Assembly (NCBI GenBank): GCA_003141555.1
Contig: PLMN01000005.1
Coordinates: 124,001 to 188,000, forward strand
From: Candidatus Aminicenantota bacterium
GTDB taxonomy: Bacteria; Acidobacteriota; Aminicenantia; Aminicenantales; UBA4085
Length of the DNA stretch: 64,000 nucleotides
Direction of reading: 5' to 3'
Within the stretch, counting starts at the first letter, position 1. Every line of letters begins with the position of its first letter. Below are positions 1 to 64,000 of the stretch, piece by piece. Both the position numbers and the translations under genes were made by a program. The notes beneath the pieces were generated by a model, which was not told where the DNA came from, made no database searches, and was given only the letters and a program-made list of their open reading frames with translations.

Positions 1-41
1 AATAAGTCAAGGGGTCAAGTCCCAAAATTTGACAAATGGAT

Positions 42-70
42 CGTCATCCCTCGCTAAGCTCGGGATGACG
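42..70. repeat. Palindrome downstream of the lactate permease gene
   Basis: A 9-bp perfect inverted repeat (CGTCATCCC at 42-50, GGGATGACG at 62-70) with an 11-nt loop lies 12 nt past the stop of the permease gene, which is read leftwards. No T-run follows in either direction, so it is either a weak terminator/3' stabiliser or one copy of a dispersed REP-like palindrome. The first 40 bases of the window hold no gene. Confidence 0.45.
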
Positions 71-81
71 GTGCGGCACCC

Positions 82-1719
82 TCACCTGACAAGCAGGGTG
101 AAGGGCGGGACATAGGCCTGGAGCAAAACGAGCAGTCCCATCAGGGAGGCTAGGGCCAGGCTGTGGAAGAAGACGTAGCGCAGGATCTCGCCCTCCCGGC
201 CGTACCATTTCGTGGCGGTGCTCGCCACGACGATGCTCTGGGCATCGATCATCTTGCCCATGACCCCGCCCGAGCTGTTGGCTGCGGCCATGAGCACGGG
301 GTCGAGGCCGAGCTGGCGGGCCGAGATCTGCTGCAGGCTCCCGAAAAGCACGTTCGAGGACGTATCCGAACCCGTAAGGGCGACGCCCAGCCAGCCGAGC
401 AGCGTCCCAAAGAACGGATAGAATACTCCCGTGCGGGAGAAGGCCAGCCCCAAGGTCGCGTCGAGGCCCGCGTACCGGCAAGTATAGCCGAGGGCCAACA
501 TGGCCGCCACCGTCAGAAGCGAGAACCGGACTTTTTTCACGGTCCTCAGCCAGACGGCCGCCGCTTCGCGCGGCCCGTACCTCAAAGCGGCCGCCGAGAT
601 CAGAGCCGCAAGGAGAATCCCCGTCCCGGTGAACGTCAGCCCATTGAACGTGAACACCGCCCCTTCCGCCGTCGGCCGGGGCACTACGGGAGGGACGCGG
701 AAGATCAGCTGATCGACGCCGGGGACCGGGATCCTCGCGATCCACACGCCATCGAGAAAAGCCTTGACCTGGGGAATGCCCCAGAGGAAGACCGTCAGGC
801 TGAGGATGAGCCAGGGCAGCCAGGCCTTGAAGACCTCGTTTCGGGAGTGGCTGCAATCGGCCCGCGTCCCGGCTTCGGCGCCGCCCTTCTCCGCGCCCCA
901 GATCCGGCGCGGCCGCCAGACATGGAGGAAGGCGACAAGGGCCCCGATCGAGGCGATCGACGACAGCACGCCGGCGAGCCAGGGGCCGTGAAAATTCGAA
1001 ACCAGGAACTGGACGATCCCGAACGAGACGCCGGCGACGAGAAGCGCGGGCCAGATCTCGAACATCGCCCCGAAGCCGGCGAACGCCGCCACGAGCCAGA
1101 AGGGTATGATCATGGAGAACAGCGAGAGCTGCCGCCCGACCATGGCGCTGAGCGCCCGGACGTCGAGTCCGGTGACCCCGGCCAGGGCGATGATCGGCGT
1201 GCCGAGGGCACCGAAGGCCACGGGCGCGGTGTTGGCGATGAGCGACAAGCCGGACGCCTGGAGAGGCCCGAACCCCAGACCGATCAGGATTGCCGCCGTC
1301 ACGGCGACCGGCGTGCCGAACCCGGCCGCGCCCTCGACGAACGCCCCGAATCCGAAGGCGATGAGCAGGAGCTGGAGGCGGCGGTCCCGGGTGATGCCCG
1401 TCAGGCTGTCGCGGAGCACGCGGAAGAGCCCCCGCCCGTCGGCCAGGTCGTAAAGGAAGATGACGTTGAGGATGATCCAGCCGATGGGGAACAGGCCGTA
1501 GGCCCCTCCATAAGCCGCCACGGTCAAGGCTTTGCCGACGGGCATGCCGAAGCCCAGGATGGCGATCGCAAGGGCGGAGAAAAGTCCCAGGGCCGCCGCC
1601 CGATGGGCTTTGAGCTTCAGGAAGGCGAGCGTCCCGAGCAGGACGAAAACCGGGATGGCCGCGAGGGCCGTGGACAAAAGCCAGCTGCCCGTCGGGTCAT
1701 AGGCCTGGCTCCAGGTCAT
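82..1719 (-). CDS. lctP: L-lactate permease (LctP/LldP family)
   Basis: A 545-residue integral membrane protein of the lactate permease family, which carries L-lactate or glycolate across the inner membrane with protons. About a dozen hydrophobic helices are visible. The family-typical segments rich in G, A and F (EGAAGFGTPVA near residue 130, TGSDTSSNVLFG near 450, SGGVMGKMIDAQS near 480) are all present, and the length fits the family. The start is the ATG at 1719, preceded by a GC-rich stretch inside the previous gene; longer in-frame readings add a non-hydrophobic tail that overlaps the upstream gene. It overlaps the upstream membrane-protein gene by 4 nt (ATGA), so translation is probably coupled. 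No lactate dehydrogenase lies nearby. Substrate specificity is inferred from family only. Confidence 0.9.
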   Translation of the reverse strand: MTWSQAYDPTGSWLLSTALAAIPVFVLLGTLAFLKLKAHRAAALGLFSALAIAILGFGMPVGKALTVAAYGGAYGLFPIGWIILNVIFLYDLADGRGLFRVLRDSLTGITRDRRLQLLLIAFGFGAFVEGAAGFGTPVAVTAAILIGLGFGPLQASGLSLIANTAPVAFGALGTPIIALAGVTGLDVRALSAMVGRQLSLFSMIIPFWLVAAFAGFGAMFEIWPALLVAGVSFGIVQFLVSNFHGPWLAGVLSSIASIGALVAFLHVWRPRRIWGAEKGGAEAGTRADCSHSRNEVFKAWLPWLILSLTVFLWGIPQVKAFLDGVWIARIPVPGVDQLIFRVPPVVPRPTAEGAVFTFNGLTFTGTGILLAALISAAALRYGPREAAAVWLRTVKKVRFSLLTVAAMLALGYTCRYAGLDATLGLAFSRTGVFYPFFGTLLGWLGVALTGSDTSSNVLFGSLQQISARQLGLDPVLMAAANSSGGVMGKMIDAQSIVVASTATKWYGREGEILRYVFFHSLALASLMGLLVLLQAYVPPFTLLVR

Positions 1720-2192
1720 GCCCTTCTCCGCCGCCCGATCCCCCGGAGCTTCGCTAGAATCGGCCGGCCGAAGACGAGGACGTTGATCAGGACCAGGACC
1801 GGCAGGAAATAGAAGGACTCGTCTCCCCAGATGAGCGGAATCTGGAAGCTCGCCCACGAAAACGGGAAGAGCCACGGCGGGCCGTATGTCACGGTCTTTT
1901 GCAGCAGATCCAAGGCGAAGTGAAAGGCCGCGCCGAACCCGAGGCAGAGGATCGTCTCGCGCCGCCGGTCCTCGGGAAAGAGCATCGCCAGGCCGAAGAT
2001 GACGAGAGCCGCCGACAACGGGGTGTGGAGAGCGGTGTCCATCCAGAAAAAGAACGGCCCCGCGGGGAGGAGGATGCTTATCCGCCCGACCAGGTCGGGC
2101 AGGACAACGCCCAGGAGGACAAGCTCCGGGCGCCGGCCCCTCTTCCTCAGGAAAGGGGTGACGGCCAGGACGTGGGTCGCAAGATCAGGCAT
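1716..2192 (-). CDS. Small integral membrane protein, DUF457/YdjM-like (metal-dependent hydrolase-like)
   Basis: About 158 residues with four hydrophobic helices. Near the N terminus it reads PDLATHVL, and further on there is LPDLVGR, DTALHTPL and HFALDLL. This pattern of D and H residues at helix ends is typical of the membrane-bound metal-dependent hydrolase-like families (DUF457/YdjM, LexA-regulated in E. coli). No enzymatic activity can be claimed. The ATG at 2192 has GAGG 4 nt upstream and is preferred over an in-frame GTG at 2201, which lacks a ribosome site. It overlaps the upstream gene by 8 nt and the lactate permease by 4 nt, so the three form one translationally coupled unit. Confidence 0.65.
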   Translation of the reverse strand: MPDLATHVLAVTPFLRKRGRRPELVLLGVVLPDLVGRISILLPAGPFFFWMDTALHTPLSAALVIFGLAMLFPEDRRRETILCLGFGAAFHFALDLLQKTVTYGPPWLFPFSWASFQIPLIWGDESFYFLPVLVLINVLVFGRPILAKLRGIGRRRRA

Positions 2193-2661
2193 GATCCTCA
2201 CCCGCCCCGCGCCGATCCCGGAACATCAGCTTCCTCGGATCGAACGTATACTTCCGGAAGAAGAACCATCCCACGATGAGCAGAGGGAGGACCGCCAGAA
2301 GATTCTTGACGACCCGGAAGCGATAGACGTGACAGCTCAAGACGTCCAGCGTGCCGTCGGCCCGAAAGACCGCCGTTCCGTAAATACGATACCCCAGCTG
2401 CCCGCCGCCGATCCTGGACCGGGCCGTCACGGGGATGTGATCCCAGGAGCGGAAGGAGAAGTCGCTCTCGCCGACCCGGACGATATCGCCTCCGAAGAAG
2501 ATCCTCCGGCCGGAGAACGCCGCGGGATCGCGCCGGGCCTCATCGAACGTCGGGTAGACCTTGGGGCCGGCAACGGAGGCATAAAGGACGAGGAGAATGA
2601 GAGCCGCCGCCACGGCGACGATCTTCGCGAACCGATGGCGGTCCGAAAGGAGACCGGACAT
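2185..2661 (-). CDS. Membrane-anchored protein of unknown function, possible OB-fold core
   Basis: About 158 residues. A hydrophobic helix near residues 12-30 is followed by a roughly 75-residue soluble, beta-rich part (SGRRIFFGGDIVRVG, IPVTARS, YGTAVFRADG), then a second helix close to the C terminus and a short basic tail. The soluble part resembles a small OB-fold, but that is inference from the strand pattern. The ATG at 2661 has GGGAG 4-9 nt upstream; a longer reading from 2766 adds only an unlikely, promoter-overlapping leader. First gene of the operon with the DUF457-like protein and lactate permease; no known family is recognised. Confidence 0.6.
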   Translation of the reverse strand: MSGLLSDRHRFAKIVAVAAALILLVLYASVAGPKVYPTFDEARRDPAAFSGRRIFFGGDIVRVGESDFSFRSWDHIPVTARSRIGGGQLGYRIYGTAVFRADGTLDVLSCHVYRFRVVKNLLAVLPLLIVGWFFFRKYTFDPRKLMFRDRRGAGEDHA

Positions 2662-2716
2662 GTTTCTCCCGCGGCCCCGGGCGGAAGGCTCCCGCCCGCC
2701 GGCGCGCTCGCCCCGC

Positions 2717-2745
2717 ATATTACAACACGCCCCGGCCGGGGACAA
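2717..2745 (-). promoter_or_regulatory. Putative sigma70-type promoter of the lactate permease operon
   Basis: Read on the minus strand: TTGTCC (2745-2740), 17-bp spacer, TAATAT (2722-2717). It lies about 55 bp upstream of the ATG at 2661 and is divergent from the promoter of the diguanylate cyclase gene. Confidence 0.4.
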
Positions 2746-2779
2746 GGCCGGCCCGACCCTCCGCATCCGGTTCGGGAAA

Positions 2780-2808
2780 TTGACCTTGGGCGATTTCTGT
2801 GATAAATC
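2780..2808 (+). promoter_or_regulatory. Putative extended -10 promoter of the PAS-GGDEF gene
   Basis: TTGACC at 2780-2785, 17-bp spacer, TAAATC at 2803-2808 with an upstream TG (extended -10). Transcription would begin near 2815, which rules out the in-frame GTG at 2799 as the start of the downstream gene and favours the GTG at 2844. Confidence 0.45.
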
Positions 2809-2843
2809 AACATGAGGAATTTCTTAGCAAGGGTAATATCCGC

Positions 2844-3842
2844 GTGAAGAAAACCGCATCCGCTCCCAAGCCGCCGTCTTCGCCCGAATTCCATGAGAAG
2901 CTCAAGGAAAGCGAATCCCGCTTTCAAACGCTCCTCAAGCAGCTGCCCGTCGGCGTCTATCGCTCGACGCCGGAGGGGCGCCTTGTCGAGGCGAATCCGA
3001 CCCTCCTGCACATGATCGGCTATACGGGGGCCGAGATGAAGCGGTTCGACCTCAAGAACCTCTATTCCAAGAAGCTCGACCGAAAGGCGTTCATCCAGGC
3101 GATGGAAAAATCGCCCGTCGCCATCAGCGAGTTCCGCCTCCGCCGAAAGTTCGGGAGCGCGATCTGGGTCCGCGATTACTGCCGGGCGGTCAAGCGGCCG
3201 GGCGGCGCCCTCGCCTACTTCGACGGCATCCTGGTGGATATCACCCGCGAGAAGAAGGCCGAAGCCAAGCTCGAGAAGACCCTTCGGCAGCTCCGGAACT
3301 CAAACTCCGAGCGCCAGGAGATGATCCAAAGGCTCGAGAGCTACTCGGTCACTGACGAGCTGACCGGCCTCTATAACCGCCGGGGGTTCTTCACCATCAC
3401 CAAGGAGTACCTGAACCTGGCCGTTCGCAAGAATATCCGGATGTATCTCCTCTACGTCGACATGGATGAGCTCAAGGTAATCAACGACACGTACGGCCAC
3501 CACGTCGGCGATGAGGCCCTCCGCCAGCTGGCCCAGGTCCTGAAGTCGACCTTCCGCAGCTCCGACATCAAAGGCCGCATGGGCGGCGACGAATTCGCCA
3601 TCTTCCCCATCGATTCCACGGAAGAGGGCGTCGCCTCGGCGACCGCCCGCCTGGCCCGCAACGTCGCCGCCTTCAACGAATCCGGGCCGACGCCGTTCAA
3701 GATCTCGATCAGCACAGGAGTATCGAGCTTCGATCCCGAGCATCCGTCGACGATGGAGGACCTGCTGATGATCGCCGACAAGCGGATGTATGAGGAAAAA
3801 ATGTCCAAGCGGGCCGGGAAGAGCCCCCATGAAGGACGATAG
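2844..3842 (+). CDS. PAS-GGDEF diguanylate cyclase
   Basis: 332 residues; makes cyclic di-GMP from two GTP. A PAS sensor domain (about residues 20-130; LPVGVYRSTPEGRLVEANP, closing DITREKKAEAKL) is joined by a short coiled-coil linker to a GGDEF domain (about 170-325). The active-site loop is intact (GGDEF, residues 247-251) and an allosteric inhibition site RSSD lies at 238-241, exactly five residues before it, so product feedback is expected. There is no EAL or HD-GYP domain, signal peptide or membrane helix, so it is a cytoplasmic sensor. Start: GTG with AAGGG 10 nt upstream; an earlier GTG at 2799 falls inside the promoter. Its end overlaps the exported amidase gene by 14 nt. Ligand of the PAS domain is unknown. 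Confidence 0.88.
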   Translation: MKKTASAPKPPSSPEFHEKLKESESRFQTLLKQLPVGVYRSTPEGRLVEANPTLLHMIGYTGAEMKRFDLKNLYSKKLDRKAFIQAMEKSPVAISEFRLRRKFGSAIWVRDYCRAVKRPGGALAYFDGILVDITREKKAEAKLEKTLRQLRNSNSERQEMIQRLESYSVTDELTGLYNRRGFFTITKEYLNLAVRKNIRMYLLYVDMDELKVINDTYGHHVGDEALRQLAQVLKSTFRSSDIKGRMGGDEFAIFPIDSTEEGVASATARLARNVAAFNESGPTPFKISISTGVSSFDPEHPSTMEDLLMIADKRMYEEKMSKRAGKSPHEGR

Positions 3843-5598
3843 CGCCCTCGCCGGTCCCGTCGACGAGGCCGGCGATCGCTTCACCGTCAATCGGCGCCGG
3901 TTCATCGCCTATTTCTCCTCGATCGGGCTGGGCGCGACGCTCATGCCGGGAGCCATGCTAGCCGTCGCCCAAGAGGCCCCTCAGATCACGCTGGGCATGG
4001 TCGACGAGGCCGCCCGCATCGCGGGCCTGAACCTGGCGCCCGACGCGGAGAAGCGGATCGCCGACCAGCTGAACCGCAAGGGCGGCCTGCCCGACAACTT
4101 CAAGGCCCTCCGCGAGCTGAAGCTGGGCAACGACACGCCCCCGGCGATCATGTTCAGCCCGGTTCTCCCCGGAATGAACCTCCCCGCCGACCGGAGGACG
4201 TTCAAGTGGTCGAAGCCCCCGGTTTCCAAGCCCAAGACCGACGAGGACCTGGCCTTCCTGCCGGTGACGCACCTGGCCCGCCTCGTCGAGAAGCGCGAGG
4301 TCAAGTCGGCGGACCTGACCAAGCTCTACCTCGAGCGCCTGAAGAAATACGACCCGACGCTTCACTGCGTCATCTCTCTGACCGAGGAGCTCGCCCTCAA
4401 GCAGGCGGCCAAGGCCGACGAGGAGATCGCGGCCGGCGGATACCGCGGCCCGCTCCACGGCATCCCCTGGGGGGCCAAGGATCTGTTGGCCGTCAAAGGC
4501 TACAAGACGACCTTCGGCGCCTCGCCGTATAAAGACCAGACGCTCGACGTCGATTCGACGGTCTTCACCCGGCTGACCGAGGCGGGCGCCGTCCTGATCG
4601 CCAAGCTGACGCTCGGCGCGCTGGCCCAGGGCGACCGCTGGTTCGGCGGCCAGACAAAAAGCCCGTGGGATCCGACGAACCCCGACAACGGCTCGAGCGG
4701 CTCATCGGCCGGGCCGGCCTCGGCCACGACCGCGGGGCTGGTGGGATTTTCGATCGGCACCGAAACGCTCGGCTCGATCATGTCGCCCTCATCCCGATGC
4801 GGCGCGACCGGCCTGCGGCCGACCTACGGCCGGGTGAGCCGCTACGGAGCCATGGCCCTGAGCTGGACGATGGACAAGATCGGACCGATCTGCCGCGCGG
4901 CCGAGGACTGTGCCCTTGTGCTCAAGGCGATCTGCGGCCCGGACGGCCGGGACGGCCACATCATTCCCGCGCCCTTCGACTGGGACGCCGGCCGTGATGT
5001 CAAAGCGCTGCGCGTGGGCTACATCAAGGCCAATTACGAGGGCGAGATTCCCGACGACCCCAAAAACGCCGCCCGCGTCCAGCGGCAACGCGACAACCGG
5101 AAATTCGCCCAGGAGTCCCTGGCCGTCATCAAGGGACTTGGAGTCAAGCTCGTGCCCATCGAGCTCCCCAAGGAAAACAGCGACATCGGCTTCATCCTGA
5201 CGGTCGAGGCCGCCGCCGCCTTCGACGAGCTCATCCGGAGCGACAAGCTCGACCTGATGTCGGCCGATCCCGAGCGGAGCGCCTGGGTGAATTCCTTCCG
5301 CCTGCACCGCTTTGTGCCCGCCGTGGAGTATATCCAGGCCAACCGGGCCCGCTACCGGTTGATGCAGGAGTTCGCCAAGGTCTTCACCGACATCGACCTC
5401 TTCCTCGGGAGCTCGCTTGGGACTACCAACATGACGGGGAATCCCGAGATCAGCCTGCCCTCGGGTTTCGACGCCAAGGGCCAGCCGATGAGCCTACGTT
5501 TGACGGGAAAGCTGTGGGGCGAGGAGGACATGCTCCTCCTGGCGATGGCCTACCAGGGAAAGACCGACTGGCACCGCAAGCGCCCACCCCTCTCCTGA
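3829..5598 (+). CDS. Tat-exported amidase (amidase-signature family)
   Basis: 589 residues. An N-terminal twin-arginine signal (NRRRF followed by a hydrophobic stretch, about residues 20-50) predicts folded export to the periplasm. The rest is an amidase-signature hydrolase with the Ser-cisSer-Lys triad: Lys in WGAKDLLAV (about residue 220), the Gly/Ser loop GSSGSSAG (about 290) and the nucleophile loop GTETLGSI (about 310). It therefore hydrolyses a C-N amide bond; the substrate is unknown. GatA is a relative but would not carry a Tat signal, and gatB/gatC are absent. The ATG at 3829 is chosen because the Tat motif follows directly; it overlaps the GGDEF gene by 14 nt. Confidence 0.85.
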   Translation: MKDDSALAGPVDEAGDRFTVNRRRFIAYFSSIGLGATLMPGAMLAVAQEAPQITLGMVDEAARIAGLNLAPDAEKRIADQLNRKGGLPDNFKALRELKLGNDTPPAIMFSPVLPGMNLPADRRTFKWSKPPVSKPKTDEDLAFLPVTHLARLVEKREVKSADLTKLYLERLKKYDPTLHCVISLTEELALKQAAKADEEIAAGGYRGPLHGIPWGAKDLLAVKGYKTTFGASPYKDQTLDVDSTVFTRLTEAGAVLIAKLTLGALAQGDRWFGGQTKSPWDPTNPDNGSSGSSAGPASATTAGLVGFSIGTETLGSIMSPSSRCGATGLRPTYGRVSRYGAMALSWTMDKIGPICRAAEDCALVLKAICGPDGRDGHIIPAPFDWDAGRDVKALRVGYIKANYEGEIPDDPKNAARVQRQRDNRKFAQESLAVIKGLGVKLVPIELPKENSDIGFILTVEAAAAFDELIRSDKLDLMSADPERSAWVNSFRLHRFVPAVEYIQANRARYRLMQEFAKVFTDIDLFLGSSLGTTNMTGNPEISLPSGFDAKGQPMSLRLTGKLWGEEDMLLLAMAYQGKTDWHRKRPPLS

Positions 5599-5634
5599 AA
5601 TCGGTGACAGTAACCTGATTTCCGAATTTTCGGC
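5597..5634. terminator. Hairpin pair between convergent amidase and sugar-porter genes
   Basis: GAAATCGGT (5597-5605) pairs with ACCTGATTTC (5613-5622) with one bulged T, and a second small palindrome CCGAATTTTCGG follows at 5623-5634. The position between two converging stop codons suggests a bidirectional terminator. The sequence also looks like a REP-type palindrome; whether it is repeated in the genome is unknown. Confidence 0.5.
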
Positions 5635-5636
5635 CG

Positions 5637-7034
5637 CTAGCCGACCAGCTCGTGTTCGATCTGTTCGAGCGACTTGCCCTTGGTCTCCGGCAGCCGGGCC
5701 TTGATGAAGACGAATCCCAGGACACAGATCGCCGCGTAAAGCCAGAACGTCCCCGACGCCTTCAGGGCGTGGTTCAGCAGGGGGAAGGTGTAGGTCAGGA
5801 CGAAGCAAGCCGCCCAGAGCGAGAAGGTGGCGACCGACATCGCCGCGCCGCGGATTCGGTTGGGGAAAATCTCGGCCAGGACCACCCAGGTGACGGGCGC
5901 GAGCGACATGCCGTAGCAGCCGATGGCGCTGACGACCAGCACGAGAAGCGGCAGCCCCTGGAGCTTCAAGAAGAACGACAGCCCCATCAGAGTGAAGATC
6001 CCGCCCAATCCCCCGGCGCCGATCAGCATCAGCGGCTTGCGGCCGATGCGATCGACCGTGGAAATGGCCACGAAGGTGAAGACGAGGTTGACGCTCCCCG
6101 TGATCACGATGTTGAACAGGATGTCGCTCACGCCGTAGCCGGCTATAGTGAAGATCTCCTGGGCGTAGTTGAAAATGACGTTGATGCCGCACCACTGCTG
6201 GAACGCGGCCAGGACGATGCCGAGCGTCAGTACGCGAGAGAGGCCGGGTCGAAGGAGATCGCGGAAGCCGGAACGCTCGGTTTCGCGGGCCAGCGTCTCG
6301 CGGATGGCGACCAGCTCCCCGTCGGCATAGGCCCCGCCGCCGACGCGGGCGAGGACGGCCCGGGCGCGCGCCTCGCGGCCGCGCTTGATCAGCCAGCGCG
6401 GGCTCTCCGGCGCGAACAGCATGAACAGGAAGAAGGCCGCCGCCGGGACGGCGCACGCCCAGAACATCCAGCGCCAGCCGGTCTGCCCGTTCCAGGAAGC
6501 CAGGATCTCGGCGCCCGTCGCGCCCTTGGGAACGGGCCGGGCGACCAGCCAGTTGACGACCTGGGCGGCCAGGATGCCGATGACGATGGTCAGCTGGTTG
6601 AGGGCGACGAACCGGCCGCGGACGCGGGCCGGCGTCACTTCGGCGATGTACATGGGCGAGAGGTTGGAGGCCAGGCCGATTCCCACGCCCCCCAGCATCC
6701 GGAGCAGGACGAAAGCGGTGAACGAGCCGGCGGCGCCCGTCCCGAGCGAGCCGGCGACGAACAGGCCGGCCGAGAGAAGGAGGAGATTCTTGCGGCCGAA
6801 GCGATCGCTCAAGCCGCCCGAGAGAAGGGCCCCGGCGATGCACCCGATCAGGGCGCAGCTCATGGCCCAGCCCTGGAGCGCCGGGACGCCGGCGATATTG
6901 AAAAACTGCTCATAGAACGGCTTCGCCCCGCCGATTACCACCCAATCATAGCCGAACAGCAGCCCGCCGAAGGCGGACGCGAGGGAGATAGCGAACACGT
7001 AGCCCCTGTTGTATTCGAGATGATCCGCGCGCAT
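5637..7034 (-). CDS. Sugar porter, MFS superfamily (XylE/GLUT type)
   Basis: 465 residues, twelve hydrophobic helices, inner membrane. The sugar-porter signatures are present: LLFGYDWVVIGG in helix 1, GGLSDRFGRK in the loop between helices 2 and 3, PESPRWL in the central loop, DRIGRKPL, and PETKGKSLEQIE at the C terminus. It should take up a monosaccharide by proton symport or facilitated diffusion; the sugar cannot be read from sequence. Start: a strong promoter (TTGACA, 17 bp, TATGAT) ends 7 nt before the ATG at 7034 and overlaps the in-frame ATG at 7046. The mRNA would therefore begin at 7034 without a leader, and no Shine-Dalgarno is seen. Divergent from the toxin-antitoxin pair. Confidence 0.88.
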   Translation of the reverse strand: MRADHLEYNRGYVFAISLASAFGGLLFGYDWVVIGGAKPFYEQFFNIAGVPALQGWAMSCALIGCIAGALLSGGLSDRFGRKNLLLLSAGLFVAGSLGTGAAGSFTAFVLLRMLGGVGIGLASNLSPMYIAEVTPARVRGRFVALNQLTIVIGILAAQVVNWLVARPVPKGATGAEILASWNGQTGWRWMFWACAVPAAAFFLFMLFAPESPRWLIKRGREARARAVLARVGGGAYADGELVAIRETLARETERSGFRDLLRPGLSRVLTLGIVLAAFQQWCGINVIFNYAQEIFTIAGYGVSDILFNIVITGSVNLVFTFVAISTVDRIGRKPLMLIGAGGLGGIFTLMGLSFFLKLQGLPLLVLVVSAIGCYGMSLAPVTWVVLAEIFPNRIRGAAMSVATFSLWAACFVLTYTFPLLNHALKASGTFWLYAAICVLGFVFIKARLPETKGKSLEQIEHELVG

Positions 7035-7041
7035 GGCCGGA

Positions 7042-7070
7042 ATCATATCGGCGGGCGGGAGGGCTGTCAA
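7042..7070 (-). promoter_or_regulatory. Strong promoter of the sugar porter, probably giving a leaderless mRNA
   Basis: On the minus strand: TTGACA (7070-7065), 17-bp spacer, TATGAT (7047-7042). The initiation codon at 7034-7032 begins 7 nt after the -10 box, where transcription would be expected to start. Confidence 0.65.
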
Positions 7071-7077
7071 TGGCGTC

Positions 7078-7106
7078 TTGACGTTATAGCGTTTTGACGT
7101 TATATT
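7078..7106 (+). promoter_or_regulatory. Promoter and tandem operator of the toxin-antitoxin pair
   Basis: TTGACG (7078-7083), 17-bp spacer, TATATT (7101-7106). An 11-bp direct repeat TTGACGTTATA occurs at 7078-7088 and 7094-7104, 16 bp apart, covering both the -35 box and the -10 box. This is a natural binding site for the ribbon-helix-helix antitoxin (autorepression). The start codon at 7113 lies 6 nt after the -10 box, so the mRNA is probably leaderless. Confidence 0.6.
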
Positions 7107-7112
7107 GCCTCC

Positions 7113-7358
7113 ATGGATACCGTTATGAAGAATCCCCATAAGCGGATCACTGTCTATCTCAAACCGGAATTTCATCGGGCGCTCAAGGTCAAGGCGGCAG
7201 AGACGGAATACTCTGTCTCCGACCTGGTGAACGCCGCAGTGAAGAACGCCCTGCTTGAAGACGCCATTGATCTCGAGGCCTTCGAAAAGCGGGCCGGCGA
7301 ACCGCTGCTTGATTTCGAAGCCGTCGTGAAGACTCTCAAGCACGATGGCAAGCTATAA
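7113..7358 (+). CDS. Ribbon-helix-helix antitoxin
   Basis: 81 residues. The N-terminal half fits a CopG/MetJ-type ribbon-helix-helix DNA-binding fold: a beta strand (KRITVYLKPEFHRALK, about residues 10-25) and two helices (EYSVSDLVNAAVKNAL). The acidic C-terminal half would wrap and neutralise the toxin encoded by the next gene, with which it overlaps by 14 nt. No Shine-Dalgarno precedes the ATG at 7113, and the promoter's -10 box ends only 6 nt before it, consistent with leaderless initiation; the in-frame ATG at 7125 is an alternative. The tandem operator upstream is the likely autoregulatory site. Confidence 0.8.
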   Translation: MDTVMKNPHKRITVYLKPEFHRALKVKAAETEYSVSDLVNAAVKNALLEDAIDLEAFEKRAGEPLLDFEAVVKTLKHDGKL

Positions 7359-7605
7359 GGTCCTGATCCGAAAGAGCGCGGCCGTCGAGCTCGGCCGGAT
7401 CCCCAAAAGAGACCTGGCCAAGATCATAGAACGGATAAGAGCGCTTTCCGCGCAGCCCCGACCTCATGGGGTCGAAAAACTATCCGGCCAGGAACGTTAT
7501 CGAATCCGGCAGGGCGATTATCGGATCATCTTCGCCATCGATGACGCCGAGCAGAGAGTTGAAATATTCAAAATCGGCCACCGGAGCGAAATTTATCGCG
7601 TCTGA
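7345..7605 (+). CDS. RelE/ParE-family toxin
   Basis: 86 residues with the RelE/ParE fold signature: N-terminal strand (YKVLIRKSAAVELGRIPK), two helices, then LSGQERYRIRQGDYRIIFAID and a final strand ending in KIGHRSEIY. Conserved R residues in the YRIRQGDYRI segment and the H/R pair in IGHRSEIY match mRNA-cleaving RelE relatives, so an mRNA interferase is more likely than a gyrase poison. This remains inference. It overlaps the antitoxin gene by 14 nt, the usual coupling that keeps the antitoxin in excess. Confidence 0.8.
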   Translation: MASYKVLIRKSAAVELGRIPKRDLAKIIERIRALSAQPRPHGVEKLSGQERYRIRQGDYRIIFAIDDAEQRVEIFKIGHRSEIYRV

Positions 7606-7662
7606 GCAGCGTTCTCTCCTTTCCCACGTCCGGCTCCGCCCTGACACCGCCCTTACGCCGCC

Positions 7663-7691
7663 TTGCCGCTCCCCCGGCCTTCTGATAAAAT
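7663..7691 (+). promoter_or_regulatory. Promoter of the YtkA-like/ABC operon
   Basis: TTGCCG (7663-7668), 17-bp spacer, TAAAAT (7686-7691) preceded by TGA (extended -10). The first gene starts at 7727 behind GGAG, giving a leader of roughly 30 nt. Confidence 0.5.
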
Positions 7692-7726
7692 AAATCGGAT
7701 CAATAGGATCGAACGGAGTCAGACTC

Positions 7727-8239
7727 ATGAACCATAGCTCGCCTTATTCCCGGACGCTCGCCGTCCTCCTGATTTCGGGCTTCGCCGCGGCCGCCCTTAC
7801 CGCCGCGCCCACATCCTCCTTCGCGCCCGCTCCCTCCTCCCCCGCCGCCGCGTTCTCCTCGACCGGCCAGACCGTCGCGGTTAAATCCGAGATCGTCTTC
7901 ACGCCGATCCCGAAAGCGGGCAAGAAGTACGACATCGACGCCGACACATACCTCATCTACGAATTCAACGAGAAGCCCAAGATGGGGACGGCCTTCCTGA
8001 AGATCCAGATCTTCAACAGGAAGAGCGATAAGATCACGCCCTTCACGATCTTCGGCCGCTCCGACATGCCCTCGATGCGCGGGGCCCACGACTCGGGGAG
8101 CGTCGAGTTCAAGCTGAACAAGAAAAACGACTACCTCATGCCGGTCAACATCGTCATGCCGGGCGATTGGGAAGTCCGGATCACCATCCAGAAAGACGGC
8201 AAGCCCGTCTATTACGGCAGCATCACCTTTGATGTCTAA
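7727..8239 (+). CDS. Exported YtkA-like domain protein
   Basis: 170 residues. A signal peptide (about 1-27) is followed by a Ser/Pro/Ala-rich linker and a beta-sandwich domain whose end (MPSMRGAH, then LMPVNIVMPGDWEVRITI, final strand YYGSITFDV) matches the YtkA/FixH-like pattern of Met/His-bearing periplasmic proteins often linked to copper or other metal handling. It is the first gene of an operon with an outer-membrane protein, an FMN-binding-like lipoprotein and an ABC transporter. Metal binding is inferred from the Met/His residues and the company it keeps. GGAG lies about 11 nt upstream of the ATG. Confidence 0.6.
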   Translation: MNHSSPYSRTLAVLLISGFAAAALTAAPTSSFAPAPSSPAAAFSSTGQTVAVKSEIVFTPIPKAGKKYDIDADTYLIYEFNEKPKMGTAFLKIQIFNRKSDKITPFTIFGRSDMPSMRGAHDSGSVEFKLNKKNDYLMPVNIVMPGDWEVRITIQKDGKPVYYGSITFDV

Positions 8240-9218
8240 GAAGCTCGCGGCCCTGGTCGGGCTCCTCCTGACCGCGGCCGCTCCCGCCTTGTTTGCCTCG
8301 AGCTACCTGTTCTACGTCGAAGCCCAGGCGCTCGCCGGCTGGTCATCGGCCGCGAAGAAAGCCATCTTCTACTCGATGATGCCGATGGAAACAATGCAGA
8401 AGCCGAGCGTCGGATTCGACTACGTCCAGAAATTCTCGGGCGAGGCGGGCGACATCGCCACGCTGTCCGTCCAGGGCCGCCTGGCCCTCAACACCGAGGG
8501 CGGGACGAGCACGGAAGCCCAGCTTTACAACGCCTTCCTCAAGCTCAAGACGGGCTGGGCCGACGTCTGGGCGGGCCACAACAGGCCGGCGATGGGCCTG
8601 TCCTCCACCCTGGACAACCACGGCACGCTGCTCCAACCGCTGTCCATGTCGGGCTTCGGATTCGACCGCGATTGGGGCGTCGGCCTCGAGCATCAATTCG
8701 CCGACGGCGGCGCCGCCCTCTCCCTGACCGCGGGCTCGGGCATGCCCCTGAAATTCGGCGGCTATCTCCTCGCCGGGCGGGCCGCTCTGGGCGTCCTCAG
8801 CCAGGACAACTTCAGCGCCGGGGCTACGCTCGCCGTCGGCCGCATCTACGACGTGATGGGCTATGACGTCCTTTCGGACAACCCAATGCCCATCCGCCTG
8901 GCCGGCTTCGACGCCTCTTGGGTGAGCGGCGCGTGGGAGAATAGCGCCGAGGTCATGGGCGGAACCCGCGACGGCCGCGGCACGCTGGCCGTCTTCTGGC
9001 GCACGGGGCTCGGACTGCTCGACGAATCGCGGCTGAAAATCGAGCTCCAGCCCGCCGTTTTCTGGAAGAAGGGGGAAGCCAGCGTCCAGGCCGCGGCCGG
9101 GGCGAGCTTCCTGGCGACCTCCGACCTGACGCTGCGGACGATGGCCGCCTACGACGGCGAGACCAAGGACGTCAAGCTCCTCTTTCAAATCTATTATTAC
9201 AAGGGGATCCGGTTCTGA
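8232..9218 (+). CDS. Outer-membrane beta-barrel protein of unknown function
   Basis: About 328 residues: signal peptide (1-20), then alternating amphipathic strands with many aromatic girdle residues (ASYLFYVEAQALAGWSS at the start of the mature part) ending in a typical C-terminal strand LLFQIYYYKGIRF with terminal Phe, the usual Bam recognition signature. No family is recognised. The ATG overlaps the stop of the upstream YtkA-like gene by 8 nt (ATGTCTAA), so the two are coupled. The context suggests it passes the operon's substrate, or an electron carrier or redox ligand, through the outer membrane. Confidence 0.6.
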   Translation: MSKKLAALVGLLLTAAAPALFASSYLFYVEAQALAGWSSAAKKAIFYSMMPMETMQKPSVGFDYVQKFSGEAGDIATLSVQGRLALNTEGGTSTEAQLYNAFLKLKTGWADVWAGHNRPAMGLSSTLDNHGTLLQPLSMSGFGFDRDWGVGLEHQFADGGAALSLTAGSGMPLKFGGYLLAGRAALGVLSQDNFSAGATLAVGRIYDVMGYDVLSDNPMPIRLAGFDASWVSGAWENSAEVMGGTRDGRGTLAVFWRTGLGLLDESRLKIELQPAVFWKKGEASVQAAAGASFLATSDLTLRTMAAYDGETKDVKLLFQIYYYKGIRF

Positions 9219-9241
9219 ATTCCGGAATGCGAGGTGAACCG

Positions 9242-9868
9242 ATGAAATCCGCAACCGCCGCCGCGCTGATCGCCCTCCTGGCCGCCGGCCCGCTCCTGGC
9301 CGCCGTCGGCTGCGACCTCAACGATCCCGACCGTGACGTCAAACGCCTGTTCCCCGAATCCACGGGCTTCAAAACGCTCTACGTCTCGATCTCCCGCCAG
9401 GGCGGCGATGAGATGCTACATCGCGTCGAATCTCGCCTCGGCGACACGTTCAAGGGCCTCTATGAGACCGCCGACGTGCCCTACACGATGTACCAGATCT
9501 TCAAGGGCAAGGACCTCATCGGCTACATCCACGGGGTCAATACGAAAGGCGAATTCGGCGGCATCCAAGTCTTCTTAGCCCTCGACCTCGAGGGCCGCAT
9601 CCGGGGCTTCTACTTCCAGAAGATGACGGGCCCCCACGCCGGCGAGATGCGCGACCCGGCGTTCGGCAAGCAGTTTCTCGGGCTGAGCCTCAACGACTTT
9701 AAGGACTATGACCCCGTCGCCGGGCAAGCCAAACCCGGGAGCCGCGTGGCGGCCATCAAGAACCCGGCGCCCCAGGCGGAGGGGGATTTCAAGGCCGCCC
9801 TCCGCGGGACGAAGAAGAACCTGATCCTGTGCGACGAGTTCCTGATGGGAAACAAATATCTGAAATGA
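9242..9868 (+). CDS. FMN-binding-like lipoprotein
   Basis: 208 residues. The N-terminal hydrophobic segment ends in AAVGC, an acceptable though imperfect lipobox. The mature part contains a pattern close to the FMN-binding domain of RnfG/NqrC (GYIHGVNTKGEFGGIQVFLALD, then FYFQKMTGPHAGEM), with GGI and the following hydrophobic strand in place; the Thr used for covalent FMN in RnfG (S(T)GAT type) is not obvious. A periplasmic flavin or ligand-binding role serving the adjacent ABC transporter is inference. GAGGTGA lies just upstream of the ATG at 9242; an earlier ATG at 9227 lacks a site. Confidence 0.6.
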   Translation: MKSATAAALIALLAAGPLLAAVGCDLNDPDRDVKRLFPESTGFKTLYVSISRQGGDEMLHRVESRLGDTFKGLYETADVPYTMYQIFKGKDLIGYIHGVNTKGEFGGIQVFLALDLEGRIRGFYFQKMTGPHAGEMRDPAFGKQFLGLSLNDFKDYDPVAGQAKPGSRVAAIKNPAPQAEGDFKAALRGTKKNLILCDEFLMGNKYLK

Positions 9869-9926
9869 CGGGAGGGGGGCGGCCCGCGGCGGCAGGCCGC
9901 GTCGATCCCCTCTCCGGGAGATGAAT

Positions 9927-11126
9927 ATGGCCAAGAAGATCAACATCTATCAGGTCGCGACGAAGAACCTGCTCCGCAAGAAAACGCGCACCGCGCTGAC
10001 CATCCTGGGAATCGCCCTGTCGGCCTGGGTTCTCATCAGCCTCCTGGGCTTCAACCGCGGCTACGAGGCGGCCCTGAACAAGGACATCGACAACATGGGC
10101 TTCCAGGTCCTGGTCACGGCCAAGGGCTGCCCTTACGAAGCCGCCACCCTCATGCTCAAGGGCGGCACGGGGCTGCGCTACATGAAGGAATCGATCCTGG
10201 CCGACATCCTCAAGCATCCCGAGGTCGAGCGCCTGACGCCTCAGCTCATGGCCGCGATCTTCGACCCCAACAAGGGCGAGAGCGGCGGGATCAACGCCTA
10301 CCTCGGCGTGGAGCCGACGACGTTCCCGGCCATGAAGTCCTACCTGAAATTCAAGCAGGGCGCCTGGTTCACCGACCCCAACGCCCTCGAGGCCGTGGTC
10401 GGCTACGAGGCGGCCGAGCTCGAGCAGCGCGAAGTCGGCGACAAGCTCCTCATCCCGGAGAAAAACGTGGAGATCAAAGTCGTCGGGATCCTGGCCCGGT
10501 CGGGAACCGCGGACGACGGAACGATCTTCCTCCCGCTCAAGACCGTCCAGAAGATCTTCGACAAGCCGGGCCTGATCACGGCCGCCGGCATCAAGGTCCG
10601 CAAGGACGCCAACATGGCCGAGCTCGAGAACAAGCTCTACGACCTGCCCGACGTCCAGGTCGTCTCCATGGCCCAGGTCAAGAGCACGATCATGAGCCTG
10701 GTCTCCACGGCCAAGGTCATGGTCTTCTCCATCGCCCTGATCGCCATCCTGATCGCCATGCTGGGGGTCATCAACACGATCCTGATGTCCGTCCTGGAGC
10801 GCTACCAGGAGATCGGGATCATCAAGAGCATGGGGGCCATGCCCTGGGACGTGTTCCGTATGATCTGGACCGAGACCGTCATCCTCTGCCTCCTCGGCGG
10901 CGCGACCGGCATCGGAATCGCCTTCGCCCTGTCCAAGATCACGGACTACCTCATCCGCCGCCTCCTCCCCTATACCCCGACGGGCAGCCTGATCGCCATC
11001 GACGGGAACCTCGGGCTGATCACGCTCGGGGTCGTGATGGGCATCGGCCTGGTGAGCGGGATCTATCCCGCCTGGCGCGCGGCCCGCGTCCGGCCCCTCG
11101 AATCCATCCGCAGCGAAGGAGACTGA
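9927..11126 (+). CDS. ABC transporter permease, MacB/FtsX family
   Basis: 399 residues. Topology is that of MacB/LolC/FtsX: one N-terminal helix (about residues 22-45, after KKTRTALTILGIALSA), a large periplasmic domain (about 45-270), then three helices, with YQEIGIIKSMGA between helices 2 and 3 and PLESIR at the end. Such permeases do mechanotransmission or lipoprotein/peptide export rather than ordinary substrate passage. The ATG at 9927 has GGGAG 7 nt upstream; the ATG at 9921 is less favourable. It is followed after 1 nt by its ATPase. Confidence 0.87.
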   Translation: MAKKINIYQVATKNLLRKKTRTALTILGIALSAWVLISLLGFNRGYEAALNKDIDNMGFQVLVTAKGCPYEAATLMLKGGTGLRYMKESILADILKHPEVERLTPQLMAAIFDPNKGESGGINAYLGVEPTTFPAMKSYLKFKQGAWFTDPNALEAVVGYEAAELEQREVGDKLLIPEKNVEIKVVGILARSGTADDGTIFLPLKTVQKIFDKPGLITAAGIKVRKDANMAELENKLYDLPDVQVVSMAQVKSTIMSLVSTAKVMVFSIALIAILIAMLGVINTILMSVLERYQEIGIIKSMGAMPWDVFRMIWTETVILCLLGGATGIGIAFALSKITDYLIRRLLPYTPTGSLIAIDGNLGLITLGVVMGIGLVSGIYPAWRAARVRPLESIRSEGD

Positions 11127-11127
11127 C

Positions 11128-11838
11128 ATGACGCCCGCCGCTCCCAATGCCCCCGATACGCCGAACGCCCTTGACGCTCTGAATCTGAGGAAAGTCTACA
11201 AGCGCGGCGCGGAGGAGATCGTCGCCGTCGACGATGTATCCCTCCACGTCAAGCGCGGGGAGTTCGTATCCTTTATCGGCCCGTCCGGGTCGGGGAAGAC
11301 CACCCTGATCAACATCCTCGGCTGCCTGGACAACGCCACATCCGGCAGCCTCGAGCTCGGAGGCCGGACGGTGTTCTCCGCCGACAAATGCCTGTCCGAA
11401 AGCGATCTGACCAGGATCCGCCGCCAGGTCTTCGGCTACATCTTCCAGAAGTTCTACCTCGTCCCGACGCTGACGGTGTACGAGAACGTCATCCTGCCCT
11501 TCGCCTTCTTCAAGAAGCCCGAGGCCGAGGCCGATCCCATGGGGATCCTGAAATTCCTGGGCCTCGACAAGCGGACCAACCACCGGCCCTCCGAGCTTTC
11601 GGGCGGCGAGATGCAGCGCGTGGCCATCGCCCGCTCACTCATCAACAAGCCGGAAATCCTGCTGGCCGACGAGCCGACGGGAAACCTCGACACCAAGCGG
11701 AGCGAGGAGATCGGCCAAATATTGAAGTCGCTCAACGAGAAGGAGGGGTTGACCGTCCTGCTCGTGACCCACAATCCGTCGCTGGCCAGGATCGCCGGCC
11801 GGACGATCAGCCTGATCGACGGCCGGATCGCGGGGTAG
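11128..11838 (+). CDS. ABC transporter ATPase, MacB/LolD family
   Basis: 236 residues. Walker A GPSGSGKTT (about 50-58), Q-loop FQKFYLVPTLTVYEN, signature LSGGEMQRVAIARSL and Walker B ILLADEPTGNLD are intact. These are the typical sequences of the LolD/MacB subfamily, which pairs with the MacB/FtsX permease encoded immediately upstream. The short Pro/Ala/Asn-rich N terminus (about 15 residues) is unusual and not part of the fold. Its 3' end overlaps, tail to tail, the last 32 nt of the acetyltransferase gene on the other strand. Confidence 0.9.
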   Translation: MTPAAPNAPDTPNALDALNLRKVYKRGAEEIVAVDDVSLHVKRGEFVSFIGPSGSGKTTLINILGCLDNATSGSLELGGRTVFSADKCLSESDLTRIRRQVFGYIFQKFYLVPTLTVYENVILPFAFFKKPEAEADPMGILKFLGLDKRTNHRPSELSGGEMQRVAIARSLINKPEILLADEPTGNLDTKRSEEIGQILKSLNEKEGLTVLLVTHNPSLARIAGRTISLIDGRIAG

Positions 11839-12634
11839 AATCCTTCGGAGGGCATTCGTCCGGGAATCTATTCTTCATGAGGTTCTCGAATCTTGTCCGG
11901 CTGATGGGATGATGACTGATGACTTCGCCGTCGTAAATAATGCAGAAAGTTCCAAATCCGCACGGGACATTCTGAACGGAGATCGCGTCTTTCAGATCAA
12001 TTAACTCGGCGCGAATTTTCATTTTTCCCCTAGCGGTTTCCAAGATTGCATTGACATTCTTCACGGAATACGGGCATTGGGCCGAGCGCAGGATCGTCAG
12101 GCCTTTTCCGTACTCCTCCTCATTCACGGCGATCTTCCTGAATTTCGGATCTTCGGCGCCTTCTTCGAATTTAAGAGCCAGCAATTCAAAATCAGGGTCC
12201 ATGGCCTCGACAATTCGGAATCCTTTCTTCAGGAAAATCGAATTGTGGACCATGAATGGGCCTTTTCTCGTCACCACGGCCACGCCTTGAAATCGTCCGA
12301 TTCGGGCGTCTTTCAGGCATTCATCGATGAGCCTCGAGCCGTACCCTTTGCCTTTGAATTCCTTTTGATATCCGGAAAAGACGCATTGGATGAACATGTA
12401 CCGGTCCGCATCCACGGGGCGATGGGCGTATTTTCCGGGGAGGTACTCGATCGTCCCCTGGCACTCCCCTTCTTGAGAAATCACGGCTTTTATCCGAAGG
12501 CCTTTTTTATAGTATTTCTTGAACCAAGCTATCTTGTTTTTGAGCCCTTCGTTCTTTTCAATGTCTTTGTAGCCGCAAACCCCATAATCAGAAATATTCC
12601 CGGGAGTTAAATCGATGATTTCTATTTCAGCCAT
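11807..12634 (-). CDS. GNAT acetyltransferase with C-terminal YoaP-like domain
   Basis: 275 residues. An N-terminal GNAT domain (about 1-150) has the acetyl-CoA loop KGKGYGSRLIDECLKDA. The C-terminal half (about 165-260) fits the YoaP-like, thioredoxin-related extension: a Cys in AQCPYS and the segment VPCGFGTFCIIYDGEVISHHP. The acceptor substrate is unknown. The gene is visibly richer in A and T, and in Lys, Ile and Asn codons, than all its neighbours, suggesting recent acquisition. It ends inside the 3' end of the convergent ABC ATPase gene (32-nt overlap), so its last residues, rich in Arg, Ser and Pro, may be read-through into foreign-frame DNA after insertion. Confidence 0.82.
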   Translation of the reverse strand: MAEIEIIDLTPGNISDYGVCGYKDIEKNEGLKNKIAWFKKYYKKGLRIKAVISQEGECQGTIEYLPGKYAHRPVDADRYMFIQCVFSGYQKEFKGKGYGSRLIDECLKDARIGRFQGVAVVTRKGPFMVHNSIFLKKGFRIVEAMDPDFELLALKFEEGAEDPKFRKIAVNEEEYGKGLTILRSAQCPYSVKNVNAILETARGKMKIRAELIDLKDAISVQNVPCGFGTFCIIYDGEVISHHPISRTRFENLMKNRFPDECPPKDSTPRSGRRSG

Positions 12635-12688
12635 CTCTCAAGTCCCCGGCTCAGCGGATAGCATGCGGCATGATCCGAAGAGCTCCGC

Positions 12689-14377
12689 TCACTCGAGAAT
12701 CCTGTAATACTTGAAAACGGGATAGACGACGCTCTTTTTATCGGCCCCGGCCTCCTTGAAGAACCGGTCGAAAACGCCCGAGCCGACGAAGCCGTCCGCG
12801 GCCTGCGGCTCGAGATAATAGAAGGCGGCGTTGGCCATGGGCTGGGCCAGGTCCACCCGATATGTCCCGGCCGGGAACTCCTTGAGCGGCGATTTCGCGA
12901 AGCCGCCCTCGAGCTTGACCGTGGCGTCGCCGAAGGTCCTCTTCTGCCCGACCTTGGCGATTACGAATTCCTCGCCCGACGCCCGGACCGGCCCGGCCAG
13001 GACCTCGACCTTGATATTGTGGATCCGAAGCTTGTCGGCGATGTCATCGAATTCGGCGGGAATCAGGTAGCCGCGCGGCATCGTCGCCTCCGCCGTGCCG
13101 ACGACGCGCGTCATGTCCTCGACGCCGCGGATGACCTCGGGCGCTTCGAGCATGTGGGGCGCGATCTTCCCGCGCACGCTTGTGCCGGGAATGAGCTCCG
13201 AGGCGTTCCGCTTCTGGTAGCCTAGGACATCGATCTTGCCCCGGGACTCGTATTTGCCCCCCAGGAAATTCTTGAGCTCTCCGGTCTCGGCCTTGGCTTT
13301 CACGGCCTCGACGACCTCGCGGTCCGCGGCTCGGCAGACGTCCTGCATCTCCCGGCCGTGCGCGGCCGCGAATTCCAGGACCTCGGCGATGAGGGCATAA
13401 TGGGCGTAGATCCGGCGCTCAAAGGACTCATGGCCCGGCGTCTCGGCCAGGATCGACATCCGGTTGCGCAGGCCGTAGGCGTTCGCCACGAATTTCGCCT
13501 CGTTGGTGTAGATCGCGGCGTCGGGGCTCCAGGTCGTCGGCGGCCACTTGGCGTCGAAGCCGGCGTGGGTAAAGACCTCGAGGCCGAAGTCCTTCCGGAT
13601 CGTTTCCCGGACCGCCGGGAAGAGCTTGTCGAAGACGTAGTCGCGCGGCCCGGGGCTCGCGGCCGGGACGGTGCAGGCGGCGTATACGATCGCGTAGCCG
13701 TGCTGGACGCGGCCCATCATGTGGCCGTCGTAGATCAGGACCGGGTCCCAGCGGTTGAAGACGCTCCGGTAGAGCCCGGCCACCTCGACCGTATCGACCC
13801 GGACCGCGTCGCGATTGAGGTTCAGGTTCTGGGAATTATTGCCCGACCCGACGAGATGGGGCGTGCCTTCGTTGAAATTCAGGCCATCGTTGCCGTCGAC
13901 GTTGAAGTTCGGGCAGACGATGATGATCAGATTGTCGAGCAGGCGCTTCATCCGGCCGAACAGGATCTCGCGGATGAGCATCAGGAGCGCTTCCTTGGCT
14001 TCGGGCTCGTAGGGATGGATGTTCCCCTCGAGATAGACGACCGTCTTCCCGGACTTGGCCGCCTCCTCGGGCGTCGCGACGCGGGGGTTGGCCAGGACGG
14101 CCACCGGGCAGCTCCGGCGGAGCGGGCTCGTGAACATGCTGAACACGGCCACGTTCTCGCTCGACCAGCGGAGCATATCGATGAATTCCAGGACCTCGTT
14201 GGACGACGCGGTCCGGACGAAGCCCGACTTCTCCGGGACGGTCTGGAGCTTCGCCGGCCAGGACCCGTTCCAGCCCTTGGGAAAGGAATCGCCCCAGTAG
14301 ATCTTCTGGGGAGCGGAAGCGCCCACGGCGAGGACGGGGGCAAGGAGCGCGAGAGCGACGAGGCGCGTTATTCTCAT
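12689..14377 (-). CDS. Exported M14-family zinc carboxypeptidase
   Basis: 562 residues with a signal peptide (1-22). The M14 pattern is visible: zinc ligands in GNIHPYEPEAKEA (H..E, about residues 119-122) and YDGHMMG (third ligand, about 218), the substrate-binding NLNRDA (about 187), and a candidate catalytic Glu in the later AETPGHES segment. The C-terminal 200 residues form a separate, probably beta-rich domain. It should trim C-terminal residues from peptides in the periplasm or outside the cell. The start is the ATG at 14377, with AAGGAG 8 nt upstream. The 101-bp gap to the upstream HEAT-protein gene leaves operon membership open. Confidence 0.85.
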   Translation of the reverse strand: MRITRLVALALLAPVLAVGASAPQKIYWGDSFPKGWNGSWPAKLQTVPEKSGFVRTASSNEVLEFIDMLRWSSENVAVFSMFTSPLRRSCPVAVLANPRVATPEEAAKSGKTVVYLEGNIHPYEPEAKEALLMLIREILFGRMKRLLDNLIIIVCPNFNVDGNDGLNFNEGTPHLVGSGNNSQNLNLNRDAVRVDTVEVAGLYRSVFNRWDPVLIYDGHMMGRVQHGYAIVYAACTVPAASPGPRDYVFDKLFPAVRETIRKDFGLEVFTHAGFDAKWPPTTWSPDAAIYTNEAKFVANAYGLRNRMSILAETPGHESFERRIYAHYALIAEVLEFAAAHGREMQDVCRAADREVVEAVKAKAETGELKNFLGGKYESRGKIDVLGYQKRNASELIPGTSVRGKIAPHMLEAPEVIRGVEDMTRVVGTAEATMPRGYLIPAEFDDIADKLRIHNIKVEVLAGPVRASGEEFVIAKVGQKRTFGDATVKLEGGFAKSPLKEFPAGTYRVDLAQPMANAAFYYLEPQAADGFVGSGVFDRFFKEAGADKKSVVYPVFKYYRILE

Positions 14378-14478
14378 AAGTCGGTCTCCTTGGGGAGGAT
14401 GAGGAGACTTTAGGAGCGATGGCCTGCCTCTGTCAAGCCGGGTCCGTGCGGCGGCGCCTCGCCGGCCGCCATGCGGTT

Positions 14479-15447
14479 TCAGCGCGCGCCCTTGATGATG
14501 TCGACCAGCGCCTTCGACGCGGCGGGAGTGTGGAAATTTCCCAACGCCTCGATCGCCTCCACCCGGATCTTCGTCTCGCGCCCGTGGAGGGCGAGATCGA
14601 CCAGCGCCTCGAACGCCGCCGGCAGCTCCATCTCGGCCAATCCGGAGACGGCCCCCTTGCGGACTTCGAGCGAGGCGTCCGTCCGCGCCGTACGCTTCAG
14701 GATGTCCAACGCCCGGGCGTCGGGCTGGTCGCCGAGGAGCTCGGCCGCGTCGGCCCGGAGCTTATCGGGCTCGCGGCCGTTGAGGACGCGCTCAAGAAAC
14801 GGGACGACGACGTCGGCCTTCCGGTGAAGGGCGACGACCTCGACCACGGCTTCGCGGAGCTCGAGGGGCGCGTCCGGACCGTAGAATCCCGCGAGAAGGC
14901 CCAGGCTGTCGTCATCCGAGGCCGGGCCCAGCCAGTACACGGGAAGCTCGTCGAACGAGATCCCATACGACAGCGTGCAGACGGAAATGGATCGGGGGCG
15001 TTTCGCGCCGGGCGGCCCGAACCGCAGGAGGACGGCAAGCTCGCGCGCGACGTTCCTCTCGGCGACGTGGCCGGCGGCGGCTGACGGCGCCCGTTCCGCC
15101 CGGACAACCGCCGCGCCGTCGGTCGAAATCCGCTTCTCGGCCGCGGGGCGGCGGCCGTAGATGAGCTCTTCGAGGGAGGGCTGCGTCGAGGTGAACGCGA
15201 CGTTCACGCCCATCTGGGAGTGTTCTCCCATCTCGCGCCGGATGCCGAATCCGACCCAGAACCCCTTCCCGGCGCCCGCCTTCGCGGCCTCACCCAGCGC
15301 CCAATCCAAGCGGCCGGAAAGCGGGCCGCTCGGCGCGGGATGACGGACGATGGAGGCGGCGGCGGGCAGCGGTGCGCGCCCCGCCAGGGCCATCAGGGCC
15401 AGGGCGAGCGCGCCGCCGGCAAGCCATAGAAACCTGCGCGGGGACAT
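14479..15447 (-). CDS. Exported HEAT-repeat protein
   Basis: 322 residues. A signal peptide or N-terminal anchor (about 8-30) is followed by a central beta-rich part and, in the C-terminal half (about 170-322), by three to four HEAT-like helical repeats (for example DALDILKRTARTDASLEVRK and AFEALVDLALHGRETKIRVE). These make a scaffold for protein-protein contacts. It is the last gene of an operon with an ECF sigma factor, an anti-sigma factor and a larger HEAT protein, and starts 11 nt after that gene behind GAGGAGC. Function unknown; a role in sensing or assembly linked to the sigma system is inference. Confidence 0.7.
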   Translation of the reverse strand: MSPRRFLWLAGGALALALMALAGRAPLPAAASIVRHPAPSGPLSGRLDWALGEAAKAGAGKGFWVGFGIRREMGEHSQMGVNVAFTSTQPSLEELIYGRRPAAEKRISTDGAAVVRAERAPSAAAGHVAERNVARELAVLLRFGPPGAKRPRSISVCTLSYGISFDELPVYWLGPASDDDSLGLLAGFYGPDAPLELREAVVEVVALHRKADVVVPFLERVLNGREPDKLRADAAELLGDQPDARALDILKRTARTDASLEVRKGAVSGLAEMELPAAFEALVDLALHGRETKIRVEAIEALGNFHTPAASKALVDIIKGAR

Positions 15448-15458
15448 GATCGAGCTCC

Positions 15459-16700
15459 TCAGCGGTCCGCGCCGTCCTTGATCTTGGTTTTCAGGATCTC
15501 AATCAGCGCCTCGCGCGCCTTCGGGGTTCCGATGTCCCCCAAGGCGGAGACGGCGGCCGTCCGGACCTCGACATCGGGATCCTTCCTGGCCGTATCCAGG
15601 AGGACCGCGACGGCCTCGTCGCTCTTCGCATCACCCAGCAGCTCAACGATCTTCTTCCGCATCTCGGCTTCCTTCTCATCCTTGAGCAGCGGCGCGAGCG
15701 TCTTGACTGCGTCCTTCTCTTTCTTGTCGATCAGCGTCTCCAGGGCGGACTGCCTGATCTCGGGACGCTTCGAGTCCTTGAAAGCCTGGAGAAGGGCGTC
15801 GGTCCAGGCCGCCCCTTCTCCGTTCCCCAGGGCTTCGACCGCCGCCCTGGCGATCTCCTCGCTCGGGACTTCGAGGGCGGTCTGCTTGAGGAAGGGGATG
15901 ACGGACGCGTTCCCCGTCTGCCCGAGGGCCTCGAGGGCGCGGCGGCGGTTCTCCAGGCTCGGTCCCTTCGCTACGATGTCTTTCAGAATCCGGACCGCCT
16001 CGGGCGTCTTCTTTTCGGCGATCCCGTCGAGGGCCTTCTCCCGGACGTCGGGAGAAGGATCCTTTACCGCGATCTCGGCCAGCTTCTGGATGGCCCGGGG
16101 CGATTCGAAGTCCCCGAGAATCTCCGCGATCCGGGCCCGCAGGCGCGAGATCTTGCTCTGGTCGTAGAGCTCGATCATCGTCTGGAGCGCGCCCTCCCCC
16201 CCGCTTTCCCGGAGGGCATAGAGCGCGGCCACGGTGACCTCGTCCTCGGTCGATTTCTCCAGGGACTTGATGACCGCTTCATAATCCCCATGGCCGCGCC
16301 CGGCATGGCGGCCGAGCCGGATCATGTTCGTCCGGGCCTCGTCGGCCCAGTCGCTCTGGGGATAGAGCTTGACGAACTCCTCGTAGGCCTTGAAGGCCTT
16401 CTCCGGATCGTCGCCGTTCTGGTCCAGGATGTAGCATTTCCAATAGCGCGCGTCCACGACCCAGGGGCTCTTGGGATTGGCCTGGATGAACGCATCAAGA
16501 GCCTTGTCGGCCTGCTCCCACTTCTCGTCGAGGACGAGGAGGTAGGCGGCCTGGTATTGCTTAGCGTCCGGGGCCTGGTCCTCCGGCCCCGGCGCCTGCA
16601 GCGGCAGCGGTCGAGAAGCCGGGCGCGGAACGGCCGGGAGGGCGATGGCGGCCAAAGCCAGGAAGAGGATGATTCCAAAGGAAAGAGGGCGGATTTTCAT
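15459..16700 (-). CDS. Exported protein with TPR-like and HEAT repeats
   Basis: 413 residues: signal peptide (1-27); a TPR-like region (about 45-140; AYLLVLDEKWEQADKALD, then AFKAYEEFVKLYPQSDWADE), which resembles YbgF/BamD-type tetratricopeptides; then about seven HEAT-like repeats (140-413) with recurring E-x-L-x-D-x-x-x-P/S-x-x-V phrases. It is expected to be a periplasmic scaffold. Third gene of the sigma/anti-sigma operon, 15 nt after the anti-sigma gene. It shares the HEAT architecture with the next protein, so the two may be diverged partners. Confidence 0.72.
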   Translation of the reverse strand: MKIRPLSFGIILFLALAAIALPAVPRPASRPLPLQAPGPEDQAPDAKQYQAAYLLVLDEKWEQADKALDAFIQANPKSPWVVDARYWKCYILDQNGDDPEKAFKAYEEFVKLYPQSDWADEARTNMIRLGRHAGRGHGDYEAVIKSLEKSTEDEVTVAALYALRESGGEGALQTMIELYDQSKISRLRARIAEILGDFESPRAIQKLAEIAVKDPSPDVREKALDGIAEKKTPEAVRILKDIVAKGPSLENRRRALEALGQTGNASVIPFLKQTALEVPSEEIARAAVEALGNGEGAAWTDALLQAFKDSKRPEIRQSALETLIDKKEKDAVKTLAPLLKDEKEAEMRKKIVELLGDAKSDEAVAVLLDTARKDPDVEVRTAAVSALGDIGTPKAREALIEILKTKIKDGADR

Positions 16701-16715
16701 GGGGTGACTCCTTGT

Positions 16716-17579
16716 CTATATTTTCGAGGCCGGCTTGCCCGCGGGGGCGCCGGGCCCGGCCTTCGCAACGGGGCGGTTCTTGTCGTCCGCCCGCCGCATC
16801 TCGGAGAGATTGATCTGAAACAGGATGTCCTTGCTCGCGGCGCCGGCCTTGATGATCTCGACCGAGGACAGGTCGGCTTCGGCTTTCAGGTTGGCGATCT
16901 GGACCAGGATGAGCTCGAGGTCGGCCACGAGGCGCTCGAGCTGGCGCTCCTTAGCGGCCTTGAGGTCGCCCTTCAGGGCGGAGGCCTCTTTCACCAGGGC
17001 CTGGGACACTTCCTTTTGCCGGGGCAGGTTGAGCCCGGCGATGTCCTTGGCCCCGCCGTCGAAATTCACCAGGGCGAGGAGGATGACCTTGGACCGGTCG
17101 AGGTAGCGCGAAGTCCGGAGCGAAAGGTCTGAGGCGGACGCCGCCGGAACGACGGACGCCCCGCCCCGGCCGGCGGCGAGCGTGTTCTCGGCGGGCGGCA
17201 CCCGGTGGAGCGTGAGCCGGCCGATCAGGATGCCCGCCGCGAGCAGGGCGACGGCGCCCGCCGCGCCGAACGCCCAGCGGGGAAGGCGGGCGAACGGAGC
17301 GCGGACGGGGGCTTGCGGCGCGGGCGATGACGGCGCAGAGACTCCGTCCGCGGCCATCCGCCGCTCGAGCTTGTCGAAATAGCCGTCCCAGTATTCCCGC
17401 CCGGGGTCGACCGCCGCCTTCCGGCCCATGGTCAGGAGCGTACGGGCCATCGCCTCGTATTCCCCCCGGCAGGAGGGGCACTCGTCGAGATGTCGCATCA
17501 GGCCGGCCTCCCGGACGGGATCGAGCTCCCCGTACAGGGAATCCAGGAACAGGTCCTTCGTCTTGCCGCAGCGGCTCAT
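16716..17579 (-). CDS. Anti-sigma factor with zinc finger (zf-HC2) and periplasmic domain
   Basis: 287 residues. The N-terminal zinc-binding anti-sigma domain is recognisable by the HLDECPSC (H-x3-C-x2-C) motif near residue 30-37. A single membrane helix (about residues 97-118; WAFGAAGAVALLAAGILIG) separates it from a helical, coiled-coil-prone periplasmic part (about 150-270). It is expected to hold the sigma factor encoded 2 nt upstream inactive at the membrane until a periplasmic signal releases it. The periplasmic part matches no family I recognise. Confidence 0.85.
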   Translation of the reverse strand: MSRCGKTKDLFLDSLYGELDPVREAGLMRHLDECPSCRGEYEAMARTLLTMGRKAAVDPGREYWDGYFDKLERRMAADGVSAPSSPAPQAPVRAPFARLPRWAFGAAGAVALLAAGILIGRLTLHRVPPAENTLAAGRGGASVVPAASASDLSLRTSRYLDRSKVILLALVNFDGGAKDIAGLNLPRQKEVSQALVKEASALKGDLKAAKERQLERLVADLELILVQIANLKAEADLSSVEIIKAGAASKDILFQINLSEMRRADDKNRPVAKAGPGAPAGKPASKI

Positions 17580-17581
17580 GC

Positions 17582-18175
17582 TCAGCCTCCCGGTCCGGAC
17601 GGCGCCGGAACCTCGCCCAGCTCCTTCTGGAGCTTCTTGATGGAACGGAAGAGATAGCTCTTCACCGACCCGAGCGTCAGCCCGAGCGTCTCCGCGATCT
17701 CTTTCAGGCTCAGATCGTAGTAATGGCGGAGAAGAAATACGGTCTTCTCCCGATCGGAGATCCTCTCGAGGGCCTCGTCGATCTTCCGCCGCAGGAGGGC
17801 CGCTTCGGCCTCGCGCCCGGGGTCGTCCCGCGGGACGTCGTCCCGGGGGACGCTGTCGTCCGCGAAGCGGCCTGGAACGGACAACGGCTTTTCCTGGGGG
17901 AAAAACGGCCGCTTGCGGAGATGGTCCAGCGCGGCGTTGACCGTGATCCGGTACAGCCAGGAGCTCAGGCGGGCATCCTGCTGGAAGGTTCCCATCCCCC
18001 GGTAGACCTTGATGAAGACGGACTGGGAGATGTCCTCCGCGTCCGCGTGGTTGCGGGTCAGCTCATAGGCCAGGCCGTAGATCCGCTTCTTGTAAGCGTC
18101 GACGAATTCCCGGAACGCCCCGGGTTCCCCGTCGATCAGGCGGGCGGCCAGCCGGCTTTCATCCAGTCCGTCCAT
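17582..18175 (-). CDS. ECF-family RNA polymerase sigma factor
   Basis: 197 residues. Region 2 (about 20-90; FREFVDAYKKRIYGLAYELT, DAEDISQSVFIKVYR, SWLYRITVNAALDHLRKR) and region 4 (about 130-185; LERISDREKTVFLLRHYYDLSLKEIAETLGLTLGSVKSYLFR, of which the helix-turn-helix is the end part) are complete, with no region 1 or 3. The linker holds a VPRDD repeat (VPRDDVPRDDPG) encoded by two near-identical palindromes at 17825-17836 and 17840-17851. GAGG precedes the ATG. It is followed by its anti-sigma gene and carries an ECF-like promoter upstream, suggesting autoactivation. Confidence 0.92.
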   Translation of the reverse strand: MDGLDESRLAARLIDGEPGAFREFVDAYKKRIYGLAYELTRNHADAEDISQSVFIKVYRGMGTFQQDARLSSWLYRITVNAALDHLRKRPFFPQEKPLSVPGRFADDSVPRDDVPRDDPGREAEAALLRRKIDEALERISDREKTVFLLRHYYDLSLKEIAETLGLTLGSVKSYLFRSIKKLQKELGEVPAPSGPGG

Positions 18176-18191
18176 GGGTCCTCACACTTAA

Positions 18192-18215
18192 GACGGGGCG
18201 GCGCGGGAGAAGGTT
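18192..18215 (-). promoter_or_regulatory. Putative ECF-type autoregulatory promoter
   Basis: On the minus strand: AAC (18215-18213), 17 bp, CGTC (18195-18192). This follows the AAC/CGTC form of many ECF promoters, placed 17 bp upstream of the sigma factor start codon. The other ECF gene in this window has a matching element with a 16-bp spacer. Confidence 0.45.
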
Positions 18216-18247
18216 GGCAGGCGGCGCCGTGAACGACGACCGCGACA

Positions 18248-19012
18248 TCATTTGCACTGCGTCTTGGAGACCTCCATCGCCTTGTGGATGAAATCCCAGA
18301 TCTCGGGCCCGAAGGGCATCGCCTGCCCTCCGGCGGTCCCGGCCTTCCATTCGCTCCGGTAGGCGCCGGCGATCTGCTTCTGCAAGCCGGGGTGCCCGCC
18401 ATAGGCCTCCTCGAGGAGGGACTTCCAGCGCTTGGCCAACGACTGGGCCACGGGGCCTGCCGGGTCGGCCTTCAGGTTGGCCTTGACCTCATTGATCAGG
18501 GCCCCCCATTTCTTCTGGTAGTCCTCCATCATCTCGGGCGTGTACTTCTTGCCGATCTCCTCGAATTCCTTCATTTGGGTCTCGCTGAAGTGCTTGGCCC
18601 ACGTCTTCTTGGCGTCTTCGGTCATTTGAATGTCCTCCATGACTTTGATGAGTTTGTTCCAGTCCAGAGGCCCCCCGGCCTCGGCCATCCGGGACGTCTC
18701 CCGAAGGGCGCGGGCCGCCCGCTTCAGCCGCTCGATCTCCTTTTCCACGGCCTCGGCCTGCAGGCGCATGGAGCGGATGACCGTCGACTGGGGGCGCGAC
18801 AGGGCCTTCTTGATCTGGTCGAGCGACAAGCCCAGGAACTTGAGCGTCACGATCTGCTGCAGCCGAAAGAGGTCCTTGTCGGTGTAGACGCGGTACCGGC
18901 TCGGCGTCCGGCCGCTCGGCGCGAGCAGCCCGATCTGGTCGTAGTAGTGCAGCGCCCGGACCGTGACTTTTGTCAGGCGGGCGAACTCCGTGACGCGGTA
19001 TGTCCTGTCCAT
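18248..19012 (-). CDS. MerR-family regulator with TipAS domain
   Basis: 254 residues. N-terminal MerR winged helix (about 1-70: YRVTEFARLTKVTVRALHYY, DQIGLLAPSGRTPSRYRVY), a long dimerisation coiled coil (75-115), and a C-terminal all-helical TipAS-type ligand domain (about 125-250; QMKEFEEIGKKYTPEMMEDY), known in TipA and SkgA/Mta relatives to bind antibiotics or other drugs. It probably activates its own promoter, which has the stretched 19-bp spacer used by MerR activators. AAGGAG lies 5 nt before the ATG. No obvious drug-efflux target adjoins it. Confidence 0.9.
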   Translation of the reverse strand: MDRTYRVTEFARLTKVTVRALHYYDQIGLLAPSGRTPSRYRVYTDKDLFRLQQIVTLKFLGLSLDQIKKALSRPQSTVIRSMRLQAEAVEKEIERLKRAARALRETSRMAEAGGPLDWNKLIKVMEDIQMTEDAKKTWAKHFSETQMKEFEEIGKKYTPEMMEDYQKKWGALINEVKANLKADPAGPVAQSLAKRWKSLLEEAYGGHPGLQKQIAGAYRSEWKAGTAGGQAMPFGPEIWDFIHKAMEVSKTQCK

Positions 19013-19030
19013 GTCGCTCCTTCGCCTCGG

Positions 19031-19061
19031 AGTATAAAGTATGACGTTACGTCAGAGTCAA
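19031..19061 (-). promoter_or_regulatory. MerR-type promoter with 19-bp spacer and central palindrome
   Basis: On the minus strand: TTGACT (19061-19056), 19-bp spacer, TATACT (19036-19031). Inside the spacer is the perfect palindrome TGACGTAACGTCA (19054-19042). The over-long spacer plus central dyad is the classical architecture of promoters that MerR-family proteins twist into an active form. It sits directly upstream of the regulator's own gene. Confidence 0.75.
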
Positions 19062-19118
19062 GGGATTTGAAAAATATTTTTTAGGATCGGCCGCCCAAGG
19101 CTGCCGCCTTTCGTCAGG

Positions 19119-21098
19119 CTATTTCACCGCGCCTCCTGCCGGGGCGAGCCGGCCCGCCCATCCCCCGCCCGGGGCCAGATGGATCGTCAGCTTATCGGCC
19201 GCGGTCACGGTGCGCTTGACCATCTTGTAATCGTTCCCGTTGCGGTCGGCGTTGATGCCGTCCTGGTAGAGAGTCAGCTCGTAGGCGCCCGCCCCCAGGA
19301 AGCCGAGATCGAGCGCCAGATCGCGCGGCGTTTCGTCCGTCATCGCCCCGATCCACCAGCTCGCGCCGTTCCGGCGCGCCACGAGGACATAATCCGCGAT
19401 CTTCGCGTCGAGGACGCGCGTCTCGTCCCAGACCGTCGGCACCCGCGCCAGGAAGTCAAGGCACTCCGGTTCGCGCAGATAGTTGGTCGGCGAATCGGCC
19501 AGCATCTGGAGCGGACTCTCGTAGACGACGTACATGGCCAGCTGGTGGCAACGCGTGCCCTGGCTCATGGGTTGGTTGTAAATCGGCTGGAAGTTGCCGA
19601 GGCCGCCGTTCAGCATCGATCCGGGTGTAAAATCCATGGGCCCGGCGAACATGCGGGTGAACGGTAGGGTGACGGTGTGCTCGGGGGTAACGCCGCGGCC
19701 CCACTTGGACTGCTCCAGCCCGTAGACGCCTTCGCTCGTGATGACGTTGGGGAACGTGCGGTAAAGCCCCGTGGGCTTGTAGGCGCCGTGGAAGTCGATC
19801 AACATCTTCCGCTTTGCCCCCTCGGCCGCCACCTTGTAGTAATAGTCGACCATCCATTGGTCGTCCCGCTGCATGAAATCGACTTTCAATCCGGCGACGC
19901 CCCAGCGGCTGAACTGGTCCATGGCCGCGGCAAACTGGTCGTTCAGGGTCTTCCACGTAGTCCAGAGGATGATTCCGACGCCTTTCTCCTTTCCATGAGC
20001 CAGGATCGCGGCCATATCGACATCGGGATTGACCGTCAGCAGGTTGCCCTTCTTGTACCAGCCCTCGTCGAGGATGATGTATTCGATCCCGTAGCGCGCG
20101 GCGAAATCGATGTAGTAATTATAGGTCGCCGTGTTGACTCCGGCCCGGAAATCGACGCCGGCGAGGTTGAGGTCGTTCCACCAGTCCCAGGCCACCTTGC
20201 CCGGCTTGACCCAGGAGAAATCGCCCGTCGACGGCTTGGCCAGCCGGTAGATGAAGGGATGCTCGATCAGGTCGCCGTCCTTGGCGGCGAGCATCACGAC
20301 GCGCCAGGGAAAGACGCGGCGGCCGGCGGTCTTGGCCAGGTAGGGCGCCCTTTCCGTGACCGGCACGTCGCGGTCGTTCTTGACCTCCTCCTTGAGCGGG
20401 TACGCCGGGAACTTGCCGACGAGCTTGAACGGTGCATCGTCCGCCCCGGTCAGCCAGAGCCCCGCGTAGTCCTCCAAATCGGCTTCTGTAACCGCGACTT
20501 TCGGACCGCCGGGGATTTCGACCACGGCCGGCGCCGAGGAGAACCGCTTGCTTCCGATCTCGCTCAGGCTCATGTATTTAAAGATACGCTCCTGGTGCGA
20601 CTGAAAGCTCTCCTCTTCGGGGAAATAGAGGCGGCGATCCTGCCCGAAGGCGAACTCGGCCTGCTCAGAGACGACCGTGATCGGCTTGTCGAACGAGGTC
20701 GAGAAGCGGTAGGCCAGGCCGTCGTCATAAGCCCGGAAGATCAGGGCGTAGTTTCCGGCGAACGTCAACGTCAACTCATTGAAATGGTCGCGAATCTCGG
20801 CGGCCTTCTGCCGGACGACGGGCTTGAGGACGTCGTCCGCGCTCCGGCGCTTTTCGTCCCGGACCCTGGCGTTCTTCCCTAGGGCTCCCTGTCCCTCGAC
20901 GGTGAGGAAGATCGCCGACGGGACGATGACCGGAAGGCCGCGCCAGGCGACGGCGTAGGTGACGTCCGGACCGACGGTCACCTTCAGCTCGACGCTCTTG
21001 TCCGGCGAAAGAAGGAAATAGTCCTTATGCGGTACAGCGGCCGAGGCTCCAACGGCCAGAATCAAGAAAGCGATCGGGATAAGGCGGTATGATCTCAC
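19119..21098 (-). CDS. Exported glycoside hydrolase family 97 (alpha-glucosidase/alpha-galactosidase type)
   Basis: 659 residues: signal peptide (about 1-20), N-terminal beta-super-sandwich (about 25-270), a (beta/alpha)8 barrel (about 280-560; WDWWNDLNLAGVDF, YIILDEGWYKKG, GLKVDFMQRDD, MLIDFHGAYKPTG) and a C-terminal beta domain. GH97 enzymes split alpha-glucosidic or alpha-galactosidic bonds. The Asp in GLKVDF occupies the position reported as the nucleophile of retaining members (BtGH97b type), whereas inverting SusB lacks it, so a retaining enzyme is likely; this rests on recall, not an alignment. Start: GTG at 21098 with GGAG 9 nt upstream, followed directly by the signal peptide. No Sus-type transporter adjoins it. 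Confidence 0.87.
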   Translation of the reverse strand: MRSYRLIPIAFLILAVGASAAVPHKDYFLLSPDKSVELKVTVGPDVTYAVAWRGLPVIVPSAIFLTVEGQGALGKNARVRDEKRRSADDVLKPVVRQKAAEIRDHFNELTLTFAGNYALIFRAYDDGLAYRFSTSFDKPITVVSEQAEFAFGQDRRLYFPEEESFQSHQERIFKYMSLSEIGSKRFSSAPAVVEIPGGPKVAVTEADLEDYAGLWLTGADDAPFKLVGKFPAYPLKEEVKNDRDVPVTERAPYLAKTAGRRVFPWRVVMLAAKDGDLIEHPFIYRLAKPSTGDFSWVKPGKVAWDWWNDLNLAGVDFRAGVNTATYNYYIDFAARYGIEYIILDEGWYKKGNLLTVNPDVDMAAILAHGKEKGVGIILWTTWKTLNDQFAAAMDQFSRWGVAGLKVDFMQRDDQWMVDYYYKVAAEGAKRKMLIDFHGAYKPTGLYRTFPNVITSEGVYGLEQSKWGRGVTPEHTVTLPFTRMFAGPMDFTPGSMLNGGLGNFQPIYNQPMSQGTRCHQLAMYVVYESPLQMLADSPTNYLREPECLDFLARVPTVWDETRVLDAKIADYVLVARRNGASWWIGAMTDETPRDLALDLGFLGAGAYELTLYQDGINADRNGNDYKMVKRTVTAADKLTIHLAPGGGWAGRLAPAGGAVK

Positions 21099-21651
21099 GG
21101 GCGGTTCTCCTTCGAAGTGGATAATCAAATGGGATTCTAGACCAGAGACGGATGGCAGGCAAGAAGGCGGCTTTCGCTCGTGGCAATAAAATGTGCCCGG
21201 CGGGTCCTGTCGCCGACCAGCCCCAGCGGCCTCCGAAAAATGGGGACACAGAACCCTGTAGTCTATCTGTTTATAGTTGGTTGGCGTTCTGTGTCCCCGT
21301 TTTTCGGTCCCATTCGCTTCGGCCGTTGGGGCGCCCCGGTCGGCGCCACCCGCCGGCAAATCAGATAACCGTGCCATGGAGTTGTCCCGTTTGATCTCTC
21401 CGCGTACATGGGGCAACGGGACAGAGGGCAAGGAGGCCGTGTGGAGGCAAGCGAGCACGGTTCGCCGCCCGCAGGGCGGCGATCGCGTGCGCCGGAGGCG
21501 CGACGATGGCGACCCCGCAGGGCGGCGATCGCGAGCCGGAACCCGAGCCGGTTTCCGCGCTGGGGAAACCGGCGTGCCGACGGCCCTCTGTCCCATTGCC
21601 CATTCCACAATGGCGCCGGCCGGCGAAGGGACCCGCCGGGCACATCCCCAA
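21099..21651. repeat. Gene-free segment of nested palindromes and direct repeats (possible MITE/REP-like element)
   Basis: No convincing gene. Several nested structures: 22-nt arms 21233-21254 and 21286-21307 (one mismatch, both containing GGGGACACAGAAC or its complement); 16-nt arms 21190-21205 and 21631-21646 enclosing most of the region; 19-nt arms 21411-21429 and 21583-21601 (one mismatch); a small hairpin 21548-21556/21564-21572; and an 18-nt direct repeat at 21470-21487 and 21516-21533. The pattern resembles non-autonomous elements or REP sequences mobilised by Y1/RAYT-type transposases; no transposase is present here. Confidence 0.55.
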
Positions 21652-21681
21652 TTGACAGTCCCGCGGCCCAGCGGATATATT
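21652..21681 (+). promoter_or_regulatory. Promoter of the GMP synthetase gene
   Basis: TTGACA (21652-21657), 18-bp spacer, TATATT (21676-21681); ATATAT with a 17-bp spacer is the alternative reading. The gene starts at 21707 behind AGAAGGA. Confidence 0.6.
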
Positions 21682-21706
21682 GTGGCAAACGCGAGAAGGA
21701 CGCCCC

Positions 21707-23530
21707 ATGAAACACGACGCCATCGCCGTCATCGACTTCGGCGGCCAGTACGCCCATCTCATCGCCACCAAGGTCCGCAAGCTCAAGGTCCTGGCCGAGA
21801 TCCGCCAGCCCGAGGACCCGATCGAGATGTTCCGGGGCTACAAGGGGATCATCATCTCCGGCAGCCCCAGCCTTTCGGCCTTCGGCGAGGACTCGACTTA
21901 CACCACCGCGATTTACGATCTTCCCATCCCCATCCTCGGATTCTGCTTCGGCCACCAGGAGATCGCCAAGCACTACGGCGGCAAAGTGGTCCACGGCGGC
22001 CGCGAGTGGGGCGCGACCGACCTCCACATCACCGACGCCTCCTGCCAGGTCTTCAAGGGCCTGGCCCCGGTCGAGCGCGTCTGGATGAGCCACTTCGATT
22101 CGGTCGTCGAGGTCGGGCCCGACTTCCGCGAGGTCGGCCGCTCCCGCCTGGGCGCGGACGGCGAAATCCACGGCTATGCCGCCATCGCCTCGGACAAGCT
22201 CCGGCGCTACGGCCTGCAATACCATCCCGAGGTCGACGACACCGTCAATGGCGACACCATGATCGCCAATTTCCTTTTCGACGTCTGCGGCTGCCGCCCG
22301 ACGTGGACCATGGGCGGCTACGTCGAAGAGCGGATTGCCCGTATCCGCGAACGCGTCGGAAGCGGCTCGGTTTTCCTCCTCGCCTCGGGCGGCGTGGATT
22401 CGACCGTGACGGCCGTGCTCCTCGGCCGGGCGCTGGGCCCCGACCGCCTCCACCTCCTCCACGTGGACAACGGCCTGATGAGGAAGGACGAGAGCCGCAA
22501 GGTCCTGGCCGCCTTCCGGGCGGCGGGCCTCGACCGCAACCTCCACTTCGTCGACGCCTCGGAGGATTTCCTGGCCGCTCTGGCCGGCGTCGTGGAGCCC
22601 GAGAAAAAGCGCCTGATCATCGGCAACACCTTCATCGCCGTCTTCGAGCGCGAGGCCCGCCGCCTCGGCCTCGAGGGCCACCTCCTCGGCCAGGGCACGA
22701 TCTACCCCGACACCATCGAGACCGGCGGCACCAAGCGCGCGGACACGATCAAGACGCACCACAACCGCGTGCCGCTCGTCGAAGAGATGATCCGACAGGG
22801 CCGGGTCATCGAGCCGCTCTCCGATCTCTACAAGGTCGAGGTCCGCGAGCTGGGTGAGATCCTCGGCTTGGACAAGGATCTCGTCTGGAAACACCCCTTC
22901 CCCGGGCCGGGGCTCGGCGTGCGGCTCCTCTGTTCGTCCGGCGAGCCCGACCGCAAGGACTTCGATCGCATGGCGCCCGCCGTGCGCGCGATCGCCGCGA
23001 AATTCGGATTCGCGGGCGAAATCCTCCCAGTCCGCTCGGTCGGGGTCAAGGCCGACCTCCGATCCTACGAGCACCCGGTGATGCTGAGCGGCGCCGCCTC
23101 CTGGGAGACGATCCTCGAGGCCGCGGGCACGATCTTCCGCGAGGTCGAGGGCATCAACCGCTGCCTCTGGAATCTCGCGCCCGGCGTGCCGACGGCCTTC
23201 GCCCCCGTCCCCGCGACGGTCACGCGCCCGCGCCTCGACTTGTTGCGCGAGGCCGACGCCCTCGTCACCGACAGCCTGCGCCGCCACGGCGCCTACGACG
23301 GCATCTGGCAGTGCCCGACCTGCCTCGTGCCGCTCGCGATCGAAGGCCGGGGCGCCGAAATGGTCGTGGTCCGGCCCGTCCTCTCCGAACGGGCGATGAC
23401 CGCCGCCCCCGCCCCTCTGCCGGACGCGGTGCTGCGCGAGCTCCGCGAGGGGATCCTCGCCTTACCTGGCGTCTCCGGGCTGGGGCTGGACGTCACGTCC
23501 AAGCCGCCCGGCACCATAGAATGGGAATGA
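21707..23530 (+). CDS. guaA: GMP synthase (glutamine-hydrolysing), long type
   Basis: 607 residues; converts XMP to GMP with ATP and glutamine ammonia in purine synthesis. The N-terminal class I amidotransferase domain has the catalytic Cys in GFCFGHQE and His-x-Glu in YHPEVDD. Next come the ATP pyrophosphatase P-loop SGGVDSTVTAVLLGR, the GTKRADTIKTHHN segment and the GMP-binding C-terminal domain ending in SKPPGTIEWE. Bacterial GuaA is usually about 510-530 residues; the extra length lies in the C-terminal part (LCSSGEPDRKDFDRMA onward and RRHGAYDGIWQCPTC), which resembles the longer two-module arrangement of eukaryotic enzymes. The ATG has AGAAGGA upstream and its own promoter. Convergent with the cobalt/nickel transport operon. 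Confidence 0.93.
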   Translation: MKHDAIAVIDFGGQYAHLIATKVRKLKVLAEIRQPEDPIEMFRGYKGIIISGSPSLSAFGEDSTYTTAIYDLPIPILGFCFGHQEIAKHYGGKVVHGGREWGATDLHITDASCQVFKGLAPVERVWMSHFDSVVEVGPDFREVGRSRLGADGEIHGYAAIASDKLRRYGLQYHPEVDDTVNGDTMIANFLFDVCGCRPTWTMGGYVEERIARIRERVGSGSVFLLASGGVDSTVTAVLLGRALGPDRLHLLHVDNGLMRKDESRKVLAAFRAAGLDRNLHFVDASEDFLAALAGVVEPEKKRLIIGNTFIAVFEREARRLGLEGHLLGQGTIYPDTIETGGTKRADTIKTHHNRVPLVEEMIRQGRVIEPLSDLYKVEVRELGEILGLDKDLVWKHPFPGPGLGVRLLCSSGEPDRKDFDRMAPAVRAIAAKFGFAGEILPVRSVGVKADLRSYEHPVMLSGAASWETILEAAGTIFREVEGINRCLWNLAPGVPTAFAPVPATVTRPRLDLLREADALVTDSLRRHGAYDGIWQCPTCLVPLAIEGRGAEMVVVRPVLSERAMTAAPAPLPDAVLRELREGILALPGVSGLGLDVTSKPPGTIEWE

Positions 23531-23571
23531 CCGCCGCCGCCGGCGCGGCTTGAAACCGTGCCGGATATCCC

Positions 23572-24324
23572 CTAGCTCCGCGCGCCGGTCTTCAGGATGT
23601 AAGGCGTCTCCAACCCGTGGTCCAGCATCAGCCGTTCGTCGGCCAGGATCTCCACCGCCCGGCCCGAGGCGGCGATCCGCCCCCCGTCCAGGACGAAGAC
23701 GCGGTCGCAGGTTTCGGCCACAAGCTCGAGGTCGTGGGTGGCGATGATCTTCACCGCGTCGAGGGCCCGCAGGATCGACTGCAGCCGGCGCCGCCCCCGC
23801 GGGTCCAGGGCGCGCGTGGGCTCGTCGAGGGCCAGGATCCGGGGCCGGCTGACCATGATCCCCGCCAGGCAGACGCGCTGCTTCTCGCCGTTGCTCAGAT
23901 GGTGGGGAGAAAGACGGCCGAACCCTTCGAGCCCCACCTCGGACAGGGCCCGCCGCACCTCTGCCTCGACCTCGGCCTCCGGCCAATCCCACTGCCGCGG
24001 GCCGAAAGCCACATCCTCCCAGACGGTCGGCGACAGGAGCTGGTCGTCGGGGTCCTCGAACAGGAGCCCGACCTCGCGCCGGATGCGGAGCAGGTTCTTT
24101 TTCTCGACCGGGACGCCGTGGATGAAGACCGCGGGCGCGCCGCGGTGGACGTCGGGGAGAATCCCGTTCAAGTGCATCAGCAGCGTCGATTTGCCCGCGC
24201 CGTTGGGCCCGATCAGGCCCACCGTCTCCCCTTCCTCGACGCTCATCGAAACGCCGTCGAGCGCCGTCCGGCCGTCGGGGTAGCGGAAGCGGAGGTCCCG
24301 GATCTCGACCGCGGACGGGCTCAT
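23572..24324 (-). CDS. cbiO: ECF-type cobalt/nickel transporter ATPase CbiO
   Basis: 250 residues. Complete ABC ATPase: Walker A GPNGAGKST (about 38-46), Q-loop FEDPDDQLLSPTVWED (typical of the energy-coupling-factor subfamily), signature LSNGEKQRV, Walker B ILALDEPTRALDP, and switch His in IIATHDLE. It energises nickel or cobalt uptake with CbiM, CbiN and CbiQ encoded upstream. The ATG overlaps the stop of cbiQ by 4 nt (ATGA). Last gene of the operon, convergent with guaA. Confidence 0.92.
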   Translation of the reverse strand: MSPSAVEIRDLRFRYPDGRTALDGVSMSVEEGETVGLIGPNGAGKSTLLMHLNGILPDVHRGAPAVFIHGVPVEKKNLLRIRREVGLLFEDPDDQLLSPTVWEDVAFGPRQWDWPEAEVEAEVRRALSEVGLEGFGRLSPHHLSNGEKQRVCLAGIMVSRPRILALDEPTRALDPRGRRRLQSILRALDAVKIIATHDLELVAETCDRVFVLDGGRIAASGRAVEILADERLMLDHGLETPYILKTGARS

Positions 24325-24932
24325 CGCCACCCCCGCGCGGACATGGCCCGGTAGATCCTCTCCGCCCGCTCCGTCGAGCGGACGAAGAGGTGCCCGGCCG
24401 CCGCGGACGCCGACCGCCAGGCGCGGGCCCTGCCTTTCCGGAACGTCCGGCTCCGGCGCGCCCGCCGCATCCGGCGCAGCTCGTCTCCCAGGACGAAGAT
24501 GTAGCGGACCATCAAGGCGGCCATGGTCGTCAGGATCGACGGCACGCGCAGCCGCCGGAAGAAGGCCAGGATGTCGGAAGAGGGCGTCGTGGCCGCCAGG
24601 ACCAGAACGGCCGTCAGGCAGAGCGTACTCCGGACCACCATCAGTCCGAATCGGGCCGTGCCGCTCGGCTGAAGGAGGGCGAGGCCGGCCACGGCGACCG
24701 CCACCGGCTCGAGAAGAAGTGCCCGCTTCAGGAGGAACGAAGCGGGAATCCGGCCGGCCAGGATCGCGCCGAGAAGCAAGGCCCCCGCGGCGGCGAAAAC
24801 CCATCCCGGCCGGCCGGGCATCAGGGTGACGGCCAGGATGAAGAGGATCGCGGAGACCGTCTTTAAGGCCGGGGACAATCGATGGACCGGGGAGTCGTTC
24901 CCGCTGAGCCGATCGAAGTCGCCCGTTCGCAT
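24321..24932 (-). CDS. cbiQ: ECF-type cobalt/nickel transporter permease CbiQ (T component)
   Basis: 203 residues with about five hydrophobic helices and the two cytoplasmic coupling motifs of T components, visible here as RRMRRARRSRTF and AERIYRAMSARG, which grip the ATPase. CbiQ usually is 220-270 residues, so this one is on the short side, with a compact N terminus (DSPVHRLSPALK is the usual start pattern). AAGGAGGAG stands upstream of the ATG. It overlaps cbiO by 4 nt and follows the cbiMN fusion after 15 nt. Confidence 0.9.
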   Translation of the reverse strand: MRTGDFDRLSGNDSPVHRLSPALKTVSAILFILAVTLMPGRPGWVFAAAGALLLGAILAGRIPASFLLKRALLLEPVAVAVAGLALLQPSGTARFGLMVVRSTLCLTAVLVLAATTPSSDILAFFRRLRVPSILTTMAALMVRYIFVLGDELRRMRRARRSRTFRKGRARAWRSASAAAGHLFVRSTERAERIYRAMSARGWR

Positions 24933-24947
24933 GTCGAATCTCCTCCT

Positions 24948-25919
24948 TCAGGCATTTCCCGGGATGCCGCCCTTCGGCCGGGAGGACCGCCTCCGGGCGA
25001 TGGCGAAGGAAACGGCGAAGACGAGAATCGCGCCGAGGCCGGCCGCCAGGGCCGTCGCCAGGGAGAGCGAGCCGACGCCGGGGACGCGATATCCGGCGAG
25101 CGGGGCCGGCACGGCCGGCGGCGCGGCAGCGCGGGACGCGAACCCGAGCCGGGCAGCCGTCGCCTCCAGGCCGTCGGGCAGTCTGGAGGAGAGCGGCAGG
25201 ACGAAGACGACCGCGCCCGCGACGACGACGGCGCCGTAGATCAGAACGTCCTTGAGAGGGCGGGTCTCTTCGGCCCGCTCCCTCCCCACGACGAGCCCGG
25301 GCAGGATGTCGGGCCGGGCTTCGATGATCGCTGCCAGGACGAGCACGGTGATGAGCGCTTCGCCGAGCCCGATGAGCATGTGGATCCCGGTCATGGCCGG
25401 GAAGCCCAGCGTCCAGGGGACCGCCCCCGACAGGGACAGCTCGCCGGCGCAGCCGATGGCGGCCAGGACCGCGGACGACCAGGCGGCGACGGCCACGGCG
25501 GCGAGGCGGCCGGCCTCCGTGCGCGCCGGCCGGGATGCCAGGCGGAAGACCGCATAGCCCGCGAGGGGGGCGACGATCGCCATGTTGAAGAGGTTCGCCC
25601 CCAAGGCGAGCACCCCGCCGTCGGCGAACAGGAAGGCCTGCACGGCCAGGACCACGGTCATGACCAGGACGGCTTCGTCCGGGCCGAGCAGAATCGCGGC
25701 CAGGACGGCGCCGAGAAGGTGGCCCGATGTCCCTCCGAGCACCGGGAAGTTGATCATCTGGGCGACAAAAAGAAACGCCGAGGCCAGGCCCATCAGGGGG
25801 ACCTTGCGGGGCGTCAGCGTCCGCCGGACGTTATGAAGGGCCCGGCCGATCCCGGCTGCGGACAGGACCGAAGCGACGGCGATCGTCTTCGCGTCGAGGA
25901 AGCCGTCGGGGATGTGCAT
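24948..25919 (-). CDS. cbiM: Nickel/cobalt substrate-binding membrane protein, CbiM-CbiN fusion
   Basis: 323 residues. It starts with MHIPDGFLD, where the N-terminal Met-His plus a second His form the metal site of CbiM/NikM. About six helices follow (1-215), with the conserved GGTSGHLLGA and FADGGVLALGAN loops. The last 90 residues form a fused CbiN/NikN-like unit: helix, extracytoplasmic PDGLEATAARLGF (the PDGLE motif), helix, basic end. This two-in-one form is known in NikMN-type transporters and fits nickel as well as cobalt. It starts 6 nt after the TonB receptor gene. Confidence 0.93.
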   Translation of the reverse strand: MHIPDGFLDAKTIAVASVLSAAGIGRALHNVRRTLTPRKVPLMGLASAFLFVAQMINFPVLGGTSGHLLGAVLAAILLGPDEAVLVMTVVLAVQAFLFADGGVLALGANLFNMAIVAPLAGYAVFRLASRPARTEAGRLAAVAVAAWSSAVLAAIGCAGELSLSGAVPWTLGFPAMTGIHMLIGLGEALITVLVLAAIIEARPDILPGLVVGRERAEETRPLKDVLIYGAVVVAGAVVFVLPLSSRLPDGLEATAARLGFASRAAAPPAVPAPLAGYRVPGVGSLSLATALAAGLGAILVFAVSFAIARRRSSRPKGGIPGNA

Positions 25920-25925
25920 CGCCGG

Positions 25926-28124
25926 TCAGAACCTCGACTTCAGCGACACGCCGAAATTCCGGCCGGCCGCCGGGAAGCCGAACCGCTCCTGGTAGACGGC
26001 GCCGAAGACGTTGCGGACGAAGAGCGAGACGTCCAGGAGCGCCGTCAGCGGGGCGCGCGCCTCGAAATCGAACCGGACGAATCCGTCCTGCGTCCGCACC
26101 CGCAAGTCGGTGTTGTAGAGGGTGTTGTCGTTGTAAATGACCTTCTGGCTCGAGACCGCCTGGCCGAAGAAGGCCGCCGAAAAGCCCCGCGGCGCGCGGA
26201 ACTGGACCCCGAAGTTGGCCTTGTGCTCGGGCAGGCCCGGGATCTCGGCAAAGCCTCGATCCTGCGGATCGACGAAGAGGCCGACGAAAGGATCGCCCTC
26301 GGTTCGGCTCTTTTGGTAGGTATAGTTGGCGAAGGCCGACCAGCCTCCCCCGAAGTCCTGGGAGAGCTCGAACTCGGCCCCGTAGATCGTCGCCTTGTCG
26401 ATGTTGTAGGCCACGAAGTTGATCAGGTCGAACTGGATGTACTTGCTGATGAAATAGGCGTAGGGAGAGAGCTCGATCTGGGTCGCGCTCGGAAGCAACG
26501 CCCGCCAGCCGGCCTGGAGCATCAGCCCGTCCTCCTCCTGGAACGGCAGGCCCTTGGTGTCCACACCCGAATCATAGTCGTAGTGCCAAAAATGCTCGGG
26601 CGCGGTCGGCATCCGCAGGGCCCGGGCGGCGCTGAGATAGACCGTGTTCTCGGCTTCGAAGGAGTAGCTCAGCCGGAGCGACGGCGCGATCCCGGACCGC
26701 TTGAGCTCCGGGATCCCCTCGACGATCCCCTGCGGTCCCGGCGTCCCGTCGTAGGCGATGAAGCGGGCTCCGGGCAGGAGGGAGAGCTTCCCGTCGAGGA
26801 AGCGGATGTCGTCCATGGCGTAGAATTCGAGGTTTTTCGTGGAAACATAGGAGCCATTCCGGAACGGGGCCCGGAAATCGCCCGAGAGGTTCGTGTCGCC
26901 GTCGTCGCCGAGGTGGCCGTAATCCAGGCCGAACGAGATCGTCTGGTCGTCCAGGGTTTGCCGATACGACCCGGAGATCCCCTGGGAGCGATCGTCGTAG
27001 AACATCTTGTGGAAGACGCGGTTGGCTGAGGTCTTGGTATTGTAGGCTTCGCGGTCGCCGCGGCTGAGCCAGGCGCGCACATCGAGGTACCCCTGCTCGC
27101 CGAATGCCTGTCCGTATCCCAGGTCAAACGTCCATTTGTTCTTTTTCCACCAGCTCCCGGGTTCGGCCGTGCCCCCCATGCCGCCGTACATGATTTCGCC
27201 GTCCGCCGCCGGGTAGGCTGAATCGACGGCCAGGCCGTAGCCGGGATCCCCGAACAGCGTCGAGGTCCGGTTCCCCACGGCAAACCCCTTCTTGAGGGCC
27301 GTATAGCTTACGTCGGCCGTCAGCCGTCCCTTGAAGCTGAAATCGTAGCCGAGGTGGAGGTCGGCGTTGCCCAGGTTCATCCCGCCGTTGCGGAGATATC
27401 CATCGCTCCGCGAATAGCCGCCCGCGAGCGAATATTCGAAGGCGCCGGGCTTGTAGCCATGGAACAGATTGAGCGACGCCGTGCCGTAGCTCGCCCCGGA
27501 GGCCTGGAGCTCGGTCTCCGGCGACTCCGAGCGGAGGGTCTTCGAGACCAGGTTGATGACGCCGCCCAGAACGTTGCCGTAGCGCGGGTCGCCGACGCCC
27601 TTGACGACCTCAATCCGGTCCGCGCCGGAGAGCGGGATCATGGTCCAGTCGATGAAATAGCCCCCGGCGACTCCCGAGGAGTTCAAGGCCCGGCCGTTCT
27701 TGAGGACCTTGATCCGACGGGCTCCCATGCCCCGGATCTTGATCGAATCGTCGTCGACGGCCGTCCCGACCTCCTGGATGCGCTGGACATCCACCCCGGG
27801 TTGGCGCTCGAGAACTGAGTCCAGAGTGGAGCCGATCGTCATGGGGAAGAGCTCGGTCTTGACGACGGTCATGTTCGGAACGTCCTTGTCCCGAAGGGAC
27901 TCGACGACGTCGATGACCACGGGATTCAGCTGGAAGAGCTTGGTCCTCTCTTTCTCCTGCTTTTCCTTCTCCTTGGCCGCCGCCTCGGCCTTGGCCTTTT
28001 CGTCCTTGGCTTTCTGGTCGGCGGTTTGAGCTTGCGCCGCGGCTTGAGGCGCGGCGGCGGCAACCAGGGCGCCCGTGAAAAGAAACGCCGTCAGGATGAC
28101 GATGATCCGAACCGACATGCGCAT
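25926..28124 (-). CDS. TonB-dependent outer-membrane receptor, probably for nickel or cobalt chelates
   Basis: 732 residues: signal peptide (1-27), a strongly charged Lys/Glu/Ala stretch (about 30-60, coiled-coil prone), plug domain (about 70-190; GVDVQRIQEVG, IKIRGMGARRIKVL, RIEVVKGVGDPRYG) and a 22-strand-type barrel ending in FGVSLKSRF with terminal Phe. No clear TonB box can be pointed out; the charged stretch occupies its place. It heads the operon with cbiMN, cbiQ and cbiO and lies behind nikR, so a nickel chelate is the leading substrate and cobalt or corrinoid the alternative. AAGGAG precedes the ATG. Confidence 0.88.
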   Translation of the reverse strand: MRMSVRIIVILTAFLFTGALVAAAAPQAAAQAQTADQKAKDEKAKAEAAAKEKEKQEKERTKLFQLNPVVIDVVESLRDKDVPNMTVVKTELFPMTIGSTLDSVLERQPGVDVQRIQEVGTAVDDDSIKIRGMGARRIKVLKNGRALNSSGVAGGYFIDWTMIPLSGADRIEVVKGVGDPRYGNVLGGVINLVSKTLRSESPETELQASGASYGTASLNLFHGYKPGAFEYSLAGGYSRSDGYLRNGGMNLGNADLHLGYDFSFKGRLTADVSYTALKKGFAVGNRTSTLFGDPGYGLAVDSAYPAADGEIMYGGMGGTAEPGSWWKKNKWTFDLGYGQAFGEQGYLDVRAWLSRGDREAYNTKTSANRVFHKMFYDDRSQGISGSYRQTLDDQTISFGLDYGHLGDDGDTNLSGDFRAPFRNGSYVSTKNLEFYAMDDIRFLDGKLSLLPGARFIAYDGTPGPQGIVEGIPELKRSGIAPSLRLSYSFEAENTVYLSAARALRMPTAPEHFWHYDYDSGVDTKGLPFQEEDGLMLQAGWRALLPSATQIELSPYAYFISKYIQFDLINFVAYNIDKATIYGAEFELSQDFGGGWSAFANYTYQKSRTEGDPFVGLFVDPQDRGFAEIPGLPEHKANFGVQFRAPRGFSAAFFGQAVSSQKVIYNDNTLYNTDLRVRTQDGFVRFDFEARAPLTALLDVSLFVRNVFGAVYQERFGFPAAGRNFGVSLKSRF

Positions 28125-28208
28125 GGCCTTCTCCTTACGGTAGGACGCCGGCGAAAGGCGCGTCCAGGCCGGGCCCGCGTTTCGCGAGCCTCACCCTGCG
28201 GGGTTCCA

Positions 28209-28236
28209 GTATTATGGAATATATAATTCGTGTTAC
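28209..28236 (-). promoter_or_regulatory. Candidate NikR operator in front of the TonB receptor operon
   Basis: On the minus strand the AT-rich segment reads GTAACA, 16 nt, TAATAC. The E. coli NikR operator is GTATGA-N16-TCATAC; here the spacing is identical and the outer GTA/TAC are kept, but the inner half-site bases differ. It covers the likely -10 region 85-110 bp before the receptor start codon. No clear -35 was found. Confidence 0.4.
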
Positions 28237-28252
28237 GTTCATGCCTGAAAAA

Positions 28253-28669
28253 CTAGTCCAAGTCGGCGCCGGCGCTGGCCACGCTCAGGGTGCCGTGCGT
28301 GACGCCCTTGATCGATCGGAGCGAGTCCGCCAGCCGCTCGAGCTCCCCCGCCCGGCCGCGGACGGCGATGATCTCCAGGCAATGATCGTGGTCCAGGTGG
28401 ATATGCTGAGTGGAGATGATCAGGTGATGATAGTCGTGCTGGATATCCGTGATCCGGCCCATCAGATCCTTGCGGTGGTGGTCGTAGACCAGCGTCACTG
28501 CGCCGGCGACTTCTTCGCCTTCCTTCCACTTCCTCTCGATGAGCATGCCCCGGATGAGATCGCGGAACGCCTCGGAGCGGCTGGCGTAGCCCCGGACGGC
28601 GGTCAGGGCATCGAACTTGTCGAGGAGGCTCTTTTCGAGGGAAACGCCGAACCGAACGAGCTTGCCCAT
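28253..28669 (-). CDS. nikR: Nickel-responsive regulator NikR
   Basis: 138 residues. N-terminal ribbon-helix-helix (about 1-50; VRFGVSLEKSLLDKFDAL, YASRSEAFRDLIRGML) and C-terminal ACT-like metal-sensing domain (55-135). The four ligands of the high-affinity nickel site are present: His78, His89, His91 and Cys97, in the arrangement known from E. coli (H76, H87, H89, C95). It should repress nickel uptake genes when nickel is plentiful; the adjoining TonB/CbiMNQO operon is the obvious target. Its own promoter overlaps a strong dyad, consistent with autoregulation. A following gap of 128 bp separates it from the receptor gene. Confidence 0.95.
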   Translation of the reverse strand: MGKLVRFGVSLEKSLLDKFDALTAVRGYASRSEAFRDLIRGMLIERKWKEGEEVAGAVTLVYDHHRKDLMGRITDIQHDYHHLIISTQHIHLDHDHCLEIIAVRGRAGELERLADSLRSIKGVTHGTLSVASAGADLD

Positions 28670-28674
28670 GTTGT

Positions 28675-28721
28675 TGCTACCTTTCTAAGAAACAGTAGCA
28701 CTCGGTGGAGAGGGTTGTCAA
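28675..28721 (-). promoter_or_regulatory. nikR promoter with overlapping palindromic operator
   Basis: Minus-strand TTGACA (28721-28716), 18-bp spacer, TACTGT (28697-28692) with TG extension. The dyad TGCTAC (28675-28680) / GTAGCA (28695-28700) flanks an inner dyad TTTCT-A-AGAAA, giving a nearly continuous palindrome that covers the -10 box and ends 5 nt before the nikR start codon. The -35 box lies inside the 3' end of the helicase gene. Confidence 0.55.
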
Positions 28722-31700
28722 GGCGCCTTAGGCGGGGGCGATTCCTCGGCCAGCATCGCTTCGATTTCCCGCAGCTTCTCGGACAGGCGCTGGGGCGAAG
28801 CCCGCGCGGCCGTTTTGATCTCGGGAGCGAAGACCGCGACCTTGTACTCCTCGATGAGGCGCCGGAAGTCCCCGCGGGCCGCGGCCAGGGCGTCCGACGG
28901 GGCGGAGGGCCAGCGCCGCGCCAAGCCGTCCCGGGCCTTGGCCCAAGGCTCGATCAGGGCCGCCTTTTTCCGGTCCTTCTCCGGATCGTTGCGGACCCGG
29001 CCCGCCCGGACGGCCAAGGCCTCGAGGTAGCGGGGCAGGCGGGCAAGATCGTCGAGGGAGGTCGCCTCGAAAACATCCTTCGGGGCGAGCGCCTCGAGCT
29101 CGCTCTTCAGCCTTCCGGCAAAAGCGGCCAGGGTCGGGCTGGCCGGATTAGCCCGAGATATGCCGTCGATGGCGGCGCGCGCTTTCCGGTGCGCCTCGAG
29201 GACGGCTGCCGCCGCCCGAGCCAAGGCCGTTCCCCTTTCGAAGAGCTGCCGGACGACGGTCTCGGCGTAGGACTTGAGCTCGATCCCCGAGCGGATGTCC
29301 CTCCGGAGAACGTCCGACCGCAACCGCGCCTGGAGCGATTTGTCGACCGCGGGCGCGCCGCCGAAAAAGAGCGCGGTCGGGCGCACCTCGGCCGGCAGAA
29401 CGACGTGGCGATCCATGTATTTCACGTCCTTGGCGAATTTCTGGAGCAGGATCGCCTCGATGGCGGCTTCCTGCGAGGTCCGAGCTTCAGCGGGCGTGGG
29501 GAAAAGCCGGAGGGCCAAGGCCGGCGGGCCGGCGGGCGCGGCCGCAGGCCCCAAGGCGAGAGCCGGATAGGCGACGGCGCCGGGGGCGATCGAGACCATC
29601 TCCGGAACCGGGTCAAAATCCCAGGCGCGGACGTCCGCCCGCTCCCACAGGGCGCGGGCCCGCTCCCAGACGCGGGGATCCTGGGCCGCGGTCAAGACCG
29701 CCTCGCGGCGGGCGCGTCGCAGGGCATCGAGGTCACGCGCGGCCGCGATCTCCCGGCCGCGCGGGTCGACGAGGGAGATCCGCAACCTGAGGTGGCGCGG
29801 CAGCTCCGCCGCCGCCCACTCCTCCGGAGGGATGTCCGCCCGGAACCTCCGTTTGGCGATCGCGGTCAGGGCTTCGAACAGCGAACCGTCCGACGGCCGG
29901 AGATCCCGGATGATGACCCCGACGGCGTCGGAGACGGGGACAAAGAGCTTGCGGTAGCGCTTGGGCAGCCCTTTCACGAGCTCCGCAACCCGCTCCGGCA
30001 GCTGCCCGGGCACGCCCCAGGCCAGCGCCTCGACGGACAGGCGGCCGATCTCGTCCATGGGGACGACGAGCGTCAGGCCGTCGTCGTCCTCGCCGGGCGC
30101 AAACCGGTAGACCGCCGGATAGCGGCCGGCGCCCGCCGCGACCGCATCGGGATAGAGGGCGAGCTCGGTCGGGTCGGGAACGGCGCGCAGGATGTCGGCC
30201 TCGGTCATCCGCAGGAATTCGTCGCCGCCGCGGCGCTTCAGCCGCTCCTTCAGGCCGAGGATATCGAAGATCCCGTCCAGGCGGCTGGCGTAGAATTCAT
30301 CCAGGACCCGGTCCTCGACCAGGAGGTCCCGTCGGCGCAGTTTTTCCTCGGCCGTCCGCATCCTCGCCCGGAGGGCGAGGTTGCGCCTCAGGAAATCGAG
30401 GCTCTCCCGGACCTCGCCTCCGACGAGCGCCGCTCGAACGAAGATCTTCTGCGCGGCCGCGGGATCGACGCGGCCGTAGGGCACCACCCGGCCCGCGACG
30501 ATTTCCAGCCCGAAGAGGGTCACGCTTTCGTCTGCGACGACCTGCCCTTTCCCCTTGTCCCAACGGGCATTCGCGTAGGCATAGCGGCCCAAGGGGCCGC
30601 CGAGCGCCTCGAGCCAGCCCCCCTCGATCCGGGCGGCCATGCGGGCGAACAGCCGGCTCGTCCGGACCATTTCCGCCGCCACGATCCAAGTGGCGTTCTT
30701 GCCGAACAGCGTGGAGCCCGGGAACATCGTCACCTCGCGCCCCTTGGCGGCGGTGTAGAGATTCCGGTCCTTGTGGACGGCGATGTTGGACAGGTAGCCG
30801 GCGGCGATCGACCGGTGCAGAGCGGCGTAGGATTCCCGGGTTCTCCCGGCCGGCGCGGCGGGACGGAGACCTCCGACGCCGAGCTTGAGCTCACGGAGGA
30901 TGTCCAGGACTTCGGCCTGGACGAAGGTCCACTCGCGCATCCGGGGGAACGAGAGGAAATGGTCGCGGCAGAACTTCCGCTTCCGGTTGAGCCCCTTGAG
31001 CTCCTCGAAGTCGCCGTGGTAGCGCTCCCAGATATTGAGCAGGGTCAGGAAGTCGGAGTCGGGGTCGCGGAACGGGGCGTGCATCGCATCGGCCTGGGCG
31101 GCCTTCTCGGGCGGGCGCTCCCGGGGGTCGCGGATGCTCAAGGCCGAGGCGATGACCGCCGCCTCCCGGAGGCAGCCTTCCTCCCGGGCCTCGAGCAGGA
31201 TGCGCGAGACGCGCGGGTCGAGCGGCATGCGGGCCATGATCCTCCCCCGCTCGGTGAGGCGCGGCTCGCCGCCCTCAAGCCGGATGGCCCCCAGCTCGAC
31301 GAGAGTTTCAAAGCCGTCCTCGACGTTCTTCGGGTTCGGCCGATCAACAAACGGGAAGGCCAGCGGGTGGCCCAAGTTGAGGTCGATCATCCGGAGAATG
31401 ACCTCGGCCAGGTTGGACCGCAGGATCTCGGGCGCGGTGAACGGAGGCCGCGCCTCGTAGTCCTCCTCGGAATAGAGCCGGATGCAGACCCCTTCCTGGA
31501 CGCGGCCGCAGCGGCCTTTCCGCTGGTCGGCGCTGCTCTTCGAGACCGGCCGGATGGGCAGGCTCTGAACGCGGGCTCCGGGCAGATACTGGGAGATCCG
31601 GGCCAGCCCCGTGTCGACGACGTATTTGATGCCGGGGATCGTCAGGGACGTCTCGGCGACGTTCGTTGCAACCACGATTTTCGGCCCCTTGACCGAGTAA

Positions 31701-32500
31701 ACCCGCCCCTGCTGAGTGCCGGGGAGACGGGCATAGAGCGGCAGGATGGAAACGCCGGCATACCTGCGGCCCTCCAGGATCTCGCAGGTCTCGAGGATGT
31801 CCTGCTCGGTGGGCATGAAGATGAGGATGTCGCCTTCGGGCCGGCCCCGCTTCAGCTCGTCGACGGCGTCGGCCGCCAGGTCGACATAGTCGGCGTCCTC
31901 GGCTTCGTCGCCGGCGCCGGGGGGCCGGTACTCGACCTCGACGGGATACATCCGGCCGCTGACCTCGACGAGGGGCGCCTCGTCGAAGGCCCGCCGGAAT
32001 TTCTCGATGTCGAGCGTCGCGGACGTGACGATGAGCTTGAGCTCCGGCCGGACCGGCAGCAGGGTCTTGATGATCCCCAGGAGGAAATCGATATTCAGGC
32101 TGCGCTCGTGGGCCTCGTCGATGATCAGCGTGTCATATTCGAGGAGGCGGGGGTCGGATTGCGTCTCGGCCAGGAGCATGCCGTCGGTCAGGATCTTGAT
32201 CCGGGTGTCCCGGGAGGTCCGGTCATCGAACCGGATCTTGTAGCCCACCGACCGGCCGAGCGGCTCGCCTCGCTCCTCGGCGATGCGGGCCGCGATCGTA
32301 ACGGCGGCGATGCGCCGGGGCTGGGTGCAGCCGATCCTGCCCCGGCGACCCCGGCCGGCCTCGAGGCACATCTTCGGGATCTGAGTGCTCTTGCCGCAGC
32401 CCGTCTCGCCCGAGACGATGACGACGGGATGCCGCCGGATGGCGTCGACGATCTCGGCCCGCCGGGCGGTGATCGGAAGTCCGGGCGGATAAGCAATCAC
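28718..32500 (-). CDS. hrpA: ATP-dependent RNA helicase HrpA (DEAH box)
   Basis: 1,260 residues, typical for HrpA (about 1,300). Motif I GETGCGKST (about 31-39), motif II DEAH (IIDEAHER), motif III SATLD, motif VI QRKGRCGR, then the winged-helix/ratchet region and the long HrpA-specific C-terminal part (DUF3418) to the end. It unwinds RNA and in E. coli helps rescue stalled ribosomes. Start: GTG at 32500; an overlapping ATG-ATG upstream is out of frame and stops at once. No Shine-Dalgarno is visible; a TTGACG box with a weak CATGAT -10 just upstream would again put transcription start close to the GTG. Confidence 0.93.
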   Translation of the reverse strand: MIAYPPGLPITARRAEIVDAIRRHPVVIVSGETGCGKSTQIPKMCLEAGRGRRGRIGCTQPRRIAAVTIAARIAEERGEPLGRSVGYKIRFDDRTSRDTRIKILTDGMLLAETQSDPRLLEYDTLIIDEAHERSLNIDFLLGIIKTLLPVRPELKLIVTSATLDIEKFRRAFDEAPLVEVSGRMYPVEVEYRPPGAGDEAEDADYVDLAADAVDELKRGRPEGDILIFMPTEQDILETCEILEGRRYAGVSILPLYARLPGTQQGRVYSVKGPKIVVATNVAETSLTIPGIKYVVDTGLARISQYLPGARVQSLPIRPVSKSSADQRKGRCGRVQEGVCIRLYSEEDYEARPPFTAPEILRSNLAEVILRMIDLNLGHPLAFPFVDRPNPKNVEDGFETLVELGAIRLEGGEPRLTERGRIMARMPLDPRVSRILLEAREEGCLREAAVIASALSIRDPRERPPEKAAQADAMHAPFRDPDSDFLTLLNIWERYHGDFEELKGLNRKRKFCRDHFLSFPRMREWTFVQAEVLDILRELKLGVGGLRPAAPAGRTRESYAALHRSIAAGYLSNIAVHKDRNLYTAAKGREVTMFPGSTLFGKNATWIVAAEMVRTSRLFARMAARIEGGWLEALGGPLGRYAYANARWDKGKGQVVADESVTLFGLEIVAGRVVPYGRVDPAAAQKIFVRAALVGGEVRESLDFLRRNLALRARMRTAEEKLRRRDLLVEDRVLDEFYASRLDGIFDILGLKERLKRRGGDEFLRMTEADILRAVPDPTELALYPDAVAAGAGRYPAVYRFAPGEDDDGLTLVVPMDEIGRLSVEALAWGVPGQLPERVAELVKGLPKRYRKLFVPVSDAVGVIIRDLRPSDGSLFEALTAIAKRRFRADIPPEEWAAAELPRHLRLRISLVDPRGREIAAARDLDALRRARREAVLTAAQDPRVWERARALWERADVRAWDFDPVPEMVSIAPGAVAYPALALGPAAAPAGPPALALRLFPTPAEARTSQEAAIEAILLQKFAKDVKYMDRHVVLPAEVRPTALFFGGAPAVDKSLQARLRSDVLRRDIRSGIELKSYAETVVRQLFERGTALARAAAAVLEAHRKARAAIDGISRANPASPTLAAFAGRLKSELEALAPKDVFEATSLDDLARLPRYLEALAVRAGRVRNDPEKDRKKAALIEPWAKARDGLARRWPSAPSDALAAARGDFRRLIEEYKVAVFAPEIKTAARASPQRLSEKLREIEAMLAEESPPPKAP

Positions 32501-32655
32501 CGGCCCATCATGACATCACCCTGCCGAAGCCGTCAACCGGGGAAGGCCGGGTTTCGCGGCATCCCCGCGGCCCGGTTTCTTGCTTTTTCCGAGGGTCCGT
32601 GGTACAAACTTGCTTTCGCCTGAAACAGCGGAATGGAGTCTCCAGCGGAAAATCG

Positions 32656-33282
32656 ATGAAGAAAGCCGCCCTGATCCTCTTGGCCGTGCTCGCCGCCGCA
32701 TCCGTTTCAGCCGCGGCCGGCAGGATCACGTTCGGCCTCAAGGCCGGTGTCAACAGCGCCAACATGGTCACGGCGGACGCCGACGTCGCCTGGTCGGCCC
32801 GATGGCTGCCGGTGGGAGGAGCGTTCGTCTGCTTCTCCCTGAGCGATTCCTTCTTCATCCAGCCCGAACTGCTTTACTCCCCCAAGGGCGCCCAGCTCAC
32901 CGAGACCGACGGGACGACGACCATGTTCGCCCCCTATATCGACATTCCCGTTCTTCTCAAGTACCTGATTCCGACGGGCCCGGCCGGCGGCCTCCGGCCT
33001 TACCTCTTCGCTGGGCCGTATCTCGGCTTCAAAGCTGGCTCGGGCACGATGACGATCGAAACAGCCGACGGGGGCGAAACGAGCACGACCGAGTACACCC
33101 TGACCGATCTCAAGGGCACGGATCTCGGGTTCGTCCTGGGCGCGGGCGTCGAGCTTCCCCTCGACGGCATGAAGATTTCGCTCGACGTTCGCTGGACGAC
33201 GAGCTTTTCGACCATATCGACCACCTCCGACACCATCAAAAACAAGGTCTGGACCTTCCTCGTCGGGGTCGCCTTCAACTGA
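32656..33282 (+). CDS. Small outer-membrane beta-barrel protein (PorT/OmpA-like family), copy 1
   Basis: 208 residues. Signal peptide (1-21) and an eight-stranded barrel of the outer-membrane beta-barrel family (GLKAGVNSANM at the first strand, FIQPELLYSPKGAQL, YIDIPVLLKYLIP, LRPYLFAGPYLGF, closing WTFLVGVAFN). The phrase Q/EPELLYSPKG with the IPVLLKY strand is characteristic. Function is unknown; such barrels are often structural or adhesive. The next gene encodes a paralogue, 14 nt downstream. The start at 32656 immediately precedes the signal peptide. Confidence 0.75.
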   Translation: MKKAALILLAVLAAASVSAAAGRITFGLKAGVNSANMVTADADVAWSARWLPVGGAFVCFSLSDSFFIQPELLYSPKGAQLTETDGTTTMFAPYIDIPVLLKYLIPTGPAGGLRPYLFAGPYLGFKAGSGTMTIETADGGETSTTEYTLTDLKGTDLGFVLGAGVELPLDGMKISLDVRWTTSFSTISTTSDTIKNKVWTFLVGVAFN

Positions 33283-33296
33283 ACAGGAGCGCGGGC

Positions 33297-33932
33297 ATGA
33301 AAAAAATATTCGCGACGTTGCTTTTTCTCGGAGCCGTCCTTCATATGGCCCCCGCGGCCGCTGCGGGCGAGGTCACGCCGGGCTTGCTCCTGGGCGTCAA
33401 CCTGGGCAAGATCAGCGGCTGGACGTCCCTCACCTGGGGCTACCGGCCGGGACTCCTCGTTGGAGGATATCTCAACTTCTCCCTGAATAAGGTCTTCTCC
33501 TTCGAGCCCCAGCTCTATTTCACCCAGAAAGGGGCTCAACGCCAGCAGGACCTCGGGATGGGCGTCATGACCACCACGATCGCCCTCTCGTACATCGAAG
33601 TCCCCCTCCTGCTCAAGATCGCCATCCCGCTCGGCGAAGACTATGTCACCCGCCCGCGGATTTACGCCGGGCCGTCCATCGCTTACAGGATCCGGGGAGT
33701 CTACAAGCTGAGCTATGTCGACCCCACCGGCGACGATGACGAGGTCACGCCCTTCCCCGACCTCAAGAGATGGGAAACCGGGGTCGTCGTCGGCGCGGGG
33801 ATGGAATTCGACGTCAAGGGCGGCCTTCTGACGATCGACGCCCGATACTCCTGGAGCCTGGCGACAATCACGACGTCAGGGGACAAGAGGAACCGCGTCC
33901 TGGCGGCCGTCATCGGATTCGCGTTCAAATAA
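33297..33932 (+). CDS. Small outer-membrane beta-barrel protein (PorT/OmpA-like family), copy 2
   Basis: 211 residues, same architecture as the preceding protein: signal peptide (1-23), GLLLGVNLGKIS, FEPQLYFTQKGAQ, YIEVPLLLKIAIP, RIYAGPSIAYR, and a final strand VLAAVIGFAFK. AGGAG stands 8 nt before the ATG. The pair probably arose by tandem duplication, and identity is now moderate. An acidic loop PTGDDDEVTPFPD is specific to this copy. Confidence 0.75.
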   Translation: MKKIFATLLFLGAVLHMAPAAAAGEVTPGLLLGVNLGKISGWTSLTWGYRPGLLVGGYLNFSLNKVFSFEPQLYFTQKGAQRQQDLGMGVMTTTIALSYIEVPLLLKIAIPLGEDYVTRPRIYAGPSIAYRIRGVYKLSYVDPTGDDDEVTPFPDLKRWETGVVVGAGMEFDVKGGLLTIDARYSWSLATITTSGDKRNRVLAAVIGFAFK

Positions 33933-33939
33933 GGCCTCT

Positions 33940-33997
33940 ATCCGGCGTCCGGATGTGCGGCCCACGCCCCTGAAACGTGATCGCGGGACGGCCCGCG
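33940..33997. terminator. Two small hairpins in the convergent gap
   Basis: ATCCGG-CGT-CCGGAT (33940-33954) and CGCGGG-ACGG-CCCGCG (33982-33997) are perfect short stems in the 187-bp space between two converging genes. Neither is followed by a T-run, so they are at best weak terminators. Nothing else is seen in this gap. Confidence 0.3.
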
Positions 33998-34119
33998 AAG
34001 CGGCGCTCCCCGTTCTCCTCGCCTCCAAGCTCGACCGCGAGATATCGAATTCGCCAGGTATTTTACGGCGCCGGTCACCGACCCGGCCGAGATTCTTCGA
34101 TAGGAAAAGGGGGGGTTCC

Positions 34120-34674
34120 TCAGCGATAGACGAAAAATCCGAAGACGGCCGCGCCGAGCACGATCAAGGCCGGATTGATCCGGGTCGCGAGGAGCAGGGC
34201 GAAGACGACGAGGGCGATGAGGATCTTGTCCCATCCTCCGACGAGTGCCGCGGTCCACCCCAGCTGCTTCGCCGAGAACACCGCCGCCGCCATGTCGTAG
34301 GCCGTCCACAAGAGCAGGCCGACCACGACCGGCCGGACGGCCTGGAGCATGGATTTGACGGCGGGGCTGTCCTTGACGCCCATGAAGTATGCGACCATGA
34401 TGAGCATCAGGATCGTGGTCGGCAGGACCGTGCCCGCCACGGCGGCGACCGCTCCCGGGAGCCCGGCCAGCTTATAGCCGATGAAGCCCGATACCTGGGG
34501 GGCGATGGGCCCGGGCAGGGCGTTGCCGAGGGCCACCGCGTCCGCGAATTCGTTGGCGCTCACCCAGCCCGCCCCGAGGACCTCGCGCTGCATCAGGGCC
34601 AGCGACGCCGGACCGCCGCCCCACGAGAAGAAGGCCACCCGGGCAAATAGAAAGAAGATCTTCCACATCAACAT
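34120..34674 (-). CDS. Chromate-transporter family protein, single-domain (short-chain CHR)
   Basis: 184 residues, about six helices, one CHR domain with FSWGGGPASLALMQREV and LPGPIAPQVSGFIGYKLAG, the family's conserved loops. CHR proteins export chromate or carry other oxyanions; half-size members normally work as pairs encoded by adjacent genes. Here only one is present: the neighbours are a barrel gene and OsmC. It may act as a homodimer or have a partner elsewhere. The ATG at 34674 has GGGAGGG directly upstream; longer readings lack a site. Confidence 0.8.
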   Translation of the reverse strand: MLMWKIFFLFARVAFFSWGGGPASLALMQREVLGAGWVSANEFADAVALGNALPGPIAPQVSGFIGYKLAGLPGAVAAVAGTVLPTTILMLIMVAYFMGVKDSPAVKSMLQAVRPVVVGLLLWTAYDMAAAVFSAKQLGWTAALVGGWDKILIALVVFALLLATRINPALIVLGAAVFGFFVYR

Positions 34675-34792
34675 GGTCCCTCCCCGTCCCGGCGCACGAC
34701 TGGGTCCTCTGCCGGGAACGCACTCCGCGGCCCGGCGATGCAATCAGCGGCCGCGGCTTTGTTCTCAGCCAAGATGCTTATGGAGGTCCTCC

Positions 34793-35212
34793 TCAATCCA
34801 GGACGATCGCCGACGATATCCGGACCCCGCTCTTGAGCATGGCCCAGACGGGACAATATTTCTCCTCCGTCAGCCGGACGGCTTTCCGAATTTTTTCAAG
34901 GTCAAGGGATTCGCCCGCGACCCGGAACTCGAGGCGGATGGAGGTGAAGACCTGGGGATGCTCGTCCCGCCTCTCTCCCGAGGCCGCGACCGAGAAAGAA
35001 CGGACGCCTTGCTTCATCTTAACCAGAAGAGACATGACGGTCTGGCCGCTGCAGGCGCAGAGGCTCATGAGGGCCAGCTCCATGGGCGAGTGGCCCTCCC
35101 CTTCTCCGAGGGGCGGAGCGTGGTCGATCGGGACTTCCCGGACATACGATGTCGCGCCTTCGAAGTGGAGCATCCGGCTCCATCGGACCGAAGCGAAGAG
35201 CGGCTCATTCAT
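34793..35212 (-). CDS. OsmC/Ohr-family peroxidase-like protein
   Basis: 139 residues. OsmC fold with the two redox cysteines in place: the first in SLCACSGQTV (about residue 51-54) and the second in EEKYCPVWAML (about 119). Such proteins reduce organic hydroperoxides with dithiols such as lipoyl groups. The sequence is nearer to the general OsmC-like (YhfA-type) branch than to Ohr, judged by eye. AAAGGAAT precedes the ATG. It stands alone, 118 bp from the CHR gene and 89 bp from the end of the lysine operon side. Confidence 0.85.
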   Translation of the reverse strand: MNEPLFASVRWSRMLHFEGATSYVREVPIDHAPPLGEGEGHSPMELALMSLCACSGQTVMSLLVKMKQGVRSFSVAASGERRDEHPQVFTSIRLEFRVAGESLDLEKIRKAVRLTEEKYCPVWAMLKSGVRISSAIVLD

Positions 35213-35301
35213 GTCCGATTCCTTTCCCCGGCTTGACGGCGCCGGTCCGTCACAGACTTGGAGTTTATATCAACCGGACGGAAAGGGTCAATTTCGGCGG
35301 A

Positions 35302-35967
35302 TCAGATCGTAACCACGGCGCCCTGAGGGACGGGCGCGAAGTCGAAGGAGGCGAGCGGCTCGGACGCGATCATCTTCAGGCCGGCGGATTCGTGGCGATG
35401 GAGCTGGTAGTAGGTCCCGCCGTCCTCGAACCGGCACAAGGCGCAGCAATTCTTCCCGTCGGACACCCCGACGTTCAAGCCCTGGAGACGGCGCGCGTTC
35501 CTTTCGAGGAAACCGGCCGTTGCGGCGACCGCCTCCGCGGGCCCGGACGCGGCTAGGCGCTCCGAGAGGAGGGCCCAGATCTTCTGGGCGCCGATATCCC
35601 CCGGTACGGGATACGGCAGCGAGACGCCCTGGAGGAGGCCGTTAAAGACGAAAGCGAAGGGGCCGGAGATATACGGCTGGTTATAGGACAGGGTCGCTTT
35701 CTGCCAGGGGAAGGAGGCGCTCCGGGCATGGAGGATGAGGATCGGGCTCGGAGGAATCCTGCCGAAGGCGGCCCGATCCTCCCAGACCGGATCGGTCGAT
35801 CTGAGGAGCTGCCAGACCCCGCCTCCATCCAACCAGGCCGCTCCCCAGCCATCCGCCTGGCGGTCGCCGTCGGGCGCGCGGCTCGCCTCGGCCATGACGG
35901 CGAAATCCTCGAGAAGCGCGGCCGAGGCCGCCGGCGCCGCCCATTTGGCCATCAGGAAGCGGCACAT
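35302..35967 (-). CDS. Class II (Ntn-type) glutamine amidotransferase-like protein, YafJ/EgtC/Dug3 family; candidate LysW-lysine releasing enzyme
   Basis: 221 residues. Begins Met-Cys, so removal of Met exposes the Cys2 nucleophile of Ntn hydrolases. Other family marks: DGWG (39-42), HAR (80-82), Asn96 in YNQPY, FNG (108-110, oxyanion region) and SEPL near 200. There is no synthase domain, so it acts as a stand-alone hydrolase of gamma-glutamyl amide bonds, as EgtC and Dug3 do. It overlaps lysJ by 16 nt and is the last gene of the lysW operon. The product held on LysW is a gamma-glutamyl amide of lysine, and LysK is not encoded here; replacement of LysK is my inference. A housekeeping repair or glutaminase role is the alternative. 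Confidence 0.8.
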   Translation of the reverse strand: MCRFLMAKWAAPAASAALLEDFAVMAEASRAPDGDRQADGWGAAWLDGGGVWQLLRSTDPVWEDRAAFGRIPPSPILILHARSASFPWQKATLSYNQPYISGPFAFVFNGLLQGVSLPYPVPGDIGAQKIWALLSERLAASGPAEAVAATAGFLERNARRLQGLNVGVSDGKNCCALCRFEDGGTYYQLHRHESAGLKMIASEPLASFDFAPVPQGAVVTI

Positions 35968-37148
35968 GGCGGGGGGCTTCCGGCGGACAGCCCGGACAGG
36001 ATTCCGGCCAGCTTCGCCAGGGCGTCGTCGATGTGGCTTTCCCGGATGACATAGGGGGGGAGAAACCGGACGACATTCTCCGCGGCCGGGATGGCCAGGA
36101 TTTTTTCGTCCTGGAGCTTCTTAAGGATGTCGTCGCGCCGCGATCGGACTTCGACCCCGATCATCAGCCCCCGGCCGCGGACGGCCGCGATTTCCCCGCT
36201 CCCGATCGCCTCCAGCCCGGCCATGAAATAGGCCCCGACCTTCCGTACGTGGTCCGCCATCGGCTCGTCGAGGAGATCGAGCGCCGCGAGGACCCCGGCG
36301 GCGGCCAGGGGATTCCCCCCGAAGGTCGACGTGTGCGAGGAGCGGGGAATCCGCTCGCCGACGTCCCGGGAAACGAGCGTCGCCCCGAAGGGGATCCCGC
36401 CGGCCAGCCCCTTGCCCAGGGTCAGGATGTCGTAAGCGATTCCCTCGGACTCCGAAGCCAGGAAAGGTCCCGTCCGCCCGGCGCCTGTCTGAACCTCGTC
36501 GACGAGGAGCAGCGCGCCGCGCGCCCGGCAGATCTCCGAGGCGAGCTTCAGGTATCCCGTTTCCGGGACGATGATGCCGCCTTCGCCGAGGATGGGCTCG
36601 ACGATGAAGCCCGCGGTCGCGTCGTCGACGGCCGCCTCGAGCGCGCCGATATCGCCGTAGGGCACGAAGACGACGTCCCAGATCAGCGGCTCGAACGCTT
36701 CCCGGAATTTCCGGCCGTCGGTCGCGGACAGCGCGCCGAGCGTCTTGCCGTGATATCCGCGGCGGCAGGCGACGAACCTCCTCCGCCCGGTCGCCAGCAC
36801 GGCGAATTTCAGGGCGGCTTCGTTCGCCTCCGACCCCGAGTTCGAAAAAAAGACCCGGGCCAGGCCGCCCCCGCAGCGGACCGTGAGGCGGCGGGCCGCC
36901 TCGGCCCGCCGGTCGTTGGCGAAGCTGCCGTGGAGCGTCGTCAGCGTCCGGACCTGGTCGGTCAGCCGTTCCACGACCGCCGGATGGCCGTGCCCGAAAA
37001 TGGCTACCCCGTAGTTCGACATCAGGTCGAGATACGCGGCGCCCGTCGCGTCCTTGAGATGGACGCCCTCCCCCGCGATGAACGTCAGTCCCCGGTTCAC
37101 ATACGTACCGACCAGGTATTTCTTCTGGAGAATCGAATAATCCACCAT
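35952..37148 (-). CDS. lysJ: [LysW]-aminoadipate semialdehyde aminotransferase LysJ
   Basis: 398 residues, class III PLP aminotransferase of the ArgD/LysJ type: GSEANEAALKFA (about 110), RRGYHGKTLGALSAT (about 135), LLLVDEVQTGAGRTG (about 215), the PLP Lys in ILTLGKGLAGGIP (about 250) and HTSTFGGNPLAAA. In the LysW pathway it transfers amino groups from glutamate to the LysW-bound semialdehyde, giving LysW-lysine. The family includes ArgD, but neighbours LysW, LysX, LysY and LysZ decide the role. It starts 7 nt after lysZ and its end overlaps the amidotransferase-like gene by 16 nt. Confidence 0.9.
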   Translation of the reverse strand: MVDYSILQKKYLVGTYVNRGLTFIAGEGVHLKDATGAAYLDLMSNYGVAIFGHGHPAVVERLTDQVRTLTTLHGSFANDRRAEAARRLTVRCGGGLARVFFSNSGSEANEAALKFAVLATGRRRFVACRRGYHGKTLGALSATDGRKFREAFEPLIWDVVFVPYGDIGALEAAVDDATAGFIVEPILGEGGIIVPETGYLKLASEICRARGALLLVDEVQTGAGRTGPFLASESEGIAYDILTLGKGLAGGIPFGATLVSRDVGERIPRSSHTSTFGGNPLAAAGVLAALDLLDEPMADHVRKVGAYFMAGLEAIGSGEIAAVRGRGLMIGVEVRSRRDDILKKLQDEKILAIPAAENVVRFLPPYVIRESHIDDALAKLAGILSGLSAGSPPPCAAS

Positions 37149-37155
37149 GGCCGTC

Positions 37156-37956
37156 TCAGCCGAAGACCGTCCCGTTCCCCGCCAAGGCGCTCCGCACGGG
37201 ATGGTCGATCCGCCCGTCGCCGAAGTAAACCGTTTCCACGCCTGCGTCGAGCGCCTTGCGGACGCCCATGATCTTTTTCTTCATCCGGCCGCGGGCGAAC
37301 GGCAGAACGGCCTCGATCCCGTCCCGCCCGACGCGGGCGATCCTCGTATCCTCGTGGCCGGGGTCACGAAGGAGCCCCGGAGCCTCGAAGAGATATACCA
37401 TCCGGGTGATGCCGAGAGCGCCGGCCATGACCGCCGCCGCGAGATCGTTGTCCGTATTGACGATCTCGCCCTCGGCGCTGATGGCCGGGGCGCAGAGGAC
37501 CGGGACGTAGCCGTTGTCGATCAGCAACCGGAGAAGGCCCGTGTTCACTCTCTCGACCCGCCCGGTCAGGTTGTCCCGGAGCAGCTTGGTCTTCCCGTTC
37601 TCGACGACCGGGATGTCCTTCTTGGGCACGGCTTCCCAGAGCCGCCCGTCCACGCCGCAGAGCCCCACGGCCGGAACCCCGCCGCGGAGCAGCCCGGCCA
37701 CCAGCCGCTTGTTGGCCAGGCCGGCGTAAGCCATGAGGAAGACTTCGATCGCTTCGCGGTCGGTATAGACGCTCGTAACGCCCGACGGGGAGACGACGGT
37801 CCGGACGGGAACGTTCAGGCGGGCGGCGAGGTCGTCGCGGAGGGTCGAGGCGCCGTGGACGAGGACCACGGGCTCGGATGCCCGGATCTCGGCGATGTCG
37901 GCGCACACGCCCTCCCAGTTCAGGTCCCGGCCCCCGCCGGCTTTGACGAGGAGCAT
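37156..37956 (-). CDS. lysZ: [LysW]-aminoadipate kinase LysZ
   Basis: 266 residues, amino-acid kinase fold (ArgB/LysZ). It has the N-terminal MLLVKAGGG phosphate loop, VVLVHGAST, the central NKRLVAGLLRGG (LysZ-type rather than NAGK-type) and NTDNDLAAAVMAGAL, plus Lys in GRMKKKIMG. It phosphorylates the aminoadipate carried on LysW. Start 3 nt after the stop of the homocitrate synthase gene. The sequence signature NKRL-VAGLLRGG matches known LysZ proteins better than free N-acetylglutamate kinases, as judged by eye. Confidence 0.9.
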   Translation of the reverse strand: MLLVKAGGGRDLNWEGVCADIAEIRASEPVVLVHGASTLRDDLAARLNVPVRTVVSPSGVTSVYTDREAIEVFLMAYAGLANKRLVAGLLRGGVPAVGLCGVDGRLWEAVPKKDIPVVENGKTKLLRDNLTGRVERVNTGLLRLLIDNGYVPVLCAPAISAEGEIVNTDNDLAAAVMAGALGITRMVYLFEAPGLLRDPGHEDTRIARVGRDGIEAVLPFARGRMKKKIMGVRKALDAGVETVYFGDGRIDHPVRSALAGNGTVFG

Positions 37957-37959
37957 GGC

Positions 37960-39000
37960 TCAGCCGTACTTTTCCTGGAACTTCTCGACGTCGAGAAGGC
38001 GGGTCTTGCCCGAGAGGAGCGTGTCGATGACGAGCGAGCGCCGGTTGCCGATGAGGTCGGGCGGCAGGAGCTCGTATTTCCCCGGCCCGAACTTCATCAG
38101 GGCGTCCAGATGGATGCCCGCCTTGTGGGCGAAGCCGTTGGCCGTGTTGGTCATGAGGTTCGGGGGCATCTCGATGCCGCACACCCGGGCGACGTAGTTC
38201 TCGGCTTCGGTCAGCCGGCCGAGATCGTAGCGGCGGGCGATGCCGGGATCGAGGACGTAGAGGTTGACGAGGAGCGAGCTCGTAGGCGTGATCCCCGTCC
38301 GCTCGCCGATCCCGAGGAGCGAAGTGCTGATGTAGCCCGCCCCGGCTTCGAGGGCGGCGAAGGCGTTGCTCACGGCATGGCCCAGGTCGTTGTGGAAGTG
38401 GACCTCGAGGGGCAGGGTCACCGTCCGGCGCAGCCGCTTGATCCGGCGGCCGACCTCCCAGCTCATGGCCCGGCCCAGCGTATCGGCCAGGGCGAGGCGG
38501 TCCGCGCCGGACTCGGCGGCCAGGCGGTAGATCTCCAGGCTCTCCGCCCGGGGCTGCTTGAAGAAATCCTCGACGCCCACGCGCACTTCGAGCCCACGGG
38601 CCTTGGCCAGGACCACGTTCTTCCGGAGGGCGGCCCGGTAATCCCCGGTCGTCTTGCCCATGGCCTTCACCCGCTCGGCGTCGACCGTGCAGAGGATGTT
38701 GACCCCGTCGACGCCGCTCTCGATCGCCGCCCGGACGTCGATCTCGTGGTTGCGGATGTGGGCCAGGACCCGGGTCCGGCCCCGGCCGCGCGCCGCCACG
38801 AGGGCCGCGACCATGCCCCGGATCTCGGGCCGGACCGGGTTGGCGACCTCGACGTACTCCACTCCGATCCCGGCCAGGAAATGGAAGATCTCGACCTGCT
38901 CCGCGGGCGAGAAGTTCGCCCGCGAAAACTGGAAGCCCTCGCGGAGCGTCGAATCGATCACCCCCGCGAAGCTGCTCAGGATCCGTTTCTGTTCGTTCAT
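37960..39000 (-). CDS. lysS: Homocitrate synthase (LeuA/HCS family)
   Basis: 346 residues, HMGL-type TIM barrel: DSTLREGFQF (about 15-24), catalytic metal motif VHFHND (HxH, about 195) and GERTGITP, plus the GFAHKAGIHLDAL segment. It lacks the C-terminal leucine-binding domain of isopropylmalate synthase (about 510 residues), and its place between lysY and lysZ points to homocitrate synthase, the first step of the aminoadipate route (2-oxoglutarate plus acetyl-CoA). Isopropylmalate or citramalate synthase activity cannot be excluded from sequence. AAGGGC stands just before the ATG at 39000. Homoaconitase and homoisocitrate dehydrogenase genes are not in this window. Confidence 0.82.
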   Translation of the reverse strand: MNEQKRILSSFAGVIDSTLREGFQFSRANFSPAEQVEIFHFLAGIGVEYVEVANPVRPEIRGMVAALVAARGRGRTRVLAHIRNHEIDVRAAIESGVDGVNILCTVDAERVKAMGKTTGDYRAALRKNVVLAKARGLEVRVGVEDFFKQPRAESLEIYRLAAESGADRLALADTLGRAMSWEVGRRIKRLRRTVTLPLEVHFHNDLGHAVSNAFAALEAGAGYISTSLLGIGERTGITPTSSLLVNLYVLDPGIARRYDLGRLTEAENYVARVCGIEMPPNLMTNTANGFAHKAGIHLDALMKFGPGKYELLPPDLIGNRRSLVIDTLLSGKTRLLDVEKFQEKYG

Positions 39001-39016
39001 GGTGCCCTTATCAGAC

Positions 39017-40078
39017 TCAAACGGGATGCAGTCCGGGGAACTCCAGCCCAAGGGTCTCCGGAAAGCCGCACATGAGGTTCATGCACTGGACGGCGTTGCC
39101 GGCCGTCCCCTTGACCAGGTTGTCGATCGCGCCCAGGACGACCAACCGCCCGCCCCGGACATCTTTTTCGAACCCGATCTCGCAGAAATTCGTGCCCTGC
39201 AGGATCTTGGGCTCCGGGTAGCGGTAGAGGCCCTGCGACTGCTTGACGATCCGGACGAACGGCTTGCCCATGTATTCCCGGCGATAAGCCTGCCAGACGT
39301 CCTTCTCGCCGACCGCCGGGTCGTCGAGGAAGGCGTGGATCGTGACCAGGATGCCCCGAACCATCTCGATGGCCGTCGCCGAGATGTGGAGCGCGGGCTC
39401 GACCCCGGCGGCCGCGAGGGCCTGCCCGATCTCGGCGGCGTGGCGGTGGCCGGTCGGCTTGTAGGAGCGGACCGACCCCGCCCGCTCGGGATGATGGGAC
39501 GACTCCGAGGGCGCGCGCCCGGCCTGGGAGCTCCCCATCTTGGCGTCGATGATGACCGGCCCGGCCTTGATGAGCCCGGTCTTGACCAGGGGGTAGAGCG
39601 ACAGGATGGAGACGATGGCCTCGCAACCGGGCCCGGCCACGCGCGTCGCGGACCGGATCTCGTCGGCGTAGAGCTCGGGAACGCCGTAGACGAAAGTGCC
39701 CAGGAGGTCGGGCCGGGCGTGGTCCGTGCCGTACCAGGTCTTCCAGGCCTCCGGGGTCTTCAAGCGGAAATCGGCTCCCAGGTCGATGATCCGCGGGGAC
39801 CGGGCCAGCCAGCCGTCCATGCCCCGCATCGATTCGCCGTTCGGCAGCCCCAGGAAGAGGAGATCGCACGGCCCGACCTCGTCGGGCTTGACGAAGGCCA
39901 GGTCCGTCAGTCCGCGAAGGTTGGGATGGAGGAGGGACACGGGCAGCCCGGCGTGCCGTCGGCTCGTGACCTGCCGGACCCGGACGCGGGGATGGAGGAG
40001 GAGAATCCGGAGGAGCTCCCCCCCGGCGTAGCCCGAGCCGCCGACGATCGAGACCTGGAGCGCGTCCGCGGATCCCAC
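39017..40078 (-). CDS. lysY: [LysW]-aminoadipyl phosphate reductase LysY (ArgC-like)
   Basis: 353 residues, ArgC/LysY family: N-terminal NADP-binding VSIVGGSGYAGGELLR, catalytic Cys in VAGPGCEA (about residue 143), and the KMGSSQAGRAP, SYKPTGHRHAAEI and TNFCEIGF segments of the substrate domain. It reduces the LysW-bound aminoadipyl phosphate to the semialdehyde. The GTG at 40078 directly abuts the TAA of lysX (TAAGTG), so translation is coupled. ArgC and LysY are close relatives; the LysW, LysX and homocitrate synthase neighbours favour LysY. Confidence 0.9.
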   Translation of the reverse strand: MGSADALQVSIVGGSGYAGGELLRILLLHPRVRVRQVTSRRHAGLPVSLLHPNLRGLTDLAFVKPDEVGPCDLLFLGLPNGESMRGMDGWLARSPRIIDLGADFRLKTPEAWKTWYGTDHARPDLLGTFVYGVPELYADEIRSATRVAGPGCEAIVSILSLYPLVKTGLIKAGPVIIDAKMGSSQAGRAPSESSHHPERAGSVRSYKPTGHRHAAEIGQALAAAGVEPALHISATAIEMVRGILVTIHAFLDDPAVGEKDVWQAYRREYMGKPFVRIVKQSQGLYRYPEPKILQGTNFCEIGFEKDVRGGRLVVLGAIDNLVKGTAGNAVQCMNLMCGFPETLGLEFPGLHPV

Positions 40079-40930
40079 TTACGCCCGGCCCTTCGCCCGG
40101 GCCAGGGCGTAGTCCACGACGGCCCCGGCGATCGGATAGCCGGTCGGCATCTCCGAATTCCGGAATTCCATGGTGTGGTTGACCTCGTTGACCGTCAGGC
40201 CGTCGGGGGTTTCGAAGAGATCGACGGCCAGCAGCCCTTCGCCGACCGCGGCGGCCGCGCGGGCGCAGACGTCGCGGAGCTCCGCGGTCAGGGGATAGTT
40301 GCGCGCGGAGCCGCCCCGGGCCGTATTGGTGATCCAGTGGGCGGACTCGCGGGCGATGGCGCATCGCGTCTCGCGGCCGAAAACGAAGGCCCGGACGTCG
40401 CGCCCGGGCTTCCGGACGAACTCCTGGATGTAGAAGGCCTTCTGGGGGGGCGTGCCGAGGACGTCCTTGTGCTCGAGCACGGCTTCGAGGGCGTCGTCGT
40501 CGTTGATCTTGGCCAGCAGCCGGCCCCAGGAGCCAAGGGGCGGCTTGACGACGACCGGATAGCCGCCGAGCCGCGCCACGGCGGCCCGGGCCGGCTCCAG
40601 GCCGAAGGCCAGGGCGAATCGCGGCGTCGGCACCCCGGCCCGCTCGAGGAGGAGGGAGGTCTGGAACTTATCGCCGCACGCTCGGGCGACCGCGGCCGTG
40701 TTGATGACCGGCGCGCCGAGCGATTCGAGGAAGGCGATGAGGTAGTCGCCCTTGACGGTCGAGACCGAGCGCTCCAGAGCGACATCGAAGTCGAGCGGGA
40801 ACGAGCGCGGGTCCAGGACCTCCTCGCGGATGTCCCGGAGGCGAACCTCCACGCCCTTCGTCCGGGCCGCCTCGAGGAGGAGCTTCTCCTCCAGGCGGAC
40901 CGTGGAATGGAAGACGGCCAGAACGGTCAC
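40079..40930 (-). CDS. lysX: LysW-aminoadipate ligase LysX (ATP-grasp)
   Basis: 283 residues, RimK-like ATP-grasp ligase: VVVKPPLGSWGRLLAKIND (ATP-binding loop and Lys), FYIQEFVRKPGRDVRAFVFG and the Mg-binding VNEVNHTMEFRN near the C terminus. It joins the gamma-carboxyl of the C-terminal Glu of LysW to the alpha-amino group of aminoadipate. Start: GTG at 40930, which overlaps the lysW stop by 4 nt (GTGA), with GGGGAGA upstream. Whether it prefers aminoadipate (LysX) or glutamate (ArgX) is not settled by eye; the homocitrate synthase gene supports aminoadipate. Confidence 0.9.
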   Translation of the reverse strand: MTVLAVFHSTVRLEEKLLLEAARTKGVEVRLRDIREEVLDPRSFPLDFDVALERSVSTVKGDYLIAFLESLGAPVINTAAVARACGDKFQTSLLLERAGVPTPRFALAFGLEPARAAVARLGGYPVVVKPPLGSWGRLLAKINDDDALEAVLEHKDVLGTPPQKAFYIQEFVRKPGRDVRAFVFGRETRCAIARESAHWITNTARGGSARNYPLTAELRDVCARAAAAVGEGLLAVDLFETPDGLTVNEVNHTMEFRNSEMPTGYPIAGAVVDYALARAKGRA

Positions 40931-41127
40931 TCTCCCCAGTCTTCCTCGATCCGAGGGGCCTCGCTCAGGACAACGCGGCCGCCGGCCGTCCCGTCCACGA
41001 CCAGCATGGTCCGGCATTCGGGGCAGGGCAGGAGCTCGGACTCCTCCGGGCGCGCGGCGGGCACGACGTCCGCGGCGCACACCGGGCACGTCCCGCGGAC
41101 CAGGATTTCCGGCTGGGTCATCGACAT
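40927..41127 (-). CDS. lysW: Amino-group carrier protein LysW
   Basis: 66 residues, first gene of the operon. Zinc site from two CxxC pairs (Cys14, Cys17, Cys35, Cys38). The acidic tail ends in EDWGE, the conserved carrier end whose last Glu is loaded with the amino acid. Intermediates stay bound to this tiny protein while LysX, LysZ, LysY and LysJ act on them, which protects the amino group and stops cyclisation. AAGGAG stands 6 nt before the ATG at 41127; a longer in-frame reading to 41187 runs into the promoter leader. Overlaps lysX by 4 nt. Confidence 0.93.
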   Translation of the reverse strand: MSMTQPEILVRGTCPVCAADVVPAARPEESELLPCPECRTMLVVDGTAGGRVVLSEAPRIEEDWGE

Positions 41128-41192
41128 GATCGACTCCTTGCGAACAAATACTTCCGTCCCCCGGGGAGCGGCTCCGCGGGACGACACCGGGG

Positions 41193-41262
41193 ATTATAAG
41201 GAGCCGCGATCGCTCGTCAATTTTTTGCATATTATTTACATTTCAGAATATTATTGTATAAT
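41193..41262. promoter_or_regulatory. Back-to-back promoters of lysW operon and ACT-domain gene
   Basis: Minus strand: TTGACG (41220-41215), 16-bp spacer, TATAAT (41198-41193), driving lysW with a leader of about 60 nt that can fold (GC-rich dyads around 41160-41185). Plus strand: TTTACA (41235-41240), 16-bp spacer, TATAAT (41257-41262), driving the ACT-domain gene, whose ATG lies 8 nt later. The two -35 boxes are 14 bp apart. The octamer ATATTATT repeats at 41229-41236 and 41248-41255. One bound protein could control both directions. Confidence 0.65.
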
Positions 41263-41270
41263 TTTAAACA

Positions 41271-41920
41271 TGATCACCATTCCTGAAGCCGTGGAGGGGA
41301 TCGTCCGGGCGTCCCCGTTCCTCGACGAGGCGCTCGCCCTGGGGATCGTCAACCTCTCCGCCCTCGCCCGCCTCATCAAAGCCGACGTCGAGCGGGCGGC
41401 GATGAAGAAGGTCCAGGACGGGGCGGTCATCATCGCCCTCAACCGCCTTCGGCGCCGGGTCGGAAGCCGCGCCCGCAGGCAGCGGAGCGTGTTCAAGCGG
41501 GCCCCCGAGCTGACCGTCCGCTCGAACCTCGTGGAGCTGACCTACGCCAGCTCCGAGCGGATGTTCGCCCGGCGCAAGACCCTTCTCGAACGCCACGGCG
41601 GCCGGGCGAACGTCTTCCTGACCGTGACCCAGGGCATCCGCGAGACCACGATCGTCGCCGGCCGGGAGCTCCGCGAGCCGATCCAGGCGATCTTCAAGGG
41701 CGAGCGCCTGATCGACAAGATCGACGGCCTGTCGAGCGTCACGGTCCTCCTCCCCTCCGGGACGGCGGCCGTCCCCGGGGTCTATCACTACATCCTCAAA
41801 ACCCTGGCCTGGGAAGGGGTCAACATCGTCGAGGTCGTCTCCACGCTCAACGAGCTCACGATCGTCCTCTCCGACCGGGACATCGACCGGGCCTTCTCGC
41901 TCATCAAGCGCCTGTTCTGA
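41271..41920 (+). CDS. ACT-domain protein, candidate regulator of the lysW operon
   Basis: 216 residues. The N-terminal 60 residues look helical and could form a winged helix-like unit (PEAVEGIVRASPFLDEALAL, NLSALARLIKADVE). The C terminus (about 150-216) is an ACT domain: VTVLLPSGTAAVPGVYHYIL, WEGVNIVEVVSTLNELTIVLSDRDIDRAF. ACT domains commonly bind amino acids and regulate their synthesis. No catalytic motif of aspartate kinase or another enzyme is present. It stands divergently next to lysW with overlapping promoter space, so feedback regulation by lysine is plausible but unproven. No Shine-Dalgarno precedes the ATG at 41271; the -10 box ends 8 nt before it. Confidence 0.72.
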
Positions 41921-41994
41921 GCATGGAGATTCCGGGGACGGATTGCCGCCGGCCCGCCGAAGCGCTAGGATAAGACCCTGAGGGAGGACATCCG

Positions 41995-42819
41995 ATGAAG
42001 ATCCCGATCTACCAAGTCGACGCGTTCACCGACCACGTCTTCGGCGGCAATCCCGCCGCCGTCTGCCCGCTCCCCTCTTGGCTTCCGGACGACGTCCTGC
42101 AGTCGATCGCCATGGAAAACAACCTGGCCGAAACCGCCTACCTGGTCCGGGCGGGCGCCGGGATCGAGATCCGCTGGTTCACGCCGACCCTCGAAATCGA
42201 CCTCTGCGGCCACGCCACGCTGGCCTCGGCCCACGCGCTCTTCGAGCACCTCGGCCATCCCGGCGACAAAATCGTCTTCTCCTCGAAAAGCGGACCGCTG
42301 CGGGCGGCGCGGGGCGCCGGCGGCCTCATCACCCTTGATTTCCCGGCTTTCGAGCCGGAGCCGATCGCCACTCCCGAGGGCTTGGTCCGCGGGCTGGGAG
42401 CCAGGCCCCTCGAAACCCTGCGGGGCCGGGACATTCTGGCCGTCTTCGGCTCCGAAGCCGAGGTCGCCGCGCTCGATCCGGATTTCGCCGTCCTTCGAGC
42501 GCTCGACTGCCTCGGGGTCATCGCCACAGCGCCTTGCGCAGTCACGGCGGAGTCACAGCGGAGTAGGACGGCCCGGGGCGAGGCCTGCGATTTCGTCTCG
42601 CGCTTCTTCGCCCCTCGGGCGGGAATCCCCGAGGACCCGGTCACGGGCTCGTCCCACACGCTGCTCGTCCCCTTCTGGGCCCGGCGGCTGGGCCGGACCT
42701 CGCTTCACGCCGTGCAGATATCCAAGCGGCGCGGGGATCTGTACTGCGAGCTCAGGGACGGCCGCGTCCTCATGGGCGGAAAGGCGGTGACGTTCCTGCG
42801 GGGGGAAATCGACGTTTGA
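41995..42819 (+). CDS. PhzF-family isomerase
   Basis: 274 residues, close to the family's usual 260-300. Marks: YQVDAFTDHVFGGNPAAVC at the N terminus, MENNLAETAYL (with the catalytic Glu), RWFTPTLEIDLCGHATLA and DFVSRFFAPRAGIPEDPVTGSSH (the last two in shorter conserved pieces). PhzF enzymes do epimerase- or isomerase-type proton transfers; the substrate here is unknown. A 13-residue insert just before DFVSRFF is encoded by a direct 11-bp tandem duplication (42541-42551 and 42552-42562). GGAGGA precedes the ATG. Confidence 0.88.
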   Translation: MKIPIYQVDAFTDHVFGGNPAAVCPLPSWLPDDVLQSIAMENNLAETAYLVRAGAGIEIRWFTPTLEIDLCGHATLASAHALFEHLGHPGDKIVFSSKSGPLRAARGAGGLITLDFPAFEPEPIATPEGLVRGLGARPLETLRGRDILAVFGSEAEVAALDPDFAVLRALDCLGVIATAPCAVTAESQRSRTARGEACDFVSRFFAPRAGIPEDPVTGSSHTLLVPFWARRLGRTSLHAVQISKRRGDLYCELRDGRVLMGGKAVTFLRGEIDV

Positions 42820-42838
42820 AGAACGCGGCGAAAAGCGC

Positions 42839-43504
42839 TCAGGCCGTGACGATGTTCTCGATCTCGACCGCGGAATCCACCAGGTACGTGGGGTTCTTCG
42901 CCCGGAGCACGTCCCGGCGGTGGAAGCCCCAGGTGACGGCGATGACCGCGATGCCGGCGCGCTGGCAGGCCTCGATATCGCGCGTCTCGTCGCCGATATA
43001 GATCACCCCGTCCTCGCGGAGCCCACGCTTCTGGAGGAGATGCTGCAGGGCCCGGGTCTTGCCGAAGAAATTCGATTCGGCATGGATGAAATCGAAGACG
43101 TCGAGGTCCCGGGCCCGGAGGAGCTTTTGGACGTTCTCCCGCGAATTCGAGGTCAGGATGCCCAGGCCGAACGACCGGCGCTTCAAGCTGAGGATGAGAT
43201 CCCGGATGCCGGGAAAGAGCTCGACCTGGTCGATGCGCTGGAGGAGCTCTTTCTGGGTGCGAAGGATGAGCGTCGGGAGCTTGACGAAGGGGATGTGGTA
43301 CTTCTTGAGGATTTCGATGTTCGACATGCCCCGCAGGTTTTCGACGTCTTTTTCCCCCAGGGGAGTAACATGGTATTCTCGGGCATGTCCGTTGGCAATC
43401 CTGATGATGGCCGAGAGCGTATCGGCCAGCGTGCCGTCGAAATCGAAGATCAATGTCGGAGAAACGGGCGCGGCCGAAGCTACCGAAGCCGGATTGGTCG
43501 ACAT
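42839..43504 (-). CDS. HAD-superfamily phosphatase (phosphoglycolate phosphatase-like)
   Basis: 221 residues. HAD motif I DFDGTLADT (about 20-28) with both nucleophile and acid Asp, motif II TSNS in GLGILTSNSRE, Lys in FGKTRALQHLL and motif IV IGDETRDIEA. The helical cap follows motif I (about 33-95), as in phosphoglycolate phosphatase (Gph) and PpaX. The substrate is uncertain. The start at 43504 gives a short Ser/Ala/Pro-rich lead before motif I; no strong ribosome site is seen. Convergent with the PhzF gene. Confidence 0.85.
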   Translation of the reverse strand: MSTNPASVASAAPVSPTLIFDFDGTLADTLSAIIRIANGHAREYHVTPLGEKDVENLRGMSNIEILKKYHIPFVKLPTLILRTQKELLQRIDQVELFPGIRDLILSLKRRSFGLGILTSNSRENVQKLLRARDLDVFDFIHAESNFFGKTRALQHLLQKRGLREDGVIYIGDETRDIEACQRAGIAVIAVTWGFHRRDVLRAKNPTYLVDSAVEIENIVTA

Positions 43505-43591
43505 TTTATCATATCCGGTTCGAATTCTACCGCCCGCCGCGGGGCAAGTCAAATCAGCGGGCGATTCGGTCCGGGGCGGCCTGCTCCCCGA

Positions 43592-43614
43592 AACTTTATC
43601 GGGATCCATGCGTC
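43592..43614 (+). promoter_or_regulatory. Putative ECF-type autoregulatory promoter of the second sigma gene
   Basis: GAAAC (AAC at 43592-43594), 16-bp spacer, CGTC (43611-43614), followed by TTA as in the element at 18192-18215. It sits 37 bp before the start codon of an ECF sigma factor. Confidence 0.5.
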
Positions 43615-43651
43615 TTAGATAAATGGAGCGCGCAAACGTGAGGTTCGGACA

Positions 43652-44275
43652 ATGACCCCGACGCGGGGTGTGTCGGCGGCGGCCGGGAACGAAGCCGCCG
43701 TCGACCGGCTGTACGAAAAGCACAAGGCGGATGTCTACCGCTTCGCCCTCCATCTGGCCGGAAGCATCCCCGAAGCCGAGGACCTGCTCCAGGAGACCTG
43801 GATGCGCGTCGTCCGGCACCGGGACGAGATCTCGGAAGAACGGGACATGAAAGCCTGGCTGTTCACGATCGCGGCCAACCTCCATCGGGACGGGCTCCGC
43901 AAAGCCCGAGTCCGCAGGCTCTTCCTCCTCGCTCCGCGGAAGGACGCCGGCGGGGAGGTCGACGCCGTCGCCGGCGCGCCCGACTCGGATCCCGGGCCGG
44001 GTGCCCTGGCCGAGCGGTCGGAGGCCGGCCGCGCGTTGGATCGGGCGCTGGCCGGGCTGCCCGAACGCCAGCGCAGCGTCTTCATCCTGAAGATGATCGA
44101 GGGCTATAAGCACGAGGAGATCGGCGGCATCCTGGGCGTTCCAGTGAACACCGTCAAGACGCTCCTTTTCCGGGCCGTCCAACGGCTCCGGAAAGAATTG
44201 AGGGACTTCGGTCCGGGGACGCGGACCGTACGGGAGAACGGACCATGCGATGTGAGGATATCCAGCGTATTCTGA
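43652..44275 (+). CDS. ECF-family RNA polymerase sigma factor
   Basis: 207 residues. Region 2 (about 18-85; VDRLYEKHKADVYRFALHL, PEAEDLLQETWMRVVRHRD, WLFTIAANLHRDGLRK) and region 4 (about 130-190; LPERQRSVFILKMIEGYKHE, IGGILGVPVNTVKTLLFRA) are complete. GAGG lies 8 nt before the ATG. The end overlaps the next gene, a zinc-finger anti-sigma factor, by 31 nt, so the two proteins are coupled. It differs clearly in sequence from the ECF factor at 17.6-18.2 kb. Confidence 0.92.
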   Translation: MTPTRGVSAAAGNEAAVDRLYEKHKADVYRFALHLAGSIPEAEDLLQETWMRVVRHRDEISEERDMKAWLFTIAANLHRDGLRKARVRRLFLLAPRKDAGGEVDAVAGAPDSDPGPGALAERSEAGRALDRALAGLPERQRSVFILKMIEGYKHEEIGGILGVPVNTVKTLLFRAVQRLRKELRDFGPGTRTVRENGPCDVRISSVF

Positions 44276-44700
44276 CGAACGGGCTCGGCGACGGAGCGGC
44301 CGGGGCCGAGGCCCGGCGGCATCTCGCGTCCTGCCCGGAGTGTGCCGCGTTCGCGGCCGACCTGGCGGGGATTCAGGACCATGTCCGGGCCCTTCCCCGA
44401 CCGGCCCTCCCCGCGGCGCTCGACGCCCGAACCCGCCGGACGATCGGGGCGGCGCTGTCCTCGGCCGCCCGGGTCGCGCCGCTGCCGAAAGGGATGGGAG
44501 CCGTGCTGGCCGTCCTGACCGCGCTCACCGTCCTGGCCGTCTTTCCCCTCGTGTGGGGAGGCGAGATCGCCGAACCGCTCTCGTTCAGGACGGCGGCCGC
44601 GATCGCCCTCCTCCTCCAGAACGGGGTGATGCTCCTCATCGCCCCCATCCTCTTCCGCAAATTCGGAACGCGGGCCGGGTTCCCGCGGAGCGAATCCTAG
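44245..44700 (+). CDS. Anti-sigma factor with zinc finger (zf-HC2)
   Basis: 151 residues. N-terminal HLASCPEC motif (H-x3-C-x2-C, about residues 27-34) of zinc-binding anti-sigma domains, then two C-terminal membrane helices (about 87-107 and 116-138) with only a short loop between them. Because there is almost no periplasmic part, it would sense a membrane or partner signal rather than a soluble ligand. The next gene, 10 nt downstream, encodes another membrane protein with zinc ribbons and might be that partner. Confidence 0.82.
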   Translation: MRCEDIQRILTNGLGDGAAGAEARRHLASCPECAAFAADLAGIQDHVRALPRPALPAALDARTRRTIGAALSSAARVAPLPKGMGAVLAVLTALTVLAVFPLVWGGEIAEPLSFRTAAAIALLLQNGVMLLIAPILFRKFGTRAGFPRSES

Positions 44701-44710
44701 GAGGGCTTCG

Positions 44711-45331
44711 ATGAAAGCATCCACCGGAAAAACCGTCGGGCTCGTGTTCGTGATAGCGATCATTCTCGCCGCCGGGACGAGGCTGACCCCGCTCGTCATC
44801 GCGCCCCTGGGCATCTTCTCCGGCCTCTCCCAGGCCTTCCGGTCGACGGTCCACGGCCTCGGCCGGGTCAGCTTCGAACCGATGTTCGGAGGGGCGCTCG
44901 TCATCTTCTGGATCGTCGTCCTCTTCTGGGTCTATCGCGACGCCGAGCGGCGGGGAATGAACGGCGTGCTATGGACTCTCCTCGTCTTCATCGGCAACCT
45001 CGTCGGACTCATCATTTATCTAATCGTCCGGAACGAAAGCCGAACGGCACCGGGCCCGGCCGCACCATCCGCGAAGTCTGCGGCATCTGCGACGTCTGCG
45101 ACGACCAGGTCGCTTTCAGCGACCGAGTCGACCGGGCCAGCCCCGAATCCGGCGGCGCCGGAGTCCTCCGTTCCGTCCGGCTGCCCGAAGTGCGGGAAGC
45201 CCGCCGATCCGAAGTATGCCTTCTGCCCGTACTGCGGCGAGAATTTGCGGCCGGTCTGCCCGAGCTGCGGGAAGCCGGTCGAGCCGGCCTGGCTGGCCTG
45301 CGCCCATTGCGGCAAGATGCTCAGGGGCTGA
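44711..45331 (+). CDS. Membrane protein with C-terminal double zinc ribbon
   Basis: 206 residues: two or three helices (about 8-35, 55-75 and 85-105; the last pair resembles the PLDc_N/SHOCT-type short membrane domain, with WVYRDAERRGMNGVLWTLL), a Ser/Ala/Thr/Pro-rich linker (about 112-150) and two zinc ribbons at the end (CPKCGKP...CPYCGE, CPSCGKP...CAHCGK, four CxxC pairs). The ribbons lie in the cytoplasm if the two-helix reading holds. It follows the anti-sigma gene by 10 nt and may belong to the same signalling unit. Function unknown. Confidence 0.65.
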   Translation: MKASTGKTVGLVFVIAIILAAGTRLTPLVIAPLGIFSGLSQAFRSTVHGLGRVSFEPMFGGALVIFWIVVLFWVYRDAERRGMNGVLWTLLVFIGNLVGLIIYLIVRNESRTAPGPAAPSAKSAASATSATTRSLSATESTGPAPNPAAPESSVPSGCPKCGKPADPKYAFCPYCGENLRPVCPSCGKPVEPAWLACAHCGKMLRG

Positions 45332-45364
45332 GTTTGCGCGGGCGGAGCGGCGAGGGCCGGCGCC

Positions 45365-48300
45365 TCAGAGCGACTTGAGATTGGCGTCGATCAACTCGAT
45401 CTGATTCGACAGATCCTTCAGCTTCTGGCGCTCCTTCTCGACGATGTCCGCCGGGGCGCGGCCAATAAATCCTTCATTCGACAGCTTGGTTTCGGCTTTC
45501 CGCGCGTCCTCGACGAGCTTCTTGCGATGGGCGAGCAGGCGCTCGCGCTCTTTCTCCGGATCGATGACGCCCTGGAGATAGAGCTCCATGTCCCCCACGA
45601 CATGGGAGACCGCCGTCGCGGGCCGGGCTACGGACGGGCCGATCTCGAGCGAGCTCAGGGCCCCGAGGTGAGAGACGAAGTGTCGCATCCGGCCCAGAAT
45701 CTCCGCCGATCTCCCGTCGGCCCTGATCAGGGCGTCGAGCTTCCGGCTCGGGGGGAGGTTATGGAGGGCCCGGATCTCGCGCACGCCGCGGACCACGGCC
45801 TGGACGAGGGAAAATTCATCCTCGAGCCCGGCATCGCGCCATTCGGGTCGGGCGACGGGCCAGGCGGCGGCGAGTAGCAAGGGCGATCCGGGGAGCGGCC
45901 GCTCCAGGCCCCGGACCGGGCATTGGGCCCCGAGCAGCTCCCAGAGGGCCTCGGTGATGAACGGGACGAACGGGTGGAAGAGCCGTAGGACCTGGTCGAG
46001 GGCGAAAGCCAACACGGTCCGGGCGGCGGGCGCCGAAACGGGGTCCTTGAAGCGCGGCTTGACGATTTCGAGGTACCAGTCGCAGAGGTCTCCCCAGAAG
46101 AAGTCCCGGGCCGCCCCGAGGGCCGCCGAGGGATTGTAAGCCCGGAGCTCCTCCGTCACGGCCCCCGCAACGCGCGACAGCCGGGACAGGATCCAGCGGT
46201 CCTCCTCTCCCAGCGCCTCGAGCGCGAGAGGCGCCCAGGCGTGCTCGCCGAGATTCATCAGGGCGAACCGCGAGGCGTTCCACAACTTGGTGCAGAAGGC
46301 CCGGCCGAGCTCAAAACGCTCGCTGATGACCTTGGCCATGGGGACATCGGGCAGGGTGCCCAGCACGTCGAACTCCTTGCCCGACTTCGGGCAGATGTAG
46401 GAGAAGATGCTCCGCCCGTGCTTGGCCGTAGCCAGGTCCACGATCTCGCCCGTGTAAGGGGAAATCGCCTGGACCGGCAGGCGGATGTCCTGGGTGCCGG
46501 TCTGCATGTCGCAGATAACGTAGCGCATGGCGTCCGCGCCGTATTTCTCGATGATATCCTCGGGATCGATGCCGTTGCCTTTGCTCTTGCTCATCCGCTC
46601 GCCCTTGCCGTCCTGGATATTGGCATGGATGAAGCAGTCGGTGAACGGCACGTCGCCCAGGAGATAGAGGCCCATGAGCTGCATCCGGGCGACCCAGAGG
46701 GTGATGATGTCGCGCGCCGTGACCAGGCACGCGCCGGGATAATAATAGCTCAGGCAGTCTTCGCGGCCGGCGACCGCGCCGAGCGGCCGCTGGCCGGGAC
46801 CGAGCGCGGCGGTGGCGGGATCGGGCCAGCCCAGGGTGCTGAACGGCCAGAGCGCGGAGCTGAACCAGGTGTCCAGGACGTCGGGATCCTGGGCGAAGCC
46901 GGCCGCCGCGAGCGCGGCCGCGAGCGCGGACTCGGCGGCGAGGTTGCGGAGGGAGACGAGGATGTCATACCGGCCGCTCGGATCGAGCGTCGGGCCGGCC
47001 TGGAGGTCGAACAAACGGCCGTCGGCGTCGGCGATCCAGGCCTGGAGATCGTCCGCTCCGCTCTTCGGAAGCCGGGCGACGGTCTTGGTCAGGTCCGGAG
47101 CGGCGCAGCTCACCCGCCAGATCGGGATGCGGTGGCCCCACCAGAGCTGCCGGCTGATGCACCAGTCGCGCTTCTCGGACAGCCAGTTCACGTAGGTCCC
47201 GCCGTAGCGGGCGTGGTCGGGGTGGAAGGTCAGGCGGCGGCCGCTCGGCGACGAGAAGCCCGCGCCCGCGGCGTCGATCGCCACTTGGGCCAGCCCGGCG
47301 GCCCGAAACTCATTGGAGGTCCCGGCCCCGCAGACGATCCCGCCCACGACGTCGCCCATGCGGACGAACCACTGCTTCGAGATGTACGGCTCGATCGGCG
47401 TCTTCGATCTGTCGGAGTGGCCGATTTCGATCTCGCGGTCCTCGACCTCGGCCAGGAGGCCGGCCGCCGTCAGGTCGGCGACGACGCGCCGGCGGGCCTC
47501 GAACCGGTCGAGGCCGGCGTAGGGCCCCGCGGCTGCGTTGAGCGTCCCGTCGGGGTTGAGGATGTTGAGAATGCCGATCCCGTCCTTGTGGCGGCCCCAG
47601 ATCTCGTAGTCGTTGGGGTCGTGGGCGGGCGTGATCTTGACGCAGCCCGTGCCGAGGGCCGGGTCGGCCCACTCGTCCAGAATGAGGGGAATGGGGCGGT
47701 CGACGAGGGGTAGGAGGACGGTCGCCCCCCGCTCGGCCATAGCCTTCAGCCTCAGAAGATGGGGCAGGACATCGGCTTTCCGGGCTTCGAGGCGCTCGAG
47801 CTCCGCCTCGATCTCTTCTCCCTCCTTGCGGGACGCCTGCTCGCGCTTCTCGCGGAGGGCCGCCATCCGCCCCTCGAGCTCACCCGCGGGATCGGGGTGG
47901 ACCGCCACGGCCGTGTCGCCGAGCATGGTCTCGGGACGGGTCGTGGCGACCGTCAGGAAGCGCGGCTCGCCGGGGGCCGCGTCGGCCAGGGGATAGCGGA
48001 TGTACCAGAAATGGCCCTTCACCTTCTCGTAAACGATCTCGTCGTCCGAGACGGCGGTCTGGAGCTGGCAATCCCAATTGACCATCCGGTTCCCGCGGTA
48101 GATCAGGCCGTCTCGGAAGAGGCGGAAGAACGCCTCGCGCACGGCCCGAGCGCAGACCTCATCCATGGTGAACCGCTGCCGCTTCCAGTCGCAGGAGCAG
48201 CCCATCCGCTGCTGCTGGCGGATGATGCGCTCCTGGTATTCATCCTTCCAGGCCTGGATCCGGGCCACCAGGCCCTCGCGGCCCAGGTCGTGGCGGGTCT

Positions 48301-48610
48301 TGCCCTCGAGCTCGAACAGGCGCTTCTCGACGACCGCCTGCGTACCGATGCCCGCGTGGTCGGTGCCGGGCATCCAGAGGGAGTTGTCGCCCGTCATCCG
48401 GTGCCAGCGGACGAGCAGGTCCTGCATGACGTTGTCCATGGCATGGCCCATATGGAGGGCGCCCGTGACGTTGGGCAGGGGCATCATGATGACGTAGCGG
48501 TCGCTCCGCCCGTCGGGGATCGCGGCGAAGGCGTCGGCCGCAAGCCAGCGCTCGTAAATGGCCGTTTCATACTTGCCCGGTTCGTAAAGCTTCGGGATTT
48601 CGTCAGGCAT
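45365..48610 (-). CDS. valS: Valine--tRNA ligase
   Basis: 1,081 residues; charges tRNA-Val. HIGH motif in PLPNVTGALHMGHA (about 45-58), ATTRPETMLGD of the editing domain, KMSKS motif as RMSKSKGNG (about 600), the anticodon-binding helices and a C-terminal coiled coil arm (about 1010-1081). It is longer than common ValRS (850-950) through a charged helical insert in the editing domain (about 240-290; EKREQASRKEGEEIEAELER) and a second insert before VLDTWFSSALWPFSTLG. All active-site signatures are intact. AAGGA precedes the ATG at 48610. Confidence 0.93.
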   Translation of the reverse strand: MPDEIPKLYEPGKYETAIYERWLAADAFAAIPDGRSDRYVIMMPLPNVTGALHMGHAMDNVMQDLLVRWHRMTGDNSLWMPGTDHAGIGTQAVVEKRLFELEGKTRHDLGREGLVARIQAWKDEYQERIIRQQQRMGCSCDWKRQRFTMDEVCARAVREAFFRLFRDGLIYRGNRMVNWDCQLQTAVSDDEIVYEKVKGHFWYIRYPLADAAPGEPRFLTVATTRPETMLGDTAVAVHPDPAGELEGRMAALREKREQASRKEGEEIEAELERLEARKADVLPHLLRLKAMAERGATVLLPLVDRPIPLILDEWADPALGTGCVKITPAHDPNDYEIWGRHKDGIGILNILNPDGTLNAAAGPYAGLDRFEARRRVVADLTAAGLLAEVEDREIEIGHSDRSKTPIEPYISKQWFVRMGDVVGGIVCGAGTSNEFRAAGLAQVAIDAAGAGFSSPSGRRLTFHPDHARYGGTYVNWLSEKRDWCISRQLWWGHRIPIWRVSCAAPDLTKTVARLPKSGADDLQAWIADADGRLFDLQAGPTLDPSGRYDILVSLRNLAAESALAAALAAAGFAQDPDVLDTWFSSALWPFSTLGWPDPATAALGPGQRPLGAVAGREDCLSYYYPGACLVTARDIITLWVARMQLMGLYLLGDVPFTDCFIHANIQDGKGERMSKSKGNGIDPEDIIEKYGADAMRYVICDMQTGTQDIRLPVQAISPYTGEIVDLATAKHGRSIFSYICPKSGKEFDVLGTLPDVPMAKVISERFELGRAFCTKLWNASRFALMNLGEHAWAPLALEALGEEDRWILSRLSRVAGAVTEELRAYNPSAALGAARDFFWGDLCDWYLEIVKPRFKDPVSAPAARTVLAFALDQVLRLFHPFVPFITEALWELLGAQCPVRGLERPLPGSPLLLAAAWPVARPEWRDAGLEDEFSLVQAVVRGVREIRALHNLPPSRKLDALIRADGRSAEILGRMRHFVSHLGALSSLEIGPSVARPATAVSHVVGDMELYLQGVIDPEKERERLLAHRKKLVEDARKAETKLSNEGFIGRAPADIVEKERQKLKDLSNQIELIDANLKSL

Positions 48611-48701
48611 GGATCGGATTCCTTTGATTTTTCAGCCCCATTTTTACCATATCAGCCCTTGGCTGGCAAATCCGATTCCGCGATATATCTTTATTTGCCG
48701 G

Positions 48702-48730
48702 TTGTTATTCCCGGGCAATTTCTTTATCCT
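48702..48730 (+). promoter_or_regulatory. Putative promoter of the carboxyltransferase gene
   Basis: TTGTTA (48702-48707), 17-bp spacer, TATCCT (48725-48730), about 38 bp before the start codon at 48769. Each box matches four of six consensus bases. Confidence 0.35.
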
Positions 48731-48768
48731 AGGGTTCTGCGGTTCATTCATATTTAAAGGAATCTTGC

Positions 48769-50313
48769 ATGTCCGTCTTCACGAAAATCGCGGATTTGTT
48801 CAAACGGTCCGATAAGGTCACCCGGCTCAAGGACGCCAAGGCGTACGAAAAGCAGTATGCCATGGGGAAGCTCGGCGCCCGCGACCGGATCCAGGCCCTG
48901 CTCGACCCCGGCTCGTTCCACGAGTACGACCTGTTCGTGGAGCACCGCTGCCAGGACTTCAACATGGACAAGAAGCAGCTGCCGGGGGACGGCGTCGTCA
49001 CCGGGACGGGAACGATCGAAAACCACCCGGTCGCGATCTTCGCCCAGGACTTCACCGTGGCCGGCGGATCGCTCGGCCTGATGCACGCCCGGAAGATCAC
49101 CAAGATCATGGACCACGCCGTCAATCTGGGCATCCCCCTGATCGGGATCAACGACTCGGGCGGGGCTCGGATCCAGGAGGGCGTGGATTCTCTGGCCGGC
49201 TATGGCGAGATCTTCTACCGGAACACCAGGGCGTCGGGCGTGATCCCTCAGATCTCGGTCATCCTGGGGCCGTGCGCCGGCGGTGCGGTTTACTCGCCCG
49301 CCCTGACCGATTTCGTCTTCGTGGTCGACAAGATATCCAAGATGTTCATCACCGGGCCCGAGGTCATCAAGACCGTCCTCGGCGAGGAGATCTCGATGGA
49401 GGACCTGGGCGGCGCCCGCGTCCACACCGAGATCTCGGGCAACGCCCACTTCTTCGCCAAAAGCGAGATGGAGTGCTTCACCCAGATCAAGAAGCTCACG
49501 ACCTTCATCCCCTGGAACAACCGGAAGAGGGCCGACTCCTACCCGGCCCTCCTCCCCGATCCCGCCATCCGCATCGACCGGATCATTCCCGAGCAGCCGA
49601 CCAAGCCCTACGACGTCCGGAACGTCATCGGCGCCGTGTGCGACGGCTCGGACTTCCTCGAGGTGCACAAGCTCTGGGCGGCCAACATCGTCGTCGGCTT
49701 CGCCCGCCTGAACGGCGAGACGGTCGGGATCGTGGCCAACCAGCCCTCGGTCCTGGCCGGGGTGCTCGACGTCGACTCCTCGGACAAAGCGGCCCGGTTC
49801 GTCCGGTTCTGCGACGCGTTCAACATCCCCCTGATCACGTTCGTCGACCTGCCCGGCTACCTGCCGGGGATCGACCAGGAGCACGCGGGGGTCATCCGCC
49901 ACGGGGCGAAGCTGCTCTACGCCTACAGCGAGGCGACCGTCCCCAAGATCACGGTCATCCTCCGCAAGGCCTACGGGGGCGGCTACATCGCCATGTGCTC
50001 GCGCCACCTGGGCGCGGACTTCGTCTTCGCCTGGCCGACGGCCGAGATCGCGGTCATGGGCCCCGAAGGCGCGGCCAACATCATCTTCAAGAGCGAGATC
50101 GCCGGGTCCCCCGACCCGAACGAGACCCGGAAGCGGAAGGTCCGGGAATACACCGAGAAATTCGCCAACCCCTATGTCGCCGCGGCCGCGGGCCACATCG
50201 ACGCGGTCATCAATCCCGAGGATACGCGGGAGCACCTAATCCACGCCTTGAGGATCTCGACGAACAAACAAGAAACCGTGATGCCGAAAAAGCATGGCGT
50301 CCCGCCCTTTTAG
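48769..50313 (+). CDS. Acyl-CoA carboxyltransferase beta-type subunit (PccB/MmdA family)
   Basis: 514 residues, usual for the family. It has the crotonase-like carboxyltransferase halves with GGSLGLMHARKI, INDSGGARIQEG, ILGPCAGGAVYSPALTDF in the first and FVDLPGYLPG, KAYGGGYIAMCSRHLGAD, IAVMGPEGAANI in the second. The enzyme moves CO2 between biotin and propionyl-CoA or methylmalonyl-CoA. AAAGGA lies 8 nt upstream. The biotin carrier follows after 8 nt; a biotin carboxylase is missing nearby, and so are the membrane subunits of the sodium-pumping decarboxylase. The direction of the reaction is thus open. Confidence 0.9.
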   Translation: MSVFTKIADLFKRSDKVTRLKDAKAYEKQYAMGKLGARDRIQALLDPGSFHEYDLFVEHRCQDFNMDKKQLPGDGVVTGTGTIENHPVAIFAQDFTVAGGSLGLMHARKITKIMDHAVNLGIPLIGINDSGGARIQEGVDSLAGYGEIFYRNTRASGVIPQISVILGPCAGGAVYSPALTDFVFVVDKISKMFITGPEVIKTVLGEEISMEDLGGARVHTEISGNAHFFAKSEMECFTQIKKLTTFIPWNNRKRADSYPALLPDPAIRIDRIIPEQPTKPYDVRNVIGAVCDGSDFLEVHKLWAANIVVGFARLNGETVGIVANQPSVLAGVLDVDSSDKAARFVRFCDAFNIPLITFVDLPGYLPGIDQEHAGVIRHGAKLLYAYSEATVPKITVILRKAYGGGYIAMCSRHLGADFVFAWPTAEIAVMGPEGAANIIFKSEIAGSPDPNETRKRKVREYTEKFANPYVAAAAGHIDAVINPEDTREHLIHALRISTNKQETVMPKKHGVPPF

Positions 50314-50321
50314 ACCCGGCC

Positions 50322-50648
50322 ATGGACGACACGCCCACCCCCCCGGTCCCGTCGACGCTCGAGGTCGACGATACCGTCTTCGAAACATCCCACACCGGAA
50401 AGTTCGCCCGGCGGACTCGCTACGTCCCGCCCGACCCGCGGAAGGTGCTGTCTTTCATCACCGGCCTCGTCCGCGAGGTCCGGGTCAAGCCCGGGCAAAG
50501 GGTCCGGCGCGGGGACCACCTCCTGGTCCTCGAGGCCATGAAGATGGAAAACGACATCTCGTCGCCCGCGGACGGGACCATCAAGGCCGTCCTCGCCGTC
50601 CCCGGCAAAATGGTCACGAAGGGGCAGGTCCTGATCGAGTTCGAATGA
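50322..50648 (+). CDS. Biotin carboxyl carrier protein
   Basis: 108 residues. The last 70 form a biotinyl domain with the biotinylation site Lys in LEAMKMEND and the matching halves VREVRVKPGQRVRRGDHL and GTIKAVLAVPGKMVTKGQVL. The N-terminal 35 residues (TFETSHTGKFARRTRY) are a short lead. It carries CO2 to or from the carboxyltransferase encoded 8 nt upstream. No good ribosome site precedes the ATG at 50322, so translation is probably coupled to the upstream stop. Confidence 0.9.
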   Translation: MDDTPTPPVPSTLEVDDTVFETSHTGKFARRTRYVPPDPRKVLSFITGLVREVRVKPGQRVRRGDHLLVLEAMKMENDISSPADGTIKAVLAVPGKMVTKGQVLIEFE

Positions 50649-50700
50649 GCCGAGGCCGATCCGGCCCCGGCGGCCGGGCGGGCGTTGGCCGGGAAGCGGC

Positions 50701-51945
50701 TCAGGCCCGGAGTTGACGCCAGTCGATTTTCGCCGGGTCGTCCGTCCCCAGCCCCTTCGCCGCGCAGGCCGCGACGTGGGTCGAGATCGCGCGGATGGAG
50801 TCCAGACCGCGCTCGGCGCGCTTCTCCTCCAGGATGTCCAGCCCGATCCGGTCCATGGCCACGGGGTCGCGGCTGAAGAAGAGCCGGTTGTCGACGGCAA
50901 TCTGCGCTCCGGCGACACTGACCACGGAGATCTTCGCCGCCTCCCCGATGTGGAGGACCATCTTGTCCCTCAGGCAGGGATGAGCCAGAATCGCGGGGAT
51001 GGCCTTGGCGCAGTAATCGATATGGAATCGAACCTTGTTCGTCGTCACCCCCAGGGCGATGTTCTTCGCCGTCCAGGTGACGCCGCTGTCCTCGTTGTGC
51101 TTGAGGACGGCGATATTGACGAGCTTGGTGATGTCCCGGGTCACGATGGTCGAGAAGAAGGACTTGTCCTCATCCTCGATGGTCAGGCCGTCGAACATGC
51201 CGGCGACCTCATCGGCGATCTTTTTGATCCCGTCCCGGTCGCCGTAATCCATGTACAGCCTCTGGAGCTCGGGACCGTAGACCTTGGCCTTTTCATTGCC
51301 CTGGCGGGCGAGCATCCACAGCCAGGCCACGGAGTTGAAGATGTCCCGGTGCGAGCCCGTCCGGGTGAAATCCTTCTTGACGAGCCCCCGGAACTTCCGG
51401 AGCGTCCCGTCTTCGAAGGACACGTAGGCCTCCCGGTCATAGCCCTCGACCCAAGGCAGGATAGACTCCGAGGCCGTCGACGTGCCCCGGATGCGGACGC
51501 CCTCGCCGCCCTTGTTGAGGGCGAGGCCGGTGCGGGCGACCTCGCGGTCCGTCCGGTCCCAGACGATGATGTTGTTCTCCTTGACCCCCGCGCTCTTGAG
51601 TCCGGCGATGGTCTCGCGGATCGAGGCGAGCGAGGAGGAGATCTTCGGGGCGCCGATGGCGTTGATCTTGATCCCAACCACGTCGTCGGGTGAGACGAGC
51701 GACGACCAGGCTTCCTTGAGCGTGGGCCAGCCGGTCAGCTCGGTCAGTCCCGCCGCAAACGAGCGGTGGACGGCTTCGGGATCGTACGCGCCCTCCTTGA
51801 GCAGGTCCCGGGCGGCTACCGAGACAACGCGGCTCGTCCCGGCCTCCGGCGCGGCCGCGGCCCTCCGCGGAGGGACGACGCTTCCGAGCATCGCTCCCGC
51901 GGCCAGGCCGGTCGATTGCCTGAGGAATTCCCTCCGTGTCGGCAT
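50701..51945 (-). CDS. Tat-exported DUF362-domain protein
   Basis: 414 residues. N-terminal Tat signal (TRREFLRQSTGLAAGAML; the RR pair at residues 4-5). The body is the DUF362 domain, visible in the phrase VVGIKINAIGAPKISSSLASI, then DRTDREV, VNIAVLKHNEDSGVTWTAKN and DPVAMDRIGLDIL. DUF362 proteins are often found with iron-sulfur redox proteins, but no CxxCxxC cluster motif is present. Function unknown. AGGAGG lies 6 nt before the ATG at 51945. It follows the methyltransferase-like gene by 76 bp on the same strand. Confidence 0.82.
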   Translation of the reverse strand: MPTRREFLRQSTGLAAGAMLGSVVPPRRAAAAPEAGTSRVVSVAARDLLKEGAYDPEAVHRSFAAGLTELTGWPTLKEAWSSLVSPDDVVGIKINAIGAPKISSSLASIRETIAGLKSAGVKENNIIVWDRTDREVARTGLALNKGGEGVRIRGTSTASESILPWVEGYDREAYVSFEDGTLRKFRGLVKKDFTRTGSHRDIFNSVAWLWMLARQGNEKAKVYGPELQRLYMDYGDRDGIKKIADEVAGMFDGLTIEDEDKSFFSTIVTRDITKLVNIAVLKHNEDSGVTWTAKNIALGVTTNKVRFHIDYCAKAIPAILAHPCLRDKMVLHIGEAAKISVVSVAGAQIAVDNRLFFSRDPVAMDRIGLDILEEKRAERGLDSIRAISTHVAACAAKGLGTDDPAKIDWRQLRA

Positions 51946-52021
51946 GCGGATCCTCCTGGGAAGGACGGGCCGAGGCCGCCCCGGCCGCAAAGCGGCGCGC
52001 CGGGCGAAGGCCCGCGATCCG

Positions 52022-52948
52022 TCAGTAGATGATTTTGGCCGGGGCCTTCAGCCCGAAGCGGGGGCCGTACTTGTCGGCGTCGGAGTCGATCGGCTTCTGG
52101 GTCCCCGGGCGGCGCTGGGCTTTCCATTCCCAGACGACATCCCGGCCCCCGTCCTGGAGCGTGACCGTGCCGGTCAGGCTCTGCCCGCCGACTTTCGCCT
52201 CGAACGCCGCGGGCGCGGTCCCGCCCCGGAGAGGCAGGTCGAGGACGAACCTGAGATGATCCCCCTTGAGGCTCACCTCCCTGGCCGCGGCCGCGCGTCC
52301 GTCGATCTTGAAGGTCGGGGTGATCTGCTGGAACACCTGCTGCACGTCCATTTCGCCCTTCACCTCGGGCTTGCCCGCGGTCCAGGCCCATGTCCCGCTG
52401 ACGTTGGCCGGGATGATCCACAAGTAGACCTCATGCGAGATGTCGTCGATCATGACCGTCGAGGATTGGTCGGGTCTCCATTCGCCCATGCCGAAATTGT
52501 GGGAGACGATGCGCGTCCCGGGCTTCAGCTCCTTGAGCATCTTGGGCCGAAGCTTGAGGTTGACGCTCGTCAGCAGATAGAGGGTCATGACCGAGGCCTC
52601 GTGGAAGTCGGCCGTGAACAGGTCCTGCTCGTAGAACTTGACCAGGTTCGCGACGCCGGCCTTCTGGGCGTTCTCCAGGCTTTCCTTGATGCGCTCGGGA
52701 TCGATATCGTAGCCGATTCCCCGAGCGCCGTACTTCTGGGCGGCGCCGATGACCAGGCGGCCGTCGCCGCAGCCCAGGTCGTAGACTAGGTCGGACTTCT
52801 GGATGTCGGCCATCTTGAGCATCTCGTCCACGACGGGATACTTGGTCGGGACGTACGGGACGTCGAGCTGCCTCTGCTGGCCGGCCCTGAACGCCGGGGC
52901 CAGGACGAGCGTCAGGAGAATCGAAGCCGGAATCAGACGTTTGATCAT
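52022..52948 (-). CDS. Methyltransferase-fold protein with an N-terminal signal peptide
   Basis: 308 residues. A hydrophobic N terminus (MIKRLIPASILLTLVLAPAF, then RAGQQ) predicts export or anchoring. Residues about 30-165 are a class I SAM-dependent methyltransferase core with motif I VYDLGCGDGRLVIGAA, an acidic D in GYDIDPERI and later FYEQDLF. Residues 170-308 form a separate beta-rich domain. SAM is cytoplasmic, so an exported methyltransferase is unexpected; the domain may be cytoplasmic with an uncleaved anchor, or may bind another ligand. GGGGAG precedes the ATG at 52948. Followed on the same strand by the DUF362 gene. Confidence 0.75.
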   Translation of the reverse strand: MIKRLIPASILLTLVLAPAFRAGQQRQLDVPYVPTKYPVVDEMLKMADIQKSDLVYDLGCGDGRLVIGAAQKYGARGIGYDIDPERIKESLENAQKAGVANLVKFYEQDLFTADFHEASVMTLYLLTSVNLKLRPKMLKELKPGTRIVSHNFGMGEWRPDQSSTVMIDDISHEVYLWIIPANVSGTWAWTAGKPEVKGEMDVQQVFQQITPTFKIDGRAAAAREVSLKGDHLRFVLDLPLRGGTAPAAFEAKVGGQSLTGTVTLQDGGRDVVWEWKAQRRPGTQKPIDSDADKYGPRFGLKAPAKIIY

Positions 52949-53093
52949 CGTCGCTCCCCTCGGGATCGGATACCTTTCCACGTAAAAACTTTAGGCCAAC
53001 GGTCCCGCCCTGTCAAGCGCGCGCCGGGAGCGTCTACCCTCCGGACCCGGAATCCGATAGAATAGGCGCGGCGCCAAGCCCCCCAGGAGGACA

Positions 53094-55484
53094 ATGCCCA
53101 TGCCCCGACCGACGGAACGCGCGGACGGCCGGCCCGGCGCACAGGTGGTTTCGGCCGTCCTCGCCTGCGCCGCGGCCGCGGCCTTCGTCGCCGTCCTGGC
53201 GGCGTTCACCTTCGTCCGCTTCCCTCGCGAAGTCGCCCTGTTCAAGGCCCGGCCGGGCGTGTCTTCCACGGCGTTCCGCCGAGATTTCGAGATGAAGCGG
53301 GGCCCCGCCGGAAACCTCTGGACGCTCGAGATCGAGCTCAGCGGCGACTTGAAGCCCGGCCAGGACGTCGTTCTCTCCCTCAACGAAGCGCCCGTCGCCG
53401 CGCTCAAAGCCGAAAAGGGAACCCGGGCGCTCGAATTTTCGGGCGCGAGGCTGCGCAACGGGACGAACAGCCTCCGCCTCGATTCCCCGCTCCCCTTCTT
53501 CTGCCCGAAATTCAGAGTCATCAACGTCGCGGGCTACGCTTCGGGCCTCGTCTCGGCCGTCGTCTTCCCCAAAACGAATGCCTATCCCGAAATCCCGGAC
53601 TGGCCGGCGTCGTCCGGGGCCTGGGCGCTCGCGGTCCTCCTCGGAGCCGGGCTCGCCGCCCTGGATTTCCTGTCGGGACGGCGGCCGGAGCGGGCGCGCG
53701 GCGCCTTCCGCGTCCTGCGGGGAGCGCGATACGCGATCCCGGCCGCGTTCCTGGCCGTCGCCGCGGTCCCTCTCGTCTCGCGCTACAAGGTCCTCCTCAG
53801 CCTGCGATCTTCGCTGTTCCTTGCTTGGGTCTATCTGGGGTTGGCCTTCGGCAGGGAGGTCGGGAGGTTCTTGACGCGCGCCGGGGCCGTCCTGCTGAAA
53901 TCCGGCCGAACGGCGTCGATCGCCGCTTGGAGCGCCATCGCTCGGGTGCCGTTTCTCCAGACCTGGGACCGCGCCTTGAGCGCCGCGCTCCTCGGCGCGT
54001 TCGTCCTCATCGGCTTGGTCCTGCCGGGTCCGAACCAGATCCGGGGAGACGGCATCGAATACTACGCCATGAGCGCGAGCCTGGCCCGGTTCGGGACGCC
54101 CTACATCACGCCCGAGTCGGCCGCCTACACCTCGAAGCTCGTCGGGCAATTGCCCTGGGCCCCCGACGAGCCGCTCTACGACTGGCTCAGGCGGGTTCTC
54201 AACCCCCTGGTCCGGAACGGCCGGGAGCTCGATCCGACCCATTTCTGGTTCTATTCTCTCCTGGCCGCGGTCTTCTTCTGGCCGCTGCGCCTGCTCGGAC
54301 TCGGGCCGGCCTGCGCGTTCGTCTTGCTCCACATCGCCCTGGTGTTCCTGGCGTTCTTCGCGGTCCGGAGGAAACTCGGCCCCTTGGCCGGGGTCTGCTT
54401 GCTGCTCATCGTCTTCGGCTCGCCGCTGCCGTGGTTCATCACCCGGCCCCAAGTGGAGCTCTTCACCGCCGTCCTGGGGATCATCGGGGTCGCCTGCCTC
54501 GTCGCGGAGAGCTATCTTCCGGCCGCCTTCGCCTTCGCCGCGGCCGCGACCCAGAATCCACCCTTCGCCATCCTGGCCGGCCTGGTCTTCGTCCTCGGCT
54601 TCGCCCGACGGAAATGGGACATCCTGAAGCGGACTTTCCCACTCTGGGCGGGAGCGGGGATCCTGTCGCTCATCAACCCGGCCTACTATTATCTCCGGCA
54701 CGGGGTCCTCAACCCCATCGTGGCCGCCGGGGCGGCCAAGCTCGGACCGGACCTCTATACGGGCAAGAAGATGCTCTCGATCTTCATCGACCCGGACATC
54801 GGCCTGTTTCCGAACTGGCCCCTGGCCCTGGTCCTCCTCGCCGTCCTGATCGCCCTCGCCTTCACGAAACGGGCCGGCCTCAAGGCGCCCGTCTGGACCT
54901 TCCTCGGACTGTCCACCCTCATCCTCCTCTGGAGCCAGTCGAGCACCTTGAATTTCAACCATGGAGGGACGTACCACATCACGCGCTACGCGCTCTGGTA
55001 CACCCCCGTCTTCTTCCTGGCCCTGTGGCGCCTCTTCGTCGCGCTCCCCGGCGGGAAAACCGCCCTCCGGCGCGCGGTCATCGCCGGCGCCGCCGTCCTC
55101 TGTTTGATCCAGGGCTATGATTACCGGCCGACGCAGCCCGAGACGTACCTGGAGCAGACGCGCCTGTCGCAGTTCCTTTACGACCATGTCCCAGGCCTTT
55201 TCAATCCCCATCCCGAGGTCTTCCTGGAGCGCCAGGTCGGCATGGAGGAATACCCCCCTTACGGCGTCTGGGCGGTGAGCAACAAATCGGGGAGCAAGAT
55301 CCTGATCATGCGGGGCCGCCTTTTCTACGGCAGCGAAGAGGCTCTTCCCCCGGTCCCGTTCGATCTCGATCTCGACCCCGTCCTTGTCTACAAGGAAGCC
55401 CTCCGGAGGGCCGGGGAGGATCGGTCGATCGGCTATTTCTACATCAACGGCATGGCCGACCGCCTCCGCCGGCCTCAAAAGTGA
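53094..55484 (+). CDS. Large polytopic membrane protein, GT-C glycosyltransferase-like
   Basis: 796 residues: one N-terminal helix (about 18-42), a beta-rich periplasmic-type domain (about 55-160), about ten further helices (175-680) and a C-terminal soluble tail. The loop RGDGIEYYAMSASLARFG after a helix near residue 310-325 resembles the acidic first loop of GT-C glycosyltransferases (PMT/ArnT type), and the sequence NFNHGGTYHITRYALWYTP fits a later catalytic loop. Substrate and true family are not known. AGGAGG lies 3 nt before the ATG. It stands alone, divergent from the methyltransferase-like gene. Confidence 0.6.
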   Translation: MPMPRPTERADGRPGAQVVSAVLACAAAAAFVAVLAAFTFVRFPREVALFKARPGVSSTAFRRDFEMKRGPAGNLWTLEIELSGDLKPGQDVVLSLNEAPVAALKAEKGTRALEFSGARLRNGTNSLRLDSPLPFFCPKFRVINVAGYASGLVSAVVFPKTNAYPEIPDWPASSGAWALAVLLGAGLAALDFLSGRRPERARGAFRVLRGARYAIPAAFLAVAAVPLVSRYKVLLSLRSSLFLAWVYLGLAFGREVGRFLTRAGAVLLKSGRTASIAAWSAIARVPFLQTWDRALSAALLGAFVLIGLVLPGPNQIRGDGIEYYAMSASLARFGTPYITPESAAYTSKLVGQLPWAPDEPLYDWLRRVLNPLVRNGRELDPTHFWFYSLLAAVFFWPLRLLGLGPACAFVLLHIALVFLAFFAVRRKLGPLAGVCLLLIVFGSPLPWFITRPQVELFTAVLGIIGVACLVAESYLPAAFAFAAAATQNPPFAILAGLVFVLGFARRKWDILKRTFPLWAGAGILSLINPAYYYLRHGVLNPIVAAGAAKLGPDLYTGKKMLSIFIDPDIGLFPNWPLALVLLAVLIALAFTKRAGLKAPVWTFLGLSTLILLWSQSSTLNFNHGGTYHITRYALWYTPVFFLALWRLFVALPGGKTALRRAVIAGAAVLCLIQGYDYRPTQPETYLEQTRLSQFLYDHVPGLFNPHPEVFLERQVGMEEYPPYGVWAVSNKSGSKILIMRGRLFYGSEEALPPVPFDLDLDPVLVYKEALRRAGEDRSIGYFYINGMADRLRRPQK

Positions 55485-55596
55485 GATGGCCCGGATTCTC
55501 CCTTTTTTCTCCCTAAAAAATATCAAAGAATTCTGCTTGATCTTCGTCTAAAGAAAGGTAGATATCTATGTCCATCGATCCGATCAGGGAGGGAGG

Positions 55597-56529
55597 ATGC
55601 AATCCATCGAGATCAAAGGGTTGACCCATAGCTACAAAGGGGGCAAAACCGCGCTGCGGAATGTCGATCTCGAGATTGGGAGCGGGATGTTCGGCCTGCT
55701 CGGCCCCAACGGGGCCGGAAAAACGACCCTCATCCGGATCCTCGCGACCCTCCTCAAGCCCACGGAGGGCAGGATCACGATCGACGGATTGGACCTCCAG
55801 CACCAGCGTAAGAAAGTCCGGTTGCTGACGGGCTATCTCCCCCAGGAGTTTTCCTCGTTCCCACGGCTGTCCGCCTGGGAGTTCCTGGACTATATCGCCT
55901 GCCTGAAGGGGATTCGCCCGCGGCAGAAGCGCATGTCCCTGATCGAGAAGATCCTCGAAGACGTCGGCCTGTTCGAGGCCCGGGACCGCAAGGCCGGACA
56001 CCTCTCTGGCGGCATGAAGCGACGGCTGGGGATCGCCCAGACCCTGATCGGCGACCCCCGGATCATGATCGTCGACGAACCGACCGTCGGGCTGGACCCC
56101 GAAGAGCGGGTGCGGTTCAGGAACCTCCTCTCGGACCTCTCCCGACAGGACAAGACTATCATCCTTTCCACTCACATCGTGGGCGACATCTCCTCGACCT
56201 GCTCGCGGATCGCGCTCCTCGACCTGGGGCGGGTCATCTTCGACGGGACTCCGGCCGACCTGGCCTCCGCGGCGCGGGGCAAGGTCTGGCGGGCCGATGT
56301 CGACGCCCTGGATCTCGACGCGATCAAGACGAAGTACCCCGTCATCTCGGCGGTCCCCTCGGTGCGGGGCTACGAGATCCGCGTCGTCGCCAACCGCTAC
56401 GACGAAGGCCCCGCCGACAGCGTCGAGCCCAACCTCGAGGATGCCTACATCTATTTCATGCGCCTGCACGCGGCCGCCGCCGCGCCGCCCGACGCGTTCG
56501 TGCCCTCCGAGGAAAGGAGCCCCCTATGA
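55597..56529 (+). CDS. ABC-2 type transporter ATPase
   Basis: 310 residues. Walker A LLGPNGAGKTTLIRI (about 38-52), Q-loop GYLPQEFSSFPRLSAWE, signature LSGGMKRRLGIAQ, Walker B IMIVDEPTVGLDPEE and the switch His in ILSTHIV. The C-terminal 90 residues (about 215-300) are the extra domain found in ABC-2 export ATPases (DrrA/CcmA-like). GGGAGGGAGG precedes the ATG. It overlaps the fused permease gene by 4 nt (ATGA) and powers it. Confidence 0.9.
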   Translation: MQSIEIKGLTHSYKGGKTALRNVDLEIGSGMFGLLGPNGAGKTTLIRILATLLKPTEGRITIDGLDLQHQRKKVRLLTGYLPQEFSSFPRLSAWEFLDYIACLKGIRPRQKRMSLIEKILEDVGLFEARDRKAGHLSGGMKRRLGIAQTLIGDPRIMIVDEPTVGLDPEERVRFRNLLSDLSRQDKTIILSTHIVGDISSTCSRIALLDLGRVIFDGTPADLASAARGKVWRADVDALDLDAIKTKYPVISAVPSVRGYEIRVVANRYDEGPADSVEPNLEDAYIYFMRLHAAAAAPPDAFVPSEERSPL

Positions 56530-59500
56530 GCGCCATCCTCACCGTTTCCATGATCGCCCGGACCGAAGCCCGGCTCATCTTCCGGTCCTGGGCGTTCCGG
56601 ATCTTCGCCGGAATGACGTTGGCCGCCCTGGTCCTGGTCATGGTCACCATGACGTCGCCGACCTACGCAGCGTTCTATTTCAGCCGCGCCCTGTCCGGCG
56701 CCTTCCCTCTGATCATCCTCAAGCTGCTCAATGTCTTCCAGGGGCTCATGGCGGTGATCATCGGGACCGACTTCCTGAAGCGCGATCGCCGCACGGATAC
56801 GACCGAGGTCATCTACGCCCACCCCTTCGCCAACGCCCAGTACATTCTCGGCAAATTCCTCGGCATCTTCGCCAGCTTCGCCGTCCTGGACCTCGTCGTC
56901 CTGGCCGCCACGGCCGTGATCCACTTCTTCTTCTCCCGCTCGCCGTTCGCCGCCGGCGCCTACCTGGCCTATGTCGGCCTCCTGACCCTGCCGACCCTGG
57001 TCTTCATGCTCGGCCTGACGATCTTCCTCGGGTCCCTGATCCGCAGCCAGGCCGCGGTCTACCTGATCACGATCTCCTATATCTTTCTGACCCTGGCTAT
57101 CGTCGGCCCGCGTTGGAACTACATCCTTGACGTCTTCGGCTTCCACACGCCCGTCCTCTATTCTGACTTCATCGGCCTGGGCAACGGCGCCGAGCTCCTT
57201 CTGCTTCGGGGCGCCTACCTCCTCTTCGGGCTGGCGCTGACCTTCGGAGCGACGATGCTCATGAAACGCCTCGGCCAGTCGCCGGCCGTCGGCCGGACCG
57301 CGGGACTGGCCGCCGTCGCCTGCGCGGCCGCGGCGGTAATCCTGGCGAGCACCTACCTCGGCGGCAAGTCCGCCGACCACGGCTTCCGGACGGCGGTCAA
57401 GGCCGAAAGCCGGAACGCGGCGGCGATCCCCGCGATGGACCTCGAATCCTGCGACCTCAAGATCGCCCCCCGCGGAACGAAGCTCACGGCCTCGGCCGAC
57501 CTGTCCCTGGTCAACAACGGCCCGGCGCCCGTGAAGACGATCCTGCTGTCCCTCAATCCCGGTCTCCGCGTGACCGAATGCAAGAACGAAGCCGCGGCCC
57601 TCGCTTTCGAGCAACGGTATCAGGTCCTCAAAGTCGAAGCCCGCGAAGCCGTCGCGCCGGGCGGACGGATCCGCGTATCGATCGCCTACGCGGGGACGAT
57701 CGACGAGCGGGCCTGCTATCTCGACATCGACGACGCCAAACTCGACGCGGCCCTGCGCATCTGGTTCGTCGCCATCCCCAAGCGCTACGCGGTCGTCAGC
57801 CCCGAATTCGTCCAGCTGACGCCCGAGAGCGGCTGGTATCCCCGGCCGGGCCTTCCCGAATCCGAGCTCTTCCCCGCGGCGATCAAGCGCGATTACACCC
57901 GATTTACTCTGACCGTCTCCCTCCCCGAGGGGCTCACGGCCGTCTCTCAGGGGATCCCGGAGACAAGCCGCGACGACCGGGTCGGCCGCGCCGGGAGCGA
58001 AACCCGGTTCGTCTTCAAGCCCGAAACGCCCCTGCCCCGGCTGTCCTTGACCGCGGGCCGCTACGTGCAGAAATCGACCGTCGTGGACGGCGTCCGCTAC
58101 GGGCTCTACCTGCTCGCGGGGCACGACCGCTTCACGCCCCAGCTCAAGGACATCGCCCCGGAAATCCCCCAGCTCATCAAGCAGATCAAGGACTCTTACG
58201 AGGTCCTTCTCGGCCTGAACTATCCCTATCGTCAATTCTGCCTCGTGGAGACGCCGATCCAGTTCACGAGCTACGACCGCCACTGGACCATGTCCCAGGA
58301 GCAGGTGCAGCCCCAGATCGTCTTCCTGCCCGAAATGGGTGTCTTCTGCTCCGGGGCCGACCTCCGAGCGGGAGGAAATCCGGGGGCGGCCGGCGGAGCG
58401 CGAGCCGCTAGCGGGGGCGGGGGCGGTACTACGAGGACAGGCGGAGGGACGGGGGCCCGCGGGGGCGCTCAGGCCGGCCCGAAGGACATCCAGCGCATGC
58501 TCGTCAACCGGTTCATCCAGTCCAACCTGACCGCGCCGCAGGCGGCCGGCGGCTTCGCCGGCGCGGGCGGAGGATTTGCCGGCGCCGCCCGGGCCACGGC
58601 CCCGCTCGGCATCCAGGTCGACTCGAACTCCGAAGCCCGGTTCGACATTTTCCCCGATTTCCTGGCTTTCACGAGCCACTACGACATCGCCGCCTGGCCG
58701 CTCTTCGGCTACGCCTCGGAAGCCTACGTGCATGAGCGCGTCGGCTCGCAAGCCGGCGCGATCATGCGGATCGGCCAGGGGACCACGGTCCAGGACGAGA
58801 TCAACAAGTACTTGATGGACCATTCGCTCGAGGAGGCCCTCCTCTCCGGCGGACGGGCGACGCTGCCGGTCACCCAGATTCTCCAGGAAAAGGGCAAGAC
58901 CCTCCTGATCCTCATCCGGGCCAAGCTCGGGGCCGAGGACTTCGACGACAAGCTCCTGAAGTTCCTCAAGGACCATCGCTTCCAGCCGATCCCGCGCGCC
59001 GCGGTGGAGAGCTTCGCCGCGGGTTTGGGCCGGATCGACCTCGACGCGACCGTCGAGGCCTGGTTCCGGGACAAGGGGCTGCCCGGGTTCATGTTCGACG
59101 ACATCCAGACTTACCGCGTCATCGACAAGGAGAAGACGAAGTTCCAGGTCAAGTTCACGGTGAGCAATCCGACCGACAAGGAAGGGGTCATCAAGGTCAA
59201 TCTCGCCACCCAGGCGGGCTTCGGCGGGGGCGCGCGCAGCGGCGGGGGCATGGGAGCTTCGGCCTCGGCCCCGGAAACGCGAACGATCCTCATGCCCGCC
59301 AAAACGGTCAAGGACGTCGGGATCCTGCTCGAGCGCGCTCCGGCCATGACCACAATCGATACGGCCATCTCGAGGAACCTCCCCGGCGTCTTCACCCTCC
59401 CCTTCAGCAACCAGCCCACCAAGCCGGGCGTCAAGGCCTTCGACGGAGAGGTCACCCGGCCTTATATCCCGGCCGCGATCGGCGCGGACGGCGAATACAT

Positions 59501-60155
59501 CGTCGACAACGAGGATCCGGGTTTCAAGCTCCCGCCTAAGGGCAAGGAGAACTGGCTGCGCAACGCGGTCCGCGGCCTGTTCGCGACTGACGCCGGCAAC
59601 AGCGACTACATATCGGTCGCCGGCCTGGTCAATCCCCCCGACAACTGGGAACAGATCGTCATGCAGTCGTTCTACGGCCGGTTCGTCCGGTCGGCCTATG
59701 TCAAGAAGTCGGGCACGGGGACGAACAAGGTCGCCTGGACGGTCGACCTCCCGGCGGCGGGGACGTACAACATCTATTTTTATTATGAAGGCCTGGGCGC
59801 GGCCATGGGCCGGGGCGGCGCCATGCGGGGCGCGATGGGCGCCGGCGGCGGCCGGGCGATGGTCGGCGGGCAGGCCGGCCCGCAGGGCGGCGGACCCGGC
59901 GGCGCCGGGGGCGGAAGCGCGCAGGGAGCGCGCGGGCCCAACGCCGCCCGGATGCAGCCGGGCAAGAAGCATTTCCTCGTCCGCCACGGCGGGAAGACCG
60001 AGGAGATCGTCGTCGACCTGAAGGAAGCCCAGGCCGGCTGGACGCTGATCGGCGGCTTCCAGCTCGACGCCGGCGAGAACCGGATCGAGATGACGGACAG
60101 GAACGAAGAGCGCTTCGTCCTGGCGGACGCGGTCAAATGGGTCATCCAGAAGTAG
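56526..60155 (+). CDS. ABC-2 permease fused to an M1-peptidase-like (apparently inactive) domain and a golvesin-like C-terminal domain
   Basis: 1,209 residues. About residues 1-280: ABC-2 permease with six to seven helices. About 290-900: pattern of M1 aminopeptidases, with an N-terminal beta part (DLKIAPRGTKLTASADLSLV) and a thermolysin-like part (LGLNYPYRQFCLVETP). No HExxH zinc motif occurs; a likely remnant is SHYDIA at 717-722. About 900-1209: beta domains, the last one golvesin/Xly-like (VDLPAAGTYNIYFYY, then GGFQLDAGENRIEM and VLADAVKWV). Four Gly/Ala-rich low-complexity inserts at about 613-655, 672-692, 898-917 and 1092-1143. Fusions of ABC-2 permeases with M1 domains are known in Bacteroidota-type genomes; function unclear. 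Next genes encode TolC and an RND pump. Confidence 0.8.
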   Translation: MSAILTVSMIARTEARLIFRSWAFRIFAGMTLAALVLVMVTMTSPTYAAFYFSRALSGAFPLIILKLLNVFQGLMAVIIGTDFLKRDRRTDTTEVIYAHPFANAQYILGKFLGIFASFAVLDLVVLAATAVIHFFFSRSPFAAGAYLAYVGLLTLPTLVFMLGLTIFLGSLIRSQAAVYLITISYIFLTLAIVGPRWNYILDVFGFHTPVLYSDFIGLGNGAELLLLRGAYLLFGLALTFGATMLMKRLGQSPAVGRTAGLAAVACAAAAVILASTYLGGKSADHGFRTAVKAESRNAAAIPAMDLESCDLKIAPRGTKLTASADLSLVNNGPAPVKTILLSLNPGLRVTECKNEAAALAFEQRYQVLKVEAREAVAPGGRIRVSIAYAGTIDERACYLDIDDAKLDAALRIWFVAIPKRYAVVSPEFVQLTPESGWYPRPGLPESELFPAAIKRDYTRFTLTVSLPEGLTAVSQGIPETSRDDRVGRAGSETRFVFKPETPLPRLSLTAGRYVQKSTVVDGVRYGLYLLAGHDRFTPQLKDIAPEIPQLIKQIKDSYEVLLGLNYPYRQFCLVETPIQFTSYDRHWTMSQEQVQPQIVFLPEMGVFCSGADLRAGGNPGAAGGARAASGGGGGTTRTGGGTGARGGAQAGPKDIQRMLVNRFIQSNLTAPQAAGGFAGAGGGFAGAARATAPLGIQVDSNSEARFDIFPDFLAFTSHYDIAAWPLFGYASEAYVHERVGSQAGAIMRIGQGTTVQDEINKYLMDHSLEEALLSGGRATLPVTQILQEKGKTLLILIRAKLGAEDFDDKLLKFLKDHRFQPIPRAAVESFAAGLGRIDLDATVEAWFRDKGLPGFMFDDIQTYRVIDKEKTKFQVKFTVSNPTDKEGVIKVNLATQAGFGGGARSGGGMGASASAPETRTILMPAKTVKDVGILLERAPAMTTIDTAISRNLPGVFTLPFSNQPTKPGVKAFDGEVTRPYIPAAIGADGEYIVDNEDPGFKLPPKGKENWLRNAVRGLFATDAGNSDYISVAGLVNPPDNWEQIVMQSFYGRFVRSAYVKKSGTGTNKVAWTVDLPAAGTYNIYFYYEGLGAAMGRGGAMRGAMGAGGGRAMVGGQAGPQGGGPGGAGGGSAQGARGPNAARMQPGKKHFLVRHGGKTEEIVVDLKEAQAGWTLIGGFQLDAGENRIEMTDRNEERFVLADAVKWVIQK

Positions 60156-60196
60156 CCGTCCGCCGGGCATTTCCAATCCCCCGAGGAGCGAACGAC

Positions 60197-61696
60197 ATGA
60201 CATCGAACACGAATCGGTCACGCCGCGCCGGACGACGGTCGCGGTCCCGGCTCTGGATCGCGGCCTGCGGACTGGCGTTCCTCATCCGCGCGCCGCTCGC
60301 GGCCCAGGACATCCTGACGCTCGACAAGGCCCTAGAATTCGCCTTCAAGAACAGCCCGTCCATCCAGACGGCCGCTTACAGCCTGAAGACGAGCGCCGAG
60401 AATCTCGCCGCCCAGCAGGCCGGGTTGAAATCGCAGTTCCTCCTGACGCTCAATCCGATCAACATTTCCAACTTGAAGACCTTCAGCTCGCTGACCTCGG
60501 CCTACAGCACCCAGGACGTGACCAAGACGGCGGCCAGCTTCTCGGTGAAGCAGCCCATCAAGTGGACGGACGCCACGCTGACGGTCTCGGACAATTTCAA
60601 CTGGCAGGAATCATCGAGCTCCTATGTCGGCGGGGCGAAGGCCGGCGCGTTCAACAACTCGCTGGTTCTGACGTTCAGCCAGCCCCTGTTCACCTACAAC
60701 CGGACGATGATGACCCTGAAGGAGCTCGAGCTGTCCCTGGAGAACGCCCAGATCAACTACGACCTTCAGAAGCTCTCGATCGAGCGCCAGGTCACCCAGC
60801 AGTTCCTGAACCTCTACTACGATCGGGAGAGCATCAAGATCGCCGACGAGACGTTCAAGGACTCCGAGGAGCAGCTGAAGATCATGCAGTCCAAGGTCCA
60901 AGCCGGGATCTCCGCCCAGGGCGAGCTGTACCAGGCCGACCTGACGCGCCTCTCCAGCCGGTCCACCCTCGAGAACGCGCAGATTACCTACGAGAACGCC
61001 CTCGACACGTTCAAGGTCCTGATCGGCATGCCCCTCGAGCGGAACATCGAGATCCTGACCGACATCCGCAAGCACATCGTCGACGTCGATCTCCCGAAGG
61101 CCCTGGCCCACGGCCTGAAGTTCCGCGAGGAGCTCCGCCAGAAGGACATTGCCATCTCGAACGCCCTCGACGATCTCACCCGGGCCGGCGCCCTGAACGA
61201 GTTCAAGGCCCAGGTCGACCTCACTCTGGGCCTGACCGGGGTCAACAAGGCCTTCAACAGCATCTACGCGTCCCCCAACAACGACCAGGTGGTCGGGGTG
61301 ACTTTGAACATCCCCGTGTTCGACTGGGGCCAGAAGCGGCACACGCTGGCCGCGAGTCAGGCCACGGTGGACAGCCAGCGGCTGAGCCTCGACCAGCAGA
61401 GGAGCCAGATCCAGCTCGACGTGCGGTCGGCGTACCGCAACCTCGAGAACCAGAAGCTCCAGATCGAGATCGCGGAGAAGAACACCCTGAACGCTCAGCT
61501 GACCTACGACATCAACTTCGAGCGCTACAAGAACGGGGACCTCTCGTCCAAGGACATGCAGTTCTACCAGCAGCAGCTGTCCACGATGAAGCTCAGCGAG
61601 GTCTCGGCCCTGATCAACTACAAGCTGGCCCTCCTGGACATCAAGATCCGGTCCCTGTGGGATTTCGAGAACAACGTCGCCGTCATCGGCAAATGA
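60197..61696 (+). CDS. TolC-family outer-membrane efflux channel
   Basis: 499 residues: Arg-rich lead and signal peptide (about 15-36), then two OEP repeats forming long alpha hairpins (about 45-250 and 270-495), with LTLDKALEFAFKNSPSIQ at the start of the first and SALINYKLALLDIKI at the end. It trimerises to make a channel across outer membrane and periplasm. GAGGAG precedes the ATG at 60197. Gene neighbours on both sides are transporters (ABC-2 fusion upstream; RND adaptor 13 nt downstream), so it may serve both. Confidence 0.9.
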   Translation: MTSNTNRSRRAGRRSRSRLWIAACGLAFLIRAPLAAQDILTLDKALEFAFKNSPSIQTAAYSLKTSAENLAAQQAGLKSQFLLTLNPINISNLKTFSSLTSAYSTQDVTKTAASFSVKQPIKWTDATLTVSDNFNWQESSSSYVGGAKAGAFNNSLVLTFSQPLFTYNRTMMTLKELELSLENAQINYDLQKLSIERQVTQQFLNLYYDRESIKIADETFKDSEEQLKIMQSKVQAGISAQGELYQADLTRLSSRSTLENAQITYENALDTFKVLIGMPLERNIEILTDIRKHIVDVDLPKALAHGLKFREELRQKDIAISNALDDLTRAGALNEFKAQVDLTLGLTGVNKAFNSIYASPNNDQVVGVTLNIPVFDWGQKRHTLAASQATVDSQRLSLDQQRSQIQLDVRSAYRNLENQKLQIEIAEKNTLNAQLTYDINFERYKNGDLSSKDMQFYQQQLSTMKLSEVSALINYKLALLDIKIRSLWDFENNVAVIGK

Positions 61697-61709
61697 GAGG
61701 AGCACGACC

Positions 61710-62768
61710 GTGAAAAAAACAACCTTCACCCTGCTCGGACTGGCGGCCCTCCTGGCGCTCGCGAGCTGCAAGGAAGAAGCCGTGAACGTGGCCACCGAAT
61801 CGACCATCCCGGTCAAGGCGGCGGAGCTCAAGCCCAAGCCCATCCAGGAGTTCGTGACCGCGACGGGGACGGCCTTCCCCATGGCCGACGTCCAGCTCAA
61901 GACCGAGCAGGCGGGTCGCTACAAGCTCCACGCGGGCTCCTTGACCGGCCAGCCCCTCCGCATGCGGGACCCGGTCAAGAAAGACGACGTCCTGATCTCC
62001 CTGGACAACCCCGAATACGTCAACCAGGTGGCCTACGACTCCAAGAAGCTGGCCTACGAATCCGCCCAGCGGGAGTACACCACCCAGCAGGGCGTCTTCG
62101 CCAAGGGAGGGATCACCCTCAAGGACCTGGCCGACGCCCAGAAGGCCTTCGTCGACGCGAAATACGCCTTCGACAACGCCGACATCGGGCTGAAAAAGCT
62201 CAGCATCCTCGCCCCGTTCGACGGGGTCGTCGTCGACCTCCCCCACTTCACCGACGGCCAGATGATCGACGCGAGCACCTATGTCATCCGGCTCATGGAC
62301 TATGCCCGCCTCTACGCCGACCTGACCCTGCCCGGCAAGGAGATGGACCGCCTCGTCAAAGGGCAGAAGGTCATCGTCACCGACTACGGCCAGGCTGCCG
62401 CCTCCCAGCCCGGGGTCGTCACCCAGATCTCGCCGGCGCTCGACGCCGACAGCCGCATGTTCAAGATGACCGTCGAGATCCCGAATTCCAACCTCCGCCT
62501 GAAGCCGGGGAGCTTCATCAAAACCGACATCGTCGTCCAGGAGAAGCCCGCCGCCCTGGTCATCTCCAAATCGATCATCCTCGACCGCCGCGGGGCCAAG
62601 ACCGTCTTCGTCGTCGAGCGCGGGATCGCCCTGGAGCGGCGGATCACGACCGGCATCGAGAACATCGACGAGGCCGAGGTCCTGACCGGGCTCAAGGCGG
62701 GAGACCGCGTGGTGACGGACGGCTTCGAAACCCTCCGGGCGAACGCCCGGGTCAAGATCATCGAATAG
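61710..62768 (+). CDS. RND efflux adaptor (membrane fusion protein), lipoprotein
   Basis: 352 residues, GTG start with GAGGAG 8 nt upstream. Signal with lipobox ALASC (Cys about residue 22). Then lipoyl/barrel-sandwich half (about 70-90), a short coiled-coil hairpin (about 100-145; AYESAQREYTTQQGVFAKGG, LKDLADAQKAFVDAKYAFD), second lipoyl half (ILAPFDGVVVD), beta barrel (LTLPGKEMDRLVKGQKV) and membrane-proximal domain. Links the RND pump to TolC. It starts 13 nt after the TolC gene and ends 7 nt before the pump gene. Confidence 0.92.
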   Translation: MKKTTFTLLGLAALLALASCKEEAVNVATESTIPVKAAELKPKPIQEFVTATGTAFPMADVQLKTEQAGRYKLHAGSLTGQPLRMRDPVKKDDVLISLDNPEYVNQVAYDSKKLAYESAQREYTTQQGVFAKGGITLKDLADAQKAFVDAKYAFDNADIGLKKLSILAPFDGVVVDLPHFTDGQMIDASTYVIRLMDYARLYADLTLPGKEMDRLVKGQKVIVTDYGQAAASQPGVVTQISPALDADSRMFKMTVEIPNSNLRLKPGSFIKTDIVVQEKPAALVISKSIILDRRGAKTVFVVERGIALERRITTGIENIDEAEVLTGLKAGDRVVTDGFETLRANARVKIIE

Positions 62769-62775
62769 GCCCCCG

Positions 62776-64000
62776 ATGTTCAAGCTCGCCCGGTTCGCCG
62801 TCCGGTACCCGACGACGGTCGCCATGGCCGTCCTCGCCGTCCTCCTGCTCGGGTACATCTCCTACCAGAGGCTGGGCATGGACCTCCTGCCCCGGATCAA
62901 CAATCCCCAGCTCTACGTCGAGGTCGCGGCCGGCGAGCGGCCGCCGGAGGAGATGGAGAAGCAGTTCGTCCAGAACCTCGAGTCGCTCGCCTCGCGGGGC
63001 CGCAACGTGACCAACGTCATCTCCCTGTCGCGCGTCGGGAAGGCCCTGATCACCGTCGAATACCAGTGGAACGCGGACATGGAGGAGGCCTACCTCGACC
63101 TCCAGAAGGCCGTGGCCGACTTCGGCCAGTCGAGCGGGGCCGACAGCATCACCGTCTCCCAGCTCGACCCGAACGCCCAGCCGGTCATCACGGCCGTCCT
63201 GATCCACGACGAGATCACCGACCTGGACAAGCTGCGGATGACCGCCGAGAACAACATCCGGAACGAGCTCATCCGCCTGCCGGGCATCGCCGCCGTGGAG
63301 CTCCTCGGGGACCGCAAGCGGGAGATCGAGGTCCGGTCTGACGCCGCCCGGCTCGCCGCATGCGGCCTGACCATGGACCAGATCTCCACCGTGATCCAGA
63401 ACTTCAACCGCAACCTCACCGGCGGGGCGATCGTCGAGATGGGCATCCGGTACACGATCCGGGGCGTCGGCCAGCTCACCTCGCTCGAGGACATCAAGAG
63501 CCTCATCGTCGCCTACCAGCTCAAGGCGGCCTCCGGTCAGCAGCCGGCCGCGCGCACGCCGATCTTCCTCCGGGACGTGGCGGACGTCGAATTCGGCCTG
63601 AGCGACGCCAAGAACGTCGTCCGCTACAACGGCCGGCCGGCCGTCGCCCTGGAGATCTACAAGGAGGCCGGGTCGAACACGACGGCCGCGGCCCAGGCGA
63701 TCAAGGACGAGCTCGACATTCTGGGGCGGTCCCTCACGGGATATCACCTGCCCATCATCCAGGACCAGTCGATCTTCATCAAGGACGCCATCGGGGAAGT
63801 CCAGCAGTCGGGCATCTTCGGCGGCATCCTGGCGATCATCGTCCTGTTCATCTTCCTCCGGAAGCTCGGCGTCACGGCAATCATCAGCCTGTCCATCCCG
63901 ATCTCCATCGTCGCGGCCTTCAACCTGATGTACTTCAACAGCCTGACGTTGAACATCATGACCTTGGGCGGCCTGGCCCTGGGCCTGGGGCGGCTCGTGG
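62776..64000 (+). CDS. RND efflux pump, AcrB/MdtB family (partial, cut by the window edge)
   Basis: The first 408 residues are present with no stop before the edge. Start: ATG at 62776, MFKLARFAVRYPTTVAMAVLA (first helix shown in part), then the LGMDLLPRINNPQLYVEV stretch and the porter domain (NLTGGAIVEMGIRYTIRGVG, FLRDVADVEFG, YKEAGSNTTA), and from about 350 helices 2 and 3 (GGILAIIVLFIFLRKLG, SIPISIVAAFNLMY, NIMTLGGLALGLGRLV). Family length is about 1,030 residues, so 60 percent is missing. Final L-G-R in helix 4, where many pumps have the proton-relay Asp pair later (G-L-V-D-D), reads GLGRLV; this substitution merits checking. Substrates unknown. Confidence 0.92.
   Translation, partial: MFKLARFAVRYPTTVAMAVLAVLLLGYISYQRLGMDLLPRINNPQLYVEVAAGERPPEEMEKQFVQNLESLASRGRNVTNVISLSRVGKALITVEYQWNADMEEAYLDLQKAVADFGQSSGADSITVSQLDPNAQPVITAVLIHDEITDLDKLRMTAENNIRNELIRLPGIAAVELLGDRKREIEVRSDAARLAACGLTMDQISTVIQNFNRNLTGGAIVEMGIRYTIRGVGQLTSLEDIKSLIVAYQLKAASGQQPAARTPIFLRDVADVEFGLSDAKNVVRYNGRPAVALEIYKEAGSNTTAAAQAIKDELDILGRSLTGYHLPIIQDQSIFIKDAIGEVQQSGIFGGILAIIVLFIFLRKLGVTAIISLSIPISIVAAFNLMYFNSLTLNIMTLGGLALGLGRLV

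Follow-up and report, generated by a model that had tools for sequence, protein, structure and literature searches.

Regulators of the Lrp/AsnC family carry an AsnC-type winged helix followed by a single C-terminal RAM domain, which is ACT-like, and one of them, LysM of Sulfolobus, controls a LysW-type lysine operon. ArgP and LysG are LysR-type, lysine-responsive regulators of lysine genes or lysine export. The end product of the lysine pathway is also sensed by lysine-sensitive aspartate kinases. In other bacteria, lysine genes are controlled by the lysine riboswitch, according to PMC5584792 (the 'lysW' of that text is a transporter, not the carrier protein).

Here we describe a gene that faces away from a lysW operon in a 64,000-nucleotide stretch of DNA from a Candidatus Aminicenantota bacterium, which we call the window. 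Judging from sequence, its product, termed the regulator below, is very probably the transcription factor of a lysine regulon, with inferred binding of DNA and lysine. The basis is computed: the pairing of genes, a conserved site, a regulon link to unlinked lysA and lysC and a predicted ACT fold. Among the literature matches listed, which were mainly open-access and included PMC9026213 and PMC5584792, there was no description of the regulator. Nor did the matches listed name any transcription factor that controls lysine synthesis in bacteria of these groups.

The locus and the architecture of the regulator

The features of the locus are collected in Table 1. The ATG at 41270 is the start common to the homologues; the program-listed ORF begins further upstream. 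Across 139 bp, lysW heads a minus-strand run of lysX, an argC/lysY-type reductase, a homocitrate synthase-type gene, lysZ and a lysJ-type aminotransferase, which by its family matches is the predicted LysW form of the alpha-aminoadipate pathway. On the other side, a PhzF-family gene (41995-42819, +) follows the regulator on the same strand and is possibly co-transcribed with it; the arrangement is the same in L002, with the PhzF-family gene at 549-1430 (-).

Table 1. Coordinates of the features in the window
Feature	Position	Strand	Evidence
Regulator gene	41270..41920, stop included	+	216 aa, in-frame reading; full-length homologues
N-terminal helical domain, residues 1-77, proposed DNA-binding part	41270..41500	+	AlphaFold2, charge count, weak DUF7523 match
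Tandem ACT domains, residues 78-216, proposed amino-acid sensor	41501..41917	+	Model and matches to aspartate kinase regulatory domains
Proposed operator, palindrome-like core GTATAATTTTAAAC at 41256-41269	41253..41271	+	Family site matrix
Regulator promoter	41235..41262	+	-35 TTTACA 41235-41240, 16 nt, -10 TATAAT 41257-41262; 11/12 consensus matches
lysW operon promoter	41193..41220	-	-35 TTGACG 41220-41215, 16 nt, -10 TATAAT 41198-41193; 11/12 consensus matches
lysW, amino-group carrier protein of the alpha-aminoadipate lysine pathway	40927..41130	-	PF21344 27.9 bits, cut-off 27; NF041070 E 2.9e-10, below its cut-off
lysX, LysW ligase	40079..40930	-	TIGR02144 289 bits, above cut-off
lysY/argC-type reductase	39017..40078	-	TIGR01850 371 bits, above cut-off
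Homocitrate synthase-type gene, start codon uncertain	37960..39051	-	TIGR02146 254 bits, below equivalog cut-off 413.55
lysZ, LysW-aminoadipate kinase	37156..37956	-	NF010659 290 bits, above cut-off
lysJ-type aminotransferase	35952..37148	-	NF042418 351 bits, NF002874 370 bits, both below cut-offs

The earlier note had placed two divergent promoters back to back in the shared region, with their -35 boxes 14 bp apart. This was borne out by a sigma-70-like consensus scan of 41000-42100, which found three sites compared to 0.1 expected in shuffles, and the spacing recurs in relatives. In an alignment with four relatives, the regulator promoter is kept; of the lysW promoter, the -35 region is kept, the -10 less so. 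The arrangement TCAA-N14-TT(G/T)AC was found upstream of 7 out of 18 relatives in the Acidobacteriota-type group (L035 included; 0.04 in shuffles) and of 5 out of 19 in the Patescibacteria group (0.11 in shuffles). When all spacings from 8 to 21 were scanned, only spacing 15 matched besides 14, and it did so once; in 20 Bacteroidota upstream regions the pair was absent at every one of these spacings. The -10 of the plus-strand promoter ends 7 nt before the regulator ATG, so that the regulator mRNA may be leaderless. A search for a lysine riboswitch at 35000-43000 of the window gave no match, the sole hit being a sub-threshold snoRNA model.

The octamer ATATTATT at 41229 and 41248, which the earlier note had put forward as a binding site, is found twice in the window against 0.08 expected. 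Its second copy is not kept in the four aligned relatives, and it was discarded as operator for this reason.

The AlphaFold2 model of the full-length protein (six-sequence alignment, pLDDT 83.2) displays four N-terminal helices (residues 4-14, 18-23, 29-44 and 50-64) followed by two beta-alpha-beta-beta-alpha units (residues 80-141 and 147-215). The C-terminal part matches aspartate kinase regulatory domains with a Foldseek E value of 8.9e-9 and, in one comparison (VIA), a Z score of 14.8 and an rmsd of 2.6 A over 135 residues. Weak sequence support comes from an aspartokinase chain (E 3.4e-5 with the single sequence, 0.0022 with a profile), and aspartate kinase profiles match only residues 113-216, weakly and far below cut-off. 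In the model, the C-terminus is thus a tandem ACT module of the aspartokinase type, predicted to be packed like the regulatory domains of aspartate kinases. The ACT domain without an enzyme motif that had been read from the sequence alone is therefore confirmed, except that it is actually a tandem pair: the Pfam search found no enzyme domain in the regulator and, in this protein of 216 aa, no kinase family that would indicate an amino-acid kinase catalytic domain.

The N-terminal domain again gave four helices when it was modelled alone (AlphaFold2, pLDDT 87.6). Its second part is strongly basic, with 12 K/R and a single D/E among residues 46-77. Foldseek with this domain alone returned no match at E below 1. 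The best-scoring weak structure match was the DNA-binding domain of ColE2 Rep (3vw4, Z 4.0), and structure and profile searches yielded no convincing match to DNA-binding folds. A winged helix, which the earlier note had considered for its possible DNA-binding N-terminus, is not supported by these searches, and both AlphaFold2 models give only helices in this part; the predicted fold has no convincing DNA-binding counterpart. Among the invariant positions of a ten-sequence alignment are N28, S30, A33, R34, K46, R59, R84, S85 and N86 as well as W181, E188, S191, E195 and T197.

A palindrome upstream of regulator genes

A conserved motif in the intergenic regions of orthologous loci, as the earlier note had envisaged, does exist. 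GTTA-N6-TAAC was found upstream of regulator homologues in 26 of 57 loci, compared to 0.23 expected. (The 57 loci derive from at least 73 by collapsing those with identical first 60 residues to one and dropping L011; for L001 and L006, the start positions were assigned manually.) No other 4-nt gapped palindrome is as strongly enriched, and in 100 shuffles the commonest palindrome of any kind reached 12. The next-ranked palindromes, TGTT-N8 and AACA-N3, are parts of the same half-sites.

When the 64-kb window was scanned with the family matrix, 41253-41271 scored best (15.1, with the next independent hit at 2.6). A matrix trained without the window clade (L001-L006) still ranked this site first (14.3 vs 1.8). 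The core in this clade is a GTATA-type variant with three mismatches from the family palindrome, and it was absent from the training sets. The site is kept in the four relatives, and the -10 of the regulator promoter lies inside it.

This position raises the question of whether the palindrome is merely a strong promoter joined to a leaderless start codon, without regulatory meaning. It does contain the -10 and often abuts the ATG (with a relaxed pattern, in 9 of 18 loci of the Acidobacteriota-type group, 6 of 19 of the Patescibacteria group and 2 of 20 from Bacteroidota). However, the TAAC on its right side does not belong to a -10. At other loci the site is separated from the start codon by at least 20 nt, and it precedes unlinked lysA by about 100 nt. 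The enrichment over expectation given above is also large. We regard this explanation as highly improbable.

On the scale of whole genomes, the exact pattern TGTTANATNNNTAAC stands out little, with 43 matches in 16 genomes compared to 37 when the pattern is reversed as a control, and many of the 30 matches that were inspected, namely those with loci, lie inside genes. The sole match is the one at the regulator gene in G043, G589, G663 and G760 and one away from it in G322 and G324; G338, G729 and G639 have no match to this pattern. The clade-site pattern has one exact match per genome at the regulator gene, in 4 of 4 genomes, but it was built from these sites and is no independent test. Allowing one mismatch, it is found at ten places in the window's own genome, nine of them outside the window. 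One operator near-match elsewhere in this genome (G000:C17:241328-241343) is itself palindromic.

Gene neighbourhood, predicted regulon and distribution

A lysine gene was found divergent from the regulator, within 1.6 kb upstream, in 34 of 67 loci. These loci are counted one per gene copy (L068 and L080 both come from G589), and five strong matches without loci (G327, G374, G382, G503 and G354) are not among them. The divergent partners belong to the LysW pathway (lysW plus lysX in 4 loci, lysW plus homocitrate synthase in 9, lysW alone in 1, homocitrate synthase alone in 5) or are lysC (7), dapA (4), dapA plus dapB (1), lysA (1) and lysO (2). Pfam confirms DapA and DapB in L092 and the LysO exporter in L095 (PF03956, E 9e-53). 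In none of the 67 loci does a lysine gene of the searched families lie upstream on the regulator's own strand; in two, such a gene lies downstream in convergent orientation (lysA-like in L069, lysX in L079). The divergent order thus persists while the pathway and the enzyme change, from the LysW pathway to the diaminopimelate pathway and the exporter LysO.

Several loci deviate in detail. In two Patescibacteria-group genomes, the exporter LysO is encoded in two parts by a pair of neighbouring genes that face away from the regulator (L095 5693-6645, L096 2018-2904). In G332, G327, G374, G382 and G479, a frame of 904-915 aa with a lysA match lies beside the regulator on the opposite strand; in L062 and L063 (G332, G479) it also has an aspartate kinase match, so that it apparently encodes a fused aspartate kinase-diaminopimelate decarboxylase. 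L019 (G120) has lysW and homocitrate synthase beside the regulator, yet its genome gave no LysX match at E 1e-15, and in L023-L025 no lysW was detected between the regulator and a divergent homocitrate synthase gene. Of the two regulator copies in G589 (L068 and L080), one is divergent from lysC and the other from a homocitrate synthase-type gene. In L093, the regulator (6927-7643) is near genes that by eye resemble those for agmatinase and deoxyhypusine synthase, hinting at a link to polyamine metabolism, and adjoins a convergent gene that matches lysA weakly (E 1.5e-7; the L069 entry above).

The remaining 33 of the 67 loci have none of the searched lysine genes divergent upstream, and in 16 of them a YraN-like gene, recognised by eye, precedes the regulator in the same orientation. 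The earlier note had named orthologues outside a lysine-gene context as a refutation of its reading, and in terms of neighbourhood the 33 loci are literally such a case; however, in 15 of the 16 genomes with the YraN arrangement, the unlinked lysA scores above the 99th percentile of the controls with a first matrix. Overall, this matrix placed 19 of 26 lysA upstream regions of regulator-bearing genomes above the 99th percentile of 117 controls.

A second matrix was trained on 30 sites from outside Bacteroidota and tested on Bacteroidota. With it, 15 of 25 lysA regions of regulator-bearing genomes were above the 99th percentile of 174 controls and 20 above the 95th; ten thus fall below the 99th. 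In genomes without the regulator, the corresponding numbers were 0 and 1 of 16. The test genomes are often related to each other and the regulator-less ones mostly more distant, so that p values overstate independence. The regulator-less set consisted of 19 genomes, taken from the early rows of a list of 207, of which 16 had a lysA match. Among the 34 genomes with both a regulator and a lysA match, 26 were scored with the first matrix and 25 with the second; the counts do not include G338, G332, G479, G327, G374 and G382. The second test also left out the lysA of G550 (L133), which is near the regulator, and that of L087, which had been the highest control for the first matrix. In G354 and G503, which have a distant homologue, an earlier matrix found no site at lysA (0 of 2). 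Threonine-branch genes of AK-HSD size were rejected as regulon members, since 0 of 20 were above the 99th percentile and 2 of 20 above the 95th; these genes are also among the controls.

Further sites were found at lysC. The unlinked monofunctional lysC of G550 has one about 100 nt upstream (scores 19.4 and 18.9), and the lysC of G331, a genome without the regulator, has none. In G427, where the regulator and lysC are a divergent pair, the unlinked lysA has a second site in its upstream region. A shared operator at lysine genes away from the regulator's own locus was thus observed in Bacteroidota, at the lysA genes and at the lysC of G550.

These data bear on a different role for the protein. 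It could be a stand-alone ACT subunit that does not bind DNA and adjusts a lysine enzyme by protein contact, the palindrome belonging to another factor that controls both genes. This would agree with an N-terminal domain lacking a recognised DNA-binding fold and with an ACT module that is that of an enzyme. However, the partner gene varies among unrelated enzymes and an exporter, which fits no one enzyme as partner. The regulator gene itself shows strong enrichment of the palindrome, and none of the 16 regulator-less genomes examined has a strong lysA site. We therefore consider an ACT subunit to be rather improbable; more probably, the palindrome would be bound by the regulator protein itself.

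Relatives of the regulator are present in at least three phyla, the number covered by the genome searches (phylum names for the individual genomes are inferred). The protein was found in 5 of 39 close relatives, in 13 of 297 genomes of the window's own phylum, in 40 of 247 genomes of the phylum of L009 (Flavobacteriales) and in 16 of 192 genomes of the phylum of L007 (Daviesbacteria). Of the 40, 35 are near-whole-length matches, and in 5 a long frame matches with its ACT part only. Among the 39 close relatives, LysX is present in precisely the 5 that have the regulator (p 1.7e-6). In the sample of 297 genomes, LysX is found in 34, of which 7 are shared with the regulator (p 1.5e-4) and 27 lack it; 6 of the 13 regulator-bearing genomes have no LysX match at 1e-40. 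The regulator is therefore at best one of several solutions in the LysX-bearing genomes of its phylum.

Proposed mechanism and comparison with known systems

We think it likely that the regulator is a lysine-sensing one-component factor that binds the palindrome as a dimer and represses both itself and the lysW operon. Its basic N-terminal helical domain would bind half-sites of the type TGTTA/TAACA, in the window clade as the GTATA-type variant over its own -10 and start region (41253-41271). The tandem ACT module would sense the end product, most likely lysine, as suggested by the genes controlled and by the aspartokinase type of the module. The lysine-bound regulator would then repress its own promoter; acting from the region that the two promoters share, it would also repress the operon from lysW through lysX, lysY, homocitrate synthase and lysZ to lysJ. 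Autorepression is probable because the site covers the regulator's own -10 and start. The earlier proposal of a regulator that controls both itself and the lysine operon is thus well supported by the divergent pairing, the palindrome at its own promoter and the site at unlinked lysA and lysC; the octamer is the part that did not hold.

The effect on the target genes is probably repression. Relative to the expected lysW start, the proposed operator is at about -76, an awkward position for a simple repressor of lysW. Control of lysW would require one of three things: binding along weaker half-sites in the stretch that separates the -35 boxes, promoters that compete with each other, or activation. 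In the last case, the factor would bind near -76 of lysW without lysine, recruit RNA polymerase and block its own promoter, like ArgP and other LysR-type regulators. Such an activator would agree with a site that overlies the -10 of the regulator gene and is upstream of the -35 of lysW, and autorepressing activators in divergent arrangement are common. However, several Bacteroidota palindromes lie, as judged by eye, next to or over TATATTTG-like promoter elements (the consensus of the Bacteroidota element is TAnnTTTG), suggesting occlusion. We consider activation unlikely and favor the repressor.

More broadly, the regulator may represent an undescribed family of transcription factors, in which a DNA-binding domain of a new type is combined with a recycled aspartokinase sensor. 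In Acidobacteriota, Bacteroidota and Patescibacteria, such a family would switch two unrelated lysine pathways as well as the export of lysine, with regulator and operator kept while the controlled pathway was exchanged; we see the arguments for this wider view as evenly balanced. If it is a single family with a readable operator, much of the lysine regulon in these bacteria could be predicted from sequence. Such a regulator, retained as the enzymes under its control are exchanged, would also bear on how regulatory networks outlive the replacement of pathways.

Several known systems resemble the regulator in part. Like Lrp/AsnC proteins, it would be a small one-component regulator with an ACT-like sensor, but it has two ACT units of the aspartokinase type and four predicted helices without a wing; Pfam, with search filters that drop most weak matches, gave no AsnC or winged-helix match. 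With ArgP and LysG it would share the lysine-responsive control of lysine genes or export. Pfam found neither a LysR-type winged helix nor a substrate-binding domain, and the C-terminal two thirds are the tandem ACT module. Unlike in systems with a lysine riboswitch, control in the window is proposed to act via a protein, in keeping with the riboswitch search above. The domain of unknown function DUF7523 (PF24367) weakly matches residues 11-44, and 5 of 10 regulator members match it with E values up to 0.01, but with 22.4 bits, and 19.6 bits when genomes were searched, the regulator itself stays under the cut-off of 27; DUF7523 was found in one of 14 control genomes, that of Haloferax volcanii. 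The closest likeness in structure is to the aspartate kinase regulatory domain, with which the regulator shares the tandem ACT fold (Z 14.8). In contrast to aspartate kinases, it has a 77-residue N-terminal helical domain in place of the kinase domain, and the identity is 8-18% in the matches listed. What seems new here, going by the literature matches listed, is a probable ACT-sensor one-component amino-acid regulator in which the sensor is joined to an N-terminal domain of unrecognised fold.
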